The translations under genes and the position numbers were made by a program. From Limosilactobacillus reuteri subsp. reuteri (GTDB lineage: Bacteria; Bacillota; Bacilli; Lactobacillales; Lactobacillaceae): a stretch of DNA of 64,000 nt. Positions 1-64,000 of this stretch are shown here, piece after piece. A model generated the notes under the pieces. It was given only the letters and a program-made list of their open reading frames with translations, was not told where the DNA came from and did no database searches. Within the stretch, counting starts at the first letter, position 1. Each line of letters opens with the position of its first letter. The DNA lies in the NCBI RefSeq assembly GCF_000016825.1, contig NC_009513.1, positions 182,501 to 246,500 of the forward strand, written 5' to 3'.

Positions 1-118
1 GTGTGGTGATGATGGCTTGAAGGATACACCTGTTCCCATGCCGAACACAGAAGTTAAGCTTCAACACGCCGAAAGTAGTTGGGGGATCGCTCCCTGCGAG
101 GATAGGACGTTGCCATGC
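1..118 (+). rRNA. rrf: 5S ribosomal RNA
   Basis: This is 5S rRNA, the last gene of an rRNA operon whose 16S and 23S genes lie upstream of the window. The 5' and 3' ends (bases 1-8 and 111-118) pair to form the terminal helix, with G-T wobbles. The internal segment with CCGAACACAGAAGTTAAG is the hallmark 5S loop region. The mature 5' end could be at base 1 or 2. Confidence 0.95.
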
Positions 119-125
119 GATCAAA

Positions 126-160
126 ACGTGAACCGGTTAAACGATTCGCGTCTTTTCTTT
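126..160 (+). terminator. rRNA operon terminator candidate
   Basis: Bases 126-132 (ACGTGAA) pair with 145-151 (TTCGCGT, one G-U) directly after the 5S gene, followed by a T-rich run. The placement fits the end of the rRNA operon. A separate -10 box (TATAAT, 176-181) then precedes the tRNA, which suggests the tRNA may be transcribed on its own. Confidence 0.6.
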
Positions 161-201
161 AATAACATTTTCTGGTATAATTAATTAGGAATTGTTATTA
201 T

Positions 202-274
202 GCTGACTTAGCTCAGTTGGCAGAGCACGTCACTAGTAATGATGAGGTCGGAGGTTCGAATCCTCTAGTCAGCA
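202..274 (+). tRNA. tRNA-Thr (anticodon AGT)
   Basis: The cloverleaf folds cleanly. Acceptor GCTGACT (202-208) pairs with AGTCAGC (267-273). The anticodon stem CGTCA/TGATG encloses the loop CTAGTAA, giving anticodon AGT. The T-arm is GGAGG-TTCGAAT-CCTCT and the discriminator is A274. CCA is not encoded. An A at wobble position 34 is unusual for bacterial threonine tRNAs. A second tRNA-Thr, with GGT, lies at 51100. Confidence 0.93.
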
Positions 275-296
275 TATCTAAACTTAACAAAGTTTA

Positions 297-350
297 ATAC
301 TCCTTGATATATCAATACTTTTCAAAGGTATATCAAGGAGTATTTTTGTT
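297..350 (+). terminator. Rho-independent terminator after tRNA-Thr
   Basis: A perfect 15-bp stem (297-311 with 329-343) is followed by TTTTTGTTTTT. It closes the rRNA/tRNA unit and separates it from the mobile-element region. Confidence 0.85.
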
Positions 351-463
351 TTTAAACTAAAAAAGAGGGTAAGCAGTCGTAAGCAGTCCATATTGACACG
401 TCTAGCCATCAAAAACTTAGTCTTCTATACTAAAAGCAATCTTAGTACAGGAGGCTTTTTCTT

Positions 464-652
464 ATGGAAGGAAAACACGATATTGTATCACCAATTTTTA
501 AGCCCAAGAATTCAGTTGTTAATAAGGATGAATTTATTCCTCGGCCAGCCGCAAAACTACAAGTTGATAACATTGAATTAACGATCTTTAAGGGAGCTAA
601 TCTCAGTCTTGCGACTGATATAGCTAAAGTGGTTATTCGTTATGCTCATTAA
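464..652 (+). CDS. IS66-family accessory protein (first ORF)
   Basis: This 62-residue ORF sits in the first position of the IS66 element. A strong AGGAGG lies upstream of the ATG. It overlaps the start of the TnpB-like ORF by 11 bases, which suggests translational coupling. A diverged relative (shared features IVSPIFK versus IITPVFK, and RPA-K) is found truncated at 2774. Its role in transposition is not established from sequence alone. The translated frame could also begin upstream at 393, but the ribosome binding site supports 464. Confidence 0.75.
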   Translation: MEGKHDIVSPIFKPKNSVVNKDEFIPRPAAKLQVDNIELTIFKGANLSLATDIAKVVIRYAH

Positions 653-998
653 TTGGCAGACACCGGAGCATGTTTACCTTGTTTGCGGTAAAACAGACCT
701 CCGTAAAGGAATTGACGGTTTAGCGATGGTAGTTGCGGAGAACTTTGGACTGGAGTTATATAATAATTCGCTTTTTTTATTTTGTGGTAGTCGCAACGAT
801 CGGTTCAAAGCCCTTTATTGGGATGACGAAGGCTTCATTCTGCTATATAAAAGATATGAGAATGGGAGTTTAAGATGGCCTAAGAACAAAAGTGAAGTTA
901 AAGAACTAAAGCCAGCGCAACTAAATGCCTTATTTACAGGTCTATCCCCATTCCCCGAGCGAAGCATTCATAAAATTAAACCAGGAAGTTTATATTAA
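642..998 (+). CDS. tnpB: IS66 family TnpB accessory protein
   Basis: A 118-residue protein with the typical IS66 TnpB (Orf2) layout: VYLVCGKTDLRKGIDGLA near the N-terminus, then LFLFCGSRNDRFKALYWDDEGF and a lysine-rich tail. The length is normal for the family (about 115-120). In IS66 elements TnpB is needed for efficient transposition, with an unclear molecular role. It overlaps the preceding ORF and lies 66 bases before the transposase gene. Confidence 0.92.
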   Translation: MLINWQTPEHVYLVCGKTDLRKGIDGLAMVVAENFGLELYNNSLFLFCGSRNDRFKALYWDDEGFILLYKRYENGSLRWPKNKSEVKELKPAQLNALFTGLSPFPERSIHKIKPGSLY

Positions 999-1064
999 GC
1001 TCTTTTTAAACTGTTTTGGCTCTGATATAATAACAAAAGTTTATTAGATCGGAGGTGACGTACA

Positions 1065-2594
1065 ATGACTGAATCATTAAAGAAACAAAACGAAGCACTA
1101 CGTGCGCAGTTGAAGAAAGCGCAAGAACAACTTGAACGACAAGCAGCTACGATTAAGCAACTGCAGGAAATAATTTTTGGAAAAAAAACTGAAGTTTTAG
1201 AGCAGGTAGCTGATGGACAACTATCACTATTTGATCCAGTTGATGATCTGAACTTGGATCAAGAGATTACTGAAGTAGTTAAAACAACTACGACTAAGGT
1301 CGTACGTCATCGACCAGCAAAGAAGCAACTAACTCGTCAAGAGTTTTTAGACCAACTTCCTCAAGTCGAGGAAGTTGTTTCTTTAAAAACGACTGCCTGT
1401 CCAGATTGTCAGCACAAAATGGCTCATATTGGAAAACGATTGGCACGACGGGAAGCTAGACTAAAAGAGCCCGAATTGTATTGTGCCAACTTATATGAGG
1501 AAAGCTATAAGTGTAAACACTGTAGTCAAGATGAAAATGATAAATTGGTAACTAGTAAGGCGCCCATGGCTTTATTACCACATAGTTACTTTTCAAGCAG
1601 TACTATGGCATTCATCGCCTATTTAAAATTTAATCTGGCGTTGCCTTTCCATCGGCAAGAAGGTTTTGTACAAGGGCTGGGATTACCTGTTAGTGCCAAG
1701 CAAATGGCCTCGAATATTATTAAAGTTAGTCAAACGTACTTAGAGCCGTTGTATCAGTATTTAAGCAATATAATTAGACAAGAACCAGTCATTCATATGG
1801 ATGAAACACCTTTTAAAGTCGTTGATAGTCCTAAATCCCAAGACTATTTCTGGGTAACGCGGACAACGAAAGAGTTTGCCCAACATCCGGTTGTAGTCTT
1901 TCATCATGCCAATACGCGTTCTGGTAGAATCATTGGACAAATAGTCGGTAATAATTATCCGGGTATTATCATGTGCGATGGGTATAAAGGGTATAGTAAT
2001 CAACTCTATCCGCAAGCAAAATTTGGTTCGTGCTTAGTGCATATTCGGCGAGAGTTTGTCAAACTGGTTAAGGCACTTCCCAAAACAATGAAGGCGTCCA
2101 AAGCGCAACAAGCAATAACTCTTCTTAGTCAGGTTTTCCATTCGGAAAACCAGTTGAGTTATCAAACGGCTAATGAGAAGTTAGTGCAACGGCAAATCCA
2201 TGTCAAACCGCTAATGGATAAATTTTACAATTACATTAGCCAGATTAGCCAGCCGATTGGACAGTTGCGTAAGGCAATTCAGAACGCCATCCAGTTAAAA
2301 TCACGAGTGTATCGTGTATTTGAAAATGGACAATTACCGTTAAGCAACAATTCAGTTGAGCAAAGTATTCGGCCATCAACACTAATTCGAAAGAATTGTC
2401 TATTCGCAAAAACCGAAGAAGGTGCCAAGGCGAACGCCGTCTACTATAGCTTAGTAGAAACAGCTAAACTAAACCAGCTTAACGTCCAGCGGTACTTAAA
2501 ATACTTGTTTGATCACCTACCAGAGAGCAATTGTCAAGATCTGGCAGCTTTTTTGCCGTGGTCAAAAAGCGTACAAGAAGAATGTCACGAATAG
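1065..2594 (+). CDS. tnpC: IS66 family transposase TnpC
   Basis: A 509-residue transposase that cuts and joins DNA at the element ends. Residues 1-45 are a charged coiled coil, as in other TnpC proteins. A CPDC...CKHC zinc-finger-like segment lies near residues 112-152. The DDE core includes HMDETPFKV near residue 245 and the CDGYKGY segment near 305. The C-terminus carries the family signature LPLSNNSVEQSIRP followed by RKN. The start is supported by CGGAGGTG upstream. The gene is full length and ends just before a terminator inside the element. Confidence 0.95.
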   Translation: MTESLKKQNEALRAQLKKAQEQLERQAATIKQLQEIIFGKKTEVLEQVADGQLSLFDPVDDLNLDQEITEVVKTTTTKVVRHRPAKKQLTRQEFLDQLPQVEEVVSLKTTACPDCQHKMAHIGKRLARREARLKEPELYCANLYEESYKCKHCSQDENDKLVTSKAPMALLPHSYFSSSTMAFIAYLKFNLALPFHRQEGFVQGLGLPVSAKQMASNIIKVSQTYLEPLYQYLSNIIRQEPVIHMDETPFKVVDSPKSQDYFWVTRTTKEFAQHPVVVFHHANTRSGRIIGQIVGNNYPGIIMCDGYKGYSNQLYPQAKFGSCLVHIRREFVKLVKALPKTMKASKAQQAITLLSQVFHSENQLSYQTANEKLVQRQIHVKPLMDKFYNYISQISQPIGQLRKAIQNAIQLKSRVYRVFENGQLPLSNNSVEQSIRPSTLIRKNCLFAKTEEGAKANAVYYSLVETAKLNQLNVQRYLKYLFDHLPESNCQDLAAFLPWSKSVQEECHE

Positions 2595-2639
2595 AAAATC
2601 CCCGTGAAGCCATCAAGGACGATTCTACGGGGATTTTTT
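2595..2639 (+). terminator. Terminator at the end of the IS66 tnp genes
   Basis: The stem AAAATCCCCGT (2595-2605) with ACGGGGATTTT is followed by T residues, immediately after the tnpC stop codon and within the element. Confidence 0.85.
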
Positions 2640-2673
2640 GTCTGTCAATAATGTGTCAATATGGACTGCTTAC

Positions 2674-2908
2674 AAGCAGTCAATAACAGTAAGCAGTCAA
2701 TAACAGTATGTCTAGCCCTGGCTACCCCGGATCTCCTATACTGAGACTATCATCAGTAAGGAGATTTTTATGTATGACAAAACAAAATGAAATTATTACC
2801 CCGGTTTTCAAAAATAAAGCAAGTGATTTTAAGAAGCATGTTTTTACGGCACGCCCTGCTATAAAAATCAATGTAAATGAAGTTGAATTGTAAGCAGTCA
2901 ATAACAGT
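2674..2908 (+). repeat. Three direct copies of a 17-bp IS66-end-like unit
   Basis: AAGCAGTCAATAACAGT occurs at 2674-2690, immediately again at 2691-2707, and a third time at 2892-2908. The first copy was interrupted by the IS66 element, whose target duplication is the first eight bases. Each copy except the interrupted first is preceded by GT, giving the IS66-like terminus GTAAGCAGTC. The third copy lies exactly where a truncated IS66 orf1 stops and an ISL3 fragment begins, so the repeat probably took part in the deletion or rearrangement. Confidence 0.85.
2774..2893 (+). pseudogene. Truncated orf1 of a second IS66-family element
   Basis: A 39-residue ORF with an AAGGAG ribosome binding site resembles the N-terminal half of the IS66 accessory protein at 464: MTKQNEIITPVFKNK here, MEGKHDIVSPIFKPK there. 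Similarity stops at the third 17-bp repeat, which supplies the stop codon. No tnpB or tnpC follows. This is the left end of a different, decayed IS66 element; only about 200 bases remain. Confidence 0.75.
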
Positions 2909-3434
2909 ACGGATTGAAAAAATTGGGATCATGAGCTACCGACGTTTGCGAAAAGGTGATTCTGCGGAGCAGAAACAAGCTCGGCGCCTTAAACGTTATT
3001 GGCGGCTATTTCTTCAAGATCGGGAAAATTTAAGTACAAAAGTTTATTACGAAGGACGTTATTTTAATCGCGTTGTTAATTCCATTATGATCTTAGACTT
3101 AATATTAGCGTATGACCAAGAGTTAAGAGCCACCTATAATTTTATTCAATCCTTGAAGCATGCTTACAATCAACGTGATTTTACAACTTTCTTTCAATTA
3201 CTTAAACTCCGGCCAGACAGTGTCAGCCATTATACAATCCACCGTTGTCAAGCTTTAGCGCGCTATAAAGAGGGAATTAAACGTGGCTTTGAGACGAAGT
3301 TCTCAAATGGTCGAACCGAAGGGATTAATAATCGAATTAAAACTATCAAACGAGTTGCCTGTGGTTATCGTTACTTTACGGCATTTAAAACGCGGATTTA
3401 TTTAATTATTGGCCACCAAATTCAAACTAACTAA
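2909..3434 (+). pseudogene. ISL3-family transposase, C-terminal fragment
   Basis: The open frame encodes the last roughly 175 residues of an ISL3-type transposase. It contains the family's C-terminal signature around SNGRTEGINNRIKTIKR followed by VACGYRYFTAFKTRI. Full ISL3 transposases are about 400-430 residues, so the N-terminal zinc-finger/HTH half and part of the DDE core are missing. The truncation falls at the 17-bp repeat at 2892-2908. An ISL3-like terminus is found downstream at about 3496-3523 (reverse complement starts GGCTCTACGTCAAGTAGTG), so the right end of the element survives. It is not expected to be active. Confidence 0.85.
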
Positions 3435-3495
3435 AAAGAACTGTCACGAATGACGATTCTAACTAAACCAATTTAATTGGCGAAAATTCATATTT

Positions 3496-3523
3496 GAGTA
3501 TCAACACTACTTGACGTAGAGCC
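3496..3523 (+). repeat. Right terminal inverted repeat of the ISL3 remnant
   Basis: Read on the minus strand, this begins GGCTCTACGTCAAGTAGTG, matching the general ISL3-family end (GGCTCT...). The matching left end is absent from the window. Confidence 0.6.
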
Positions 3524-3575
3524 AAAAAAGTGTGTGCATAAGCTTGCATCAGGAAAAGATTGTATCTACTGATTT

Positions 3576-3599
3576 AATAGGCTTTGTGCCTATTTTTTT
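3576..3599 (+). terminator. Small Rho-independent terminator
   Basis: AATAGGC (3576-3582) pairs with GCCTATT (3588-3594), followed by a T run. No intact plus-strand gene precedes it apart from the ISL3 fragment, so it may be a leftover of a lost gene. Bases 3524-3708 hold nothing else recognisable. Confidence 0.65.
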
Positions 3600-4014
3600 G
3601 TGTGCAAACGTATAAATAAAACGATGTTAAAGACATAGAAAAAAATCAATGACGTTATTTATGAGTATTGCTGCGTGGTTGTTTTGGCTAGTTTAAACTG
3701 TTGAATTCTCACGTTTGATTATTGAAAACAATGATTACCGACGACAGTTGATCTTCCATTTTGGCCGGTGCAGCGACGAAATCGTAAATTACTAAAATAA
3801 ATGGATCGTTCAATAACTCGCTGTCTACGGCATGATACCGTGATGTTTTATCGGTGGAAGTACAAAATTAAAAGTTAATGGATTTATATCCGCTACATGA
3901 CAAACATGTTTTAATTCTTCGGCTGTTGATTTAACCATCATTATGATTTCGGCATTAGCTGAATCGCTGAGTTGAGGGACGGCGTTTAGAAAAGTGTATT
4001 TGTTAATCCCGAAA

Positions 4015-5076
4015 TGTCAATTTAAATTAGAAAAAAGTTGAAAGCTGTTCTTCTGTGACATAACTCATGAATACTTCTAGTGGTGTACGATAATTAAGAG
4101 ACTTTCGTGGGATATTGTTGCGACGGTGCATTAGCTGAGTGACTAGTTCGTTTGGTAAATGGCGAAAATCTAGCTTTTTGCTAAGACCGTCACGACGCAA
4201 GATGCCGTTATTATTTTCGTTTAACCCTCGTTGATTGGGAGCACCGACTTCCGCAAAATAGGTATGAAGATCATACTTATTGGCTATCTCTCGCCATCCA
4301 GCAAATTCTTTCCCATTATCAAAAGTAATTGATTTAACAAAGTGACGTGGCAGTTTAGCGAGCCATTGGTCAAGCTGGCAATTCACTGCTTCGTCTGTTT
4401 TATGATGAATATTAAGGACAATCATTACTTTGGATTGTCGCTCTACTAGCGTCATTACCGCTCCGCGGTGAGCTTTACCTTGAACTGTATCAGCTTCAAA
4501 GTGTCCAAATTCATGTTGGTAATGCGGAAAATCACGATATCGTTGATAGATACTGCGTCCTAATTGGCCAGCTTTACCACGATGTTCCACATAGCCATTG
4601 GGATGGCGTTTTCCTTTCATCGGTAGCTGTTTAACGGAAAAGCCATACTGATTGCGGGCAAACATGCGATAGAGGGTGCGCATACTGCAACTAATCGGGT
4701 GTTCATGACGACCAATAATAGTATCAGGAGTCCAACCAGCCTTGATTTGTGCATGGATATAGTTAACCTCGATAGTTGGCAGTTGGGTCTGCTTCCGACC
4801 ACAACGACGTTTATGACGCTGATAAGTCTGAAGATATTGGTCGATGGTTTTACCGTTATTGAGGAAACGATAAACACGATAGATGGTTTCTTGACTACGT
4901 TGAAGTAATTTAGCGGCCCGATAAGCTTTAGTGCCTTGATACCAAAAATCAGCTATGAGAGTTAATTCGCGTGTGGTAAGATGTTTATAGGTCATTTGTG
5001 ATTGCCTTTCTTTTGATTAGGGATACTCAAAAGTCTATCACAAATGGCTTTTTATTTTTTCTAACTTAATTTTACA
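4015..5076 (-). mobile_element. IS30-family insertion sequence
   Basis: The element is 1062 bp with imperfect 21-bp terminal inverted repeats at 4015-4035 and 5056-5076 (18 of 21 positions match). A likely 2-bp target duplication AA lies at 4013-4014 and 5077-5078; IS30 elements make 2-3 bp duplications. It carries one complete transposase gene. The insertion falls between codons 4 and 5 of a small minus-strand gene. Confidence 0.88.
4027..4995 (-). CDS. IS30 family transposase
   Basis: A 322-residue DDE transposase. The N-terminal HTH begins MTYKHLTTRELTLIADFW. The catalytic core contains FEADTVQGK (first Asp), SITFDNGKEF (second Asp) and the downstream Glu in LNENNNGILRR. These are the characteristic IS30 motifs, and the length is typical. 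The gene is intact and fills the element, so it could be mobile. Confidence 0.95.
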   Translation of the reverse strand: MTYKHLTTRELTLIADFWYQGTKAYRAAKLLQRSQETIYRVYRFLNNGKTIDQYLQTYQRHKRRCGRKQTQLPTIEVNYIHAQIKAGWTPDTIIGRHEHPISCSMRTLYRMFARNQYGFSVKQLPMKGKRHPNGYVEHRGKAGQLGRSIYQRYRDFPHYQHEFGHFEADTVQGKAHRGAVMTLVERQSKVMIVLNIHHKTDEAVNCQLDQWLAKLPRHFVKSITFDNGKEFAGWREIANKYDLHTYFAEVGAPNQRGLNENNNGILRRDGLSKKLDFRHLPNELVTQLMHRRNNIPRKSLNYRTPLEVFMSYVTEEQLSTFF

Positions 5077-5194
5077 AACGGCGAATCATAAAACTACCTT
5101 GTAACAATTATTTTTAATTTATCATGAATGAACAGATGCCGATTTTTTTATTGCAATTTTGGATTGCGCTATAATATTTGATGAGGTGAAAAAG

Positions 5195-5911
5195 ATGGTT
5201 GACAAAATTGTTGCACGACCGCTAATTACGATTGCAAATATTATCTGGAGCTTTAATCCGCAAACGCACTTGCCCCAAATCCTGCTTGTAAAACGGGCAT
5301 ATGCACCTTTTAAGGATCGGTGGGCACTCCCGGAAACTCTATTACGGAGCAATGAAAGCGCCAAAATTGCTTGCATTCGTTTGATTAAGGATAAAATTGG
5401 GGTTCAGCTTTCCAATAGTGCGACCGAACAATTAGCAACATTTACTAATCCCCAGCGGGTTAGTGGCGACCGCGCGTTGGCGATTGCTTACATGACATTT
5501 TTACCAGTGATGCCCCAGCTTAAAGCCGGATACGGGGCGACAGAAGTGCGGTGGTTTAGTCTCAATTTTGACCATGGTGACTTCCTGCTGCAAAACGGCG
5601 AACTTGTCTTGGGGTTATCCGACGATTCACCGTTAGCATTTGACCATCACCAAATTATTGGGACTGCAATTAGGCGCATTAAAAATAAATTAAACTATCA
5701 GCCGACGATTCTCCAGATCCTGGGGCCAACCTTTACTTTACGCCAGGCACGAGAAGTCTATGCGATCTTTTTACAAACAACGGTCGAGAAAATTGATAAT
5801 TCTAACTTTAAGAAAACCCATCGAAAAATATTTAAGGAGGTTGGAACGGCTGCTACTAAGCGTTCGGGACGGCCGCCTAAGCTATTTAAACTGGCGGAGG
5901 GTTGTATTTAA
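5195..5911 (+). CDS. nrtR: NrtR-like transcriptional regulator of NAD biosynthesis (Nudix plus winged helix)
   Basis: A 238-residue protein with an N-terminal Nudix-like domain (residues 8-130) and a C-terminal winged helix ending GRPPKLFKL, the NrtR layout. The Nudix box around LPETLLRSNESAKIACIRLI has lost the usual REXXEE catalytic glutamates, as expected for a sensor rather than an enzyme. NrtR proteins bind ADP-ribose-type ligands and repress NAD-salvage genes. The neighbours pncB and pncA support this role. The ATG at 5195 was chosen over the upstream start because AGGTG lies seven bases before it. A TATAAT (5170-5175) precedes the gene. Confidence 0.85.
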   Translation: MVDKIVARPLITIANIIWSFNPQTHLPQILLVKRAYAPFKDRWALPETLLRSNESAKIACIRLIKDKIGVQLSNSATEQLATFTNPQRVSGDRALAIAYMTFLPVMPQLKAGYGATEVRWFSLNFDHGDFLLQNGELVLGLSDDSPLAFDHHQIIGTAIRRIKNKLNYQPTILQILGPTFTLRQAREVYAIFLQTTVEKIDNSNFKKTHRKIFKEVGTAATKRSGRPPKLFKLAEGCI

Positions 5912-5960
5912 AAATAGCGGTGCTATAATCGGAATAATAAAAGTTAATCATACTTTTATT
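5902..5960 (+). promoter_or_regulatory. Promoter and candidate NrtR operator before pncB
   Basis: A -35-like TTGTAT (5902-5907), 16 bases, and TATAAT (5924-5929) form a promoter overlapping the end of nrtR. Directly downstream lies a perfect inverted repeat, AATAAAAGT (5936-5944) and ACTTTTATT (5952-5960), with a 7-base spacer. It sits where the transcription start would be. A repressor bound there would block pncB-pncA. The AT-rich palindrome followed by T residues could also act as a weak terminator. Confidence 0.5.
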
Positions 5961-6012
5961 TTTTACTATAATTTAGGTACTTTTTACTTAAAAGATTGGA
6001 AGCAAATATTAG

Positions 6013-7446
6013 ATGAATCATGAATTATTAACCGATATGTACGAATTTTCGATGGCAAATGGTTATTATCTAACGCTTTCTCATGATAAACAGGCTCGGT
6101 TTGATGTCTTTTACCGGAAGGCTCCTGATGATGGCAGCTTTGTCATCAGTGCTGGATTAAAGCAGGTAGTTGATGAAGTTAAGAACTGGCACTTTTCTCC
6201 TGATGATATTGCTTACTTGAAATCATTGAAGCATTTTTCAGATGACTTTCTTTTTTACTTAACTGAAGCTCACAATCGGTGCTCCATTGAAGCATTACCG
6301 GAAGGGACGCCGGTTTTCCCGCAAGAACCGTTTCTAAGTATTACTGGTCCCTTGATGGACGTTCAATTGCTCGAGACGCTTATTTTAAACATCATTAATC
6401 ACCAGTCGTTGATTGCAACAAAGGCATGGCAAATCACAAGTGCCGCGGACAATCGGCCAGTAATGGAATTTGGTGCGCGGCGGGCGCAAGGACCTGATGC
6501 CGCAATCTACGGAGCACGGGCTGCAATCATTGGTGGTTGTGGAAGCACCTCCAATGTTCTCGCAGCTAAACTGTTTAATGTGCCAGCAGTCGGGACAATG
6601 GCTCACGCCTGGATCGAAAGTTTTCCTGATGAATTGACCGCCTTTCGGGCATGGGCAAAAATTTATCCTGATAATGCGGCGTTGCTGGTTGATACTTACG
6701 ATGTTTTGCAATCTGGGGTGCCAAACGCAATTAAGGTATTTAAGGAATTACGGGCTGCAGGGCATGAACCAGTCGGCATCCGCATTGATTCAGGGGACAT
6801 TGCCCAACTAGCAAAGCAGGCCCGGAAGATGATGGATGATGCAGGGTTCCCTGATGCGAAGATCACTGCCTCGAATGCTCTCGATGCTCATATTATCAAG
6901 TCGCTATTAAATCAAGGTGCTCCACTGGACAACTTTGGAATTGGGGAAAGATTGATAACGAGTTCATCTAGTCCTGTTTTGAGTGGGGTCTATAAGATGG
7001 CGGCGCTTGAAAATAAAGGTAAGTGGGAGCCCAAAATCAAGATCAGTAATAGTCGAGAAAAGGTAACGCTGCCGGGACATAAGCAGGTTTACCGCTTATA
7101 CGATAAGCATGATCCCCAGCATGCCGTTGCGGATGTGATTGCCCTGGCTGATGAACAGATTGGGTCCAAGATTACGGCAATCAGTGCCGACGTTCATGTG
7201 ACCCGGAACAAGGTTATTTTGACTGACTTTATTGCTAAGCCGTTACTGCAGCAAGTGTTAACGCCTGATAAGACGGCGACATGCGAAGCTAATCCCTTTG
7301 TAATTCAACGGTTTGCGAAGAAGAATTTAGCACAGTTGCCGGCAGCAACCCAACGCTTGCTCAATCCTGACCACTTCCCTGTTTACCTAACGAAGCGTCT
7401 TGTTGATTTACAACAAAAATTAATTGATGAAGCTACCAATATGTAA
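6013..7446 (+). CDS. pncB: Nicotinate phosphoribosyltransferase
   Basis: A 477-residue enzyme of the Preiss-Handler pathway that converts nicotinate and PRPP to nicotinate mononucleotide with ATP. The N-terminus MNHELLTDMYEFSMANGYY is diagnostic of the long bacterial PncB type. Internal signatures include EFGARRAQGPDAA, GTMAHAWIESFPDE and GIRIDSGDIA (the PRPP and phosphate-binding loops). The length is normal. It lies behind the NrtR-like regulator and 12 bases before pncA. NAD salvage matters in lactobacilli that cannot make NAD de novo. Confidence 0.96.
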   Translation: MNHELLTDMYEFSMANGYYLTLSHDKQARFDVFYRKAPDDGSFVISAGLKQVVDEVKNWHFSPDDIAYLKSLKHFSDDFLFYLTEAHNRCSIEALPEGTPVFPQEPFLSITGPLMDVQLLETLILNIINHQSLIATKAWQITSAADNRPVMEFGARRAQGPDAAIYGARAAIIGGCGSTSNVLAAKLFNVPAVGTMAHAWIESFPDELTAFRAWAKIYPDNAALLVDTYDVLQSGVPNAIKVFKELRAAGHEPVGIRIDSGDIAQLAKQARKMMDDAGFPDAKITASNALDAHIIKSLLNQGAPLDNFGIGERLITSSSSPVLSGVYKMAALENKGKWEPKIKISNSREKVTLPGHKQVYRLYDKHDPQHAVADVIALADEQIGSKITAISADVHVTRNKVILTDFIAKPLLQQVLTPDKTATCEANPFVIQRFAKKNLAQLPAATQRLLNPDHFPVYLTKRLVDLQQKLIDEATNM

Positions 7447-7458
7447 GAGAGGTAAGAA

Positions 7459-8007
7459 ATGATGGCAAAAGCATTATTGATAATTGATTATACTTATGAT
7501 TCTGTTGCAGATGACGGTGCACTAACATGCGGTAAGCCGGCGCAAAAGCTTGAGAATAGTCTCGTTGAATTGGCCGATAAATTTTATCGGGCAGGGGATT
7601 ATGTAATCTTCCCAACCGATGGGCATACGGGGGATAAGTTCAGCCCGGAATATAAGCTATACCTCCGGCACAATATTGTTGGGACGTCAGGACAGTTACT
7701 ATATGGCGAGTTAAAGGAGTGGTATGACCAGCACTGCGATAGCGACCGGGTATACCAGTTCAATAAGAATCGTTATTCCGCTTTTCAGAATACTAATCTC
7801 GATAATTATTTACGTGAACGAAAAATTGATGACTTGTGGCTTGCCGGCTTGTGTACTGATATTTGTGTTCTTCATACGGCCATTTCTGCCTATAATTTGA
7901 ATTACCATCTTACTATTCCGAGGAAAGACGTTGCAACCTTCACTAATAATGGTCAACAGTGGGCGCTGGATCATTTTAAGAATTCATTAGGGGCAACCTT
8001 GGTTTAA
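7459..8007 (+). CDS. pncA: Nicotinamidase (cysteine hydrolase family)
   Basis: A 182-residue isochorismatase-fold enzyme that deamidates nicotinamide to nicotinate, the substrate of PncB. The catalytic triad is visible: Asp in LLIIDYTYDS (residue 10), Lys in QFNKNRYSAF, and Cys in LAGLCTDICVLHTA. The metal-binding DGH segment (PTDGHTGD) is present. GAGAGG lies upstream of the ATG. It is transcribed with pncB. Confidence 0.93.
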   Translation: MMAKALLIIDYTYDSVADDGALTCGKPAQKLENSLVELADKFYRAGDYVIFPTDGHTGDKFSPEYKLYLRHNIVGTSGQLLYGELKEWYDQHCDSDRVYQFNKNRYSAFQNTNLDNYLRERKIDDLWLAGLCTDICVLHTAISAYNLNYHLTIPRKDVATFTNNGQQWALDHFKNSLGATLV

Positions 8008-8260
8008 TGAATTTTGACCGGAAAGAATAGACAAATTTTTATGCAATAGTTAAAGTATAGTTTACTTAAATATTGTGATCCCTTGGGCAAACGTGGAAGC
8101 TGACAATAAAGGTAGAACGTCCAAGTAATCGTAATTAAAAGTAGCTCTTGTCACAGTTAAGTGATGCAGTAGGAAGGGCTAGCCATCCTAAACACCTATT
8201 GGTTGAATTTTCAGAAAATTAATAAAAATATGATTGGCTATCAAAAGTCTACTATGATAC

Positions 8261-8386
8261 ATGGTACAGTGTGTAAACGTTGATATATCAAGATATTCTA
8301 CACTTGAATACGAATATAAGGCAATTGCTTCGACAACACTATTAAGAATGTCAGCCGTTGCTGTTGATGAAGAAGAAACATTATGA
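8261..8386 (+). pseudogene. Short remnant, possibly the end of a GntR/UTRA regulator
   Basis: Within the roughly 450-base gap before the ADP-ribosylglycohydrolase gene, a 41-codon frame reads ...YEYKAIASTTLLRMSAVAVDEEE.... The AVDEEE stretch recalls the ligand-binding UTRA domain of GntR regulators. The match is weak, and the frame has no convincing ribosome binding site and stops early. E. coli keeps a GntR regulator (YegW) next to a comparable transporter/ADPRG/kinase set, which makes a lost regulator plausible. The rest of 8008-8453 shows no gene. Confidence 0.25.
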
Positions 8387-8453
8387 AAAGGCCAAAGACA
8401 CATATAGCAATTTTGCTGAATTCGATTTAACGCTTGGTGCGTGGGGAGTTTTT

Positions 8454-9452
8454 ATGCGAGATAAAGATAAAATTTTAGGAGCATTATATGGACAAGCAAT
8501 TGGTGATTCAATGGGAATGCCTACTGAATTATGGCCAATTCAAAAAATTCGGGATAAGTTTGGCCGGAATATTACAACCTTTTTAGATGGTACAGACGAT
8601 AATGATATTGCGATTAATTTTAAGGCTGGTGAGTACACCGATGATACCAACCAAGCGTTTGCAATCTTAGATGCGCTTATTGAAACAAACTGGGAACCAG
8701 ATACTAAAGTACTAGTTAAGCACATTATGAAGTGGGCTGACGCTGTTGGAGTATGGACCAATAATATTTTAGGTCCAAGTAGTAAAGCAGCACTCAAACT
8801 GGTAAAGGAAGGGAAGAACCCATCTGAAGTTACCAAAACTGCTTTAACTAATGGTTGTGGTATGCGGATTTCACCAATTGGTACTCTTTATGAACCTGAA
8901 GACTTTGATCAGTTAATTGAGATGGTTTATGAGGTTACTAAGATTACTCACTCTAGTGATGTTTCCATTTCAGGAGCTGCAATGATTGCAGGAGCTGTTA
9001 CTGCTGCAATGGCTGACTACGACTGGGATGACATTATTGATTATGCTAAAAAGGCAAACGATGCTGGTTTTAAATTAGGTACGCCAACGTGGGCTGCACA
9101 TAACAAAGAACGGCTTGAAGTCGGGATTGCCCTTGCACATAAGTACGAAGGTAATGATGAAGCATTTAGTCGAGCAATTTCCAATACTGTTGGAACAGGA
9201 ACCACGATTTCAGAGAGTATTCCAGCAGCACTGGCAATTGCTTACTATGCTAAGGACGTAAAGAAGAGTGCCTTCATTTGTACTAATTTAGGTGGCGATA
9301 CCGATACGATTGGCGCAATGGCAACTGCAATTTGTGGAGCAAAAGTTGGTGCTAAAAACATTCCAGAAGACTGGAAAAAGTTAATTGACGAAAAGAACCC
9401 TCAACACAATATTCAAGAGTTTGCAGATAAGATTTCTGAATTTAAGGCATAG
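8454..9452 (+). CDS. ADP-ribosylglycohydrolase family protein
   Basis: A 332-residue DraG/ADPRH-fold protein. Metal-binding signatures are present: GDSMGMPTE near the N-terminus, YTDDTNQA, and NLGGDTDTIGAMA in the C-terminal half. The ATG at 8454 follows GGGAG and aligns with the family N-terminus (KILGALYGQAIGD); the frame extends further upstream without family similarity. Members cleave ADP-ribose or related N-ribosyl bonds. Next to a nucleobase-type permease and a sugar kinase, it more likely acts as a glycohydrolase on an imported ribosyl compound than on ADP-ribosylated protein. Confidence 0.9.
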   Translation: MRDKDKILGALYGQAIGDSMGMPTELWPIQKIRDKFGRNITTFLDGTDDNDIAINFKAGEYTDDTNQAFAILDALIETNWEPDTKVLVKHIMKWADAVGVWTNNILGPSSKAALKLVKEGKNPSEVTKTALTNGCGMRISPIGTLYEPEDFDQLIEMVYEVTKITHSSDVSISGAAMIAGAVTAAMADYDWDDIIDYAKKANDAGFKLGTPTWAAHNKERLEVGIALAHKYEGNDEAFSRAISNTVGTGTTISESIPAALAIAYYAKDVKKSAFICTNLGGDTDTIGAMATAICGAKVGAKNIPEDWKKLIDEKNPQHNIQEFADKISEFKA

Positions 9453-9471
9453 TAAAATGAGGTGAATTACT

Positions 9472-10824
9472 ATGGATAATGAATTTGTTAAAGTTCCAGA
9501 AAAAGATAAAACGTTAAGTCCTGGGAAACTTTTCTATAACTGGTTTGCTGCTAATATCGGTATTATGGGTTTCGTTTATGGTGCTATTATTGTTAGTTAT
9601 CATTTATCCTTCTGGCAATCAGTTACGGCAGCGTTGATTGGTGCATTGACTTTTGCAATTCCGGGTTGGGTTGCAATGATTGGGCAACGTGAAGGTGTAA
9701 CCACATTTAAGATGAGTCGAGCAACTTTTGGTACGCATGGTAACAAAATTCCTAACTTTATGGCTTGGCTAAATATGGTTGGCTGGCTTGCTGTCAATGT
9801 AATTACTGGTACTTTACTATTTTCTGCAATGCTAAAAACAATCCATGTCCCACAAACTGGCTTTACAAAGTTTATTTGTTTAGTTGTTTTCGCAGGATTA
9901 GTCTTTCTGTCAGGTATCTTTAAGGAAGATACTTTAGCTAAAATTCAGACTTGGTTAAGCTGGATATTTGGTGGATTAACATTAGTTATGTTGATTATGT
10001 TCTTAATGAACGCAAATTGGGGTGAGGCATTTGCTATGAAGCCGGGCAGTTGGGTAACAGGCTGGTTACCAGCTGTTGCCTTCATTGCTGCCGGTTCTAG
10101 TATCTCATGGTCAATGGCTGCAGCTGATTGGGGTGCATACGTTCATCCTAACACGAAGCCATCTGCTACTTTTTGGAATACTACTTTAGGTGCTGCTACA
10201 CCACTTTTCATTTTAATGGCTGGTGGGGTATTGCTAAGTACAATTTCCCCAAGTTTAGCTAGTGCAAGTGACCCATACCAAGTAATGTATGGAGTTATTC
10301 CAGGTTGGTTTGGTTTTCTCTACTTCTTAGTGGCTGCTGGTGGTATTATTCCACAATGTTTAGTTTCATTCCGTTCAGCGCGAATCAATCTTTCTACGAT
10401 TGGAATTGAAGTTTCACAAAAGAGATCATTAATTTTGCATGCTGTGATTATTATTCTAATTTCTATCTATGTTTTGTTTATTTCTGGTGACTTTTTAAGC
10501 AACTTTGAATTGTTCTTAAACTTCTTGGGCATTTGCCTTGCTTCATGGGTTGCTATCTTCTTAGTAGATAGCGTTATTTACCGTAAGAATGGCTATGATG
10601 TTAAGCTAATGGAACCAAATTCATCTGTACACTATAACTGGCCAGGAATTATTTCTTGGATTATTGCTACTATTTTCGGCTTCCTCTTTACGTCAAATGC
10701 AGCATATCGTGGACCGTTTGCTCATGGTATTTTTGAAAATAACAGTAGTTTGGCTGTCTTCGTTTCAGGAATTGCTGCAATTATTGTTATGTTTATTAAG
10801 AGTAGTGATAAGCAGGAGGATTGA
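9472..10824 (+). CDS. NCS1-family nucleobase/nucleoside permease (cytosine permease-like)
   Basis: A 450-residue membrane protein with about 12 hydrophobic segments. The N-terminus FYNWFAANIGIMGFVYGA fits the nucleobase:cation symporter-1 family (CodB/purine-cytosine permease branch). It probably imports a nucleobase or nucleoside with a cation. AGGTGAATTACT precedes the ATG. The gene lies 19 bases after the glycohydrolase gene and just before the PfkB kinase gene. The substrate cannot be deduced from sequence. Confidence 0.88.
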   Translation: MDNEFVKVPEKDKTLSPGKLFYNWFAANIGIMGFVYGAIIVSYHLSFWQSVTAALIGALTFAIPGWVAMIGQREGVTTFKMSRATFGTHGNKIPNFMAWLNMVGWLAVNVITGTLLFSAMLKTIHVPQTGFTKFICLVVFAGLVFLSGIFKEDTLAKIQTWLSWIFGGLTLVMLIMFLMNANWGEAFAMKPGSWVTGWLPAVAFIAAGSSISWSMAAADWGAYVHPNTKPSATFWNTTLGAATPLFILMAGGVLLSTISPSLASASDPYQVMYGVIPGWFGFLYFLVAAGGIIPQCLVSFRSARINLSTIGIEVSQKRSLILHAVIIILISIYVLFISGDFLSNFELFLNFLGICLASWVAIFLVDSVIYRKNGYDVKLMEPNSSVHYNWPGIISWIIATIFGFLFTSNAAYRGPFAHGIFENNSSLAVFVSGIAAIIVMFIKSSDKQED

Positions 10825-10829
10825 GTATT

Positions 10830-11717
10830 ATGACCAAAAAAAGTCTAATTATTGGTGCTGCTTTTGTAGATGTAATAATGGACGTTCCGCAGATGCCGAC
10901 TTCGGGCAGTGACGTTACAGCAAAATTAAAGTCCTATAATGTTGGTGGTTGTGCTTTCAATGTCTACGGTGCAATTAAACACTATCTAGGTGCTAACTCT
11001 GCTGACCTCTTTGTGCCTGTGGGAAAGGGACAATATAGTGAAATAGTTCGAAAAACAATGAATTATAGCAGAATTCCAATTTTACTTGAAGATAACCATC
11101 AAGATAACGGTTGGGATCTTTGCTTGGTTGAGCCAAATGGTGAGCGGACTTTCATCACGGTTCCAGGAATTGAACAAGATTGGAAAGATGAGTGGTTTAG
11201 TAAGATTAATTTGTCTGATTATAAGTATTTCTATGTAAGTGGTTATGAAATGGAAGACGTAAAATCAGCCAATTTACTGTTGGACTACTTGGAACAACGT
11301 GATAATGATTCATACATTCTGTTTGACGCTTCACCACGAATTAGTCATATTGATTCCCGGATTTTAAATAGGCTAATCACAAAAGGCGTAATTATTAATG
11401 CCAATGAGGATGAAATTGGTTTTCTTAGTGATAGAGATACATTGGAAGAAAAGACAAGTGACGTTTTTGAAAAAACTGACGAACCAGTTCTCGTTACTCT
11501 AGGTGCTAAGGGAACTTACTTATATGATGATAATGGTGGAAGAATCATTAGCAGTGATAAAGTCGAAAATGTTGTCAATACAATCGGTGCTGGTGATACT
11601 CACTGTGGTGGAGTGATTGCTGGACTGCTAAATGGTAATTCATTTGCAGAAGTATGTAAGATTGGAAATAATCTTTCTGCACAAGTTATTCAGCAAGAAG
11701 CTGGAAGCCTTATCTAA
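10830..11717 (+). CDS. PfkB-family carbohydrate/nucleoside kinase
   Basis: A 295-residue ribokinase-fold kinase. The N-terminal GAAFVDVIMDVP and sugar-binding NVGGCAFNV are typical, as is the C-terminal PfkB signature NTIGAGDTHCGGVIAG with its catalytic Asp. The ATG at 10830 has AGGAGG ten bases upstream; a TTG at 10821 overlapping the permease stop is less well spaced. With the permease and glycohydrolase it forms a three-gene set like E. coli yegT-yegU-yegV, suggesting uptake, cleavage and phosphorylation of a nucleoside-like compound. A pseudouridine or ribose kinase activity is equally possible. Confidence 0.9.
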   Translation: MTKKSLIIGAAFVDVIMDVPQMPTSGSDVTAKLKSYNVGGCAFNVYGAIKHYLGANSADLFVPVGKGQYSEIVRKTMNYSRIPILLEDNHQDNGWDLCLVEPNGERTFITVPGIEQDWKDEWFSKINLSDYKYFYVSGYEMEDVKSANLLLDYLEQRDNDSYILFDASPRISHIDSRILNRLITKGVIINANEDEIGFLSDRDTLEEKTSDVFEKTDEPVLVTLGAKGTYLYDDNGGRIISSDKVENVVNTIGAGDTHCGGVIAGLLNGNSFAEVCKIGNNLSAQVIQQEAGSLI

Positions 11718-11742
11718 TAGTTTTTGTTATTACATAAATTGA

Positions 11743-12159
11743 ATAACAGGTAAAACAGAGTACGTAGGCTATAATGCTGCCTTTTTAATCAGTGATCAAA
11801 ATGCAACAACTACAAAAGATGCAGTTTATCAGGGTAATGATGTTATGAAATTTAAGGATAAATGGGGAATAACCGGTGCTCTGACTTCTCAAATAGATGA
11901 ATTACTTTACAAACGGCGAATTAAAAATAAAGTATGTCGTTTTAGTGAACTACAAAAACGAATGCCGAATTGTTCTAGGCGAATGCTATCTTTACAACTT
12001 AGCGAATTAGAAAAAGATAACATTGTCGAAAAGAAACTATATCCAGTTATTCCTCCTAAAACAGAATATAAATTAACCCGTTTTGGATAAACGTTAACTC
12101 CACTTATTATTGAAATGGAGAAATGGGGAAGAATATATAACACTATAAATTTAGAATAA
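11743..12159 (+). pseudogene. HxlR-type regulator remnant, fused at the 5' side and with an in-frame stop
   Basis: The stretch after about 11935 reads CRFSELQKRMPNCSRRML...LEKDN..., IPPKTEYKLTRFG, then TAA at 12088, then TLTPLIIEMEKWG: an HxlR winged helix with a nonsense codon where Lys is usual. The first 60 or so codons (from 11743, including the only ATG at 11845) do not look like HxlR and lack its N-terminal Cys/helix segment. This suggests a fusion of two gene scraps. Non-functional, or at best a truncated 81-residue protein (11845-12090). Confidence 0.6.
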
Positions 12160-12325
12160 AATTAAAAAATGGTGTGAAATTTTATTGATTTCTAATTATA
12201 GCTATGATAAGATTTTACTATTAATTAAGACGAAAGCGAGAACAGATTAATGTCATTTACTACTAATGTACACGTAAATATTATTATTATTCGGATCATT
12301 AATTAGATGATGCGAATAATTAGTG

Positions 12326-12419
12326 CTGTTCGCATCACCATACTAGGGATGTGAACAGTGATAGTGGTAGAGACATTTCTGTCAGCCAGTTGACTGTTCA
12401 ACAGTTAGCTGGTTTTTTT
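12326..12419 (+). promoter_or_regulatory. Structured leader with terminator upstream of the MHS transporter
   Basis: A long hairpin (12326-12336 with 12348-12358, 11 bp with one G-U, extendable by flanking bases) is followed by a small GACA/TGTC hairpin and then a terminator. The terminator stem, 12386-12396 with 12402-12412, is fully paired and followed by seven Ts. The terminator ends about 90 bases before the transporter start, so transcripts beginning upstream must read through it. This implies attenuation. I could not match it to a known riboswitch class. Confidence 0.5.
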
Positions 12420-12508
12420 ATTGAAGGGATGTGAAAAAAATGGAAAGTGAAATTAAGACTAGAAGTGATAATAGATCGTAAATTAAACTGAAATGAGAGG
12501 TAAATACT

Positions 12509-13831
12509 ATGGATAGTACAGTAACTAACACCCCGCAGACAAACAGCAAGCTTAATGTAAAACGTGATCCTGTCAAGACAGTAATTTTGGCTTCGATGAT
12601 GGGAACGGCAATTGAGTTTTTCGATTTTTACGCTTACGGGACTGCATCTGCTGCTTATTTTCCCAAAATTTTCTTTCCGCAAATGACCCCTTTACTTGCA
12701 ACACTTTTAAGTTTGTTAACTTTTGGAGTAGCCTTTGTAGCACGCCCGATAGGTTCCTTCCTATTTGGACATTATGGTGATCGTTTAGGACGCAAGAAAA
12801 CACTTGTGGTCTCACTTTTAGTAATGGGAGTGGCGACGGTAGCCATTGGTTTCATTCCTAGCTATCAGGTTATCGGCGTTTGGGGAGCATTGTTACTTTG
12901 CCTTTGTCGGTTTGTCCAAGGAATCGGGCTTGGTGGTGAATGGTCCGGGGCTGTATTAGTAGCTACTGAAAATGCTCCGGCTAATAAGCGGGCATTATAT
13001 GGTGCATTTCCGGAAGTGGGAGCACCAATTGGATTCTTCCTATGCAATGGCTTATTCTTTGCTTTAGAACGGGTACTAACACCAACGCAAATGATGACGT
13101 TTGGTTGGCGAATTCCTTTTTGGGCCTCAGCTGTTTTAGTCGTTATAGGGTTATATGTCCGACGTCGTTTACAGGAAACACCTTTGTTTAAATTAGCTCA
13201 AGAACGTGATAACACAGCTGCTTCGCCTCTTCGTGAAGTATTCAAATCTAATTGGCGTGAAATCTTAAAAGGAACTTTCATCATGGGAGCAACCTATGCA
13301 CTATTCTTTACATTAACAACTTGGTCATTATCATATGCTACAACAGCTTTAGGTTTTACCTCTTCGGAATTTTTATTATTATTAATGGGTGCAATTGTTG
13401 AATTCGCTGCTTTGATCATGTTAACTTCTGTATTAGCAGATCGTGTTGGTCGGAAAAAAGTTCTATTAACTGCGTCAGTAGCACTAGTTGGCTATTCCTT
13501 GGTATTCCCATATTTCCTTACAGGACAACATAACTTAGTTGGCGTTTTACTCTTCTTAGGACTAGGATTCTTAGTAATGGGCACTCTTTATGGTCCAGTC
13601 GGTGCTGTTTTGCCTGAACTGTTCCCAACCAGAGTTCGCTATTCTGGTGCAGGAATTACTTATAACTTAGCTGCAGTGGTTGGGGCAGCCGTTGCTCCAA
13701 CTGTAACAACGTGGTTAATTGCTAATTATGGATTACATTCGGCTGGATATTATATGCTAGTTTTATCAGTACTAGCAGTTATTTCTTGGTTATTGACAAA
13801 AGAAACAAAGGATGTGGATTATACTAAATAA
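12509..13831 (+). CDS. MFS transporter, metabolite:H+ symporter (MHS) family
   Basis: A 440-residue protein with 12 predicted transmembrane segments. The MHS signatures are clear: GTAIEFFDFYAYGTASA at the start of helix 1, FGHYGDRLGRKK between helices 2 and 3, and GIGLGGEWSGAVLVATENAP in the middle of the N-half. Relatives (ShiA, ProP, KgtP) carry shikimate, betaine or dicarboxylates with protons; the substrate here is unknown. GAGAGG precedes the ATG. Expression may be governed by the leader upstream. Confidence 0.9.
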   Translation: MDSTVTNTPQTNSKLNVKRDPVKTVILASMMGTAIEFFDFYAYGTASAAYFPKIFFPQMTPLLATLLSLLTFGVAFVARPIGSFLFGHYGDRLGRKKTLVVSLLVMGVATVAIGFIPSYQVIGVWGALLLCLCRFVQGIGLGGEWSGAVLVATENAPANKRALYGAFPEVGAPIGFFLCNGLFFALERVLTPTQMMTFGWRIPFWASAVLVVIGLYVRRRLQETPLFKLAQERDNTAASPLREVFKSNWREILKGTFIMGATYALFFTLTTWSLSYATTALGFTSSEFLLLLMGAIVEFAALIMLTSVLADRVGRKKVLLTASVALVGYSLVFPYFLTGQHNLVGVLLFLGLGFLVMGTLYGPVGAVLPELFPTRVRYSGAGITYNLAAVVGAAVAPTVTTWLIANYGLHSAGYYMLVLSVLAVISWLLTKETKDVDYTK

Positions 13832-13940
13832 TATCTTGTTTAGAGGAATTAGTGAGAAAACCTACTGACTATAGTTATTAGATAAAAATTTATGTCCCCG
13901 TTAAAAAAGATGATGCAAAAACTTTGGTCAAGTCATAATT

Positions 13941-13988
13941 AATAAAGCCACTGGTAACACACATTAAGTGCTACTAGTGGCTTTATTA
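13941..13988. terminator. Bidirectional terminator between converging genes
   Basis: AATAAAGCCACT (13941-13952) pairs perfectly with AGTGGCTTTATT (13976-13987). It lies between the plus-strand MHS transporter gene and the minus-strand SDR gene and has A/T runs on both sides. Confidence 0.8.
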
Positions 13989-13989
13989 T

Positions 13990-14730
13990 TTACATTGGTT
14001 GTCCAGTTGAGATTTCAAAGCCGGCTGTTACAGGAATTACTTCTCCCGTAATTGCGCTAGCAGCTGGGCTGGCAACGAAATAAATTGCAGCGGCGACTTC
14101 TTCTGGTTCAACAATCCGATTTAACGGGCTGTTCTTAGCGAATTTTTGTTTATCTTGGTGAAAAAGCGGGGTATTAGTCGGACCAGGTGCAACAACATTT
14201 ACGCGAATATTATTTTTACCGTAATCAATTGCCATTGCCCGAGTCATGTTAATAATTGCTCCCTTGGCGGCATTATAAGCAACCATTGCTCGATCACCAG
14301 CCATTCCTGAGACAGAGGAAATATTAACGATACTACCATGATCTTGTTCAATCATTGTTGGCAAGAAGGCTTTGCTAACGAGGAAAGTTCCCTTAACATC
14401 AACATTAAAGATTTTATCCCAATCTTCTTCACTGGTTTCATGAACCTCGCCGTGAATAACGATTCCTGCATTATTGATAATCGCATCAACGGTTTTAAAT
14501 TTATTGAGGGTTATTTGCTTAACATGTTCAACCTCACTTGATTTACTAATATCGGCTTGAATAAAAGCAACTTGTGCCGGAGAATACGTTTCGCCTAATT
14601 GTTGTTCAACCTGCATCCCCTTTTCTGCATCACGACCGATAAGCACCGTATTCCACTCGTTTTTAAGAAAAATATTAGCAGTGGCAAGACCAATCCCAGA
14701 GGTTCCACCAGTAATAACAACTGTTTGCAT
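13990..14730 (-). CDS. Short-chain dehydrogenase/reductase
   Basis: A 246-residue classical SDR. The cofactor motif TGGTSGIGLA is at residues 7-16, with NNAG near residue 90. The catalytic Ser is in NISSVSG, and YNAAK (Tyr-x3-Lys) lies near residue 155. It is NAD(P)-dependent and probably acts on an alcohol or ketone; the substrate is unknown. It is transcribed alone, with a divergent small gene upstream at 14838. Confidence 0.92.
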   Translation of the reverse strand: MQTVVITGGTSGIGLATANIFLKNEWNTVLIGRDAEKGMQVEQQLGETYSPAQVAFIQADISKSSEVEHVKQITLNKFKTVDAIINNAGIVIHGEVHETSEEDWDKIFNVDVKGTFLVSKAFLPTMIEQDHGSIVNISSVSGMAGDRAMVAYNAAKGAIINMTRAMAIDYGKNNIRVNVVAPGPTNTPLFHQDKQKFAKNSPLNRIVEPEEVAAAIYFVASPAASAITGEVIPVTAGFEISTGQPM

Positions 14731-14837
14731 ATATAAAACTCCTCTCTAATCTTTTCTCTAATTATGGCATTTTTGGCCGAATTTAGCTATTTGTTAGGAA
14801 AGTCTTTATAATAAAATAAAGATGAGGAGGAAACGCA

Positions 14838-15065
14838 ATGAATACAGCAACCTTAAAAGCGCTCCAAAATTGGCTTCATGGACGTGGCTATACATTAGAA
14901 CAAGTAGACGCACAACTAATTCTTAAATATCATGGACAAGAACGAGCAGTCATTACGCCACCTGATCGCTATCAAGTGAAAGACCTTGACCTGAATTTTA
15001 ATGAATGGGTTGAGTTTAATAAATGCATTCGGAATATTCGCCATTATTTAGCTAGTAACGAATAG
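14838..15065 (+). CDS. Conserved-looking small protein of unknown function
   Basis: A 75-residue soluble protein with a strong GAGGAGG ribosome binding site. It has no signal peptide or membrane segment. The sequence (…WLHGRGYTLEQVD…, …DLDLNFNEWVEFNKCIRNIRHYL…) is mixed charged and aromatic. I do not recognise a domain. It precedes a NAD(P)-binding protein gene by 78 bases and may share its transcript. Confidence 0.7.
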   Translation: MNTATLKALQNWLHGRGYTLEQVDAQLILKYHGQERAVITPPDRYQVKDLDLNFNEWVEFNKCIRNIRHYLASNE

Positions 15066-15143
15066 GAAGCCTTTTCTTTGGCAAGAATACTTCCTCGTGA
15101 TAGAGTTATTCATGAAGGGAATATAGTCCAAGGAGGGATAGTC

Positions 15144-15794
15144 ATGATAAGAGTTGGAATAATTGGTGCTTCTGGAATGGCAGGTAGCGCAATCTATAAA
15201 TTAGCATCGACGAAAAAAGATTTGAATGTAACTGGAATTGTTCGAAATGAGAGTAAGGCTAGAAAGATTCTCGGTGCCGATGCTAATTTGATCAGTGGTG
15301 ACATTTTTGCCTTAAATGATAGTTTGTTGTCGCGGTTTGATGTGATTGTTGATGCATATGGTACTAGTCCGGAAAATGCTGATCGGCAAGTAAGACTAGC
15401 TGAGAAATTAGTAGTTTTAGCCCGGAAACATAAAATCCGTTTAATTTTCATTCTTGGTGCCGGAAGCCTTAAAACTGGTAAGGATAAGCACCTATTTGTT
15501 GATGATATTGAAAAGATGCCTGGTGCTGAGACATGGATTAATACCCCACGCCAGCAGTTAAAAGAGTTACAGTATCTTGAAACTATTTCTGACATTGATT
15601 GGTTAGGTATTTCACCATCAGCAGTATTTGAAGCTGGGGTTGCTACTAATTATATTCTTGGTCAAGATGAATTATTATTTAACGAACAAAATGAATCAAA
15701 GGTAACTGCTGGAACAATGGCGAAGTTAGTGGTCAATGAAATTTTAGCGCCACGCCACCATCGTGAACGAATTACTGTTATTGATGCAGAATAG
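15144..15794 (+). CDS. NAD(P)-binding Rossmann-fold protein (NmrA/YwnB-like)
   Basis: A 216-residue extended SDR-like protein. The glycine-rich GIIGASGMAGS is at residues 5-15, with DVIVDAYGT and FILGAGSL strands typical of NAD(P)H-binding atypical SDRs. AGGAGGG lies before the ATG at 15144; the open frame starts earlier but without support. Family members act as flavin/quinone reductases or stress-linked dehydrogenases. The exact reaction is unknown. Confidence 0.82.
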   Translation: MIRVGIIGASGMAGSAIYKLASTKKDLNVTGIVRNESKARKILGADANLISGDIFALNDSLLSRFDVIVDAYGTSPENADRQVRLAEKLVVLARKHKIRLIFILGAGSLKTGKDKHLFVDDIEKMPGAETWINTPRQQLKELQYLETISDIDWLGISPSAVFEAGVATNYILGQDELLFNEQNESKVTAGTMAKLVVNEILAPRHHRERITVIDAE

Positions 15795-15817
15795 TTATTG
15801 GAACTAAAGCAAATACG

Positions 15818-15855
15818 AAAAGGCATGAGAACGCAAATCAATTCTCATGCCTTTT
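15818..15855. terminator. Bidirectional terminator
   Basis: AAAAGGCATGAGAA (15818-15831) pairs exactly with TTCTCATGCCTTTT (15842-15855). It lies between the converging NAD(P)-binding protein gene and the cytochrome b5-like gene. Confidence 0.85.
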
Positions 15856-15859
15856 AATA

Positions 15860-16093
15860 TTAGTCAACTAATTTTCCGATAATTGGAAGTTTTGAAACCG
15901 GTGAATACTTTTTAGCTGCTTGTTGATAGGTGACATCTGATAAATCATGGCCGAAAACATTACCGTGGATTTCTGCGCCTTTCCACTCTGGAACCTCAGA
16001 AACATCATAAACATTTCCACGCACTCCAATATATGCCGGACGACCTTCTTGACCATTATATTGCGCTAATTCATTGTGAGTAAATGACCGCAT
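15860..16093 (-). CDS. Small cytochrome b5-like domain protein
   Basis: A 77-residue single-domain protein. FTHNELAQYNGQEGRPAYIG and VRGNVYDVSEVPEW match the N-terminal half of the cytochrome b5 heme/steroid-binding fold, and GHDLSDV matches the next segment. One candidate axial His is in EIHGNVFGHD; the classic HPGG motif is replaced. Lactobacilli lack heme synthesis, so it may bind another ligand or scavenged heme. The start follows AGGAGGG. It is monocistronic. Confidence 0.85.
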   Translation of the reverse strand: MRSFTHNELAQYNGQEGRPAYIGVRGNVYDVSEVPEWKGAEIHGNVFGHDLSDVTYQQAAKKYSPVSKLPIIGKLVD

Positions 16094-16235
16094 AATAATC
16101 CCTCCTATAAGAAGCTGGGAATTGACTCGGCCCCTTCCTGTATAGATGTAATAACATATGAAAATAGATGACGAGTTTATTCGTTATCCTATCATCACTA
16201 TAACACGAAAATGGTAATGACATCGGAAATTCAAT

Positions 16236-17654
16236 TTATTCAGTTGCTAAGTTTGCAGCAGGGCTTTTGACTGGGACTTTCACGAGCATTCCTGCAATGA
16301 TAGTTAGGATTGTAACGAGGAATGGGAAAAATACCCAAGGAATGAAACTTAATGGATTGATTTGTAAGGTACTAGCGATGAATACCCCAGAAACACTCCA
16401 TGGGACAATTGCGTTGACTGCGGCCCCTGCGTCATTGAGAATCCGAGTTAAATCAACCCGTTTTAAGCCTAATTTATCAAATGACGGGAGAAATGATTGC
16501 CCAGGAAGAATAATTGCGAGGTAGTGTTCCCCAACAAGGAGGTTAACCCCAATACAGGTAAGAGCTGTGGAGAATGCTAATCGACCAGGCGTCTTTACAA
16601 TCCCAGTTAAGTGATTAATGATGGCGCTAATAATATTGAACTTGATCAATAAGCCACCTAAAGCAAGGGCAAAGATAATTAGGGCTAGAGAAGTAAGCAT
16701 ACTAGAGATACCGCCTTTAGAAAGCAATGTATCGATTGTTTTATCACCGGTATGGGAAACGTAACCAGTCATGATGGTATTAGTAATCGTAGTGAGGCTG
16801 GTTTTAGGTGCATGAATCCAGCCAAGTACGACCGCAAAGAGTGAGCCAAGGCCAAGGGAAGGAATAGCAGGAACTTGGAAAATGGCTAATACGATTAGGA
16901 GCAGAACTGGGAGAAGAGCCCATCCGGAGATCCAGAACCCATTTTGTAGCCCGGCCATCATTTGGTGAACGGCACCTAAGCTAACATTTTTGGAGTTTAA
17001 CCCTAAGAAGGTGTAAAGAATAAGACAGATTGCCCAGGCAGGAATATCGGTGGTGAGTAAGGATTTAATATGCTTGTAGATACTAATTTCACCAACACTG
17101 GCGGCAAGGTTGGTGGTTCCTGAAAGCGGGGAAATATTTGAACCACAAAAGGCGCCTGAAACAATTACCCCCGCAGTTAAACCGGGGTTGATTTTAAGGG
17201 TTGCACCAATGCCAATAAAGGCGATCCCCATTGTTGATACAGTTGTAAATGAGCTTCCGCAAGCGACTCCAACAAGGGTACAAACAATAAAAACTGTTGG
17301 GAGGAAGAACTTTACAGAAATGATTTCAAACCCAAAGTACATAATTGTTGGAATAGTTCCCGAGAAAATCCAGGTAGCAATTAAGACACCGATAGAAAGA
17401 AAGATAATGAGGGGGTCAACACCGGCTCGCAAACCATGACGCATTCCATTCATTATGGTATCCCATTTAAATCCACGAATTCGTCCGTAAACGGCGAGCA
17501 AAACAAGGGAAATAAATAATGGGGCTTGCGGTTCTTGGTGCTTAAAAATAATAGGGTAGCCTAAGATGCATAAAATAACGCCAAGAATAAGTAAACTTTC
17601 ACTAAAACCAATCACTGGCTCAGGACTATTTTTTGATTTGTTAATAATTTTCAT
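16236..17654 (-). CDS. nhaC: NhaC-family Na+/H+ antiporter or amino-acid-linked exchanger
   Basis: A 472-residue membrane protein with 11-12 hydrophobic segments and NhaC features (GVACGSSFTTVSTMGIAFIGIG, CGSNISPLSGTTNLAA). Family members exchange Na+/H+ or, in MleN, malate and lactate. NhaC-type genes also occur beside tyrosine decarboxylases and behind tyrosine T-boxes in Firmicutes, leading to the idea that some carry tyrosine. Here the gene is preceded by a tyrosine-rich leader peptide and a terminator (17681-17978), which points to control by tyrosine supply. AAGGAG lies before the ATG. Confidence 0.9.
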   Translation of the reverse strand: MKIINKSKNSPEPVIGFSESLLILGVILCILGYPIIFKHQEPQAPLFISLVLLAVYGRIRGFKWDTIMNGMRHGLRAGVDPLIIFLSIGVLIATWIFSGTIPTIMYFGFEIISVKFFLPTVFIVCTLVGVACGSSFTTVSTMGIAFIGIGATLKINPGLTAGVIVSGAFCGSNISPLSGTTNLAASVGEISIYKHIKSLLTTDIPAWAICLILYTFLGLNSKNVSLGAVHQMMAGLQNGFWISGWALLPVLLLIVLAIFQVPAIPSLGLGSLFAVVLGWIHAPKTSLTTITNTIMTGYVSHTGDKTIDTLLSKGGISSMLTSLALIIFALALGGLLIKFNIISAIINHLTGIVKTPGRLAFSTALTCIGVNLLVGEHYLAIILPGQSFLPSFDKLGLKRVDLTRILNDAGAAVNAIVPWSVSGVFIASTLQINPLSFIPWVFFPFLVTILTIIAGMLVKVPVKSPAANLATE

Positions 17655-17680
17655 TGTGTAATTCTCCTTGTTTTTTAATA

Positions 17681-17727
17681 AAAAATACCAACTAGATCAG
17701 CGGCATTTGCTTAATCTAGTTGGTATT
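17681..17727 (-). terminator. Attenuator terminator upstream of nhaC
   Basis: The minus-strand stem AATACCAACTAGAT (17727-17714) pairs perfectly over 14 bp with 17697-17684 and is followed by a U run. It stands 30 bases before the nhaC start codon. Its 5' arm, including ACTAGATTAA (17720-17711), can pair instead with TTAATCTAGT (17775-17766) upstream over 10 bp, a ready-made antiterminator. Confidence 0.88.
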
Positions 17728-17776
17728 ACGGTAGTATAAAAAATCGCGGAAAACTACACGCCCTTACTAGATTAAT

Positions 17777-17843
17777 GTACCTAGCAAAGGACTCATTACA
17801 ACAACAACCCTGCTTAGGTACGAACACCGCTGTCCGTACCTAA
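17777..17843 (-). promoter_or_regulatory. Competing RNA pairings of the nhaC attenuator
   Basis: On the minus strand, TTAGGTACG (17843-17835) pairs with CGTACCTAA (17822-17814) as a 9-bp hairpin. The second arm can pair instead with TAGGTAC at 17783-17777, next to the antiterminator strand 17775-17766. TAATGAGT-type segments also match ACTCATT in and just after the leader ORF. The hairpin begins 15 bases after the leader stop codon, within reach of a terminating ribosome. Confidence 0.65.
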
Positions 17844-17857
17844 ATGAGTACAGACAA

Positions 17858-17917
17858 TTATGCACGGTAAGCATAGTTGTTATAATACTTGGTTGAAGTT
17901 AATGAGTGTTGAATCAT
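17858..17917 (-). CDS. Tyrosine-rich leader peptide of nhaC (19 residues)
   Basis: The ORF encodes MIQHSLTSTKYYNNYAYRA. Four of the seven residues at positions 11-17 are Tyr (codons TAT TAT, TAT, TAC). AAAGGA lies nine bases before the ATG. A consensus promoter lies upstream and a terminator with alternative pairing lies downstream. This is the layout of a ribosome-mediated attenuator in which slow translation at tyrosine codons sets the RNA fold. Too short for standard gene finders; called from context. Confidence 0.7.
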   Translation of the reverse strand: MIQHSLTSTKYYNNYAYRA

Positions 17918-17949
17918 GTTAGTCGTTCCTTTCAAGTTAAGTTGTAATT

Positions 17950-17978
17950 ATTAAAACATTCTAATCTAAATTTGTCAA
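17950..17978 (-). promoter_or_regulatory. Promoter of the nhaC leader transcript
   Basis: On the minus strand, TTGACA (17978-17973), 17 bases, then TTTAAT (17955-17950). The -35 is perfect and the spacing ideal. Transcription would start near 17943, about 25 bases before the leader-peptide ATG. Confidence 0.8.
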
Positions 17979-17987
17979 ATTTTAATT

Positions 17988-19019
17988 TTAAAATTCACCA
18001 GAAATATCCTTATCAGAAAATGAATGAGGATCAGGAACAAAAGAAATATCAGTGTCAATTATTCCAAATTTTTCTCGCATTACATTTTCGATGTGTTCTG
18101 ATAATTGGAAACTTTTGAGAATCGTCATTTTAGCGTTAACCATCACGGAAGCATCAAGCGTGACCACGTTTCCGTTATAGTGAGCTTTTAGTTCGACAAC
18201 TTTTACAACGTGCGGAATATTGGTGATTGTTTGACGGTATTCCTGTTCAGCGCGGGGATCAAAGTAGTCGGTTAAGTTAAGACTACTTTCAAAGAAAATT
18301 TTTAGTCCAGAATATAGAATAAAGAAACCGACGACAATACTGGTAGCACCATCAAGCCAACGAAGGTTAAAGAGGAGGGCACCACCAATTGAAATCAAGG
18401 TTCCAATACTTGTGAAGGCATCGCTCAGACTATCTTGGGCAGAAGCAAGCAACGCGGCGTTTTTTAACTTAAGTCCTGTTTGGCGATTCATATACCAAAC
18501 AACTAACATAATAACTGACGTGATTCCGGCTCCAATTAATGCGACTGGTTGTGGAACCACCCGACTTGCAGGATTGAGGAGACTTTTAATGCCATCGATG
18601 ATAACGCTTAAAGCAATCGCAACCATAACGACCGCTGTGACAAGGAAAAAATTGTCTCATAACGCCAACGAACAAATTGTACTCGTTGGTCAGACCCCAT
18701 ATGTGATATGTGCTTGATAATTTCCAGAAGGCAGCCGTGCGCCAATGATATCATCATCATCGACATCCTGGGCGATGTGTAAGCCCATCATCAGTAAAAA
18801 GGTCGAGATAATTCCCGAAAGGTTGTTGAAAGCATCGGCCCGTAATGTCTGCGATTTACTTATTTCAGCCAACCAGTACTCAATTATTGAAATAACAACA
18901 TAAGCAACCAAGTTATAGATTAAATGGTGTTGGGAAGTTCGAATCTTTGCTAGTTCGTTTGCTTGCGTTTTTTCCCAGTTATTCATTTCTTCGGTTGTAT
19001 GTCTTTTAAATTTAGTCAT
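17988..19019 (-). pseudogene. Cation diffusion facilitator family transporter, disrupted
   Basis: Two frame-matched parts make one CDF protein. The N-terminal part (19019-18690) ends YQAHITYGV-stop. The C-terminal part (from 18626) starts MVAIALSVIIDGIKSL and continues through the membrane domain to the cytoplasmic CTD. Both lie in the same reading frame but are separated by two TGA codons around 18660-18690. In another frame the interval reads RWRYETI, which resembles the expected helix start, so a small indel/rearrangement likely broke it. Intact members export Zn, Mn, Co or Fe. The C-terminal part alone (212 residues) would lack the first membrane helices. Confidence 0.7.
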
Positions 19020-19075
19020 TAATTTAAGAACTTCCTTGATTAATAAAATCAGTTTAATTGTAACGCAAAAAATAA

Positions 19076-19245
19076 GGGAGCGAGACAGAAGGCACTTGTG
19101 ACTTCGTTTTTCGACGCGAAGCTAGCCTCTGGGAGCCCCTGCAAGCAACAATAGGCCTCCAACGTTCTTTGACGGACGTTGGAGGCCTATTGTTGTACTG
19201 CGTAGTTGCTTTTTATGAAAGCAACTTAACTTATATCACAGTCCC
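19076..19245. repeat. Palindromic dispersed repeat, copy A
   Basis: This 170-base sequence has a diverged, inverted copy at 30156-30327. Shared blocks include GGGAGCGAGACAGAAG, GACTTCGTTTTTCGACGCGA, AGCTAGCCTCTGGGAGCCCC and the GCAACAATAGGCCTC half of a central hairpin. The hairpin here is a perfect 20 bp (19146-19165 with 19176-19195). No ORF is present. It lies between a broken transporter gene and a tiny gene and may serve as a terminator. It resembles a MITE-like or REP-like family. Confidence 0.9.
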
Positions 19246-19265
19246 AAAAATAATGAAAATAATTG

Positions 19266-19358
19266 CTAGGCCCGGTTATTAATTACGTGGGCGCATGTTG
19301 CAATAATCAGTCCCATAAAACTTACTACAGCGATCATATTACTCATAATTGACATCAT
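19266..19358 (-). CDS. Tiny hydrophobic protein, 30 residues
   Basis: The ORF begins MMSIMSNMIAVVSFMG and ends in a short polar tail. One membrane helix is predicted. AAGGAG lies nine bases before the first ATG. A paralogue at 40130-40240 shares the pattern MMS-x2-SN-x-IAVVSF and the same spacing to its ribosome binding site. The size and build recall type I toxins such as Fst, but the sequence is not a clear family match. Both copies have hairpin terminators downstream. Confidence 0.6.
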   Translation of the reverse strand: MMSIMSNMIAVVSFMGLIIATCAHVINNRA

Positions 19359-19631
19359 ATTGAACAACTCCTTTACATAATTAAAATATTTTTACAGCAC
19401 AACTAATGACAGTTGCCTTTTTGGAAAACAAATTATAATGATTGTTTTCCCCTCTCCACCAAGTATTGTAACAGGTCTTAGCAGTAGTGACGATAATAAT
19501 TAGCTAAGCTTTTAATGAGCTTTTTTACGAAAGAAAGGAGTGATTATAAGCAAAATATTATAAGTGACTATCATAGGAATTAATAAATTTTAATTATTAA
19601 GCAAAACTAAGCTGATTCTTTAAAAAATAAG

Positions 19632-20174
19632 TTATTCAGCTAGTTTGTTTAATTCTTTTAAGGCTAACGGGAATTTTGTAAAGCCGTCACTAGTCAAAAA
19701 GTGACCACCTGTTTCTTTAACTATGAGTTTTGCTCTAATTTTATTGGCGACTTCAATGCTATTTTGATAAGGAACGATTGGGTCGTCTTTAGCGGTTATA
19801 ACGGTAGCTTTAGCGAGTTTAGGAAAAATTTGCTCATAATGAGGACGATCTTTCATAAACCCATCTAATTCGGGATAAGCTGATAATCCTTTGTCAAATG
19901 CTCCCACCAGTAAAAGTCGAGCATCTTTAACATGATGACGTTCAATATAACGAAGTGCCGTAATACAACCAAGACTATGAGCGACGAGGATGAGGTTGTC
20001 TTGGGGATTAATTTGGTTGTCAACCGCTTGATCCCATTCAGCTTGTTGGGGATTGAAGGGATTTGGTAGCCATATCCGATCAAGGGCGATTATTGGTTTC
20101 GCTTCTTCTTCGAGCCATGGGAACCAGTCGTCATCCCGGGTAGAAGTGCCATGAATTAAGTATGCGTTCTCCAT
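19632..20174 (-). CDS. RBBP9/YdeN-family alpha/beta hydrolase
   Basis: A 180-residue small serine hydrolase. The nucleophile motif is AHSLGC (Ser near residue 67), an Asp lies in TAKDDPIVP, and a His in ETGGHFLTSDG completes the triad. It starts MENAYLIHGTSTRDDDWF, typical of the family. The natural substrate is unknown. It is 11 bases from the start of the upstream PsiE-like gene on the same strand, so the two probably share a transcript. Confidence 0.88.
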   Translation of the reverse strand: MENAYLIHGTSTRDDDWFPWLEEEAKPIIALDRIWLPNPFNPQQAEWDQAVDNQINPQDNLILVAHSLGCITALRYIERHHVKDARLLLVGAFDKGLSAYPELDGFMKDRPHYEQIFPKLAKATVITAKDDPIVPYQNSIEVANKIRAKLIVKETGGHFLTSDGFTKFPLALKELNKLAE

Positions 20175-20185
20175 TATTACTACTC

Positions 20186-20587
20186 CTATTTCATAAAGTG
20201 TTTCAATACTACCATGCCGATGATTAATAATAAAATGGCAATCGAATTAGTAAGAATTTCATAAGGCTGACCGTGGGCGGCAATTAGTCCCCGAATTAAA
20301 GCCATAATTCCTAAGCTTAATAGAAAATCGACTGCAATCCGGCCATGATGTTTTAGCGCGGCAATTATCATTGTCATAAATGAAAAGAAAAGGAAAAAGA
20401 CAATAACGCGATCCAAAATCTTAAAAATAACATGATCCGTATTCCCATCTTGCATAAGGGGAATCAGCGAAAAAGTTTCTGTAAATAAAATAATAGTTAA
20501 TAAGATCCCTAAAATTGCTAGGGCACCGATTGTACATAGACGCAAAATATGGCTAAAATTAGCTGCTAATTTGTATATTTTTTTCAT
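20186..20587 (-). CDS. PsiE-family membrane protein
   Basis: A 133-residue protein with four hydrophobic helices, matching phosphate-starvation-inducible PsiE in size and pattern (LDRVIVFFLFFSFMTMIIAAL, HHGRIAVDFLLSLGIMALIRGL). Its function is not known. The ATG at 20587 has CGGAGA before it; the frame extends further upstream but with lower support. It is followed by the hydrolase gene. Confidence 0.75.
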   Translation of the reverse strand: MKKIYKLAANFSHILRLCTIGALAILGILLTIILFTETFSLIPLMQDGNTDHVIFKILDRVIVFFLFFSFMTMIIAALKHHGRIAVDFLLSLGIMALIRGLIAAHGQPYEILTNSIAILLLIIGMVVLKHFMK

Positions 20588-20653
20588 TCTCCGATACTCC
20601 TCAAGAAAACGCTTTAACTTTAGGATAGCAATGATCAAGAAATTTAGCTAATA

Positions 20654-20674
20654 TTTAACAAAATAATTGTTAAA
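20654..20674. promoter_or_regulatory. Palindromic operator candidate before tpiA paralogue
   Basis: TTTAACAA-AATAA-TTGTTAAA is a 21-base near-perfect palindrome, between the divergently transcribed PsiE-like gene and the triosephosphate isomerase paralogue. It could bind a dimeric repressor acting on either gene. Confidence 0.4.
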
Positions 20675-20718
20675 AATATGCGATACTTAAAGATGGATAA
20701 CAAAAGGAGGAGTGAGAA

Positions 20719-21489
20719 ATGCGCAAACCCTTTATTGCTGCTAATTGGAAGATGCATAAGAATGTCCAAGAATCGGTTGAATTTGTGGATGCAATTAAAG
20801 GAAAGCTACCAGATCCGCAAGAAGTTGAAGTCGGAATTGCAGCCCAAGCTTTTGCATTACCCAGTATGGTTCAAGCCGCTGATGATTCAGGATTAAAGAT
20901 AATCGCGCAAAACGCGGCGGCTGAATATTCGGGAGCTTTCACTGGTGAAATTAGCTTACGAGGTTTAGCTGACGCCGGTGTTTCATATGTAATGTTAGGA
21001 CATATTGAACGGCGCCATTTATTCCACGAGGATAATGAGTTGGTTAATCGGAAAGTGTTGGCAGCCCTTCAAATGGGAGTTACCCCGATAATTTGTACGG
21101 ATGAAACGATGGTCCAGAAAGAAGTTAATGGTGAAATTCACTACGTTTTCCAGCAATTGATGAGCGTATTGAGGGGCGTTTCTCTTGATCAAATTAAAAA
21201 TGTAGTTGTTTCCTATGAACCAAGTTGGGCAGTTGGATATGGTCAGCATGCTAATCCAGTTCTTGCTGAAGAAGGATGCCGTCAAATTCGGCGAACGATT
21301 GCTGATAACTACACTTATGAGATTGCTGATAAGATCAGGATTCTTTATGGGGGCAGTGTCAATCCAGATAATATCGGAATGATTATGAACAAGCCAGATG
21401 TAGATGGGGTATTAATCGGTCGGGCAAGTTTAGATGTTGATAATTTTTTGCGAATGGTCAATTATTTAAAAAATGATCAAGAAAAATAA
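20719..21489 (+). CDS. tpiA: Triosephosphate isomerase, divergent paralogue
   Basis: A 256-residue TIM-barrel enzyme of the triosephosphate isomerase family. Catalytic residues are kept: Lys11 in NWKMHK, His96 in GHIERR, Glu168 in YEPSWAVG, and the phosphate-binding YGGSV and GVLIGRAS. Two usually conserved positions differ: the Ser in GHSERR is Ile97, and flexible loop 6 reads WAVGYGQHA rather than WAIGTGKTA. It is not next to other glycolysis genes, so it is probably a second copy with altered kinetics or substrate. AGGAGGAG precedes the ATG. Confidence 0.9.
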   Translation: MRKPFIAANWKMHKNVQESVEFVDAIKGKLPDPQEVEVGIAAQAFALPSMVQAADDSGLKIIAQNAAAEYSGAFTGEISLRGLADAGVSYVMLGHIERRHLFHEDNELVNRKVLAALQMGVTPIICTDETMVQKEVNGEIHYVFQQLMSVLRGVSLDQIKNVVVSYEPSWAVGYGQHANPVLAEEGCRQIRRTIADNYTYEIADKIRILYGGSVNPDNIGMIMNKPDVDGVLIGRASLDVDNFLRMVNYLKNDQEK

Positions 21490-21543
21490 AAAAAGTATTT
21501 CTCTTTACCGTCATTTTGTGTTATAGTTATTAACAGTTGTTAT

Positions 21544-21619
21544 GGCGGTATTGGTGAAGTTTGGTTAACACACCGGTTTGTGGGTCCGGCACGCGTGGGT
21601 TCGAATCCCACATACCGCC
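21544..21619 (+). tRNA. tRNA-His (anticodon GTG)
   Basis: Acceptor GCGGTAT (21545-21551) pairs with ATACCGC (21612-21618). An extra G at 21544 faces C21619, the G-1:C73 pair unique to histidine tRNA. The anticodon loop is TTGTGGG, giving GTG. The anticodon stem CCGGT/TCCGG has a T-T mismatch at its loop-closing position (31:39). The T-arm is regular (GTGGG-TTCGAAT-CCCAC). Confidence 0.93.
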
Positions 21620-21626
21620 CTGACCT

Positions 21627-21669
21627 AGCGCGATGGCAAAGGATTTTTCCCTTGCCATCGCGCTTTTTT
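21627..21669 (+). terminator. Terminator after tRNA-His
   Basis: AGCGCGATGGCAA (21627-21639) pairs with TTGCCATCGCGCT (21652-21664), followed by TTTTT. Confidence 0.9.
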
Positions 21670-21766
21670 GTATTCTCTGTTTTATGAATTTTAATTGATA
21701 ACATCCAAGAAAGTAACTTAAAATAGAAACAGTATAAGGTGGAGAAAGAAAAAAGGGGCTTTAATT

Positions 21767-22720
21767 ATGAAAAACGTACAAATTGGTGGAACAAATTGGG
21801 AAGTATCGAATGTTGCATTGGGCATTATGCGGATGGGGACGTTAGCAGTGAATAAAGCGATTGATGCCTTAGAAGCCGCCCACGATGCTGGAATAAACTT
21901 TATTGATTCAGCTGATATTTATGGCAACGACCCACAGTTAGGACGTGGATCTTCGGAAATCCATTTTGGTGAAGCATTAAAGAAAAGCAGTCTTACCCGT
22001 GATGACTTTTACATTCAATCAAAAGGAGGCCTTTTTGCGAACGCGGATGATAAAATAACGCGGTATGATTCATCAAAGAAGCATTTAATCGCTGCTGTTG
22101 ATGGGATTTTGCAACGGATGGGGATTGATTATCTTGATTCATTTTTGATTCATCGTCCAGACCCCTTAATGGAGCCCGCAGAAATAGCAGAAGCCTTTGA
22201 CCAACTTCAAGCATCTGGGAAAGTCCGCCATTTTGGAGTATCAAATTTTAATCCGCAACAAATCGCGCTCCTTCAAGCGGGGACAAATCAACGGCTTTTG
22301 ATTGACCAGGTACAATTTGGCTTAAAGCATACGGGGATGATTGATTTTGGCCTGCATACAAATATGACTGATGATGCTGCAATCAATCATGACGGGGGAT
22401 TATTAGAATATACGCGTCGTAAACAGATGACGATTCAAACATGGTCGCCTTTCCAGTACGGTACATTTGCAGGGACGTTTATTAATAATGATCAATTCCC
22501 TGAGTTAAACGCAATGTTAGAAACTCTTGCGCAAAAATATAAGGTAAGTAAAAATGCAATTGCTGTTGCATGGATTTTACGTCACCCTGCGCATATGCAA
22601 GTGTTGCTTGGCACTATGACTCCAGCTCATATTATTGATAGTGCTAAGGGGAGCGATATTACGTTGACGAATCAAGAATGGTATGACCTATATCTTGCGG
22701 CCGGGAATGATTTGCCATAA
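21767..22720 (+). CDS. Aldo/keto reductase
   Basis: A 317-residue (beta/alpha)8 NADPH-dependent oxidoreductase. The catalytic tetrad is visible: Asp in NFIDSADIYG, Tyr in the same motif, Lys in IQSKGG and His in FLIHRPDPL. VSNFNPQQI and LGTMTP are family cofactor motifs. It is closest in style to YdhF/YcsN-type reductases. The substrate is unknown. It overlaps the following PAP2 gene by one base (TAATG), indicating co-translation. Confidence 0.92.
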   Translation: MKNVQIGGTNWEVSNVALGIMRMGTLAVNKAIDALEAAHDAGINFIDSADIYGNDPQLGRGSSEIHFGEALKKSSLTRDDFYIQSKGGLFANADDKITRYDSSKKHLIAAVDGILQRMGIDYLDSFLIHRPDPLMEPAEIAEAFDQLQASGKVRHFGVSNFNPQQIALLQAGTNQRLLIDQVQFGLKHTGMIDFGLHTNMTDDAAINHDGGLLEYTRRKQMTIQTWSPFQYGTFAGTFINNDQFPELNAMLETLAQKYKVSKNAIAVAWILRHPAHMQVLLGTMTPAHIIDSAKGSDITLTNQEWYDLYLAAGNDLP

Positions 22721-23220
22721 TGAAAAAAGATTATCTCCAGTTCTATCAGCATATTACAGCTCCTTTTTATCGACACCCGTGGACAATTCCTTTATTACGG
22801 GCGGTTAATAAATTTGTTGTGTGGACTATGTACGTTGCTTACATCGTTATATTAGTGTGGGTAGGGAAAAATAATGTCTTGAAAGCAGGACCCTTTCTGC
22901 TGATTCCCGGTATTGGCTTTATCCTGCTTTCTTTTATTCGCCAACGAATTGACGCGCCACGACCATACGAAAAATTTCCGATTAACCCCTTAATTCGACG
23001 GCAAAAAACTGGTGATTCATTGCCTAGTCGTCATGTTTTTTCGGCGACTGTTATTGCGATGTGTGGGTTAAGGTTAAATTTGATTTTAGGAGTGATTTTA
23101 CTCGTTTTAGCTGTTGTTTCTGCTATTACGAGAGTGATTGGCGGAGTTCATTTTCCTCGTGATGTGGTTATCGGGTTTATTTGTGGCTTTATTTGTGGTT
23201 CGTTTTTATTTCTTGTCTAA
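22720..23220 (+). CDS. PAP2-family phosphatase
   Basis: A 166-residue membrane phosphatase. The three PAP2 motifs are present: RQRIDAPRP (KX6RP type), SLPSRH (PSGH type) and TRVIGGVHFPRDVV (SRX5HX3D type). Family members hydrolyse undecaprenyl pyrophosphate or phosphatidate at the membrane. It follows the aldo/keto reductase gene with a one-base overlap and precedes the helicase-nuclease gene by 20 bases. Confidence 0.9.
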   Translation: MKKDYLQFYQHITAPFYRHPWTIPLLRAVNKFVVWTMYVAYIVILVWVGKNNVLKAGPFLLIPGIGFILLSFIRQRIDAPRPYEKFPINPLIRRQKTGDSLPSRHVFSATVIAMCGLRLNLILGVILLVLAVVSAITRVIGGVHFPRDVVIGFICGFICGSFLFLV

Positions 23221-23240
23221 ATTTTAGAAAGGTGTATTTC

Positions 23241-26090
23241 ATGGACAATTCAGTGCTGCAAGACGCAATTTTGAATGGACTTATTAGTACTCAATATCAA
23301 GGTAATACGCTGTTAGGTCCGCAATTATTAACCAACAACCAATCATCGACAATTTGGCAAACGTTACGGCACGAATTGCTGTCATGTAAAAACTTTACGT
23401 GGTCAGTCGCCTTTATTACGTTAGATATGTTGGTTCCATTTAAGGCAGTGATGGCTGACTTAGCACAGCAGGGGGTACAAGGGACGATCATTACCAGTGA
23501 TTACTTGAATTTTAATCACCCCGCGATGTTTGAAGAATTGCAAAAGATTCCTAATTTAACGGTTAGGATTGCTGATCTTAATGGATTTCATACTAAGGGG
23601 TATTTATTTGATCATGGGAAATATCAGACCGTAATTATTGGGAGTGCTAATTTTACACGGTCTGCTTTGTTAGTTAATAAGGAGTGGAATTTGAAATTAA
23701 GCTCCCGCCAAGAAGGAAGCCTTTTTCAACAACTAACGGCGGAATTGAATGCTGTTAAACATGAGAGTACCGTTCTAACGTCAGAGTGGATTGCGGAGTA
23801 TCGCAAGAATTGGCAACCACCAAAGACTAGGGTGACGCAACCGGAAAAATTAAAACCAATTGAACCTAATCAAATGCAACAAGCCGCTTTAGGACAATTA
23901 AGCACTCTGATAAAAACTGGCGCTAAAAAAGGACTGGTCGTTTCAGCAACAGGAACTGGAAAAACATATCTGGGAGCGTTTGCTGTCAATAAATATCAGC
24001 CGCGTCGTTTCTTATATGTCGTTCATCGAGAACAAATTGCCAAAAAATCGTTAGCTAGTTTTCGACGAGTTATTGGCGGCAAGAAAACTGATTACGGGTT
24101 ATTGACAGGTAATCGCCATGATTGGAATGCTAAATATTTATTTGCAACTGTCCAAACACTAAGCCAACAAGCAGTACTTGATAAGCTAAAAGCTACCGAA
24201 TTTGACTACATTTTGATCGACGAGGCCCATCGTGCAGCAGCACCTAGTTATCAACGAATTTTAAACCACTTTATGCCGCAATTTTGGTTGGGGATGACTG
24301 CAACCCCTGAACGAATGGACAATCAAGACGTCTTTAAACTGTTTGATTATCATTTGGCCTATGAAATTCGGCTGAAAGATGCATTGGCTGCTAAAATGTT
24401 AGCGCCATTCCATTACGTGGGAGTTACCGATTATGAAGTTGATGGCGAAGTTATTACTGAGACTTCTAAGTTAAACCAATTGATTGTTTCGAAACGGGTT
24501 AATTATGTTCTTAACCAATTAGACTATTATGGATATTGTGGCGATCAGCCTCGTGGGTTAGTATTTTGTAGTCGGCAGGCAGAGGCAAAAGAATTGGCAG
24601 TCCAGTTTAATGCGGCTAACCATCCTGCGATTGCATTGACAAATCAAAGTAGTAGTCAAGAGCGAGCAAAGGCAGTTGAGCAATTAGAGGCAGGAAAGAT
24701 TGAGTATATCATTACCGTTGATCTTTTTAATGAAGGGGTCGACATCCCATCAGTAAATCAGATTGTAATGATGCGTAATACCCAATCACCAATTGTGTTT
24801 ATCCAACAACTAGGGCGCGGCTTGCGTAAATATCCTGGTAAAGATTTTGTGACAGTTATTGATTTTATTGGAAATTACCAACATAATTACATGATTCCTC
24901 TTGCGCTTAACCAGGACAATAGCCGAAGTAAGGATCAAGCGCGGCGTGAAGTTAAGGTGCCAACGAATTTTGATGTTTCAACCATTAACTTTACGAAGGT
25001 TGCCGAAGAACAAATTTTAGCCTCCCTTGATAAAGTTAAATTGGACTCGATGCGTGAATTGCGGCAGGCATACCATGATTTAGCTAACCAACTAGGGAGA
25101 GCACCATTGCTGGGTGACTTTTATCGTTATGGTTCTGTTGATCCCCGAGTATTTGCGCAAAATTCCCAACTCAACCATTATGGTGACTTCTTAGAAAAGA
25201 TGGGGACAGAACTTAAATTAACTAAGTATGAGCGTCAAGTACTAGCCTTTTTAACTAAAGAGTTGCTTAACGGTAAACGGCCACATGAATTGATTCTCCT
25301 TCAATGCTTACTTCGCGGTACGTGTTCAATTGATGCTTTTAAAGCAGAATTAGAGCAGCAAAACATTCGCGTTACACCAGCTGTTTTACAATCAGTTGAT
25401 GATATTTTAAGCTTGCAATTCTTTAATGTAAAAGCTGGTAAACAGTTAAAAAAGGATCAGTATGGCGGACTGCCGATTATTGATCATCCAGATTTGTTAA
25501 CGTATCAGTTAAATTCAAAAATTCGAGCAGGACTAGAAAGTGACAATGATTTCAAGTGCTTGTTTACCGATGTATTAACAACGGGTCTTGAAATCGCCAA
25601 GCAATATGATCTCAAGCAAGCATTTACCCTTTATCAGCAATATGACCGCAAAGATGTTTGTCGTTTATTAAATTGGCCCCTCGATGTAAGTGCGCCGTTA
25701 TATGGGTATCGAGTGGCAGAAGATGTTTGTCCGATTTTCATTACCTACCATAAGGATGCGGAAGAAAAAAGGAATGCTATCTATAATAATCAACTACAAG
25801 ATGGCCGTTCATTGCGCTGGTACACACGGACACCTCGCCATCTTTCATCTGATGAGGTCCAGCGGTTGCTTGCAGGAGTAAAAGAGGGTAAGCCGCAAGT
25901 AAAATTACACTTGTTTGTAAAACAGAGCGATGCAGTTGGCAAAGAATTTTATTATTTAGGTCCTGCTTATGTTCAACCGGACTCCGTAAGAGAAGAATTA
26001 GTTGGGCCAAAGAAAAAAGCGGCAGTGGGAATGGATTTAGTCTTAGAACAGCCGTTAACCCCGGCGATGATGAACCTATTAGCAATATAA
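23241..26090 (+). CDS. PLD nuclease, SF2 helicase and DUF3427 protein; SauUSI-like type IV restriction enzyme
   Basis: A 949-residue protein in three parts. An N-terminal phospholipase-D-type nuclease has HTK (residues 117-119) and GSANFT (134-139), a single HKD half-site. A superfamily 2 helicase follows with ATGTGKT (236-242), DEAH (327-330), TATP (353-356) and a motif VI QQLGRGLRK. The long C-terminal part matches DUF3427. SauUSI of Staphylococcus aureus, which cuts DNA with modified cytosine, has the same architecture and nearly the same length (about 950). The start at 23241 has AAAGGTG upstream. There is no partner methylase next to it, as expected for type IV. Confidence 0.88.
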   Translation: MDNSVLQDAILNGLISTQYQGNTLLGPQLLTNNQSSTIWQTLRHELLSCKNFTWSVAFITLDMLVPFKAVMADLAQQGVQGTIITSDYLNFNHPAMFEELQKIPNLTVRIADLNGFHTKGYLFDHGKYQTVIIGSANFTRSALLVNKEWNLKLSSRQEGSLFQQLTAELNAVKHESTVLTSEWIAEYRKNWQPPKTRVTQPEKLKPIEPNQMQQAALGQLSTLIKTGAKKGLVVSATGTGKTYLGAFAVNKYQPRRFLYVVHREQIAKKSLASFRRVIGGKKTDYGLLTGNRHDWNAKYLFATVQTLSQQAVLDKLKATEFDYILIDEAHRAAAPSYQRILNHFMPQFWLGMTATPERMDNQDVFKLFDYHLAYEIRLKDALAAKMLAPFHYVGVTDYEVDGEVITETSKLNQLIVSKRVNYVLNQLDYYGYCGDQPRGLVFCSRQAEAKELAVQFNAANHPAIALTNQSSSQERAKAVEQLEAGKIEYIITVDLFNEGVDIPSVNQIVMMRNTQSPIVFIQQLGRGLRKYPGKDFVTVIDFIGNYQHNYMIPLALNQDNSRSKDQARREVKVPTNFDVSTINFTKVAEEQILASLDKVKLDSMRELRQAYHDLANQLGRAPLLGDFYRYGSVDPRVFAQNSQLNHYGDFLEKMGTELKLTKYERQVLAFLTKELLNGKRPHELILLQCLLRGTCSIDAFKAELEQQNIRVTPAVLQSVDDILSLQFFNVKAGKQLKKDQYGGLPIIDHPDLLTYQLNSKIRAGLESDNDFKCLFTDVLTTGLEIAKQYDLKQAFTLYQQYDRKDVCRLLNWPLDVSAPLYGYRVAEDVCPIFITYHKDAEEKRNAIYNNQLQDGRSLRWYTRTPRHLSSDEVQRLLAGVKEGKPQVKLHLFVKQSDAVGKEFYYLGPAYVQPDSVREELVGPKKKAAVGMDLVLEQPLTPAMMNLLAI

Positions 26091-26160
26091 ACGTAACCAT
26101 ATTGCTTTTGTTTTCTACTAAATCTTCTATAATTAAAGACGAAGAAAGAAGATGAATATT

Positions 26161-26439
26161 ATGGCAAAAGGAAAGGTAAAAACTAGCGATAAGCGTTCAG
26201 TTCGGGATGTTAAATTAGATGAATTAGCTGGCTTATTAAATGAATATGATGTCAACACGATGGGGGCCCTAGTAAAGTCCTTAAAGAAGAGTCAAAAGAA
26301 GAATAAGCAAAGCAAGAAAGATGAATTACGCGATACCATTGAACGGCAACAAGAACATATTGATGAACAAAAAGGCACGATTGATCAACTTAACAATCAC
26401 ATTTCTAAACTAATTGATCGTCTTGATAATAAGCTATAG
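26161..26439 (+). CDS. Small charged coiled-coil protein of unknown function
   Basis: The ORF encodes 92 residues, very rich in Lys, Asp, Glu and Gln. The C-terminal half (RQQEHIDEQKGTIDQLNNHI and following) has heptad spacing typical of a coiled coil. There is no membrane segment. The ATG at 26161 is better spaced from AAGAAG than the one at 26152. No family recognised. It follows the helicase-nuclease gene by 70 bases. Confidence 0.7.
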   Translation: MAKGKVKTSDKRSVRDVKLDELAGLLNEYDVNTMGALVKSLKKSQKKNKQSKKDELRDTIERQQEHIDEQKGTIDQLNNHISKLIDRLDNKL

Positions 26440-26445
26440 AAAAAT

Positions 26446-26489
26446 GAGGCTGAGAAAAAACTTTTGTTTTTTCAACAGCCTCGTTTTTT
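26446..26489 (+). terminator. Terminator
   Basis: GAGGCTG (26446-26452) pairs with CAGCCTC (26476-26482), with further A/T pairing inside, followed by GTTTTTT. Confidence 0.75.
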
Positions 26490-26565
26490 ATACGAATATT
26501 GTTACGATATCGTGGCACTAGCCTCGAGCCTTGTCGCGGAGATTATTTCCCGCTTCCATTTCTTA

Positions 26566-27921
26566 TCATTCTTTTTTATCTACTGATTGTTTAAATAAAT
26601 CATTGAACGCTTCGCTGATTGTTGGGTGGGTATAGATTTGGTCACGAAGCATTTGATAGGGAAGTTTTGCCCGCATTGCCAGAACAATCATGTTGATAAT
26701 TTCTTGTGCTTCTTGGACATAAAGGGTAGCCCCAATAATTAAGTTCGTTTGTGGATCGACTAATACCTTAAGCAGTCCACGGGTATCCTTCAATACTTTT
26801 GCTTTTGGAATTGCAGCAGCAGGCATCTTAAAGAGCAGGTAATCTTTCTCTTGTTTTTGCGCCTCTCTTTCTGTTAAGCCGACTTGTGCAAGGGAAGGTT
26901 CGATAAAGACGTTAGTAGGAACAATTAAACGATCACTAATTCGGCGTTCCTTATTACCGAATAATTCATCTTTAATGATCCGGAAGTCATCAAGTGAGAT
27001 GTAAGTAAATTGGGGACCCCCTTTAACATCCCCGATTGCCCACACATTAGGAACACTAGTGTGGAGGAGGTCATCGACAACAATCGCCCCGTTTTTAGCG
27101 ACCTTAATATCTGTATTTTGCAAATCAAGGGCCGCTGTTGCAGGTTTTCGGCCTGTTGCCACTAAAATCTTATCAGCAAAAATGGTTGTTTCACGATTAT
27201 CAGTTCTGGCAAAAGTAATCGCAGCTTGATTATCTTGTTCGCCAATCGCTTTAATATCAACCCCAACTTCAAAGCGAACCCCGTTATCCTTAAAGTTTTG
27301 GATTACCATTTCAGCCACATCATCATCTTCACGTGGTAGTAAAGTCTGATGGTGATCAAGAACCGTGACGTGTGAACCAAAGGAAGTGAACATATTTGCG
27401 AATTCAAGACCAATATAACCGCCACCGATAATTACGAGTTCACGTGGTAACTTAGGCTGATCCATCGCTTGAGTAGAATTCATAAGAAAACGACTATCCT
27501 TTAATCCAGGAATGTCGGGGATGGTTGATGTTGCACCAGTATTGATGAAAATACGTTCGCCCTTGTAAGAAAGAGTATGCCCATCTGGCGTTTGTACATC
27601 AATTGTGTGGTTACCAGTAAAATGAGCGGTTCCATCTAAGACAGTGATATTATCTTCACTTGCTAACATTTGATAATTCTTTTGGCGGAGTTGGGATGTC
27701 ATCACATTTTTCCCATCGACTGCGTCTTCAAATGAGGTTCCATGAGCAGCTTCAATAATTAGCCGTTTGGAGGGAAGGCAAGCAATATTAATGCAGGTTC
27801 CCCCGTACATTTGCTTCGATTTTTCAATAACAAGAACTTGTTCTCCGTGTTGAGCGAGAAACTTTGCGAGTGTTTTTCCGCCCTTGCCAAACCCGATAAT
27901 AATATTTTTGACTGTTTCCAT
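26566..27921 (-). CDS. Pyridine nucleotide-disulfide oxidoreductase, RclA/mercuric reductase-like
   Basis: A 451-residue FAD flavoprotein. The FAD-binding start is IIIGFGKGGKTLA. The redox-active pair lies in GGTCINIACLPSK (CX4C), the NAD(P)-binding motif is VIIGGGYIGLEFA, the second FAD contact is VWAIGDVKG, and the C-terminal YTHPTISEAF holds the family His. RclA enzymes reduce Cu(II) or other oxidants and protect against hypochlorous acid; the cysteine-flanking sequence fits that branch better than lipoamide dehydrogenase. GGAGGCC precedes the ATG. It is transcribed alone. Confidence 0.88.
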   Translation of the reverse strand: METVKNIIIGFGKGGKTLAKFLAQHGEQVLVIEKSKQMYGGTCINIACLPSKRLIIEAAHGTSFEDAVDGKNVMTSQLRQKNYQMLASEDNITVLDGTAHFTGNHTIDVQTPDGHTLSYKGERIFINTGATSTIPDIPGLKDSRFLMNSTQAMDQPKLPRELVIIGGGYIGLEFANMFTSFGSHVTVLDHHQTLLPREDDDVAEMVIQNFKDNGVRFEVGVDIKAIGEQDNQAAITFARTDNRETTIFADKILVATGRKPATAALDLQNTDIKVAKNGAIVVDDLLHTSVPNVWAIGDVKGGPQFTYISLDDFRIIKDELFGNKERRISDRLIVPTNVFIEPSLAQVGLTEREAQKQEKDYLLFKMPAAAIPKAKVLKDTRGLLKVLVDPQTNLIIGATLYVQEAQEIINMIVLAMRAKLPYQMLRDQIYTHPTISEAFNDLFKQSVDKKE

Positions 27922-28158
27922 TAAAAGGCCTCCAAAGTTGAAATTATTTTACATACTTTGAAATTATACTAAGAATAAACGCTTTGTCACTTAAAACGCT
28001 TAAATGAGCCAAATGTGCAGTTTGCGTTTTACTGAACAAAGTGTTAGGATGATATCGTAAATATATTAGTCCCAACTGCAGTCAGAACTTGTATATTAAA
28101 GAAAAACGTATTAGATAAATATTGTACATTATTGATCATAAAGAATGTGCTATCGAAA

Positions 28159-28170
28159 TAAAACGTTTTA
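28159..28170. promoter_or_regulatory. cre-like catabolite box before SemiSWEET
   Basis: TAAAACGTTTTA is a perfect 12-base palindrome with the central CG of catabolite responsive elements, 38 bases upstream of a likely sugar-transporter gene. The outer TG/CA positions of the consensus are weak. Confidence 0.4.
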
Positions 28171-28207
28171 CTGATTTACAAAAAGTTTTGATTGAGGAGA
28201 GATTATA

Positions 28208-28528
28208 ATGAAAGCTGCACATTTAGTAGAACACCCCAAAAAAGTAAATGAAAAGAAACCAGTTATTCAAGAGACCAAGTTTATCGACATCTTAAGCAAG
28301 GTTGCAACAGTTGTAGCTATTTTGATGTATGTATCTTACATTTCACAGATTAAGAATAATTTGGCCGGAAATTACGGTGCTCCTTTACAACCATTAGTGG
28401 CAGCGCTTAACTGTACGTTATGGTGTATTTATGCTTACTTCAAGCAGCAACGTGATTGGCCAGTCTTCTGGGCAAATTTCCCTGGTATTATCTTTGGCTT
28501 AATCACTTTTATCACATGTTTACACTAG
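28208..28528 (+). CDS. SemiSWEET-family transporter
   Basis: A 106-residue protein with about 35 polar N-terminal residues and then three transmembrane helices (from VATVVAILMYVSYISQI). The SYISQI segment in helix 1, the N of LNCTLWCIYAY and the WPVFWANFPGIIFGLITF helix fit bacterial SemiSWEETs, which dimerise to transport small sugars. GAGGAGAG precedes the ATG. A cre-like palindrome lies upstream and a terminator downstream. Confidence 0.85.
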   Translation: MKAAHLVEHPKKVNEKKPVIQETKFIDILSKVATVVAILMYVSYISQIKNNLAGNYGAPLQPLVAALNCTLWCIYAYFKQQRDWPVFWANFPGIIFGLITFITCLH

Positions 28529-28530
28529 GA

Positions 28531-28576
28531 AAAATAGGATTGCGAGAAAACAAAATTTTCTCCAGTCCTATTTTTT
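28531..28576 (+). terminator. Terminator after SemiSWEET gene
   Basis: AAAATAGGA pairs with TCCTATTTT, with additional inner pairing of GAGAAAA and TTTTCTC, then a T run. Confidence 0.8.
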
Positions 28577-28636
28577 ATATGCTAACTCTCAACTCTATGA
28601 TATAATTAATCGAACATATGTTTAGGAGGAGTAGAG

Positions 28637-29341
28637 ATGCCAAAAGATGGGATGTCGGTAGTTCGCTTTAGTTCTTTTGCACCGGTGACAGAGATGATTT
28701 TACAGTCGTTGCCAGCCGAGAAGGACAAAGAAGACCAGAAAGCGCCAGCCATTAAAAACTTTGATCAATTACGTCAACGATTAAATAGTCAAGCGCGATT
28801 TCTTATTTTAGACCTTGAGTTTTTTCAGGATCAGCAGAAGCATCGAAATGGCGTTGCTCAGATTGCGGGGAAGATGTTTGAAACACAAAACAGCTTTAAT
28901 TACTACCTCTATGCCCAGAATATGTCTGCTGAGCGACAATTGGCCTTTTTGCGACAATATGACCTCCGCCTTTCAGAAGTAAACGGATATGAGGTTAGAC
29001 AGACTTTTAACCGGATTTTTCATTTCATTGCGGTAGAGCGGCCTGACTATATTGTGAGCTGGGATAATGGAACTGACTTTGAATCATTGAATTATGAAGC
29101 AAATCGATTAAAAATTAGGAAAGAGGACCGTCCCTGGCGCACGATTCAGTCGTTAGATCTGGAAAAGCTAGTCGCTAAAGAAGTATGGAAAAGTAAAAGT
29201 GGGATCAGTTTGGAAAAGATGTGTCGTTTATTGCATCTTCCCCGGGTTAAATATCATCAAGCCCAAAATGATGTGATAGCGATTGAACAAATCTTGAAAT
29301 TTTATGCTCGTGATTTAGAACGTGAATTAAATTGCCGCTGA
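28637..29341 (+). CDS. DEDDh 3'-5' exonuclease domain protein
   Basis: A 234-residue RNase H-fold exonuclease. The first acidic pair is in LILDLEFFQD (Asp-x-Glu), the second Asp is in YIVSWDNGTDFESL, and the last motif is HQAQNDVIAIEQIL (His-x4-Asp). It thus belongs to the DnaQ-like DEDDh type. The first 50 residues have no clear domain. Substrate (DNA or RNA) unknown. AGGAGG precedes the ATG. Confidence 0.82.
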   Translation: MPKDGMSVVRFSSFAPVTEMILQSLPAEKDKEDQKAPAIKNFDQLRQRLNSQARFLILDLEFFQDQQKHRNGVAQIAGKMFETQNSFNYYLYAQNMSAERQLAFLRQYDLRLSEVNGYEVRQTFNRIFHFIAVERPDYIVSWDNGTDFESLNYEANRLKIRKEDRPWRTIQSLDLEKLVAKEVWKSKSGISLEKMCRLLHLPRVKYHQAQNDVIAIEQILKFYARDLERELNCR

Positions 29342-29416
29342 TCGTTACCAAAATTTAAAATTTAGTTCATGATTTATCCCGATTGACTTTTTATAATTAG
29401 TAACAATTGAAAGAAG

Positions 29417-30151
29417 GTGAACGAGATAAATTTCATTTTTCGACTGCTTAAGCGGATATTTATAATAGGACTTTTAGTAGGTGGAGGATGGCTTTATTTC
29501 AACGATGCACGGGTTCAAGCAACGGCGAACCAAACTGCATGGAACGTTCGTGACCGTATTGCTAAGTTAATTGGCAGGGACGATACAAATTCAAACGATA
29601 ATTCTAATCTGCACTTAAACGATGCAAATAATGGTTCTTCCAAAAACGAACAAGGACCAACGACAGAACAACAAACAAGTACACAAACTTCAATTCCATC
29701 TACTGGGCGATGGGCGACTAATCAAGCAACAGTCTATGTAAATACAAATAATGCTCAACTTGACGCAGCTACTAATACCGCAATCCAAAACTGGAATCAA
29801 ACGGGGGCATTTACATTTAAACCAGTAAACAATCAAAGTAAAGCTGATATTGTTGTAACGACGATGAACCGTTCTGATTCAAATGCTGCTGGATTAACGA
29901 AGACATCCTCTAATTCATTGACAAGAAGATTTATGCATGCGACGGTGTACTTAAATACATATTATTTAACTGATCCAAGTTATGGCTATAGTCAGGAACG
30001 AATTGTTAATACAGCCGAACACGAACTGGGCCACGCAATTGGACTCGATCATACCAATGCTGTTTCGGTAATGCAGCCTGCTGGATCATTCTATACGATC
30101 CAACCAGATGATGTGCAAGCAGTCCAAAAACTATATGCTAATAATAAATAA
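29417..30151 (+). CDS. Membrane-anchored matrixin-like zinc metalloprotease
   Basis: A 244-residue protein. The N-terminus has a transmembrane helix (IFIIGLLVGGGWLYF). A Ser/Thr/Asn/Gln-rich linker (residues 55-95) leads to an extracellular metalloprotease domain with zinc motif EHELGHAIGLDH and Met-turn SVMQPAG, the M10 metzincin pattern. The start appears to be GTG at 29417 with AAAGAAG very close; no better start is visible. It probably processes surface or host proteins. Followed by palindromic repeat copy B. Confidence 0.85.
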   Translation: MNEINFIFRLLKRIFIIGLLVGGGWLYFNDARVQATANQTAWNVRDRIAKLIGRDDTNSNDNSNLHLNDANNGSSKNEQGPTTEQQTSTQTSIPSTGRWATNQATVYVNTNNAQLDAATNTAIQNWNQTGAFTFKPVNNQSKADIVVTTMNRSDSNAAGLTKTSSNSLTRRFMHATVYLNTYYLTDPSYGYSQERIVNTAEHELGHAIGLDHTNAVSVMQPAGSFYTIQPDDVQAVQKLYANNK

Positions 30152-30155
30152 AAAT

Positions 30156-30327
30156 GGGACTGTGACATAAGTTAAGTTATTTTCATAAAAAGCAAATACG
30201 CAGTACAACAATGGCCTCTAACGTCCGGCAAAACCGAACGTTAGAGGCCTATTGTTGCTTGCGGGGGCTCCCAGAGGCTAGCTTCGCGTCGAAAAACGAA
30301 GTCACAAGTGACTTCTGTCTCGCTCCC
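30156..30327. repeat. Palindromic dispersed repeat, copy B
   Basis: This is the inverted relative of copy A at 19076-19245. It runs from GGGACTGTGACATAAGTTAAG to TGTCTCGCTCCC. The central hairpin CAATGGCCTCTAACGT...ACGTTAGAGGCCTATTG is imperfect and differs from copy A by paired changes, so the stem is conserved while its sequence drifts. It lies between converging genes (metalloprotease and P-type ATPase) and could terminate both. Confidence 0.9.
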
Positions 30328-30334
30328 ATTCTAT

Positions 30335-32143
30335 TTAGTCTGTCATTTTCCGTGCTTTTAGTGCCCATAGGATAGAGACAGTATCAATTACTTCCTGTAA
30401 CATGGCGCCGAAAAAGGCCGGAATGATTCCGGTGCTAGCAACAAGCATTAGGATGGTACAGATTGCGATTCCGATTAGGACCGCCTGTTTTGCAATCCGC
30501 AGAGTTTCCTGAGAAATGCTAACGGCTTTTGCGACTCGCGAAAGGTCATCTTTTAGGATAACAACGGCAGCGGATTCACTAGCAGCAGTTGATCCGTGAG
30601 CTCCCATCGCAATTCCAACATCAGCTGTCACAAGAGAAGGTGCGTCGTTTACGCCGTCACCAACCATGAAAACAGGATGTTCATTTGTTGGAATAGCTTT
30701 AAGTGCATTGATTTTATCTTGGGGAAGAAGGTCGGCTTTAACCTGCGTGATCCCTACTTGTTGGGCAACTTTATCTGCAATAACAGCTTGGTCTCCCGTT
30801 AACATTAATAGATTGGTAACCCCAAGCTTTTTTAACTGGTTCATTGTTTGCTTTGCTTCAGGACGAATATGATCGGTAAAAGTAATTGCACCATAGTATT
30901 GCCCATCGACGCTCACATAGATAGCCGTTGATGCTAACATCTGGTTAAGATTTTCTGGTGATACGAATTTTAATTTTCCTACTTTAACTTCCCGTCCATC
31001 AACAGTTGCTAAAATTCCTTTACCGGTTATTTCTGTAAGTTGATCGACAGGTGATAAGGAAACATTATACGCAGTGGCGTAAGAAAGCAGTGAGCGTGCT
31101 AGGATATGTGATGATTGTTGTTCAGCGCTTACGGCGTAATGGAGGAGCTGAGTTGAGTCAATTTTTCCTGTCGGCAAGATTTTATCAACAGTCAATTGAC
31201 CACTTGTAATAGTTCCTGTTTTATCAAATGCACCAGTTTTAGCAACCGCTAGTTTTTCCAGTACGCTCCCTGTCTTGACCACAATTCCGTTTCGTGAAGC
31301 CCGACTCATTCCAGAAACCATTGCCACTGGAGCTGCGAGAATTAACGGACATGGTGAAGCAACAACGAGAACCTCCGCAAATCGTTCGGGACGGCCAGAA
31401 AGCACCCATGCGAGTGAAGAGATAATAATGGCAATAATCGTAAATGGAACAGCATATCGGTCGGCTAATCGAACAAAGTGGGCAGGGGTGGATTCAGCCT
31501 CCTTAACCAATTTAACGAGTTGCTGATATTGACTATCTTTGGCTAGCTTGGTGACCTGTAAAGTGATGGCATTATCACCATTAACAGATCCAGACATCAC
31601 TTCATCACCGGTTGTTTTGGAAACTGGCCGTGATTCACCAGTTAATGAAGACTCATCAAATAAACCTTCGCCGATTTTAATGATTCCATCGACTGGTACT
31701 AATTCTCCAGGCTTAACGATAAGCTGGTCACCAACTTTGACATCGTTAACTGGGATGTCGCTGGTTTTGCCATTGGTGATTAAATGCGCCGTTTGTGGTG
31801 AGTTATTAAGTAATGCTTTTAATTCGGTGCTTGCTTTTTTGGCAGCATAATCTTCTAAGGCATCTCCTCCGGTTAACATTACAAGAATAACCATCGCTGC
31901 CCAGTATTCGCTAACAGCTAGCGTTGCGACGACAGCCATAATGGCAAGCAGATCAACGCCATATTTACCACTACGGATAGTTTTTATCATGCCAATAAAC
32001 ATTGAAAAAGCAACAATTGCGCCGACGACAGTAACTAGAATTTGAGCAAAAAGTTGTAAATGAAATCCAAATTGGAGCACGACTGCGATTGCTGCAATTA
32101 CTAGGATAATGATTAATTTTTGTTTATTAGATAGTTTTTTCAT
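30335..32143 (-). CDS. Heavy-metal P1B-type ATPase
   Basis: A 602-residue metal-exporting ATPase. It has no N-terminal metal-binding domain. The actuator motif is LTGES, the membrane metal site is SPCPL, the phosphorylation site is DKTGT, and the hinge is MVGDGVNDAPSL. The nucleotide-domain His-Pro pair that is usual in P1B pumps reads SSHILA, so Pro is replaced by Ile. SPC-type sites are known from Co/Zn/Cd or Fe exporters, but the metal cannot be decided. The start has GGGGGT upstream. Confidence 0.9.
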   Translation of the reverse strand: MKKLSNKQKLIIILVIAAIAVVLQFGFHLQLFAQILVTVVGAIVAFSMFIGMIKTIRSGKYGVDLLAIMAVVATLAVSEYWAAMVILVMLTGGDALEDYAAKKASTELKALLNNSPQTAHLITNGKTSDIPVNDVKVGDQLIVKPGELVPVDGIIKIGEGLFDESSLTGESRPVSKTTGDEVMSGSVNGDNAITLQVTKLAKDSQYQQLVKLVKEAESTPAHFVRLADRYAVPFTIIAIIISSLAWVLSGRPERFAEVLVVASPCPLILAAPVAMVSGMSRASRNGIVVKTGSVLEKLAVAKTGAFDKTGTITSGQLTVDKILPTGKIDSTQLLHYAVSAEQQSSHILARSLLSYATAYNVSLSPVDQLTEITGKGILATVDGREVKVGKLKFVSPENLNQMLASTAIYVSVDGQYYGAITFTDHIRPEAKQTMNQLKKLGVTNLLMLTGDQAVIADKVAQQVGITQVKADLLPQDKINALKAIPTNEHPVFMVGDGVNDAPSLVTADVGIAMGAHGSTAASESAAVVILKDDLSRVAKAVSISQETLRIAKQAVLIGIAICTILMLVASTGIIPAFFGAMLQEVIDTVSILWALKARKMTD

Positions 32144-32246
32144 AATACCCCCGCTTAGTCCTCATACTTTCTACAATTTAATTATAGGATTTTTATGCAA
32201 TGATATAATAAAAAATTAGAAATATTAAGGAAACTGGTGAAAAAGA

Positions 32247-33434
32247 ATGCAAAATGGACAATCTTATCAACGTATTTTTGTAGTGATAATTGATTCATTA
32301 GGGATTGGAGCAACGGCTGATGCCAATCATTTTGAGAGTTTAGGGGCTGACACGCTAGGACACCTTGGGGAACATTTTCGCGTACGGCTACAACTACCGA
32401 CTTTTCAGAAAATGGGTCTTGGCAACTTGCACCCGATTATGGGGATGCCTTCGCTTGAAAATCTTCACGCTGTTTATGGTCAAATGAGTTCAATTTCAAC
32501 GGGTCTGAGTGATCGGGAGAGCCAGTGGGAGATGATGGGCTTGGCAACGACCGCTGAACCTGACGTTTTTATTGATGGTGTGCCGTTGGAAATAGCGATT
32601 AATTTTGCGCGAAAAGCAAAGCGCCCTCTTTTAAGCAATTCCTTAATGAATATCCGTACTGCGTTGAAAGATTATGGCCTTGAACAATTGACAACAGGTG
32701 GTCTGCTAGTAGCGACGGCTAGTTCTTCGAGTGTTTGGTTAATTGCGCATGAACAGACTATTTCAGTTGGCGAATTAAAAGAAGATTGTCAGATTTTGCG
32801 AAAAATGTTGGATAATTCCCCATATACTATCGAAAATGTGAATGGTCTTCTTTTTAGCGGGAACCAGGCGGCTAATTTTTATCCCCAAGAACTTTATAAA
32901 TTTCCTTTAGCTCCAGCAAGTCCAACGGTTATTGATTGTCTCTTGGAAGAGGGTTATGCTGTGAAGTTAATCGGGAAAAGTACCCAGTTCTTTGGTTTGG
33001 ACCATAATGAAATAACCGGGAATAATCAAGAGAGCTTTGTTCAGTTGAAAGAACTGATCGAGAAAAAGTTTACGGGTGTTTGTATAGCAGAAGTGGGGGA
33101 GATAGAGCAATTTGGTAAAGCGCGTAATCCTGAAGGCTTTGGAACGGAATTGATGCGAATTGACCACGAACTTACAAAAATTATCGATAAACTACAAGAT
33201 GATGATTTACTGATTGTGACAGGGAACTTTGGGAATGACCCTACTTATCCTGGCGAAAAACATACTCGTGAATATGTGCCGTTACTTGTAACATCACCAC
33301 AGATAAAACCAAATATTTCGCTCGGTGGCAGAAGTTTTAGCGATATTGGGGCAACAATTCTTGATAATTATGATTTAGGAGATAAGTTGCCAGTTGGTAA
33401 TAGTTTTTTAAGAGAATTATTTTCTGCATATTGA
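32247..33434 (+). CDS. Phosphopentomutase (DeoB) homologue lacking most catalytic residues
   Basis: A 395-residue protein with DeoB length and fold signatures: FVVIIDSLGIG, GADTLGHL, WEMMG, PEGFG, KHTREYVPLL and DIGATI. Active-site positions are altered. The nucleophile segment, normally GKDTxTGHWE, is GLSDRESQWE without Thr. The metal site normally ADHGNDP is GNFGNDP (residues 326-332), so both Asp and His are gone. The NLVDFD and YGHRRD metal ligands read IAEVGE and FGKARN. Only Asp16 and His339 remain. It probably cannot interconvert pentose 1- and 5-phosphates. It is intact and well started (GGAAACTGGTG upstream), so it may have a new role. Confidence 0.85.
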   Translation: MQNGQSYQRIFVVIIDSLGIGATADANHFESLGADTLGHLGEHFRVRLQLPTFQKMGLGNLHPIMGMPSLENLHAVYGQMSSISTGLSDRESQWEMMGLATTAEPDVFIDGVPLEIAINFARKAKRPLLSNSLMNIRTALKDYGLEQLTTGGLLVATASSSSVWLIAHEQTISVGELKEDCQILRKMLDNSPYTIENVNGLLFSGNQAANFYPQELYKFPLAPASPTVIDCLLEEGYAVKLIGKSTQFFGLDHNEITGNNQESFVQLKELIEKKFTGVCIAEVGEIEQFGKARNPEGFGTELMRIDHELTKIIDKLQDDDLLIVTGNFGNDPTYPGEKHTREYVPLLVTSPQIKPNISLGGRSFSDIGATILDNYDLGDKLPVGNSFLRELFSAY

Positions 33435-33475
33435 TAAAAGAGGATGGAAAAATTCTGATTTTCCGTCCTCTTTTA
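33435..33475 (+). terminator. Terminator after deoB-like gene
   Basis: AAAAGAGGATGGAAAA (33435-33450) pairs with TTTTCCGTCCTCTTTT (33458-33473, one G-U). Confidence 0.85.
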
Positions 33476-33486
33476 TTGTGACTATA

Positions 33487-33618
33487 TTAACGATGAAATT
33501 TATAGTAAATAGCAATTCCCATAATCAAAAGAAGGACAAGGGCAGCAAGACGCGGGTTTGTTTTAAATAACTCGTGCATTGCATGAATTTGTCCAATACC
33601 AAGGGGAAGAGTAAACAT
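33487..33618 (-). CDS. Small single-pass membrane protein, 43 residues
   Basis: The ORF starts MFTLPLGIGQIHAMHELF, then has a membrane helix (LAALVLLLIMGIAIYY) and a short basic end KFHR. AAAGGGTG lies nine bases before the ATG. The gene fits neatly between the terminator of the deoB-like gene and the NmrA-like gene. I do not recognise the family. The good ribosome binding site and clean helix support it being real. Confidence 0.55.
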   Translation of the reverse strand: MFTLPLGIGQIHAMHELFKTNPRLAALVLLLIMGIAIYYKFHR

Positions 33619-33652
33619 AGAAAAGACACCCTTTCAAAATTTACTTAAGAGC

Positions 33653-34507
33653 TTAGTAGTTTTTTATAAGGAATTCTTTCATATCTGTTGGTTGATGTCC
33701 AGTGATATGCGCAAAGTCGTCAGTAACTTGGTCCATCAAGCCCATTGCAGCTGCTTGGTACATAGAAGCGAGTTCGTTTCCGTCACCCTCAGCAGCGTAA
33801 ATTTCAGCAAATCTTTTTACGGTAACGGGGTCATAACCAATTTCTTCACCCGTAACATTAGTCATAATATAACTAAGTTCTGACATTGTATAATTTTTGC
33901 TCATGGTAAGGAGATAATTTTGTCCCTTGTCTCGCAAGTATGGCTTGACTGCTACATTGGCGATGGCTTCAGCACTATCTTGGCGGGAAATAAAACTCAT
34001 TGCCTGGTCACCAACCGGGTAAATGATGTTGTGGCGTTCAATTAATTCTGGAAGGTAAGGGACTAGTGGGTCTGCATACAATGAATTCTTAACAACAGCG
34101 TATTTAAGGCCGGAACTGGCAAGCCGTGCTGGTAAGTATGCATAGTAACCAGCCATTTGGAAAGGATTGTTATATTGATCTGCAATAAAACTAACATCGA
34201 CTAAATTATGAACGTCAGCCTTAAATATTGCGGTTAATGAATTCTCAAATTCGTCAATTCGATCCTTAACTAAGTAGGTGATGCTTGGAATGTAGATAAC
34301 AACATCGATTCCGCTAAAGGCTGCCGTCATCTTAGCAACGTCATGATAGTCAATTGCGGCAATTTCATATCCGGCATCTTTAAATTGAGAAACTTTGGCG
34401 GGATTGTGAACACCGACGCGGATGTTATCTGGGGATGTAAGTTTGCTTAATTGCTTAACAACGTGTTGACCAAGGTGCCCGGTTGCACCAGTAACCATAT
34501 ACTTCAT
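33653..34507 (-). CDS. NmrA-like NAD(P)-binding protein (quinone reductase-type SDR)
   Basis: A 284-residue atypical SDR with the N-terminal cofactor motif MVTGATGHLGQHVV and a C-terminal substrate domain. It resembles QorB/YtfG-type NAD(P)H:quinone oxidoreductases and NmrA sensors. Its start codon lies two bases after the stop codon of the Rrf2 gene, so the two form an operon. Such SDR and Rrf2/HxlR pairs usually respond to redox or electrophile stress. Confidence 0.86.
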   Translation of the reverse strand: MKYMVTGATGHLGQHVVKQLSKLTSPDNIRVGVHNPAKVSQFKDAGYEIAAIDYHDVAKMTAAFSGIDVVIYIPSITYLVKDRIDEFENSLTAIFKADVHNLVDVSFIADQYNNPFQMAGYYAYLPARLASSGLKYAVVKNSLYADPLVPYLPELIERHNIIYPVGDQAMSFISRQDSAEAIANVAVKPYLRDKGQNYLLTMSKNYTMSELSYIMTNVTGEEIGYDPVTVKRFAEIYAAEGDGNELASMYQAAAMGLMDQVTDDFAHITGHQPTDMKEFLIKNY

Positions 34508-34509
34508 TA

Positions 34510-34965
34510 TTAGTTCCCTCTTTCTTTTTTGGCATCTTTTATTGCTTGCTTAACGCGAATAGTGTCGATGACATCTTGTAAACTGGTTTTTGCAAGTTTG
34601 GCTTTCGCGGCTGTTTCTGCTTGTTGGTAAAAGCCATCAAGCGTCTCTTGGATATTCCCGCCAACGATGCATTGGGGATTTGTTCGTTCATCAATTGTAA
34701 ATAGATGAGCATCCCCTTCGATCGCAAGAAAAATATCATAGAGTGAGATATTTTCGGGTGATTTTGCAAGGGCTGGATCAGCTGCACCATGGACGGTATT
34801 GATTAAGCCAGCTTTATTGAGCGCGCTCATCAAACGTCGGACGACAACTGGCGAAGTTTCAATGCTGCTAGCGATATTATTACTTGTTAATGGAATAGTT
34901 CCTTGATAAATATTAATGAAAGCAAGAATATGAATGCTATCACTAAAACGGGTTGAAATTTTTAT
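34510..34965 (-). CDS. Rrf2-family transcriptional regulator with apparent ATA start
   Basis: The family N-terminus KISTRFSDSIHILAFI and the recognition helix region (NNIASSIETSPVVVRRLMSAL) are in frame only if translation begins at ATA (34965). There AAAGGA lies eight bases upstream. The next ATG, at 34833, would delete the whole DNA-binding helix. Total length 151 residues is normal for Rrf2. No iron-sulfur cysteine triad is seen (only one Cys), so it belongs to the YwnA/NsrR-like group without a cluster. Either a rare start codon is used or the ATG was lost. Confidence 0.7.
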   Translation of the reverse strand: MKISTRFSDSIHILAFINIYQGTIPLTSNNIASSIETSPVVVRRLMSALNKAGLINTVHGAADPALAKSPENISLYDIFLAIEGDAHLFTIDERTNPQCIVGGNIQETLDGFYQQAETAAKAKLAKTSLQDVIDTIRVKQAIKDAKKERGN

Positions 34966-35037
34966 ATTATCATTCCTTTAATTATGATTGTAATTTATGG
35001 AGTTACATGATGTCAAGGGGTTGAATTTATCATTGCC

Positions 35038-35066
35038 TTGACAATTTTTTTCTTAGATATAGTATT
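35038..35066 (+). promoter_or_regulatory. Promoter before osmolyte ABC transporter operon
   Basis: TTGACA (35038-35043), 17 bases, then AGTATT (35061-35066), with an overlapping TATAGT. The -35 is perfect and the -10 poor, suggesting activation or regulated use. Confidence 0.5.
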
Positions 35067-35112
35067 AGTTTATTGATTGAAACTTTTTTAGTTACAAGTT
35101 AGGAGAAAATAA

Positions 35113-36012
35113 ATGAGATTTAAGAAAATCGTTGCTCTTTCATTATTAAGCATTGCTGGGTTGCTAGCAGGAACTATTACGCCGGCAGTAGCAAGTGCTG
35201 CCAGCAATAAACCAATTATTGTGGGTTCAAAAAATGTTTCAGAAAGTAAGACTGTCAGTGAAATTTACGCGCTTGCACTTGAACATGAGGGTTATAAGGT
35301 TACTCGGAAACCCAATATTTCAAATAATGTGATTTTTAGTGCAACACAAAAAGGCGAAGTTGATGTTTATCCTGATTATACGGGAACAATTGTAGAGGCG
35401 TACCTTAAAAAGAAGGGGACCGGCAAGAGTGCTAGTCAAATGGCTAAATTAGCACACGATGGTATTCAAAAAGACGGTTTGACGACATTTAAATACGCCC
35501 CGGGTGATAATCGCCAAGGTGTTGCAATGCCAACTAAGGACGCAAAGAAGTACCACATTACCAATTTAAGTGAACTGCAAAAGAATGCAAAGAAGATTAA
35601 CTTTGCTTCACAGGGTGAGTTCGAAAAACGTGCTGATGCCCTTCCGGAAATGAATAAGGTTTATGGTAAATTTGATTTTAAGTCAATTAAGGATTATGAC
35701 GTAAATTTACTCTACAAGATTATGGAACAAGGGAAAGCACAAGCAGCTCCGGTTTCAACAACTGATGGTCAATTAGCAACTGGCAAGTTTACTTTACTAA
35801 AGGATAATAAGAATATTTGGCCACCATATAATTTAGTGCCAGTAGTAAATAAAAAAGCTGCTAAAAGTCATCCAAAAATGGAGCAAGCCTTAAATAAAGT
35901 TGATGCGAAGTTAACAACTAAGCAATTAACAGATCTAAACAAAAAAGTTAATGTCGACGGGCAAAATTATAAGACTGTTGCTAAAAATTGGTATAATCAA
36001 AATATGAAATAA
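35113..36012 (+). CDS. opuCC: Glycine betaine/carnitine/choline ABC transporter, substrate-binding protein (OpuC type)
   Basis: A 299-residue secreted binding protein. A signal peptide (KKIVALSLLSIAGLLAGTI) ends near the ASAAS site. There is no lipobox Cys, so it is either released or held by its uncleaved signal. The mature part begins with KPIIVGSKNVSESKTVSEIYA, and GEVDVYPDYTGT is typical of quaternary-ammonium binders (OpuBC/OpuCC/ProX-like). It leads a four-gene operon with two permeases and an ATPase, for osmoprotection. Confidence 0.88.
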   Translation: MRFKKIVALSLLSIAGLLAGTITPAVASAASNKPIIVGSKNVSESKTVSEIYALALEHEGYKVTRKPNISNNVIFSATQKGEVDVYPDYTGTIVEAYLKKKGTGKSASQMAKLAHDGIQKDGLTTFKYAPGDNRQGVAMPTKDAKKYHITNLSELQKNAKKINFASQGEFEKRADALPEMNKVYGKFDFKSIKDYDVNLLYKIMEQGKAQAAPVSTTDGQLATGKFTLLKDNKNIWPPYNLVPVVNKKAAKSHPKMEQALNKVDAKLTTKQLTDLNKKVNVDGQNYKTVAKNWYNQNMK

Positions 36013-36016
36013 GTGC

Positions 36017-36064
36017 CAAAGGGGCAGATAGCTAGTTTTTTTATTGCTAGATATTTGCTCCTTC
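36017..36064 (+). terminator. Intra-operon hairpin, partial terminator
   Basis: GGGGCAGATAGCTAG imperfectly pairs with CTAGATATTTGCTCC. A run of seven Ts lies in the loop rather than after the stem, so it more likely protects the 3' end of the upstream mRNA than stops transcription. Confidence 0.4.
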
Positions 36065-36093
36065 GTTATAGGTAATAGATGGGGAGTGGTAGC

Positions 36094-36744
36094 TTGCTAG
36101 AGCAAATAATTCAGTATTTTCAAACAAATAGCGGCCAATATTGGCAATATGTTGGTCAGCATATAATTCTGACTGTTGTAACGCTCGTGATTTCAATGAT
36201 CATTGCATTGCCATTAGGATATATTGGTTCGCGAATAAAACCAGTTGCTCAATTTTGTGTGATGTTTGCGCAATTGTTGCGAATTATTCCTAGTTTGGCA
36301 TTGCTGTTTTTATTAATTCCATTTATTGGAACGGGGGTTGTCCCTGCATTAATTGCTTTAATTGTTTTAGCGCTTCCGCCGTTGCTAATCAATACAATTC
36401 TTGGTTTTAATGAAGTGAGTCCACTATATAAGGAAGTTGGGATAGCCCTAGGGATGGATCAGCGTCAGTTGCGCCGGCAAATAGAAATTCCCCTGGCGTT
36501 GCCCTATATTTTAAACGGAATAAAACTAGCATTGGTTGAAATCATTGCTAGTGCAACCTTAGCTACTTATATTGGTGCTGGTGGATTGGGAACCCTAATA
36601 TTTACCGGCTTAGGCTTATACGATATGAGTTATGTAGTGATTGGCGCAGTAAGCGTTGCTATTTTATCCTTGCTGGCAATGATTAGCTTTGATTTTTTAA
36701 TTAGAAAGGTACAAAAGCATGACAGAACCAATTATTCAATTTAA
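36094..36744 (+). CDS. opuCB: OpuC-type ABC transporter permease
   Basis: A 216-residue inner-membrane permease with five or six helices. The EAA-type coupling loop is EVGIALGMDQRQLRRQIEIPLALPYI. The TTG at 36094 has GGGGAG seven bases upstream and is preferred; an ATG at 36079 in the same frame lacks any ribosome binding site. It overlaps the ATPase gene by 26 bases. Confidence 0.85.
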   Translation: MLEQIIQYFQTNSGQYWQYVGQHIILTVVTLVISMIIALPLGYIGSRIKPVAQFCVMFAQLLRIIPSLALLFLLIPFIGTGVVPALIALIVLALPPLLINTILGFNEVSPLYKEVGIALGMDQRQLRRQIEIPLALPYILNGIKLALVEIIASATLATYIGAGGLGTLIFTGLGLYDMSYVVIGAVSVAILSLLAMISFDFLIRKVQKHDRTNYSI

Positions 36745-37489
36745 GCATGTTGAGAAGCGTTTTAACGATCAAACAGTGATTCCTGATCTCAATTTCACAG
36801 TCAACAAGGGTGAATTTATAACAATTCTTGGTTCATCTGGCTCAGGGAAAACTACTACCTTGAAAATGATCAACGGGCTGATAACGCCAAGCGCTGGTGA
36901 AATATTAATTGATGGACAAAAACTTCGAGACCTTGATCTGGTAAAATTGCGTCGGCACATGGGATATGTTGTCCAACAGATCGGATTATTCCCTCATATG
37001 ACGATTGGACAAAATATTGCAGTTGTGCCCAAAATGCTGCATTGGGATAAGAAAGAGATTAATAATCGTGTTAAAGAATTACTAAGTCTTGTTCAACTAA
37101 ATCCCGCTGAATATATGAATCGCTATCCTCAACAATTATCTGGGGGCCAACAACAACGCGTAGGAGTGGCAAGAGCTTTAGCGACTAATCCACCGTATGT
37201 ATTATTTGATGAACCTTTTGGCGCGCTGGATGCCTTAACAAGAATGGAATTGCAACGAGAAGTGAAAAAGATTCATGAATCATTGGCAGAAAAGACTTTT
37301 ATGTTTGTAACCCATGATATTAACGAAGCCTTATTTTTAGGCCAGCGAGTGATGATCATGCATGAAGGACGCATCGTTCAATTTGCTACGCCAGAAGAAA
37401 TTGTTCGCCATCCAGCAACGGAATTTGTTGAGCAGCTTTTAGGAACGATTCGCCAAAATCAAGATTTGTGGAGGCAACAATATGAGTGA
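36719..37489 (+). CDS. opuCA: OpuC-type ABC transporter ATP-binding protein
   Basis: A 256-residue ATPase. Walker A is GSSGSGKTT, the Q-loop is GYVVQQIGLFPHMT, the signature is LSGGQQQRVGVARALA, Walker B is VLFDEPFGALD, and the switch is FVTHD. Many OpuCA proteins have C-terminal CBS domains for ionic-strength sensing; this one ends at about residue 256 and has none. It overlaps both flanking permease genes. Confidence 0.92.
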   Translation: MTEPIIQFKHVEKRFNDQTVIPDLNFTVNKGEFITILGSSGSGKTTTLKMINGLITPSAGEILIDGQKLRDLDLVKLRRHMGYVVQQIGLFPHMTIGQNIAVVPKMLHWDKKEINNRVKELLSLVQLNPAEYMNRYPQQLSGGQQQRVGVARALATNPPYVLFDEPFGALDALTRMELQREVKKIHESLAEKTFMFVTHDINEALFLGQRVMIMHEGRIVQFATPEEIVRHPATEFVEQLLGTIRQNQDLWRQQYE

Positions 37490-38120
37490 GTATTGGAATG
37501 AGAATTGGCCGATAATGCTTGATGATGTCCAGCAACATGCAACGATGGTTCTTTCTTCATTAGCAATTGCCTTAGTGATTGCAGTTGTAATAATCTTATT
37601 ATTCTTACGGCGTGAAAAGTGGCTTAATAGTTTGATCTATTTCTTTTCACTCTTATATTCAATTCCAAGTTTTGCATTTTTTGCCTTACTCTTGCCGATT
37701 TCTGGATTAGGAATGAAGACTGCAATTATTGTTTTAACGATCTACTCTGAATATGTTTTATTACGTTCCTTTATTACGGGAATCCGTGGCGTTGATCCAC
37801 AATTAATCGAAGTTGGTGTGGGGATGGGGATGACATCTCGACAGGTTTTTCGCCAAATTCAATTGCCACAAGCATTACCGGCAATTTTTAGTGGAATCCA
37901 AGTGGCCCTAGCTTCGACAATGGCAATGGCAACTATTGCGGCAACGATTAATGCCGGTGGACTGGGGCAATTATTGTTTGAAGGACTGCAGGGCCAACAG
38001 GTAGTGCCGATTTTGTGGGGAACAGTTTTAACAATGGCTTTGACATTAATTTGCGCAGGAATTGTTCAATTGATTTCGTGGATGTTGTTGCATCGGTGGA
38101 AAGGAGTATTAAATAACTGA
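37482..38120 (+). CDS. opuCD: OpuC-type ABC transporter permease, second subunit
   Basis: A 212-residue permease with about six helices and the EAA loop EVGVGMGMTSRQVFRQIQLPQALPAI. It pairs with the permease at 36094 to form a heterodimeric channel. The first eight bases overlap the end of the ATPase gene, and GGAGGC lies upstream. It is the last gene of the operon. Confidence 0.9.
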   Translation: MSEYWNENWPIMLDDVQQHATMVLSSLAIALVIAVVIILLFLRREKWLNSLIYFFSLLYSIPSFAFFALLLPISGLGMKTAIIVLTIYSEYVLLRSFITGIRGVDPQLIEVGVGMGMTSRQVFRQIQLPQALPAIFSGIQVALASTMAMATIAATINAGGLGQLLFEGLQGQQVVPILWGTVLTMALTLICAGIVQLISWMLLHRWKGVLNN

Positions 38121-38191
38121 GCAGGAAATTAGTAGTATTCACTGAGAATTCGTATAATCAAAATAGGTAACGAAAACGAGGAGGATGCTGA

Positions 38192-38620
38192 ATGGATAAA
38201 AATGAATTAAAGAAATTAACGCCAATGCAATATGCTGTGACTCAAATGGGAGTTACGGAAAAGCCATATAGTGGTAAATATGATCGATTTGATGAACCGG
38301 GTATTTATGTTGACGTTGTTAGTGGGGAACCATTATTCTCATCATTAGATAAATACGATGCAGGATGTGGTTGGCCGGCATTTACTAAACCAATTAAGAA
38401 GCGTGTCCTTACCGAAAAACGTGATCAATCATTTGGGATGGAACGAACCGAGGTAAGAAGTAAGGAAGCTGATTCACATCTAGGGCATGTCTTTACTGAT
38501 GGTCCAACTGATCGCGGAGGATTGCGCTATTGCATCAATTCAGCCGCTTTGCAGTTTATTCCGGTTGATAAATTGCAAGAAAAAGGCTATGGAGAATATT
38601 TAAGTTTGTTTGATAAATAG
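38192..38620 (+). CDS. msrB: Peptide-methionine (R)-S-oxide reductase
   Basis: A 142-residue enzyme that repairs R-methionine sulfoxide in proteins. The catalytic Cys is in [21 protein letters not shown] and [12 protein letters not shown] are family motifs. The two CXXC zinc pairs of many MsrB proteins are absent, as in the zinc-free subgroup. GAGGAGG precedes the start. It follows the osmolyte transporter operon by about 70 bases. Confidence 0.95.
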
Positions 38621-38622
38621 CT

Positions 38623-38673
38623 AAAAATCGAGAATGGGAGAAAATTTTGTTTTTTCCCATTCTCGATTTTGAT
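38623..38673. terminator. Bidirectional terminator
   Basis: AAAATCGAGAATGGGA (38623-38638) pairs with TCCCATTCTCGATTTT (38655-38670), between converging msrB and the ClC gene. Confidence 0.88.
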
Positions 38674-38683
38674 TTTAAATTAT

Positions 38684-40036
38684 TTATTTTTCTTCTAACA
38701 TTGCGTCATAAAGTGAGGGACGACCACCTAATAAGCGATTAACGTAATAGGCGACTAAAGTAATTAAAGTCATTGGTAAAATTTGTTCAACTGAACCCAC
38801 CATTTCAGTTACTAATAAAATTGCTGTAAATGGTAATCCTTCTGCCCCGCCAAAATATGCAGCCATTGAAATTATAATGACGTTGACATAACAACTAGCT
38901 GGGATTATTCCCATATGGATAAGAATGGTTCCAGTCAATGCGCCAACAACGGTTCCTAAAACGAATAATGGCATGAAAATACCACCTGGAACTGTAGCAC
39001 CATACGCAATCATTGTGCCACCAAAACGAAGGATAAAATAAACTAATAAAATTGCGACCATTGCTTGCCAATTCGTTGAAAGTGACATATTAGTGACATA
39101 TTTAATAAAATCGTGACTACCACCAAGAATATAAGGGTTCCATAATCCAACAGGAATAACTAATAATAGTGGAATAATGCTATGAAATTCTTTGGGGATA
39201 AATGTGATTTTGCTGTACCACCAGGTGAGGTTGAGGGCAGCAAATTGAAAACAGTATGCTAAGAAACCAATAGCAACCCCCGCGATGATTAACCATGGAT
39301 AAGATGCAACAGGCAATTTGGTTGTGATTGGAATATATAAGCAGGGCTTAATGCCAAAAAACAAAAAAGTAATAAATGCAGAAACAATGGAAGAAGTTAA
39401 AGCGGGAATCCAAATTCGGGAATTGAAATTATGCGTCATTTCTTCTAGTAAAAACATTGTTCCTGCTAAAGGAGCGCTGAAAGCAGCAGATAACCCGGCC
39501 GCAACGCCACATTCCATTAATAAATATTTATCTTTATCTGTGAGGTGAAAAAATTTTTCGTTAAAGCAAGCTCCAATACAAGCACCAATTTGGATACTTG
39601 GTCCTTCACGTCCTAAGAAAAGTCCAGGACAGATAGTGAGCAAACTAGCGACAAACTTTCGCCATAATACAGGCCACCAATGGATCCGGTGTCTTCCTAG
39701 CAAAACAGCTTTTAATTGTGTAACCCCGGAACGAACAACGTCCTCTTCATAGGGCTTTACAATTTTTCCAATTAACCATGCAACGATAAATGTACCTAAT
39801 ACATAAGGAATCAAAACTAAGGGATGTTTTCCCATAAAAGGATAGATAATAGTAAGTAAAGTCAGCGTATGATCGATAATCCAGCGAAAGACTCCGATTA
39901 CAAGACCAGTTACTATCCCAATAGCAATACTAACGCCAAGGTAACGCGAAACAATGGAGGTGAATGGTTTTCCTAAAATGTCCCGTGCCCGTTTGTGATA
40001 TAAGGTATTTTCATTTTTCACAAATACTGCCTCCAA
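38684..40036 (-). CDS. ClC-family chloride/proton exchanger
   Basis: A 450-residue transporter with roughly 12-18 helical segments. The gating-glutamate motif GREGPSIQIG is conserved, which marks an exchanger rather than a channel, and GGIFMP matches the ion-binding loop GGIFAP. The first motif, GSGIPE in E. coli ClcA, reads RSGVTQ here, which may change ion selectivity. It probably exchanges chloride or fluoride for protons under acid stress. GGAGGC lies before the ATG. Confidence 0.9.
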   Translation of the reverse strand: MEAVFVKNENTLYHKRARDILGKPFTSIVSRYLGVSIAIGIVTGLVIGVFRWIIDHTLTLLTIIYPFMGKHPLVLIPYVLGTFIVAWLIGKIVKPYEEDVVRSGVTQLKAVLLGRHRIHWWPVLWRKFVASLLTICPGLFLGREGPSIQIGACIGACFNEKFFHLTDKDKYLLMECGVAAGLSAAFSAPLAGTMFLLEEMTHNFNSRIWIPALTSSIVSAFITFLFFGIKPCLYIPITTKLPVASYPWLIIAGVAIGFLAYCFQFAALNLTWWYSKITFIPKEFHSIIPLLLVIPVGLWNPYILGGSHDFIKYVTNMSLSTNWQAMVAILLVYFILRFGGTMIAYGATVPGGIFMPLFVLGTVVGALTGTILIHMGIIPASCYVNVIIISMAAYFGGAEGLPFTAILLVTEMVGSVEQILPMTLITLVAYYVNRLLGGRPSLYDAMLEEK

Positions 40037-40061
40037 TACGGTGTTTTCCCTATATTAGCAT

Positions 40062-40111
40062 AAAAAGAGAGTGAACAATAACAGTCTGCGAGAGATAAGT
40101 ATTGTTCACTC
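40062..40111 (-). terminator. Terminator of the tiny membrane-protein gene
   Basis: On the minus strand, GAGTGAACAATA (40111-40100) pairs with TATTGTTCACTC (40080-40069) over 12 bp, followed by CTTTTTAT. Confidence 0.85.
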
Positions 40112-40129
40112 TTATTTTCTATGAGCTTT

Positions 40130-40240
40130 TTAATAAAATCTATGTTGGTGTTTACCACCCACAAATAAACTTATAATTGAAGCTAATAAAATTGCGGAAA
40201 AACTTACAACAGCGATTACGTTACTCAATAATGACATCAT
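40130..40240 (-). CDS. Tiny hydrophobic protein, 36 residues (paralogue of 19266)
   Basis: The ORF starts MMSLLSNVIAVVSFSA and continues as one long hydrophobic helix followed by a polar, basic tail (GGKHQHRFY). AAAGGGTG lies before the ATG pair and a strong terminator follows. The N-terminal 14 residues match the ORF at 19266 at 11 positions. Two stand-alone copies in one window suggest a small multicopy family. Function unknown; a type I toxin is one option. Confidence 0.65.
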   Translation of the reverse strand: MMSLLSNVIAVVSFSAILLASIISLFVGGKHQHRFY

Positions 40241-40367
40241 GGTAAACACCCTTTCTTAATAAAATTGACATCGCTTTCATCGACTACATTTTAACATTAG
40301 TTGGCTATAATTGATTAAAAAGCATCTCTTATTTTACTAATTTAGGGTATTCATTTAAACATCTTGC

Positions 40368-41513
40368 TTATTCTTTGAAGAAATCACGAATAATTTGCTT
40401 ATAAGCTTTAATTGTAGCGACGTAACTGGAAATAGTTGTATATTCATCATTTTGATGAGCCGCATTCCAATCATCACAACCTAAAATTACAACCGGAAGA
40501 TCTGGCCGATTTAATGTAAATACACTCGCATCTGTTGCACCATTGATAATATCGAGTTTGATATCATTTGGATAATTGCGCTGAGCAGCATTGAGGGCGA
40601 TTTGGACAAAATCATTATTAGGTTCTGTTGCAATGGGATAGAAATCTTGAATAATTTTTAGTTCTAATTGGAAGGGAGTTGTGTGATTAATGTATTCAAG
40701 CGCATCGTTTAATCGATCTGCAACTTTAATATTATTAAATGCTGCCGTGGGACGAATGTTGCCATGTAAACTAGCGCTGTCGGGGATGGTATTAACTTGT
40801 GACCCGCCATCAATAACTGTAATACTATGCTGCACTTTACCGAGATACTGATCATCCTTGCTATTATCAAAAAGGTGTTTTTCTTCTTCGATAAACTTTA
40901 GCAACCCTTCAATTGCATTAATACCGTTTTGCGGATGTGAACTATGACAAGACTTTCCATAGCTAGTAACACGATAGTTCATACTTCCTGAGTGAGCAAA
41001 AATAACGTTTCCGCCAGTTGGTTCACCGACTACTAATGCATCAAGATCATCGGCAACTCCTTGTTTTTGTAATCGATAGGCACCAGGAGTACCAAGTTCT
41101 TCTCCGGCGGTAGCAATAAATCTAACCGTTCCTGATGGCAGTTGACCAGCTTCTTTTAATTCGATTAAGACGATGGCTTGAGCAGCCAGACCGCTTTTCA
41201 TGTCAGCGGCTCCCCGACCGAAAACATAATCACCGTTAATTTCACCGCCAAAGGGATCATGTTGCCAGCGATCTGGATTAGGTACTGCCACAGTGTCTTG
41301 GTGCCCAGTAAGTCCAAGAATTTTTTTGCTTTCACCAGTTCCGATTTCCGCGATCAAATTTGCACGGCGGTCACCAAATTCATCAACTTTTGAATCAATT
41401 CCGTGACTTGATAAAAGTTTTTGTAAGTAGTGGGCTACTTCAACTTCATTTCCATTGACAGAATGGATTTTTATTAAATCTTGCAGTACTTTGACTTTTT
41501 CACTGACTTCCAT
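40368..41513 (-). CDS. M20-family peptidase (ArgE/DapE type deacylase)
   Basis: A 381-residue zinc hydrolase. Metal-binding features are GLTGHQDTV and the following GRGAADMKSG, the catalytic base pair in ATAGEELG, and a C-terminal His in WNAAHQNDEY. Annotated relatives are called succinyl-diaminopimelate desuccinylase or acetylornithine deacetylase. Here it ends a methionine ABC transporter operon behind a Met T-box, so it more likely releases methionine from N-acyl-methionine or a Met-containing peptide. That role is inference. Confidence 0.88.
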   Translation of the reverse strand: MEVSEKVKVLQDLIKIHSVNGNEVEVAHYLQKLLSSHGIDSKVDEFGDRRANLIAEIGTGESKKILGLTGHQDTVAVPNPDRWQHDPFGGEINGDYVFGRGAADMKSGLAAQAIVLIELKEAGQLPSGTVRFIATAGEELGTPGAYRLQKQGVADDLDALVVGEPTGGNVIFAHSGSMNYRVTSYGKSCHSSHPQNGINAIEGLLKFIEEEKHLFDNSKDDQYLGKVQHSITVIDGGSQVNTIPDSASLHGNIRPTAAFNNIKVADRLNDALEYINHTTPFQLELKIIQDFYPIATEPNNDFVQIALNAAQRNYPNDIKLDIINGATDASVFTLNRPDLPVVILGCDDWNAAHQNDEYTTISSYVATIKAYKQIIRDFFKE

Positions 41514-41531
41514 AATAATCCCTCCTATATG

Positions 41532-42221
41532 TTAACGGTCTTGGTGGTTAAGCTTCTTGGCTAAAATATCGCCAACTACTTGAATGATTAAAACAAATAA
41601 AAGAACAAGAATCGTGGCGACAAGGGTTACGTCGTTGTTAAAGCGGTCGTAACCGTATGAAATAGCAGTATTACCTAAACCACCAGCACCAATTGCACCA
41701 GCCATTGCAGTAAGGCTAACTAAACTAATTAATGTAACGGTGGAGACACGGACAAGTTCAGAACGAGCTTCGCGGAGGTAAACGTCAATAATGATATCCC
41801 AGTTAGTAGCCCCAATAGCTTGGGCAGCTTCAATTTTACCGTGATCAACACTTTCAAGCGCAACTTGAACTTGACGAGCATAGAAAGCAAATACACCTAA
41901 TGAAAGTGGCACTAATGCGGCGGTTGTTCCAATCTGTGTTCCAACAATCAATTGGGTGAAGGGGGCAATGAAGGCCAACAAAATGATAAATGGAATTGCC
42001 CGGAAAACAGATACGACTTTATCAACGATACTAAAAACAATTCGATTTTCTAAAATTCCACCGGGCTCAGTAACCACAAGCGCAACTCCGAAGATTAATC
42101 CTAAAATTCCGCCGAAGATAGCAGGCCAGAAAGTCATGTAGATAGTTTGCACGATTGAAGTGCCCCAACCGTTGTCACCACCCCAACCAAGTTGAATTAC
42201 ATTTGGTATAAGATTATTCAT
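41532..42221 (-). CDS. metI: Methionine ABC transporter permease
   Basis: A 229-residue permease with five helices. The EAA loop is [24 protein letters not shown], and the segment [21 protein letters not shown] is characteristic of MetI. The ATG at 42221 has CGGAGG eight bases upstream; the frame continues further upstream without support. It overlaps the end of metN by eight bases. Confidence 0.93.
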
Positions 42222-43278
42222 TCCAAATCCTCCGATCATCAATCTTTGTGACAGTAACATCGTTTTCTTTTAAGAAGTCAATAGCTTGTTGACGCTTATC
42301 AGCATCGCCCTTGATAACCACAAACAGGGTACCGACTGGTGAACCGGCCAAGACTTCAATGTTTCCATAAAGCATACTTGCTTCAACTTGCAGCTTCTTA
42401 TATAACTCGATAATGATTGATTTAGTCACGTTATTTGCATCGTAGACCAATTGCAGCAATTCTTCATCATCGTCAAGGTGGCCCAGGTCAAATGCTTTAA
42501 GGGTATCGATTGCGGCTAAGGAACCTCCCACAAATTGACGGGTTAAGTCCTGTTGTGGTTGGAGGAACACCTTCTGCAAGGTGCCGCGCTCAATGATTTG
42601 TCCATATTCCATGACAGCAATCTTATTAGCTACTCGTTTAACAGCGTCCATTTCATGAGTAATGAGGACAATCGTTAAATCTAATTTTTCGTTGAGCCGT
42701 TTAAGAAGGTCCAAAATCTGATTAGTGTTTTGGGGATCAAGAGCCGAAGTAGCCTCATCAGAAATTAGGATTTCAGGATCATTAGCTAATGCCCGGGCAA
42801 TGGAAACCCGTTGTTGTTCACCACCAGATAATTGAACAGGGTAGAATTCAGCCTTATCCTTTAAGCCAACTAAGTCTAAAAGTTCAAGTGCCTTCTTCTC
42901 TTTTGCGTCATCATCCATGTCAGTATGTTTAAGAGCGAAAAGGACATTTTCAATTACTGAAGTTTCATTTAATAAATTGAAGTGTTGAAAAATCATGCCA
43001 ATTTTTCGGCGCTTTTCTTGTAACTCTTTATTACTAATTTGCTGTTGATGGTCTTTGAAAAAAACAGTGCCATTAACTGTTACTGATCCCGCAGTAGGAA
43101 GTTGTAGGAGGTTGATGGTTCGAACTAATGTTGATTTACCAGCTCCAGAATAACCAACAATCCCATAAATATCGCCTTTTTCTACTTTTAAGGTAACATC
43201 CTTAACGGCATGAACAACCTGTTTTCGTTGCTTAAAAGTTACGCTAATGTTGTCTAAGTCAATGATCGGGTTCGCCAT
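42214..43278 (-). CDS. metN: Methionine ABC transporter ATP-binding protein
   Basis: A 354-residue ATPase. Walker A is GYSGAGKST, the signature is [16 protein letters not shown], Walker B is [12 protein letters not shown], and the switch is LITHEM. The extra C-terminal 100 residues form the NIL (ACT-like) domain that lets cytoplasmic methionine inhibit transport. The standard length and order metQ-metN-metI support the assignment. GGAGG lies upstream. Confidence 0.95.
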
Positions 43279-43290
43279 ATTAATCCTCCT

Positions 43291-44142
43291 TTATTTATTG
43301 AAGTTGAGGTCCCAAGCAGGAATTTCTGCTGTTCCGTATAGTTTCTTAATTTCTCGTTTTGTTTTTTCAGTTTGGTAAGCACGTACAACATCTTTGTAAA
43401 TCTTGTTGTTCTTTTCACTGCCTTTAACAGCAATAATGTTGACCCATTGCTTTGAATCCCTGTTAACTGGTTCAACGAAAATAGCACTCTTATAATTAAG
43501 ACCAGCAGCTTGCGCATAGTTAGTGTTAACTACTGAGGCATCAACGTTATCTAACGACCGGGCTGTTTGATCAGCGGCTAATTCTTTAATCTTAAGATCG
43601 CGTGGATTCTTGGAAATTGAACTTACAGTTGCAAGCTTTGTGCCCTTCTTGAGGTCAATCAAACCAGCATTCTTTAATGCGAATAATGCCCGTGATTCGT
43701 TTGAAGCATCATTTGGCACTGCGATCGTTCCACCATTAGGAATTTCCTTTACACTCTTGTATTGCTTGGAGTATAACCGGATTGGAGTGATAAATGTATC
43801 ACCTAAAGAAACAAGATCAGTTTTATGGGCTTTATTCCAAGTTTGTAAGAATAACTTGTGTTGGAAGGCGTTTAAGTCAACATCGCCATTTTCCAAAGCC
43901 TTGTTTGGTTGGTTGTAATCAGTGAATCGTTTGAATTTTAAAGTAACGTTGTACTTATCTTTAGCGGTTTTGCTTACTGAATTCCAAATTTCATCGTCTT
44001 GTTTTGAACCAGCCATAATCCCGACAGTAACAGTCCGTTTTGCTTGTTGTTGCGGACGGATAAAACTAAAGTATCCGGCAATAACAACGATAAGTGCAAC
44101 TACTGACCAAATAATGATGTTTCTTCTTTTCTTTCTCTTCAT
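43291..44142 (-). CDS. metQ: Methionine-binding protein of the MetNIQ transporter
   Basis: A 283-residue substrate-binding protein of the NlpA/MetQ family (TVGIMAGSKQDDEIWNSV, GDVDLNAFQHKLFL, IAVPNDASNESRAL). The N-terminus is KRKKRRN followed by a hydrophobic helix (IIIWSVVALIVVIAGYFSFI) without a lipobox Cys. It is therefore anchored by an uncleaved membrane helix rather than as a lipoprotein. It is the first gene of the operon after the Met T-box. Confidence 0.92.
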   Translation of the reverse strand: MKRKKRRNIIIWSVVALIVVIAGYFSFIRPQQQAKRTVTVGIMAGSKQDDEIWNSVSKTAKDKYNVTLKFKRFTDYNQPNKALENGDVDLNAFQHKLFLQTWNKAHKTDLVSLGDTFITPIRLYSKQYKSVKEIPNGGTIAVPNDASNESRALFALKNAGLIDLKKGTKLATVSSISKNPRDLKIKELAADQTARSLDNVDASVVNTNYAQAAGLNYKSAIFVEPVNRDSKQWVNIIAVKGSEKNNKIYKDVVRAYQTEKTKREIKKLYGTAEIPAWDLNFNK

Positions 44143-44210
44143 AGTAAAAACTCCCTTTCAATCAATTAAATATTTTCGTTGGTTAATTGAAGCGTTAGAT
44201 TGCTAGTAAA

Positions 44211-44480
44211 TAAAAAAGCACTCGTCCCTTTATTCAAAGGACGAGTGCTCGCGTTACCACCTTTATTTGCTGAATCTTCACAGACCCAGCCTCAGTAGGT
44301 TACTCTAATAAAATAATTAGAATTACCTAGCACTAATAACGTGTGCTAACCCGTTATCGACTAACAATCATCGATACCATTCCAAGCCCATCTTCAGTAG
44401 TTACGCTTGCTTCTTTACACCACCCAGAAGCTCTCTTGTAAGCCTCGCTACTTACTCTGCTTTTCGATATGTTTTAACGT
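44211..44480 (-). ncRNA. T-box riboswitch, methionine specific
   Basis: On the minus strand the T-box core AGGTGGTAACGCG (44262-44250) precedes a terminator (AGCACTCGTCC 44217-44227 with GGACGAGTGCT 44239-44249, then Ts). Further upstream a Stem I specifier region contains GAAG-ATG-GGC, with ATG at 44391-44389, so it reads tRNA-Met. Uncharged tRNA-Met would favour read-through into metQNI and the peptidase gene. Confidence 0.92.
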
Positions 44481-44502
44481 TCAATTAATTATTATGTGTT
44501 CC

Positions 44503-44530
44503 ATTATAATGATTCTCTAATTTTTGTCAA
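44503..44530 (-). promoter_or_regulatory. Promoter of the metQNI T-box transcript
   Basis: On the minus strand, TTGACA (44530-44525), 16 bases, TATAAT (44508-44503): both hexamers are perfect. Confidence 0.85.
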
Positions 44531-44662
44531 CGCATTTTTTAATTTAAATTTTGTTTTATTTGGGTCATCAATCGTTTTTTATTTTGCCTATCTATAGTAA
44601 TTAAAAAACAATTATGTTAAGATTAAAAAATGATTAAAAAGAAATTGGAAGGGGTCTTAGTA

Positions 44663-45595
44663 ATGACACGAAAAGTTGGAGTTATCGGAATGGGTAATGT
44701 GGGGTCAACAGTTGCCCACTATATTGTGGCAATGGGTTTTGCAGATGACCTAGTTCTGATCGACAAAAACGAAGCAAAGGTTAAGGCAGATGCACTTGAT
44801 TTTGAAGATGCGATGGCTAATCTGCCTTTCCATACCAATATTACTGTTAGTGATTACAGTGCATTGAAGGATGCGGATGTAATTGTATCCGCGTTGGGAA
44901 ATATCAAACTTCAAGATAATCCTAATGCTGATCGTTTTGCGGAACTTCCATTTACCCGCCGAGCAGTAAAAGAGGTTGCACAAAAGATTAAGGAAAGTGG
45001 CTTTAACGGTAAGATTGTGGCTATTACTAACCCGGTTGATGTTATTACCTCGCTCTACCAAAAAATAACTGGTCTTCCGAAGAACCATGTATTAGGAACA
45101 GGGACCCTGCTTGACTCTGCACGAATGAAGCGGGCAGTGGCTGAACGGCTTAACTTAGATCCGCGTTCTGTAGATGGTTATAATCTTGGCGAGCATGGTA
45201 ATTCACAATTTACAGCATGGTCCACTGTTCGCGTTCTTGGCCGTCCATTAACTGAATTAGCGGATAAGCGTGGATTAGACTTAGAAGAGCTTGATAAGGA
45301 AGCTAAGATGGGTGGCTGGACTGTCTTTCAAGGGAAAAAGTATACTAATTATGGGGTTGCAACGGCAGCTGTTAAGCTTGTCAATGCAATTTTATCCGAT
45401 TCATTGACTGAATTACCGGTATCAAATTTCCGTGAAGAATATGGAGTTTACTTGTCTTACCCAGCGGTTGTTGGTCGTGATGGAGTTGTAGAGCAAGCCC
45501 AACTTGACTTGACAGAAGAAGAACTGCAAAAGCTGCAAACATCAGCCGATTTCATTAAGGAAAAGTATCAAGAAAGTTTGCAAGCAAAAGATTAA
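44663..45595 (+). CDS. hicD: L-2-hydroxyisocaproate dehydrogenase (L-lactate dehydrogenase family)
   Basis: A 310-residue NAD-dependent 2-hydroxyacid dehydrogenase. GMGNVGSTVAHYI binds NAD, LDPRSVDGYNLGEHGNSQF holds the catalytic His, and NADRFAEL and KLQDNPN are typical of L-HicDH. The length equals L-HicDH of Weissella confusa (310). It reduces branched-chain 2-keto acids from amino-acid breakdown, linking to the epimerase/permease pair at 48264-51060. The ATG at 44663 follows GGAAGGGG. Confidence 0.92.
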   Translation: MTRKVGVIGMGNVGSTVAHYIVAMGFADDLVLIDKNEAKVKADALDFEDAMANLPFHTNITVSDYSALKDADVIVSALGNIKLQDNPNADRFAELPFTRRAVKEVAQKIKESGFNGKIVAITNPVDVITSLYQKITGLPKNHVLGTGTLLDSARMKRAVAERLNLDPRSVDGYNLGEHGNSQFTAWSTVRVLGRPLTELADKRGLDLEELDKEAKMGGWTVFQGKKYTNYGVATAAVKLVNAILSDSLTELPVSNFREEYGVYLSYPAVVGRDGVVEQAQLDLTEEELQKLQTSADFIKEKYQESLQAKD

Positions 45596-45667
45596 GGAAA
45601 ACTTAAATAAAGAAAATAGCCTAGCATAAAAAAATTATGCATGGTAGAGTTGCTTCTATACTTAACA

Positions 45668-45716
45668 AATAAAAGTGGCGTCATCAGATAAATTTGGTGG
45701 CACCACTTTTATTCTG
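45668..45716 (+). terminator. Terminator between hicD and the MFS gene
   Basis: AATAAAAGTGG (45668-45678) pairs with CCACTTTTATT (45703-45713). It lies 28 bases before the MFS start, so it could also serve as an attenuator for that gene. Confidence 0.8.
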
Positions 45717-45741
45717 TAAAAATATAGAAAGGAAATATATC

Positions 45742-46938
45742 ATGACAAAAGAAGTAAAGCGTATAATCTTTGTAGTTCTTTTTTGTGAGTTTTTGATTTG
45801 TCTCGGAATGAGTCTTATCTTCCCAGTTGAACCGTTCATTAAAAATGAATACCACTTTACTGCCTTTGACATGGGAGTGATGTCTTCCCTATTTGCGTTT
45901 GTGCAATTTATTGCTTCACCCATTGTTGGTCGGATTTCAGACAAGGTTGGACGAAAACCAATGTTAGTATGGGGATTGCTGATATTTGCGATTGCTGAAT
46001 TTGTTTTTGCCTTAGCACAGCATTTATGGTTATTTGACTTATCGCGGGCAGTAGATGGATTATCAGCAGCTATGTTTGTACCAACATCAATGGCATTAGC
46101 GGCAGACATTACTAGTGAAAAAGACCGCGCCAAAGTTATTGGGTGGTTATCAGCAGCTTTTAGTGGGGGATTAATTTTAGGACCAGGTCTTGGTGGAATG
46201 TTAGCGCATGTAAATTATAAATTCCCATTTTGGGTTGCTGGTATTCTGGGATTGATTAGTACGGTTGTTGCCTGGCGCTTTTTACCTCATGATGAGGATG
46301 AACTATTTAAGAGTGAAACTAAAAATCCGGAAAATGAATTATTGACTGGTGGTTGGAGTCAGTTGAAACAAATTATGACCCCAATACTAATCACGCTCTT
46401 TGGAATGATCTTTGTAGCTTCATTTGGATTAGCTGGCTTTGAAAGTATCTATAGTTTATATGTCAATGAAGTTCATAATTTTGACTTAAACGCAATTGCG
46501 CTTGTTTTAACTCTCAACGGGATTATTTCGCTTATTCTGCAAGTCTTTTTCTTTGATCGGCTAGTTCGTTGGCTGGGAGAAGTTCGACTAATGCGATACA
46601 GTTTTTTCCTTAGTTTAGTTGGAACGATCATGGTGATTTATGATCACAATCATTGGCATATCATTATTGCAACCTTGTTTGTTTTTGAAGCGTTCGATCT
46701 GTTGCGCCCAACAATTACTACATTATTAACTAAGATGAGCAAGACAAACCAAGGATTATTGAACGGGGTAAATATGTCATTGACAAGTGTGGGGAATATT
46801 ATTGGACCGCTTATTAGTGGCTATTTATTAGATGTTAATTATCAATATCCATATTGGTTCGTATCGATATTCCTAATTATTTCCTGGGTAATAACGCTTA
46901 TTTTAGGACGGGAAAGAAAAGCAGCTGCTAACGATTAA
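45742..46938 (+). CDS. MFS multidrug-type efflux transporter
   Basis: A 398-residue drug:H+ antiporter-1 style protein with 12 helices. Motif A is GRISDKVGRKP between helices 2 and 3, and motif C-like GLILGPGLGGMLA lies in helix 5, which marks exporters. It resembles NorA/TetA-type pumps. The ATG at 45742 follows GAAAGGA; the frame is open further upstream through the terminator. The compound exported is unknown. Confidence 0.88.
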   Translation: MTKEVKRIIFVVLFCEFLICLGMSLIFPVEPFIKNEYHFTAFDMGVMSSLFAFVQFIASPIVGRISDKVGRKPMLVWGLLIFAIAEFVFALAQHLWLFDLSRAVDGLSAAMFVPTSMALAADITSEKDRAKVIGWLSAAFSGGLILGPGLGGMLAHVNYKFPFWVAGILGLISTVVAWRFLPHDEDELFKSETKNPENELLTGGWSQLKQIMTPILITLFGMIFVASFGLAGFESIYSLYVNEVHNFDLNAIALVLTLNGIISLILQVFFFDRLVRWLGEVRLMRYSFFLSLVGTIMVIYDHNHWHIIIATLFVFEAFDLLRPTITTLLTKMSKTNQGLLNGVNMSLTSVGNIIGPLISGYLLDVNYQYPYWFVSIFLIISWVITLILGRERKAAAND

Positions 46939-46958
46939 ATATTTAACTTTATTAAGAA

Positions 46959-47008
46959 AATAGCGAGGAATTAGGAAAAATAAAATTTTTCTAATTTCTC
47001 GCTATTGT
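46959..47008. terminator. Bidirectional terminator
   Basis: AATAGCGAGGAATTAG pairs with CTAATTTCTCGCTATT (A-rich loop), between the converging MFS gene and the FMN-binding protein gene. Confidence 0.85.
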
Positions 47009-47019
47009 TGTATTTATGC

Positions 47020-47313
47020 TTAATTTTGTTGTGCCTGTTGCAATGCATCCTTGGTTGCTTCTTTAATCGCACGACTTGTTGCACTGGCCCCAGTAATGCC
47101 ATCCACGTCTGCACTATTAGCCGCAATAATTTTACCGGGAAGTTCATCTAAAGCCCATTGACCCATTTCAGATTCATGATGTTTGATTACTTGTAAATCT
47201 TGAATCTTATCATCTTGGTAGGTTAATAAGACTTCTGATTCACCGCCATAAGCACTAAAGCCACTTCCAATATATTGATTTCTGTCTATTTCTCTCATTT
47301 TATTATTATCCAT
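47020..47313 (-). CDS. FMN-binding domain protein
   Basis: A 97-residue soluble protein with the FMN-binding domain core. DGITGASATSRAI contains the SGAT-like motif (here TGAS) where FMN is attached to Thr/Ser by flavin transferases in RnfG/NqrC-like proteins. There is no signal peptide. It lies 11 bases downstream of nth and is likely co-transcribed with it. Confidence 0.85.
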   Translation of the reverse strand: MDNNKMREIDRNQYIGSGFSAYGGESEVLLTYQDDKIQDLQVIKHHESEMGQWALDELPGKIIAANSADVDGITGASATSRAIKEATKDALQQAQQN

Positions 47314-47324
47314 AATCTTCTAAG

Positions 47325-47966
47325 TTAAATCACATTATTTTGGCCTGTTACGCAGAGTGATAACAGTGGACAAGTTTGACATTTAGGATTTCTTGCCGTG
47401 CAGACATATCTACCCCAAAAAATCATACTATGATGAGCATCTAACCAGTGTTCAGGAGGTATAGTTTTCATTAACTTCTTTTCAATTGCAAGAACGGATG
47501 CTTTGGGTTCAACCATTCTAAGGCGGCGGGCAACACGACTAACGTGGGTATCAACTGGGAAAGCTGGAATGTTAAAGCATTCTGCAAGGACAACATCAGC
47601 AACTTTCCTCCCGACTCCAGATAAGGTTATTAGCTCTTTGAGGGTGTGGGGAACCTCACCGTTAAAGTCAGTAACAATTTGTTGAGAAGTTTTGACTAAG
47701 AACTTAGCTTTATTTCGATAAAGCCCTAATCTTTTGATATAAGGCTCAACTTCTGCGGGTTCAACCCCTGCTAAATCTGCTGGCAACGGAAAACGAGCGA
47801 ATAGTGCTGGCGTTACTTCATTGACAGATTGATCTGTTGACTGTGCACTCAAGATTGTAGCCAAAAGAAAGTGGTAGTTTGTGTCAGCAATCAAAGTTGT
47901 TCCTGCTTCGGGAAATGTTTGCCGCATGACCTTGATTGAGTAACGAATTTCGTCTGGTGATAACAT
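47325..47966 (-). CDS. nth: Endonuclease III (DNA glycosylase/AP lyase)
   Basis: A 213-residue base-excision repair enzyme that removes oxidised pyrimidines. The helix-hairpin-helix LSGVGRKVADVVL contains the catalytic Lys, and VDTHVSRVARRL contains the catalytic Asp. The C-terminal iron-sulfur motif C-x6-C-x2-C-x5-C is intact (CTARNPKCQTCPLLSLC). The length is typical. Confidence 0.96.
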   Translation of the reverse strand: MLSPDEIRYSIKVMRQTFPEAGTTLIADTNYHFLLATILSAQSTDQSVNEVTPALFARFPLPADLAGVEPAEVEPYIKRLGLYRNKAKFLVKTSQQIVTDFNGEVPHTLKELITLSGVGRKVADVVLAECFNIPAFPVDTHVSRVARRLRMVEPKASVLAIEKKLMKTIPPEHWLDAHHSMIFWGRYVCTARNPKCQTCPLLSLCVTGQNNVI

Positions 47967-48088
47967 ATAAAATCACTCTTTTCGAATATGATTATAACTA
48001 TTTTAACCCGAATGATTAAAATAGCGAAGGGTAATAACCTCATTTTATACTCATTAAATTATTATTTATAAAATTGGGGGTTAGCAAT

Positions 48089-48160
48089 ATGACATCAATT
48101 TATGTTAAGGAAAAAATGTTTAATATGGATGCAAATGTAGAAATCTCTTTCTTTAATTAA
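48089..48160 (+). CDS. Possible 23-residue peptide
   Basis: A short ORF starting MTSIYVKEKMFNMD, with GGGGGTTAG before the ATG, lies in the 297-base gap between nth and the amino-acid permease gene. It has no hydrophobic stretch and no terminator-type fold follows, so it is not an obvious attenuator peptide. Low confidence; nothing else is seen in 47967-48263 beyond a plausible promoter region. Confidence 0.2.
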   Translation: MTSIYVKEKMFNMDANVEISFFN

Positions 48161-48263
48161 TTTAAATAAACGATTGACCAGAGAAGAGCACCTTGGTAAA
48201 ATGTATTAAAGATTTTCTTATAATTCTAATCAAATTTTAATCATTTAGAAAAGGAGGATGATT

Positions 48264-49736
48264 ATGAGTTTTTGGAAAACAATTACACGTAAAGAAGACC
48301 CGCGTGTTTATGATAATAAAGACGGTCATTTAGTTCGATCTTTGAAGGTGCGGGACTTTTTAGCTTTAGGTGTTGGAACGATTGTGTCCACTTCCATTTT
48401 CACTCTTCCTGGTGAAGTGGCCGCAATGCATACTGGACCTTCAGTAGTTATCTCTTTTTTAATTGCTGCGATCGTGGCCGGGCTAGTTGCCTTCGCCTAT
48501 GCAGAAATGGCTGCTGCAATGCCGTTTGCTGGTTCAGCCTATTCATGGATTAACGTCGTGTTTGGAGAATTTTTTGGTTGGGTCGCTGGTTGGGCACTAT
48601 TAGCTGAATACTTTATTGCTTTGGCCTTTGTTGGGTCTGGTCTCTCTGCTAACTTCCGGGCATTATTTGTTCCGCTTGGCTGGAAGCTGCCTGCTTCATT
48701 ATCAAATGCTTTTGGTACAGAAGGCGGAGTTGTTGATATTGTTTCAGTTGTTGTAATTATTTTAGTAGCCCTCTTAATTTCACGCGGGGTATCACAAGCT
48801 GCTCGTGTTGAAAATCTTCTTGTTATTCTTAAAGTTTTTGCAATTTTACTTTTTATTGTTGTTGGTTTAACCGCTATAAAAGCAAGCAATTTTATGCCAT
48901 TTATTCCACAATACCATGAAACAGCTAATGGTGCATTTGGTGGTTGGCAGGGTATATATGCCGGGGTATCGATGATTTTCCTTTCCTATATCGGATTTGA
49001 CTCAATTGCTGCTAATTCAGCGGAAGCAATCAATCCACAAAAAACGATGCCACGTGGAATCCTTGGTTCCTTAGTAATCGCAGTTGTTCTTTTTATAGCA
49101 GTTAGTCTTGTATTGATTGGGGTATTACCATATCAACAATACGCTAATAGTGCTGAACCAGTTGGGCTTGCATTACGTGCAGCTCATCATAGTGGTGTAG
49201 CAACTGTTGTTCAAACAATTGCTGTTCTAGGAATGTTTACCGCCTTGATTGGGATGAGCATGGCTGGTTCGCGGTTGATTTACTCATTTGGTCGTGATGG
49301 AATGTTGCCAAAATGGCTTGGGAAACTTGATGAACATAATCGACCAAACCGTGCACTTTGGACACTTACAATTGGTGCTGTTTTGATCGGTGCCTTCTTC
49401 CCATTCGCCTTTCTTTCCCAATTGATCTCAGCCGGTACATTGATTGCCTTTATGTTTGTTTCACTTGGTGTTTATGCATTACGTCGTCGTGAAGGAAAAG
49501 ATATTCCCAATCCTTCATTTAAGATGCCATTCTATCCAGTATTACCAGCTCTAGGTTTTCTTGCTTCATTACTTGTGTTTATGGGATTAGATTACCAAGC
49601 AAAACTTTACGCTGGTATCTGGTTTATCTTTGGCTTAATTATTTACTTTGCTTATGGAATACGCCACTCGTCAATGGCAAAGAAAGAAGATGGACAAAAT
49701 GTTAAAAACGAAACTGAAGCAGAAGAAAACGAATAG
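48264..49736 (+). CDS. APC-family amino acid permease (cationic amino acid transporter group)
   Basis: A 490-residue membrane protein with 12-14 helices. The family N-terminus RSLKVRDFLALGVGTIVSTS and the signature YIGFDSIAANSAEAINPQKTMP are present, similar to YfnA/CAT-type permeases. The ATG at 48264 has AAAGGAGG seven bases upstream. Its end overlaps the next gene by 47 bases, so the two are translationally linked. Given the partner enzyme, branched-chain or neutral amino acids are possible substrates. Confidence 0.9.
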   Translation: MSFWKTITRKEDPRVYDNKDGHLVRSLKVRDFLALGVGTIVSTSIFTLPGEVAAMHTGPSVVISFLIAAIVAGLVAFAYAEMAAAMPFAGSAYSWINVVFGEFFGWVAGWALLAEYFIALAFVGSGLSANFRALFVPLGWKLPASLSNAFGTEGGVVDIVSVVVIILVALLISRGVSQAARVENLLVILKVFAILLFIVVGLTAIKASNFMPFIPQYHETANGAFGGWQGIYAGVSMIFLSYIGFDSIAANSAEAINPQKTMPRGILGSLVIAVVLFIAVSLVLIGVLPYQQYANSAEPVGLALRAAHHSGVATVVQTIAVLGMFTALIGMSMAGSRLIYSFGRDGMLPKWLGKLDEHNRPNRALWTLTIGAVLIGAFFPFAFLSQLISAGTLIAFMFVSLGVYALRRREGKDIPNPSFKMPFYPVLPALGFLASLLVFMGLDYQAKLYAGIWFIFGLIIYFAYGIRHSSMAKKEDGQNVKNETEAEENE

Positions 49737-51060
49737 AGATGTTTTATTAGAAGAAAAAAATGCATTTGCGAGTGCTGCCCGGATTAAGTACTACGATATT
49801 GTATTAGATCATGGACGGGGGGCAATGGTTACTGATATAGAAGGAAATGATTATATCGATTTGCTTGCCAGTGCTAGTTCGACTAATACTGGCCATGCGC
49901 ATCCGCGAGTAGTGCAAGCTATTCAAGAACAAGCAGCTAAAATGATTCAGTATACTCCAGCGTACTTTGCTAATTCACAAGCAGCGCGGTTAGCACCTCG
50001 ATTAGCAGAATTAGCGCCGATAAGTGGGCCAGTTGAAATGGTATGGGGTAATTCTGGTTCGGATGCTAATGACGCAATTATTAAATTTGCGCGAGCATAT
50101 ACTGGACGCCAATATATTATTTCCTTTACGGGGGCCTATCATGGTTCAACTTACGGTTCAATGAGCTTGTCAGGTGTTTCATTAAACATGACAAGAAAAA
50201 TGGGTCCAATGCTACCAGGCGTAGTAAAGGTACCATTCCCTAGTCCATGGGAACGATTAACTAATGAAAGTGACGAAGCGTTTGTTGAGCGGATGTTCCA
50301 TCAATTTATGCTGCCTTTTGAAACTTATTTACCAGTGGATGAAGTAGCTGCAATTCTTATTGAACCAATTCAGGGTGATGGGGGAATTGTAAAAACTCCG
50401 CCTGCTTATATGCAAAAGGTATATGAGTTTGCTAAAGCTAATGGAATTCTCTTTGCTGTTGATGAAGTTAATCAGGGGATGGGACGGACTGGTAAATGGT
50501 GGTCGATCCAGCATTTTGGGATTGAGCCAGATTTAATGTCTGTTGGTAAGTCGTTAGCTTCGGGAATGCCACTTAGTGCAATGATTGGTCGTAAGGAGAT
50601 TCTGGAATCATTAGGGGCGCCAGCCAATGTTTACACTACAGCTGGTAACCCGGTTACGACTGCAGCAGCGAATGCGACCTTAGATGTTATTCAAAATGAG
50701 CATCTTTTAGAGCGTTCACAACGCCTTGGCAAAAAAGCAGCTGAATTCTTTAAGCTTGAACAGCAAAAATATCCTTTTGTGGGTGACGTTCGAATGTATG
50801 GACTGGATGGTGGTATTGATATCATTGATCCAGTTACGGGAAAAGGTGATACAGAAGCAACAACCAAGCTAATGTACCGCATCTTTGAACTAGGAGCAAT
50901 TATCATTAGTTTGCGGGGGAGTATTCTTCGTTTCCAACCACCATTAGTTATTACAGAAAAAGAATTAGATCAAGCTTTTGCGATGATTGATCAAGCATTC
51001 GCGGAATTAGCCGCTGGTAAATTAGCTGCTCCCGCAAATGCAGAAGAGTTAGGTTGGTAA
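49690..51060 (+). CDS. Class III PLP aminotransferase-fold protein, isoleucine 2-epimerase-like
   Basis: A 456-residue PLP enzyme. The PLP lysine is in LMSVGKSLASGMPLSAM, and the cofactor Asp is in LFAVDEVNQGMGRTG. It matches Lentilactobacillus buchneri isoleucine 2-epimerase closely at NSGSDANDAIIKFARAYTGR, SLNMTRKMGPMLP and DLMSVGKSLASGMPLSA, more than GABA aminotransferases do. The enzyme racemises Ile, Leu and Val at C2, giving D-amino acids. The ATG at 49690 lies inside the permease gene, preceded by AAAGAAAG. Confidence 0.87.
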   Translation: MDKMLKTKLKQKKTNRDVLLEEKNAFASAARIKYYDIVLDHGRGAMVTDIEGNDYIDLLASASSTNTGHAHPRVVQAIQEQAAKMIQYTPAYFANSQAARLAPRLAELAPISGPVEMVWGNSGSDANDAIIKFARAYTGRQYIISFTGAYHGSTYGSMSLSGVSLNMTRKMGPMLPGVVKVPFPSPWERLTNESDEAFVERMFHQFMLPFETYLPVDEVAAILIEPIQGDGGIVKTPPAYMQKVYEFAKANGILFAVDEVNQGMGRTGKWWSIQHFGIEPDLMSVGKSLASGMPLSAMIGRKEILESLGAPANVYTTAGNPVTTAAANATLDVIQNEHLLERSQRLGKKAAEFFKLEQQKYPFVGDVRMYGLDGGIDIIDPVTGKGDTEATTKLMYRIFELGAIIISLRGSILRFQPPLVITEKELDQAFAMIDQAFAELAAGKLAAPANAEELGW

Positions 51061-51099
51061 CTCTTGCAATTTAAGACCATCTTCGGGTATACTTTAAGC

Positions 51100-51173
51100 G
51101 CCATCTTAGCTCAGCTAGGTAGAGCACATCCATGGTAAGGATGAGGTCGGCGGTTCGAACCCGCTAGATGGCT
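51100..51173 (+). tRNA. tRNA-Thr (anticodon GGT)
   Basis: Acceptor GCCATCT (51100-51106) pairs with AGATGGC (51166-51172). The anticodon stem CATCC/GGATG has loop ATGGTAA, giving GGT. The T-arm is GGCGG-TTCGAAC-CCGCT. A TATACT box precedes it. The discriminator is T. Confidence 0.94.
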
Positions 51174-51187
51174 TAAAATGAACTAAG

Positions 51188-51233
51188 AAAAGAGATTTAG
51201 AAAAACAAATCGTTTTTCTAAATCTCTTTTCTT
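51188..51233 (+). terminator. Terminator after tRNA-Thr
   Basis: AAAAGAGATTTAGAAAAAC-type arm (51188-51206) pairs with its complement at 51212-51229, followed by TT. Confidence 0.85.
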
Positions 51234-51342
51234 CTTTATAAGAATATGGCCTTGCTAGTAATATAATTAGGATTGAAATTACAGCTATGTTAAAATCAAA
51301 ATTATGTAGCATTAGCTTAATTGATAAATTGGAGGAAAAGAA

Positions 51343-52512
51343 ATGGAATTTATTGCAGTGTTGGCGGGGTTATTGCTTGCAACCCAGATCGTAGCACACT
51401 TATGTCGTCGTGTTGAGATTCCAGAAGTGATTGGACAAATCCTGGTTGGAATCATTGCAGGACCCGCTGTTCTAGATTGGGTTCATTTAAATTCAATGAT
51501 GAATGAATTTCAGGAAATTGGGGTTATTATCTTGATGTTCATCGCAGGATTGGAAAGCGACCTATCCTTGCTAAGAAAATACTTGAAGCCCGCTGTTGTT
51601 GTGGCGCTTTTGGGGGTAATTGTTCCCATTGTAATTATGGGACCGGTAAGTTATATGTTTGGCTTTACTAAGCTTGAATCACTATTTATCGGGGTTATTT
51701 TTGCGACAACATCTGTTAGTATTTCAGTTGCAGTTTTACGTGAATTTAATCGCCTAGATAGCCGAGAGGGGGCAACAGTGCTTGGAGCAGCGGTTGCCGA
51801 TGATATTATTGGTGTTATCTTATTAAGTGTGATGATTAGTGTAATCAATGGAAGCAGCAATAGTGGTCACGGCAATGGTCAGCCTTTAGGAATTGTCCTC
51901 TTGATGCAGTTAGTATTCTTTGGTGGAACTTACCTATTGATTCGTTGGTTAGCACCTTACCTAATTCATATGAGTGATCGCCTATTAACAGTTGCTTCAA
52001 CGTCGGTAATGGCGATGATTATCTGTTTAGGCATGGCTGCAATTGCTGATTATGTTGGTTTAAGTGGGGCTGTTGGCTCCTTCTTCGCTGGAATTGCTGT
52101 GGCTAACACCAAGCATAAAGAAGTTGTTGACCGGAGTTTTATTCCAATTGGGTATGCAATGTTTATTCCGCTATTCTTTGTCAGTGTAGGGTTGAACATG
52201 CGCTTTGATAATATTGGTGAATCGTTTGTCTTTGTTATTGTAATGACAATCCTTGCATGCTTAACAAAACTGCTTGGATGTGGAGCGGGTGCTAAGCTAT
52301 CTGGCTTTAGTATGCCAAGTTCTTATGTTGTCGGTAGTGGGATGGTTGCCCGTGGTGAAATGGGATTGATTACAGCCCAGATTGGTTATGAAGCACATCT
52401 TCTTTCGCCAATGTATTATTCAGATGTAATTACCGTGATTATTATCGCAACTGTATTAGCGCCATTTATTTTAAAGAATGCATTAAAACGATCAGCCAAC
52501 GAACTTGAGTAA
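51343..52512 (+). CDS. CPA2-family Na+(K+)/H+ antiporter
   Basis: A 389-residue transporter with 12-13 helices. The electrogenic-type motif LGAAVADDIIGVILL has the paired Asp-Asp of NapA-like antiporters, and RVEIPEVIGQILVGIIAGP is the conserved helix 1-2 region. It has no C-terminal TrkA-N domain, so it is not a full KefB. It exports cations against protons. GGAGGAAAAG precedes the ATG. The helD gene follows 12 bases later. Confidence 0.9.
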   Translation: MEFIAVLAGLLLATQIVAHLCRRVEIPEVIGQILVGIIAGPAVLDWVHLNSMMNEFQEIGVIILMFIAGLESDLSLLRKYLKPAVVVALLGVIVPIVIMGPVSYMFGFTKLESLFIGVIFATTSVSISVAVLREFNRLDSREGATVLGAAVADDIIGVILLSVMISVINGSSNSGHGNGQPLGIVLLMQLVFFGGTYLLIRWLAPYLIHMSDRLLTVASTSVMAMIICLGMAAIADYVGLSGAVGSFFAGIAVANTKHKEVVDRSFIPIGYAMFIPLFFVSVGLNMRFDNIGESFVFVIVMTILACLTKLLGCGAGAKLSGFSMPSSYVVGSGMVARGEMGLITAQIGYEAHLLSPMYYSDVITVIIIATVLAPFILKNALKRSANELE

Positions 52513-52524
52513 AGGGGGCTTTTG

Positions 52525-54843
52525 ATGGAAAATCATGAACGAGAAACGGAGCAAGCGCGGGTTGATAATGTTGAAAAACAAATTGACCAACAGGTAGCTG
52601 CTACCACTAAAGCTGTTGAAGATGCTCATCGTGAAACACGAGCAGTTGAACGTAATTATAGTGAAAATGCATCTATTAACCGTTATGAAGTTGATGATAT
52701 TGCCGAATCTCGGTCAATGATTGAACAGCAGCGACAATTGGTTTCACGAGCAGCGGAAAGTGAATCAATTCTAAAGCACCAGTTAAGAACTTTGAAAAAC
52801 TTAAAAGGGTCACCGTATTTTGGCCGGATTGATATTCAAGATCCTGGTGAAGATAAGAGTGAAACGCTATATATTGGTACTTCTTCCTTAATGAATGAAG
52901 ATAAAACAGACTTTTTAATTTATGACTGGCGGGCACCGATTTCTGGGGTTTACTATAATGGTACCCTTGGGAAAGTCAATTATGAAACGCCAGCTGGGAT
53001 GCAAACCACAGAATTAAAAAAGAAACGCCAATTCACTATTAAGGATGGTAAGATCACTAACATGTTTGATACCAATGAAACGGTTGGTGATGAAGTTTTG
53101 CAAGCAGCTCTTGGAAAGCAAAATGACCAGTATATGCATAATATTGTGGCAACAATTCAAAAAGAGCAAAATGATATTATCCGTGATACGCGTAGTGATC
53201 TTTTGCTAGTACAAGGAGTGGCTGGTTCAGGAAAGACTTCAGCGATCCTTCAGCGAATTGCATACTTGCTTTATCATAGTCGAACAGAATTGAATGCTGA
53301 CCAGATTGTCCTCTTTAGTCCCAATAATTTATTTAGCCACTATATTTCTGAAGTTTTGCCAAGTCTTGGTGAAAGAAATATGCGGCAAGTAACATTAGAA
53401 GGGTTTATCCGGCGGCGTTTTGAAGGCTTGCAAGTAGAAACATTATTTGATCGCTATGAAGAACGGCAAAAACCTGAAAATGCTTCTCATGTTGTTGCTG
53501 ACTTTATTGAAAGTGAATCTTTTATGACGTCAATTGCACATTATGTCGAGAAAATGACAATTGATGATTTGCAGTTTGCTGATATTCGCTTTAATGGTCA
53601 AGTTTTCTTTTCGGCTGATCACGTCAAAGATCTTTATAAAGAATTACCATTGACGATGGCTCCTGCTGATAAGTTAGTTCAATTGAAAAATAAGTTAATT
53701 CGTGAATTGCAGCGGCGAGTTAAAGATGAAGCTAAAAAAGATTGGGTAGCTAAAGAACTGGATTCACTTGATTTACAACAATTGCACAACCTTTATGGTA
53801 AGAAGACAATTGATGACTTTAAGGATGAAGATGAGCAATATGCTTACCTTTCGCGGCGCTTAGCTAAACGACGCTTACGTGTGATTGCAGATGCGATCTA
53901 TAATAATTACTTTCTCGATTTTTATAATCAATATAATAAGTTTTTGCATCAAGTTGAGGTACCTAAGACAATTAGTCAGCGGGAATGGGCAACAATGATC
54001 CTTGCTTTTCAAGATGAGATTGAATACCATCGGCTGGAATTAATGCATGCGGCACCTTTGATGTATCTGCGTGATTTGATTTCCGGGACAGGACAAAATC
54101 GTTCTTTTCAATATGTATTTATTGATGAGATGCAAGATTATTCAACAGCGATGTTAATCTACTTAAAACACGCCTTTCCCCAAGCTAAATTTACGGTCCT
54201 CGGTGATAGTGAACAGGCTCTTTTTAAGCCATTGCAATTACCGGAAGAGTTATTAAACAAACTTAGTGGGGTATTAAAGGCCAAGCGACCTAATCTAATT
54301 GCTTTACGGCGGAGTTATCGTTCCACGACGGAGATTACTAATTTTGCGAAGGCCTTGTTGCCGGATGGAGATAAGATAATTTCTTTCACTCGCCATGGAA
54401 AGAAACCACGCTTGTTAGTCCGTTATTCTGATAAAGAGAGTCAGCAAAGCTTGTTAGATGAGACGCTTAAATTAGCTGACGAACATGAAACTGTAGCGAT
54501 CTTAACCAAGAATCAAGAGCAAGCCGCTGGTATTTATCAATTACTTCACCGGCAAAAGGTTGAAAATATTCATCTCCTCGATAAGGATGCAAGTGAATTG
54601 CCAAAGGGAGTCTTAATTCTCCCAATTTACTTAGCAAAGGGGCTTGAATTCGATGCTGTTCTTGCTGCGGATGTCTCTGCTAAAAACCTAACTAATACTG
54701 ATGAAGTTGGTATGATCTATACAATGGCATCACGGGCAATGCATGAACTGGTCCTTTTAAGCAACGGCTCAGTTAGCGATGCAATTAACGAGAAAGCTGG
54801 GCGTCTTTTAACGATTGAATATCAATTGCCAAATAAAAATTAA
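52525..54843 (+). CDS. helD: HelD-like RNA polymerase recycling helicase
   Basis: A 772-residue UvrD/Rep-superfamily ATPase. The N-terminal coiled coil (residues 1-100) fits the HelD arm that enters the RNA polymerase secondary channel. Walker A is LLLVQGVAGSGKTSAIL, motif II is VFIDEMQDYS, and later helicase motifs include LRRSYRST and YTMASRAMHELVLL. In Firmicutes HelD releases stalled RNA polymerase. The ATG at 52525 follows AAAGGGGG. Confidence 0.9.
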   Translation: MENHERETEQARVDNVEKQIDQQVAATTKAVEDAHRETRAVERNYSENASINRYEVDDIAESRSMIEQQRQLVSRAAESESILKHQLRTLKNLKGSPYFGRIDIQDPGEDKSETLYIGTSSLMNEDKTDFLIYDWRAPISGVYYNGTLGKVNYETPAGMQTTELKKKRQFTIKDGKITNMFDTNETVGDEVLQAALGKQNDQYMHNIVATIQKEQNDIIRDTRSDLLLVQGVAGSGKTSAILQRIAYLLYHSRTELNADQIVLFSPNNLFSHYISEVLPSLGERNMRQVTLEGFIRRRFEGLQVETLFDRYEERQKPENASHVVADFIESESFMTSIAHYVEKMTIDDLQFADIRFNGQVFFSADHVKDLYKELPLTMAPADKLVQLKNKLIRELQRRVKDEAKKDWVAKELDSLDLQQLHNLYGKKTIDDFKDEDEQYAYLSRRLAKRRLRVIADAIYNNYFLDFYNQYNKFLHQVEVPKTISQREWATMILAFQDEIEYHRLELMHAAPLMYLRDLISGTGQNRSFQYVFIDEMQDYSTAMLIYLKHAFPQAKFTVLGDSEQALFKPLQLPEELLNKLSGVLKAKRPNLIALRRSYRSTTEITNFAKALLPDGDKIISFTRHGKKPRLLVRYSDKESQQSLLDETLKLADEHETVAILTKNQEQAAGIYQLLHRQKVENIHLLDKDASELPKGVLILPIYLAKGLEFDAVLAADVSAKNLTNTDEVGMIYTMASRAMHELVLLSNGSVSDAINEKAGRLLTIEYQLPNKN

Positions 54844-54857
54844 ATTTTTCTATTGTC

Positions 54858-54871
54858 TAAAAACGCTTTCA
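54858..54871. promoter_or_regulatory. cre-like box upstream of ndk
   Basis: TAAAAACGCTTTCA matches the catabolite responsive element consensus TGWAANCGNTNWCA except at the second base. Confidence 0.45.
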
Positions 54872-54930
54872 AGAAGTGTCGACTTATGATAATCTAATGG
54901 GGTAGATATAGAAAAAGGAGATGCTTCGCC

Positions 54931-55374
54931 ATGGTTAAAGACGAATACACACTTGTACTAGTAAAACCTGATGGGGTAAAAACTCGTCATATTGGAGATA
55001 TTATTACCCGTATTGAACGGAAAGGGTATAATATTGAAGCTCTTAAGATGATTAACCCATCAGAAGAAAAGCTTCGTCAACATTATTTTGATAAAGTTGA
55101 CAAACCATTCTTCCCTGAATTGTTAGAATACATGACAGAAGGACCAATTGTCGGAATTGTTGTTTCTGGTACTAATGTAATCCAAGCAATTCATAATATG
55201 GCAGGAGCTACTAACCCTGGTGAGGCTGAATGGGGAACAATTCGTGGTGACTACGGTCGTGAATGGCCTGATGGTAACTTGCGAAATATCATTCATACAT
55301 CTGATAATGTTGATAGTGCTACTCGCGAAATTGGTATTTGGTTCCCAGAATTTGATATTAAGGATAAGCAGTAG
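54931..55374 (+). CDS. ndk: Nucleoside diphosphate kinase
   Basis: A 147-residue enzyme that transfers phosphate between NTPs and NDPs. TLVLVKPDGVK starts the fold. The active His lies in NIIHTSDNVDSATREIGIWFPE, where the usual HGSDS reads HTSDN. Slightly diverged but complete. AAAGGAG precedes the ATG. A cre-like box upstream suggests catabolite control. Confidence 0.94.
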   Translation: MVKDEYTLVLVKPDGVKTRHIGDIITRIERKGYNIEALKMINPSEEKLRQHYFDKVDKPFFPELLEYMTEGPIVGIVVSGTNVIQAIHNMAGATNPGEAEWGTIRGDYGREWPDGNLRNIIHTSDNVDSATREIGIWFPEFDIKDKQ

Positions 55375-55426
55375 AATTAAAGAAGCTGAAAGAAAAAACA
55401 AAAATTTTCTTTCAGCTTCTTTAATT
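55375..55426. terminator. Bidirectional terminator
   Basis: A perfect 22-bp stem (55375-55396 with 55405-55426), with core AAAGAAGCTGAAAG, lies between converging ndk and the methyltransferase gene and includes the latter's stop codon. Confidence 0.9.
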
Positions 55427-56385
55427 TATTCATCACTTGCCCTTTGTTGGCGTTTAATTTTTCGTTGTACTGCCAAGGTATTGCGTTCCCAAAAGACCCC
55501 GTCAGTGTAGCCTTGGATGCTAGGATCATCCTTTACTTGATTGAGCCGGTACTGTCCCCATGCACAATATAGAAGACTTTGCTCGATTCCAAGATAACGG
55601 CGGTTAAGCTTAGCGGCAGTCACTAAACTCGAACCGGAACCAGCAAAAGGATCAAAAATAAAGTCATTGGGATTAGAACTAGCAAGAATAATTTTTGCCA
55701 GTAATTTTTCTGGCTTTTGCGTAGGGTGACCAGTATTTTCTGGCATTGACCAATAGGGGATTGAAATATCGTCCCAAAAATTAGAGGGCATTGTATCACG
55801 AAAATTACCGTTTTTAGTAGCTTGCCAGTCTTTAGCAACCCCATCTTGACGATAAGGGGCTACCACCTGCCGTCGTTGTTTAACTTGGTCGACGTTAAAG
55901 GTATAGTCACTCGGGTTAGCAGTCAAGAACCAAATATCCTCCATCCCGTTTTTCCAATTTTTCTGTGAGCCCCGGCCCTTTTCTCGTTGCCAAGTAATCC
56001 GATTTTGAATTGTAAAATTTTTTTCGAGGATCGGCGCAAGTGCCATGCTAGTTGCCCAATCAGAAAAGACATAGATACTAGCATTTTCTTTTAGTAATGG
56101 CTTTAAGAGATCAATCCACTTTTGCGTGTAAGTCTGATATTGGCTCGTAGACATCTTTTTGAAGTTTAAACCATCATATTGTTTGTTAAGATTATAGGGA
56201 GGGTCAATAAGGGCAAGATCAACCTGGTGTGGTGCTAGTTGAGTCATTACTTTGAAGGAATCCCCGTTGATAATCTTGTTGGATATTGTCTGGAGATTAT
56301 CAGTTGGGTGAATAATCTGGCTGAGGAGCTCAGGTGAAGCCTCCTCAAGCGTGAAATCAATTGTTTTATTTCTTTTTGAGCGCAT
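55426..56385 (-). CDS. Orphan site-specific DNA methyltransferase (N6-adenine or N4-cytosine, beta class)
   Basis: A 319-residue methyltransferase. The catalytic motif is LIDPPYNL near residue 70 and the AdoMet-binding motif FDPFAGSGSSLV comes after it, the beta order. TGHPTQKPEKLL is the family motif before it. No restriction gene is adjacent, so it is solitary and may serve in regulation or self-protection. The ATG at 56385 was chosen with AGGAG eight bases upstream; a GTG start three codons earlier is possible. Confidence 0.9.
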   Translation of the reverse strand: MRSKRNKTIDFTLEEASPELLSQIIHPTDNLQTISNKIINGDSFKVMTQLAPHQVDLALIDPPYNLNKQYDGLNFKKMSTSQYQTYTQKWIDLLKPLLKENASIYVFSDWATSMALAPILEKNFTIQNRITWQREKGRGSQKNWKNGMEDIWFLTANPSDYTFNVDQVKQRRQVVAPYRQDGVAKDWQATKNGNFRDTMPSNFWDDISIPYWSMPENTGHPTQKPEKLLAKIILASSNPNDFIFDPFAGSGSSLVTAAKLNRRYLGIEQSLLYCAWGQYRLNQVKDDPSIQGYTDGVFWERNTLAVQRKIKRQQRASDE

Positions 56386-56479
56386 ATTGACCACTCCTGT
56401 TCGACGTTTAGTATTATTATACTTGTCATATTCAGGATTGTCTTGCCTTTTTAGTAGGAGTTGGATTAAAATTAACTAT

Positions 56480-56643
56480 ATTAAGTAGCGCGAGTCTTAG
56501 CGAGGGACAGTTGGTGAAAAGGTCCCCAAAGTGCGAAATGGTCACAACAAAATACATAATGAGCGGCAATGATGATTGCAATTTAGGTGGCACCGCGCGA
56601 AAAGCGTCCTATTTAGTTTATATGACTAAGTAGGGCGTTTTGT
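56480..56643 (+). ncRNA. T-box riboswitch, tryptophan specific
   Basis: The T-box core AGGTGGCACCGCG (56585-56597) precedes a terminator whose arms are GCGTCCTATTTAGT and ACTAAGTAGGGCG followed by TTTT. Upstream, GCGAAATGGTCAC presents specifier TGG (56539-56541) for tRNA-Trp. It controls trpS directly downstream. Confidence 0.92.
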
Positions 56644-56650
56644 AATTTAG

Positions 56651-57685
<1,035 letters not shown>

Positions 57686-57699
57686 AAATATAAATTGAG

Positions 57700-57750
57700 G
57701 AAGCGAGGCTGCTAGGAAAATAAGTTTTTCTGCAAGCCCCGTTTTTTTTC
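57700..57750 (+). terminator. Terminator after trpS
   Basis: GCGAGGCTGC and GCAAGCCCCG form an imperfect stem, with AGGAAAA/TTTTTCT inside, followed by eight Ts. Confidence 0.7.
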
Positions 57751-57828
57751 GTGTCTCCCATAGCAGAACATGGTAACATAAAAGAGATGTATTTATACGA
57801 AAAATAATTAATTAAAGCGGAGGTGAAA

Positions 57829-58770
57829 ATGGTGGAAAACCTCGCGATTGTAGACCTCGGCTCAAACTCGGCCCGAATGGCAATAACAGAAATTGCTCCA
57901 GACGGACGATTCCGTGAAATTCGACGTGTAAAAGAAAATACACGTTTATCTGAGGGAATGGGACGAGAAAAAATGTTACAAGAGAGTGCAATTGAACGCA
58001 CAATTGCGGCTCTAAAACGATTTAAAAAAATCTACCAAGAGATTCCCAATATTAAGGTTCGTGCGATCACGACTGCTGCAGTTCGGCAGGCACGAAATCG
58101 TCAAGAGTTTTTGAAGCGCGTCCAGCAAGAAGTTGGTATTCATCTGCAAGTTTTATCTGGTAAAAAAGAAGCCTATTATGATTACTTAGGTGTCGTTCGA
58201 ACATTGCGGCTTAACCACTGTTTAATTTTAGATGTTGGTGGAGCAAGCTGTGAATTGATATTGGTACAGCAGCGAAAAGCACGTAACTTGATTTCTATTC
58301 CGGTGGGTGCTGTTAATTTATCAGAGCAATACCATTTAAATGGCTATGTTCGTTCGGCTGACCTTTTTCGTGCGCAGGTAGCGATGAACGAACGATTGAC
58401 CAAAATTCCGTGGTTACGTTATGCGACACGTGTCCCGATTGTTTTATTAGGTGGTGCTAACCGGACTTTGGCGCGTATGACCCAGTCTTACCATCACCAT
58501 CACCGTCGAAATGGTTCAATTCATGGGTATCAGCTCTCCTCGCGAGTAGTATTTGCTACTTATCGGGAATTGTTAAATCGTAACTTGGCCCAGCGTAAAC
58601 GCATGACTGGTCTAGAACCGGAACGAGCAGACATTATCATCGGCGGAATGCTGCCTCTTGTAACCCTTTTGCAACGCAACAGTGATGGTCGGGTTATTTT
58701 TTCAGAGAGTGGTGTCCGCGAAGGAATCATCACTGAATATGTAAATCAAAGGAAGCGACACCATGACTGA
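57829..58770 (+). CDS. ppx: Ppx/GppA-family exopolyphosphatase or pppGpp phosphatase
   Basis: A 313-residue ASKHA-fold phosphatase. IVDLGSNSARMAI is the first phosphate-binding loop and LILDVGGASCELILV the second. It hydrolyses polyphosphate or (p)ppGpp; short forms like this favour exopolyphosphatase. The ATG at 57829 follows GGAGGTG. It overlaps mvaA by eight bases and leads a four-gene operon. Confidence 0.9.
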   Translation: MVENLAIVDLGSNSARMAITEIAPDGRFREIRRVKENTRLSEGMGREKMLQESAIERTIAALKRFKKIYQEIPNIKVRAITTAAVRQARNRQEFLKRVQQEVGIHLQVLSGKKEAYYDYLGVVRTLRLNHCLILDVGGASCELILVQQRKARNLISIPVGAVNLSEQYHLNGYVRSADLFRAQVAMNERLTKIPWLRYATRVPIVLLGGANRTLARMTQSYHHHHRRNGSIHGYQLSSRVVFATYRELLNRNLAQRKRMTGLEPERADIIIGGMLPLVTLLQRNSDGRVIFSESGVREGIITEYVNQRKRHHD

Positions 58771-60025
58771 TTGGCAACACGGTTTTTATAAGTTATCTGC
58801 CGATGATCGACGTCAACAATTGACAAAAGCTCGTCAACTGTCCCCCATCGAAGAGCAAGTATTGGCAAATACAAGTTCAGATTTAGGGGATGAGTTAGTC
58901 GAAAATTATATTACTGATTATTCTTTACCTGAAGGAGTAGCCTTAAACATAACCGTAAATAATCGTTCGTATGTTGTGCCCATGGTGATTGAAGAACCAT
59001 CAGTCATAGCCGCTGCTAGCAATGGTGCACACCGGGTAAGTAGGTCGGGAGGATTTACTGCTCCTCGGCAAGACCGACAATTAGTGGGACAAGTTGTGTT
59101 AGATGACGTGACCGATAAAGCAGCAGTTAAAGCATGGTTATTAGAACACCAAGATGAGATTTTAACAATTGCTAACCAGGCGCACCCATCAATGCAGGCA
59201 CGAGGTGGGGGTGTGAAGTCGATGAAAGTTCGCACCCCTGGGGACTTTATTAGCGTTGATTTAGGGATTGACGTTTGCCAGGCGATGGGCGCTAATAGCG
59301 TCAATACGATGGCAGAAGCGGTTGGAAAATGGTTAACGGACCAGGGCTTCCATGTTATTACCGCAATTTTAAGCAATCTTGCAACACAGAGTCTGCAAAC
59401 CGCTACTTGTAAAGTTGCTTTTCGGTACTTAGCAACTCCGGAGATGGATGGTAAAGAGGTTGCTCAACGAATTGCTCGTCTTAGTGATCTTGCACAAGTT
59501 GACCCTTATCGAGCAGCTACCCATAATAAAGGAATAATGAACGGGATCGATGCGGTCATGGTCGCCAGTGGAAATGACTGGCGGGCAATTGAAAGCGGGG
59601 CCCATGCTTATGCTGCTCGTGATGGACAATATCGCGGATTAAGTACTTGGGAAATCCAGGACGGCTACTTGGTAGGAAAAATTGTTCTTCCTTTACCGGT
59701 TGGTGTAATTGGTGGTTCAATTGGATTAAATAAAATGACTAAGATAAACTATCATATTAGTCAAATTAAGAGTGCTGAAGAGTTGGCGGCCGTAACAGCA
59801 AGTGTCGGATTAGCACAAAATTTGGCTGCTTTACGAGCATTGACAACCACTGGGATTCAAGCTGGTCATATGAAACTCCAATACCGGTCATTAGCAGCAA
59901 GTGTCGGAGCAACGCCAGCAGAAGTACCATTAGTAGTAGCACAATTAAAGCAGCGATCACATGTTGACCAAGCACTTGCTAAAGAAATATTATCAACGAT
60001 CAGAAAGGACCAAGTTAATGACTGA
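58763..60025 (+). CDS. mvaA: Hydroxymethylglutaryl-CoA reductase, class II
   Basis: A 420-residue mevalonate-pathway enzyme. The catalytic Glu is in EEPSVIAAASNGA, the Lys in ATHNKGIMNGIDAV, and the Asp and His lie in the C-terminal half (AGHMKLQYRSLA). It is the bacterial class II type, using NAD(P)H. The gene is stand-alone rather than fused to a thiolase. It overlaps ppx and the following gene by eight bases each. Confidence 0.95.
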   Translation: MTDWQHGFYKLSADDRRQQLTKARQLSPIEEQVLANTSSDLGDELVENYITDYSLPEGVALNITVNNRSYVVPMVIEEPSVIAAASNGAHRVSRSGGFTAPRQDRQLVGQVVLDDVTDKAAVKAWLLEHQDEILTIANQAHPSMQARGGGVKSMKVRTPGDFISVDLGIDVCQAMGANSVNTMAEAVGKWLTDQGFHVITAILSNLATQSLQTATCKVAFRYLATPEMDGKEVAQRIARLSDLAQVDPYRAATHNKGIMNGIDAVMVASGNDWRAIESGAHAYAARDGQYRGLSTWEIQDGYLVGKIVLPLPVGVIGGSIGLNKMTKINYHISQIKSAEELAAVTASVGLAQNLAALRALTTTGIQAGHMKLQYRSLAASVGATPAEVPLVVAQLKQRSHVDQALAKEILSTIRKDQVND

Positions 60026-60977
60026 AGAGAGAATTACACTAAATAAAGAAAATCAGGCACTTCTTGATCAGGTTAATAGTCTATATCCTGAAGGTAGTGT
60101 CTTTGTTCAGTTTCATGGTGACAAGTCAGGATATGTTCGCCATGACCAAGCAACTCAACAAACTATTCCTGGTGCCTTGGTTATTATTGTGACCGACTTG
60201 ACTGCCCCCAATTACACTGCCTCACACGAATTACTACACCTTTTGATGTTGCTAAAAGGTTTCCCACAAATCTTTTTCCAACTGTCTCTTGGTGATAAGG
60301 AACTCGATGAACAGATGATGATTATGTCAACGGATTTGTATAACATTGCCATGCATCGAGTAGTGGTGGCAGAACAACGTAAGCATGGTTTTATTACCGA
60401 TGAGATTGAAGAGCAGTATCTAAAGGGGATTGAACATACATTAACTCCGGAAAAAGAGGAAGATGATGAACGGACGTTACGGTTATTAACCCTTTTGGAT
60501 GCTTTGGTCTTTTACGGTGATCACCTCTCAAAGTATGAAAAAACTTTAGCAGAAAAGTACCCGCTTGCACTGGCCGCGGCAAAAAAGATGTATGCTGAGA
60601 TTACAAAGAAACCCATTAAGTCACCGTTCGATATGCGCCGGTCAATTGTTAAGATTTATTCTTTATTTGATCAACAGATGCAGGAATGGGGCTTACCAGC
60701 CTTACACAATAACGAATACACAACTCTTTCACCGGTATTAAGTGCTCGGCAATTGCGTTTAGAGATGCGCCAAGTTTTTGAAATCTATCATTCTGATATG
60801 AAAGAACGGGGGACGGATAAGCGCGCCTATGTTGGTCTTCGGCGGAGTGATGGTCAAAATTCATTTACTCTTCCGGCACCGACTCAAAATGCACCAGAAG
60901 CATTTAAAAAGATATATGATCAATCAGTGCAGGAATTTCTTGAACAGAATAGCATTCCATACATTGTAAGGAAGTGA
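60018..60977 (+). CDS. Putative zinc-protease-like protein (annotated IpaB/EvcA family in lactobacilli)
   Basis: A 319-residue soluble protein. Residues 67-75 contain TASHELLHLLM. This resembles an HEXXH zinc site but reads HELLH, with a Glu after His, so it does fit HExxH. No other metalloprotease motif is sure. There is no signal peptide, so it is cytoplasmic. The start overlaps the mvaA stop (ATGACTGA). Lactobacillus genomes commonly label such genes IpaB/EvcA, but no functional evidence is visible here. Confidence 0.7.
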   Translation: MTEERITLNKENQALLDQVNSLYPEGSVFVQFHGDKSGYVRHDQATQQTIPGALVIIVTDLTAPNYTASHELLHLLMLLKGFPQIFFQLSLGDKELDEQMMIMSTDLYNIAMHRVVVAEQRKHGFITDEIEEQYLKGIEHTLTPEKEEDDERTLRLLTLLDALVFYGDHLSKYEKTLAEKYPLALAAAKKMYAEITKKPIKSPFDMRRSIVKIYSLFDQQMQEWGLPALHNNEYTTLSPVLSARQLRLEMRQVFEIYHSDMKERGTDKRAYVGLRRSDGQNSFTLPAPTQNAPEAFKKIYDQSVQEFLEQNSIPYIVRK

Positions 60978-60982
60978 GTTAG

Positions 60983-61681
60983 ATGGATGCGACGATTCAA
61001 AAAACATTTGACGACGCAAAAAATATTGTCTTTCTAACGGGAGCTGGTGTTTCGACTGCTTCTGGCATTCCTGATTTTAGGTCAGCAAACGGTTTATATA
61101 CGCAGAATCGGAATGCGGAATACTATTTAAGTCACCGGTATTTTGCTAGTGATCCAGAAGGCTTTTACGAATTTTGCAAGCAAAATTTGTATTTTCCAGA
61201 TGCAAAGCCCAACGTAATTCATCAAAAACAGGCAGCCTTGACGCAACAGGACCGTGCGACTGTTATAACGCAAAATATCGATAACTTATATGAAGAAGCT
61301 GGCACGAAACACTTGATTGACTTTCATGGGAACCTTTTCCACGTTTATTGTGAAAAGTGTCATGAAACTGTTCCAGTGAGCGAATATTTGAAGAGTCGCC
61401 TGCATCAAAAGGATAATGGTCCCTTGCGTCCGGACATTGTGTTATATGATGAAGGAATTAAGCAAGAGGATATTATCAATTCTGTCAAGGCAATGCAACA
61501 AGCTGATTTAGTTGTGATTGTGGGTACCTCGATGAAAGTATACCCATTTGCGGGCTTGCTAGATTACCGTAATCCAAATGCAAAGGTGATTGCTGTTAAT
61601 CAGCAGTTATTGCATTTTCCTTTTGACTTTCAAATGGTTCAAGACGATGCAACAAAATTCTTTGACGAATTAAAAGTATAA
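60983..61681 (+). CDS. Sir2-family NAD-dependent protein deacylase
   Basis: A 232-residue sirtuin. GAGVSTASGIPDFRS binds NAD, TQNIDNL follows, and the catalytic His115 lies in DFHG. Only one of the two zinc-binding CXXC pairs is present (Cys123 and Cys126); the second position reads RLHQKDNGPLRPDIV with no Cys. Zinc may be missing or replaced by His. It removes acetyl or other acyl groups from lysine, using NAD. It ends the ppx-mvaA operon. Confidence 0.9.
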   Translation: MDATIQKTFDDAKNIVFLTGAGVSTASGIPDFRSANGLYTQNRNAEYYLSHRYFASDPEGFYEFCKQNLYFPDAKPNVIHQKQAALTQQDRATVITQNIDNLYEEAGTKHLIDFHGNLFHVYCEKCHETVPVSEYLKSRLHQKDNGPLRPDIVLYDEGIKQEDIINSVKAMQQADLVVIVGTSMKVYPFAGLLDYRNPNAKVIAVNQQLLHFPFDFQMVQDDATKFFDELKV

Positions 61682-61726
61682 AAAAGAAGCTGCAGTTGTC
61701 TAAGGACAATTTCCAGCTTCTTTTTG
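61681..61726. terminator. Bidirectional terminator
   Basis: AAAAAGAAGCTG (61681-61692) pairs with CAGCTTCTTTTT (61714-61725), with inner TTGTC/GGACAA pairing. It serves the sirtuin gene and the small minus-strand gene. Confidence 0.85.
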
Positions 61727-61735
61727 CTCAAGTGG

Positions 61736-61861
61736 TTATTCAAAGAAAACGACCTTCCCATCAACTTTGAATGGGAGTGCTACTAAATGAGAGTCCTTCT
61801 TTTTAGTAGCATCCTTTTCTTGATAAAAAATGTGACGAATACCTTTGTTCTTTAGTAGCAT
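61736..61861 (-). CDS. Small basic protein of unknown function, 41 residues
   Basis: The ORF starts MLLKNKGIRHIFYQ, is Lys-rich in the middle and ends in VDGKVVFFE. AAAGGAG lies nine bases before the ATG, and a shared terminator follows. It has no membrane helix. A competing frame from ATG at 61880 gives only 25 residues. I do not recognise it. Confidence 0.5.
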   Translation of the reverse strand: MLLKNKGIRHIFYQEKDATKKKDSHLVALPFKVDGKVVFFE

Positions 61862-62129
61862 TTCTGATCGCTCCTTTCATATTGTTCACTTGTAAAATAA
61901 CATGTTTTGAACGTTTTTCCTAGAGAAATAATGAAGTATGAGAAACGCTTTCATTTTAAAGTGTGAAAATAATGCATAATCCGTTCGTCTTTTACTATCA
62001 AAATGAATAAAAGTGATAAAAACAGGAATTTGAGTCCTTAAAAAATGAATATAGATTTATTTTGTGGTGTATAAGAATTTGCTAAGTAATTTGATGAGGA
62101 TTTTTGAGGTACGAAAGAGAGGATTAAAG

Positions 62130-62978
62130 ATGAAAATAACGATGGGGATGACAACTTGGACGGAGCATCCAGTACTCATTCATGATGAACAACGCCCGGT
62201 AAGGCTTGATGAGTATGCTCAACATTTTCCGGTGGTTGAGGTTGATACTTTTTTCTACGCTTTACCTCAGATAGCAACAATTCAAAACTGGCTTGCTACT
62301 GTTCCCCCAACTTTTCAGTTTATTGTTAAGGCTAATCAGAAAATGACATTACATCAGCGAAATCAGGAACGTGGCGAATTAGAACAGGTCTTTCAACAAT
62401 ATCGCCGAACAATCTCTCCCTTGGTAGCTGCTGGTCAATTAAAGACGATATTATTTCAGTTTCCTCCATATTTTGATGCAACTGTGCGTGACTTTTCTTA
62501 CTTACGATTAATTCGAGAATGGTTAGGAAACTTGCCAATTGCAGTCGAATTTCGTAATCAAACTTGGTATAAGAAAGAAATTTTACCGTCAGTCTTAGAC
62601 TTCTGTCGTGAACTCAATTTCACATTAGTGGCCGCTGATGAACCCCATAATACGCCAACGTCCGTACCGTTTTTGCTTGCAACAACTAATCCCGACTTAG
62701 CCATGTTGCGCCTTCATGGTCGTAATCGAAAAGGATGGGAAAATCAAGGAAAAGAATGGCGGAAAACGCGGACTTTATATCGATATTCGCCGGAAGAACT
62801 CCAATTCTTTAAAAAACAAATTGAGTCCTTGCAGCCGCAACCTAAAGAACTCTGTGTTATCTTCAACAATAACTCAGCTAAGGATGCCGCACCCAATGCA
62901 TTGAGCCTTCAAAAAATGATGAATATTGAATTCGAGGGATTGGCACCTAAATCGCCAGAACAGCTTGATCTGTTTTAG
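62130..62978 (+). CDS. DUF72 (YecE-like) protein
   Basis: A 282-residue TIM-barrel-like protein of the DUF72 family: VVEVDTFFYALPQIATIQNW, FQFIVKANQKMTLH, LPIAVEFRNQTWY and LRLHGRNRKGW are family signatures. The function is not established; some members are linked to iron-sulfur or nucleic-acid chemistry. The ATG at 62130 follows AGAGAGG; the frame continues upstream without similarity. It precedes metG. Confidence 0.85.
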   Translation: MKITMGMTTWTEHPVLIHDEQRPVRLDEYAQHFPVVEVDTFFYALPQIATIQNWLATVPPTFQFIVKANQKMTLHQRNQERGELEQVFQQYRRTISPLVAAGQLKTILFQFPPYFDATVRDFSYLRLIREWLGNLPIAVEFRNQTWYKKEILPSVLDFCRELNFTLVAADEPHNTPTSVPFLLATTNPDLAMLRLHGRNRKGWENQGKEWRKTRTLYRYSPEELQFFKKQIESLQPQPKELCVIFNNNSAKDAAPNALSLQKMMNIEFEGLAPKSPEQLDLF

Positions 62979-63040
62979 GATGGAGTAAGTCCTAATAAAA
63001 TGCTATACTAAATGTTAAATCTTAATTAGTAATATCTTAG

Positions 63041-64000
<960 letters not shown>

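Follow-up and report, generated by a model that had tools for sequence, protein, structure and literature searches.

Introduction

The trp, his, phe and leu operons of enteric bacteria are controlled by leader-peptide attenuators, in which a short ORF with a Shine–Dalgarno (SD) sequence contains codons for the regulated amino acid, and a stalled ribosome selects the antiterminator or the terminator. In rtpA, a uORF with regulatory codons lies between a T-box and the gene, and its leader peptide has three Trp. In the portions of the literature available, amino-acid control in Firmicutes is treated as the domain of the T-box, and leader-peptide attenuators appear there as few and scattered. The ilv-leu operon of S. 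aureus has a branched-chain leader peptide, and the available text also cites leader predictions for Lactococcus lactis and Streptococcus spp. (PMC5794164). His leader peptides are described for Bacillus hisS/hisZ and for Firmicutes his operons (PMC2965389, PMC9413887, in part). For the aromatic amino acids, the accessible sections list Phe/Tyr uORF candidates before shikimate genes (PMC6429828), the aroF uORFC-13-1 (PMC8632094) and, in a survey, NhaC-family transporters under Tyr T-boxes (PMC2494555). The suis trpX is placed under a Trp T-box, and none was found in S. pyogenes, as far as the source text available goes.

Here, we analysed a leader upstream of an nhaC-type gene in a window of 64,000 nt from Limosilactobacillus reuteri subsp. 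reuteri (NC_009513.1, 182,501–246,500; GCF_000016825.1). Like the enteric attenuators, this leader has a short ORF with an SD and codons of the presumed regulatory amino acid, at which a stalled ribosome would choose between antiterminator and terminator. Unlike them, it would relay the signal via alternative helices (P1/P2, P3/P4 and P5/P6); the stall would also block two helices formed by the ORF itself, and the target is a transporter. The leader shares with S. aureus ilv-leu, as described in the available text, leader-peptide attenuation with a terminator in Firmicutes, but the codons there are Leu/Ile, not Tyr; the cited Lactococcus and Streptococcus predictions fall, like the present family, within Lactobacillales. 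As with the His leaders, members of one Firmicutes gene family have a leader peptide in some cases and a T-box in others, but those leaders carry His codons, and the parts of the reports available mention no common RNA architecture with swappable codons. The rtpA arrangement resembles that of the T-box-bearing nhaC relatives, whereas the window's leader has no T-box and is predicted to act on transcription. The shikimate uORFs, to judge from the accessible sections, likewise combine a short Phe/Tyr ORF and RNA structure before aromatic genes, although uORFC-13-1 comes from Acholeplasma and environmental sequences. The Tyr T-boxes of the survey concern the same gene family and amino acid, but are tRNA-binding riboswitches with no translated ORF, as presented in the available part of PMC2494555.

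Results

Organization of the leader region

The leader is located on the minus strand between a cation-efflux (CDF) ORF and nhaC (Table 1), and an ORF with a Cyt-b5 domain (15860–16093) comes after nhaC. A first-pass annotation had proposed, on this strand, a promoter, an SD, a 19-codon ORF, alternative hairpins, an antiterminator and a terminator before nhaC, and all of these were found at the places given; the four Tyr codons counted within seven are codons 11, 12, 15 and 17. The terminator, announced as 14 bp, is present, and 13 pairs were scored here. Two helices that join the ORF (codons 5–7 and 13–16) to RNA behind the second hairpin, and the C:D helix, through which the first switch connects with the antiterminator, had been overlooked. 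Both promoter hexamers are present, slightly changed, in the aligned leaders, except for the ‒35 element of L029, which lies outside the aligned stretch. The CDF transporter is split into two ORFs (17988–18626 and 18690–19019, minus strand), and the match of the ORF adjoining the leader covers profile positions 82–275 of 285 only.

Table 1. Features of the nhaC leader region, in window positions (cells paired and pairs changed on both sides refer to the leader alignment)
Feature	Position	Strand	Evidence
Promoter, TTGACA (17973-17978)-N17-TTTAAT (17950-17955)	17950..17978	-	Sequence
SD of leader ORF, GAAAGGAACG	17924..17933	-	Sequence; kept in leader alignment
Leader ORF, 19 codons + TAA, MIQHSLTSTKYYNNYAYRA	17858..17917	-	Frame open in 33 distinct leaders, 17-20 codons
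Putative sensor codons Tyr11-Tyr12 (TATTAT)	17882..17887	-	Unpaired in consensus folds, outside every helix
Helix P00, 5' arm (codons 5-7)	17899..17904, partner 17794-17799	-	95.8% cells paired; both-side changes in 5/6 pairs
Helix P0, 5' arm (codons 13-16)	17870..17879, partner 17802-17814	-	96-97% cells paired; both-side changes in 4/9 pairs
Segment A, directly after stop codon; pairs with B (P1)	17848..17856	-	5' arm TGTCTGTAC of 9-bp hairpin; P1 96.5% cells paired, both-side changes in 3/9 pairs, retained in wide family
Segment B; partner A (P1) or C (P2)	17831..17841	-	3' arm GTACGGACA of 9-bp hairpin (17831-17839), alternative partner at 17816-17825; P2 98.1% cells paired, both-side changes in 4/10 pairs
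Segment C; partner B (P2) or D (P3)	17811..17825	-	P3 96.5% cells paired; both-side changes in 1/10 pairs
Hairpin P4, contains D (17777-17786) and D' (17766-17775)	17761..17790	-	96.1% cells paired; both-side changes in 5/12 pairs
D', 5' arm of antiterminator P5, 10-nt match TTAATCTAGT	17766..17775	-	91.1% cells paired with E; both-side changes in 4/10 pairs
E, 3' arm of antiterminator, common to terminator, ACTAGATTAA	17711..17720	-	Leader alignment
Intrinsic terminator P6, six-T run at end; arms 17714-17726 / 17685-17697 (13 pairs)	17685..17726	-	91.6% cells paired; both-side changes in 8/13 pairs
nhaC-type transporter, 472 aa, probable tyrosine transporter	16236..17654	-	Family profiles and tree position

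In agreement with the first-pass annotation, no T-box core was detected: the window's leader matched neither the T-box (RF00230) nor any other Rfam 15 family at the gathering threshold, nor at E 0.1 (L211), and no T-box was matched upstream of the uORF as in an rtpA-type tandem. Among 16 further leader loci searched against Rfam, only the leader region of L218 was touched, by Teg23 (29.5 bits; gathering 166), and the T-box matches in L222 and L226 lie elsewhere in the locus, off the leader. The window does contain a T-box (44234–44476, minus strand; 103.9 bits), one loop of which reads GAAGATG. It was rejected as part of the nhaC leader system, being 26 kb away.

Conservation of the leader peptide in the nhaC clade

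The leader is present in 34 of 35 distinct orthologous loci of the clade, corresponding to 33 distinct sequences, as L018 is identical to L016. The first-pass annotation had named loss of the ORF or of its Tyr codons, with the terminator kept, as the pattern that would speak against attenuation. Instead, the ORF with SD is open in all 33 distinct leaders, and 32 retain a Tyr-Tyr pair, with Phe-Tyr in L054. The first codon of the pair is TAT in 29, TAC in three and TTC in one, and the second is TAT in 33/33, so that the pair codons specify Tyr in 65 of 66 cases. Since synonymous exchange at the pair is scarce, conservation of codons and of nucleotides is inseparable within the clade; in the wider family described below, other codons occupy the same spot, and there the two are separable.

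The number of Tyr codons per leader is two (three leaders), three (four), four (20) or five (six). That all four Tyr codons matter is therefore unsupported, as 7/33 leaders have fewer. Because Tyr15 and Tyr17 are absent in some species while the Tyr11/12 pair stays, this pair looks like the main sensor. The C-terminal half of the peptide varies within the clade (NNYAYRA, NNAADRN, YNYARQL, NNDAYSA). Two species (L011 and L013) have additional DNA between the leader terminator and nhaC.

The leader loss at L003 (genome G018, NhaC 98% identical) was considered as a natural deletion and rejected. Over the 19 kb compared with the window, G018 has gene pieces in shuffled order, changing orientation and no intergenic DNA, so it was taken as an artefact of assembly or processing and not counted as evidence. 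The same genome covers loci L003, L071 and L174, and looks artificial.

Alternative RNA structures and their covariation

The leader folds with ‒99.5 kcal/mol, compared with ‒59.2 (sd 4.7) for 200 dinucleotide shuffles (z ‒8.5). The segments after the ORF were named A to E. Alignment A1 contained 32 of the 33 leaders (L028, a near copy of L026, was left out) and alignment A2 29 of these 32, with three more rows left out; RNAalifold on A1 gave 50 pairs. The OFF set consists of P00 and P0, which join ORF codons to RNA beyond C, together with P2 (B:C), P4 (the D hairpin) and P6 (the terminator). The ON set, drawn up from complementarity, consists of P1 (A:B), P3 (C:D) and P5 (D':E). Across the 32 leaders, 95.4% of cells were paired in the OFF structure, compared with 89.9 after shuffling and 30–45 after sliding, and 26/50 pairs had changes on both sides against 11.1 in shuffles. 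For the ON structure, 94.7% of cells were paired (91.8 shuffled, 24–37 slid), and 40 cells were changed on both sides against 12.8; only eight pairs were changed on both sides against 5.0 (4/500 shuffles as high), and further pair types numbered 29 against 25.8 (7/500 as high). Covariation was found for both sets but was weaker for the ON set.

P5 and P6, which share E and are mutually exclusive, both covary in the 32 leaders. P00 and P3 are likewise mutually exclusive in a nested fold. Coordinated changes were seen in columns 74, 88, 107 and 151, of which A, B, C and D each contain one; this is what successive alternative partners would require. P0 had a probability of 0.00 in the window's own ensemble despite its covariation. 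In 69 leaders, 52 of them before other genes, P1 and P3 also covary (168 cells against 57 shuffled and 10–43 slid), with further pair types not above shuffles (32 against 30.4; 93/500); neither helix belongs to the structure of the covariance model R1 (P0, P2 and P4 only). The alignment of relatives proposed in the first-pass annotation thus yielded a conserved Tyr pair and covarying alternative helices.

Effect of a stalled ribosome in a footprint model

Leaders truncated after E were folded with the stretch under a ribosome barred from pairing, and this stretch was moved along the ORF, using footprints ‒12..+15, ‒15..+15 and ‒9..+13 in an equilibrium, not cotranscriptional, model. With the ‒12..+15 footprint, the modelled probability of the antiterminator P5 in the window's leader was 0.06 without a ribosome or with a ribosome at the stop. 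It rose to 0.99 with Lys10 in the A site, 1.00 with Tyr11 and 0.97 with Tyr12, fell to 0.85 at Asn13 and 0.42 at Asn14, and was 0.06 from Tyr15 to the stop. A stall at Tyr15 gave 0.06 with both ‒12..+15 and ‒9..+13, and a partial 0.69 with ‒15..+15. A role of Tyr15 and Tyr17 as switch codons was not supported, there being no switching at them in the window model with two of the three footprints.

Averaged over 32 species, P5 was 0.62 at the codon before the pair and 0.63 and 0.58 at the pair, and had already reached 0.41–0.45 at codons further upstream. It was 0.12–0.17 from four codons past the first Tyr, 0.12 at the stop and 0.12 without a ribosome. A gain of more than 0.2 relative to the stop was predicted for 22/32 species with ‒12..+15, 21/32 with ‒15..+15 and 17/32 with ‒9..+13. 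It was not reached in 10/32 (L011, L013, L016, L019, L020, L022, L026, L029, L037 and L052); in six of these P5 never exceeded 0.05, and in L016 and L029 it forms at the stop too. With the transcript cut at P4, a stall changed hardly anything, P4 being at 0.99 in every state of the window's leader. In the model, therefore, switching requires E to have been transcribed by the time D is locked, and timing matters.

NhaC phylogeny and links to tyrosine

The NhaC protein matches PF03553 with 160.7 bits and TIGR00931 with 366.5 bits, just below the cut-off of 370. In a tree of 90 NhaC proteins, those with the attenuator form one clade (one label change, support 100/98). The sister clade, joined at 100/100, consists of five NhaC with T-boxes (L055–L059), four of them from the same genus. 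These T-boxes score 54.7–78.9 bits, below the gathering score of 93, and their loops read GAATTAC, like those of the six tyrS T-boxes examined; the other nhaC T-boxes among the 13 examined read GAA-N-TAC with variable N, with GAATTAT in L070. Because the loops match those of tyrS T-boxes, we read the nhaC T-boxes as tyrosine T-boxes, by motif rather than structure.

The next branch out contains four NhaC beside a tyrosine decarboxylase, TyrP and tyrS. Two further lineages with a decarboxylase neighbour, G392 and G261, diverged before it; the G261 stretch contains two NhaC copies but lacks tyrS. Among these six loci, decarboxylase family scans covered four (L162, L166, L167 and L168; TIGR03811), TyrP was scanned at one locus and tyrS at three, and the remainder were assigned by reading-frame resemblance. 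The L. reuteri genome gave no tyrosine decarboxylase match, in a search run without a positive control; it does encode an NhaC paralogue preceded by a T-box (L070; C1, 1882748–1884073). The prediction that this NhaC handles tyrosine or a linked flux is thus independently supported by the Tyr T-boxes of the sister clade and the tyrosine decarboxylase beside NhaC of the next clade out.

Related leaders in Lactobacillales

Based on covariance model R1, built from Limosilactobacillus leaders, matches were found in 61/301 Lactobacillaceae genomes and 16/38 genera, the own genus included. Model R2, built from 69 leaders, matched 176/395 Lactobacillales genomes and 47/81 genera. In a draw from class Bacilli that served as false-positive control, 19/249 genomes matched, 18 of them in Lactobacillales; outside this order the only match was in G768 (two places, 37.6 and 36 bits), that is, in 1 of at most 226 Bacilli genomes. 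The searches used strict filters, with which weak matches may be missed.

We inspected 110 non-nhaC loci, comprising all 52 from the R1 search and 58 among the R2 matches listed; loci fetched twice were counted once, and the truncated L287 was left out. A composition-blind rule found a leader ORF in 110/110, with an SD pattern in 103 (absent at L282, L290–L294 and L310). Leaders were called aromatic when F/Y/W made up three or more of the last nine residues and outnumbered I/L/V, and branched in the reverse case. By this rule 102/110 leaders are F/Y/W-rich, seven I/L/V-rich and one neither (L216, KYYRLADMN), in a set of loci that are not mutually independent and in which aromatic leaders are favoured by ascertainment, since the models include the leader codons. 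At 4520 random positions the rule yielded 1933 ORFs, 169 aromatic and 709 branched; because so many chance ORFs pass the branched rule, composition alone is no evidence for these leaders, and only their fit with branched-chain genes is.

The genes behind the leaders encode MFS transporters (49, of which 48 have aromatic leaders), TrpX-like binding proteins (24), AroE (15), chorismate mutase (five), amino-acid ABC proteins (five), APC permease (two) and a D-lactate dehydrogenase-like protein (one), with two left unassigned; branched-chain leaders precede IlvA (two), IlvB (two), LivJ-like proteins (two) and IlvE (one). Identities were assigned by similarity to representatives, the TrpX, LivJ and chorismate mutase matches being below NCBIfam cut-offs. 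The codons fit wherever the pathway can be named, in 20/20 loci of AroE and chorismate mutase and 7/7 of IlvA/B/E and LivJ. In the footprint model of the wider family, a gain above 0.2 was predicted for only 19/52 leaders, with E located automatically; mean P5 was 0.47–0.50 at aromatic codons, 0.33 without a ribosome and 0.26 near the end.

Several single loci were of additional interest. In L217 (1411..2), the MFS transporter behind an aromatic leader is a fusion protein with a C-terminal chorismate mutase type II domain (PF01817). Long MFS frames of 470–491 aa, some ended by the locus edge, occur in L218, L220, L222, L230, L238, L239, L249, L252 and L259. In L224 and L227, a BcaP-like APC permease (below the NCBIfam cut-off) follows a leader rich in Phe (FFNFAYFM), which points to an aromatic substrate. 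In L316, the leader AVFFNSNFR precedes a D-lactate/2-hydroxyacid dehydrogenase-like gene, perhaps for a phenyllactate enzyme.

Micro-ORFs behind the T-boxes of nhaC genes

An ATG micro-ORF preceded by an SD lies in the interval from the T-box core to nhaC in 37/59 nhaC loci (without L131, a wrong stretch, and L141, where the start was not found), compared with 1/25 other T-box loci (5 of 30 control loci, with no usable core and gene, were left out). GGxxRY or a close variant is encoded in 27/59 of the nhaC loci, with wobble positions free. Micro-ORFs, often with GG(I/L/M/N)xRY, occur in L055–L059, L067–L069, L077, L083, L084, L117, L119, L121, L124, L125, L129, L130, L133, L135, L137–L139, L148, L150, L151 and L156–L160. 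In L127 and L132, a longer ORF with a Tyr-rich end, MKFIEKLRMQATF..., lies between the T-box and nhaC. In three other genera without a T-box match (L076, L078 and L087), the conserved peptide MFLC(K/N)TTGGI(T/A)YYRMT(H/N)F, with SD, is encoded just upstream of nhaC.

In 30 GGxxRY loci, the modelled mean accessibility of the nhaC SD was 0.43 in the ribosome-free state and increased to 0.61 when a ribosome occupied the Tyr codon; several of these loci were unmoved, and seven other loci showed no gain (0.46 to 0.41). A simple translational attenuator is thus not upheld by the accessibility model for the micro-ORFs behind T-boxes, and we keep it as a lead only. By analogy, tandem sensing by T-box and micro-ORF as in rtpA is possible.

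Discussion

With high probability, the nhaC leader senses charged tRNA-Tyr and acts as a ribosome-mediated transcription attenuator. Ribosome-mediated attenuation, already advanced in the first-pass annotation, is supported at the sequence level by the conserved ORF and Tyr pair and by the covarying alternative helices. Comparison among relatives establishes the parts of the leader, their conservation and covariation and, at the same level, the exchange with Tyr T-boxes in the sister clade.

We infer where the ribosome stalls, in what order the helices form, in which direction nhaC is regulated and what NhaC transports, as follows. When Tyr is plentiful, the ribosome would reach the stop codon and cover segment A; B would then pair with C (P2) and hairpin P4 would form, leaving E free for the terminator and nhaC off. 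When Tyr is short, the ribosome would stall with Tyr11 or Tyr12 in the A site, covering approximately codons 6 to 15, so that P00 and P0 could not form fully and A would pair with B (P1). C would then pair with D (P3) and open P4, D' would pair with E (P5), and in the absence of the terminator nhaC would be transcribed. NhaC would most likely be a tyrosine importer.

The same RNA relay could serve a different sensor, namely, an arrest peptide of the TnaC or SpeFL type that senses free tyrosine, with high Tyr stalling the ribosome near the stop, where it would cover A and cause termination. A stall at the stop codon does predict the OFF state, and the C-terminal half of the peptide is conserved in the wider family: of the 102 leaders whose last nine residues include three or more F/Y/W, 88 have F as the next-to-last residue and 60 end in R. 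Part of this conservation is accounted for by P0, which also holds the nucleotides of the C-terminal half. Within the nhaC clade that half varies while the Tyr pair stays, and the modelled switch point is the Tyr pair, which makes an arrest peptide improbable. With an incidental ORF, the leader could be a ligand-binding riboswitch or a T-box variant that escaped detection; this would agree with the strong structure of the RNA (z ‒8.5), with the frequency of T-boxes in the own genome (28 places) and with the near invariance of the Tyr-pair nucleotides in the clade. We consider it very improbable: the window's leader has no Rfam match, the ORF, SD and Tyr pair are conserved with the pair outside the helices, and in the wider family the codons at the sensor spot follow the downstream gene. 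A general translation sensor, induced by antibiotics or stress and not specific for tyrosine, is the least credible of the alternatives, for although any stall near codons 10–13 opens the terminator in the window model (0.99 at codon 10, 0.85 at codon 13), the switch-point codons of the clade are Tyr in 65/66 cases and codon class tracks gene class in the wide family.

The proposed attenuator sensing charged tRNA-Tyr is known in kind; its new part is the relay, the breadth and the swappable specificity. The Tyr assignment of NhaC is already known from the available part of PMC2494555, and the leader type is new. The branched-chain part of the family may be partly known already, judging from the available text of PMC5794164, and two uORFs of PMC6429828 may, from its accessible sections, be identical with members of the present family. 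In the open-licence literature, as far as its texts were available, we found no description of this leader, of a Tyr leader for nhaC or of the family, which counts as weak evidence. The attenuator family of Lactobacillales is apparently undescribed and modular.

Taken together, it is rather likely that the nhaC leader is the Tyr member of a single, undescribed class of translated RNA switches that extends across the order Lactobacillales. In this class, a fixed hairpin relay would be coupled to sensor codons that can be swapped (Tyr; Phe/Tyr; Ile/Leu/Val). Its members would exchange with T-boxes in evolution and control how aromatic and branched-chain amino acids are transported and synthesized, and the Tyr micro-ORF behind retained nhaC T-boxes would be a second, translational sensing step. 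The leader codons would then reveal the substrates of unnamed transporters, including the MFS family, one member of which is fused to chorismate mutase, the ABC binding proteins and NhaC. A T-box and an attenuator before the same gene in sister clades would provide a clean case of sensor replacement.
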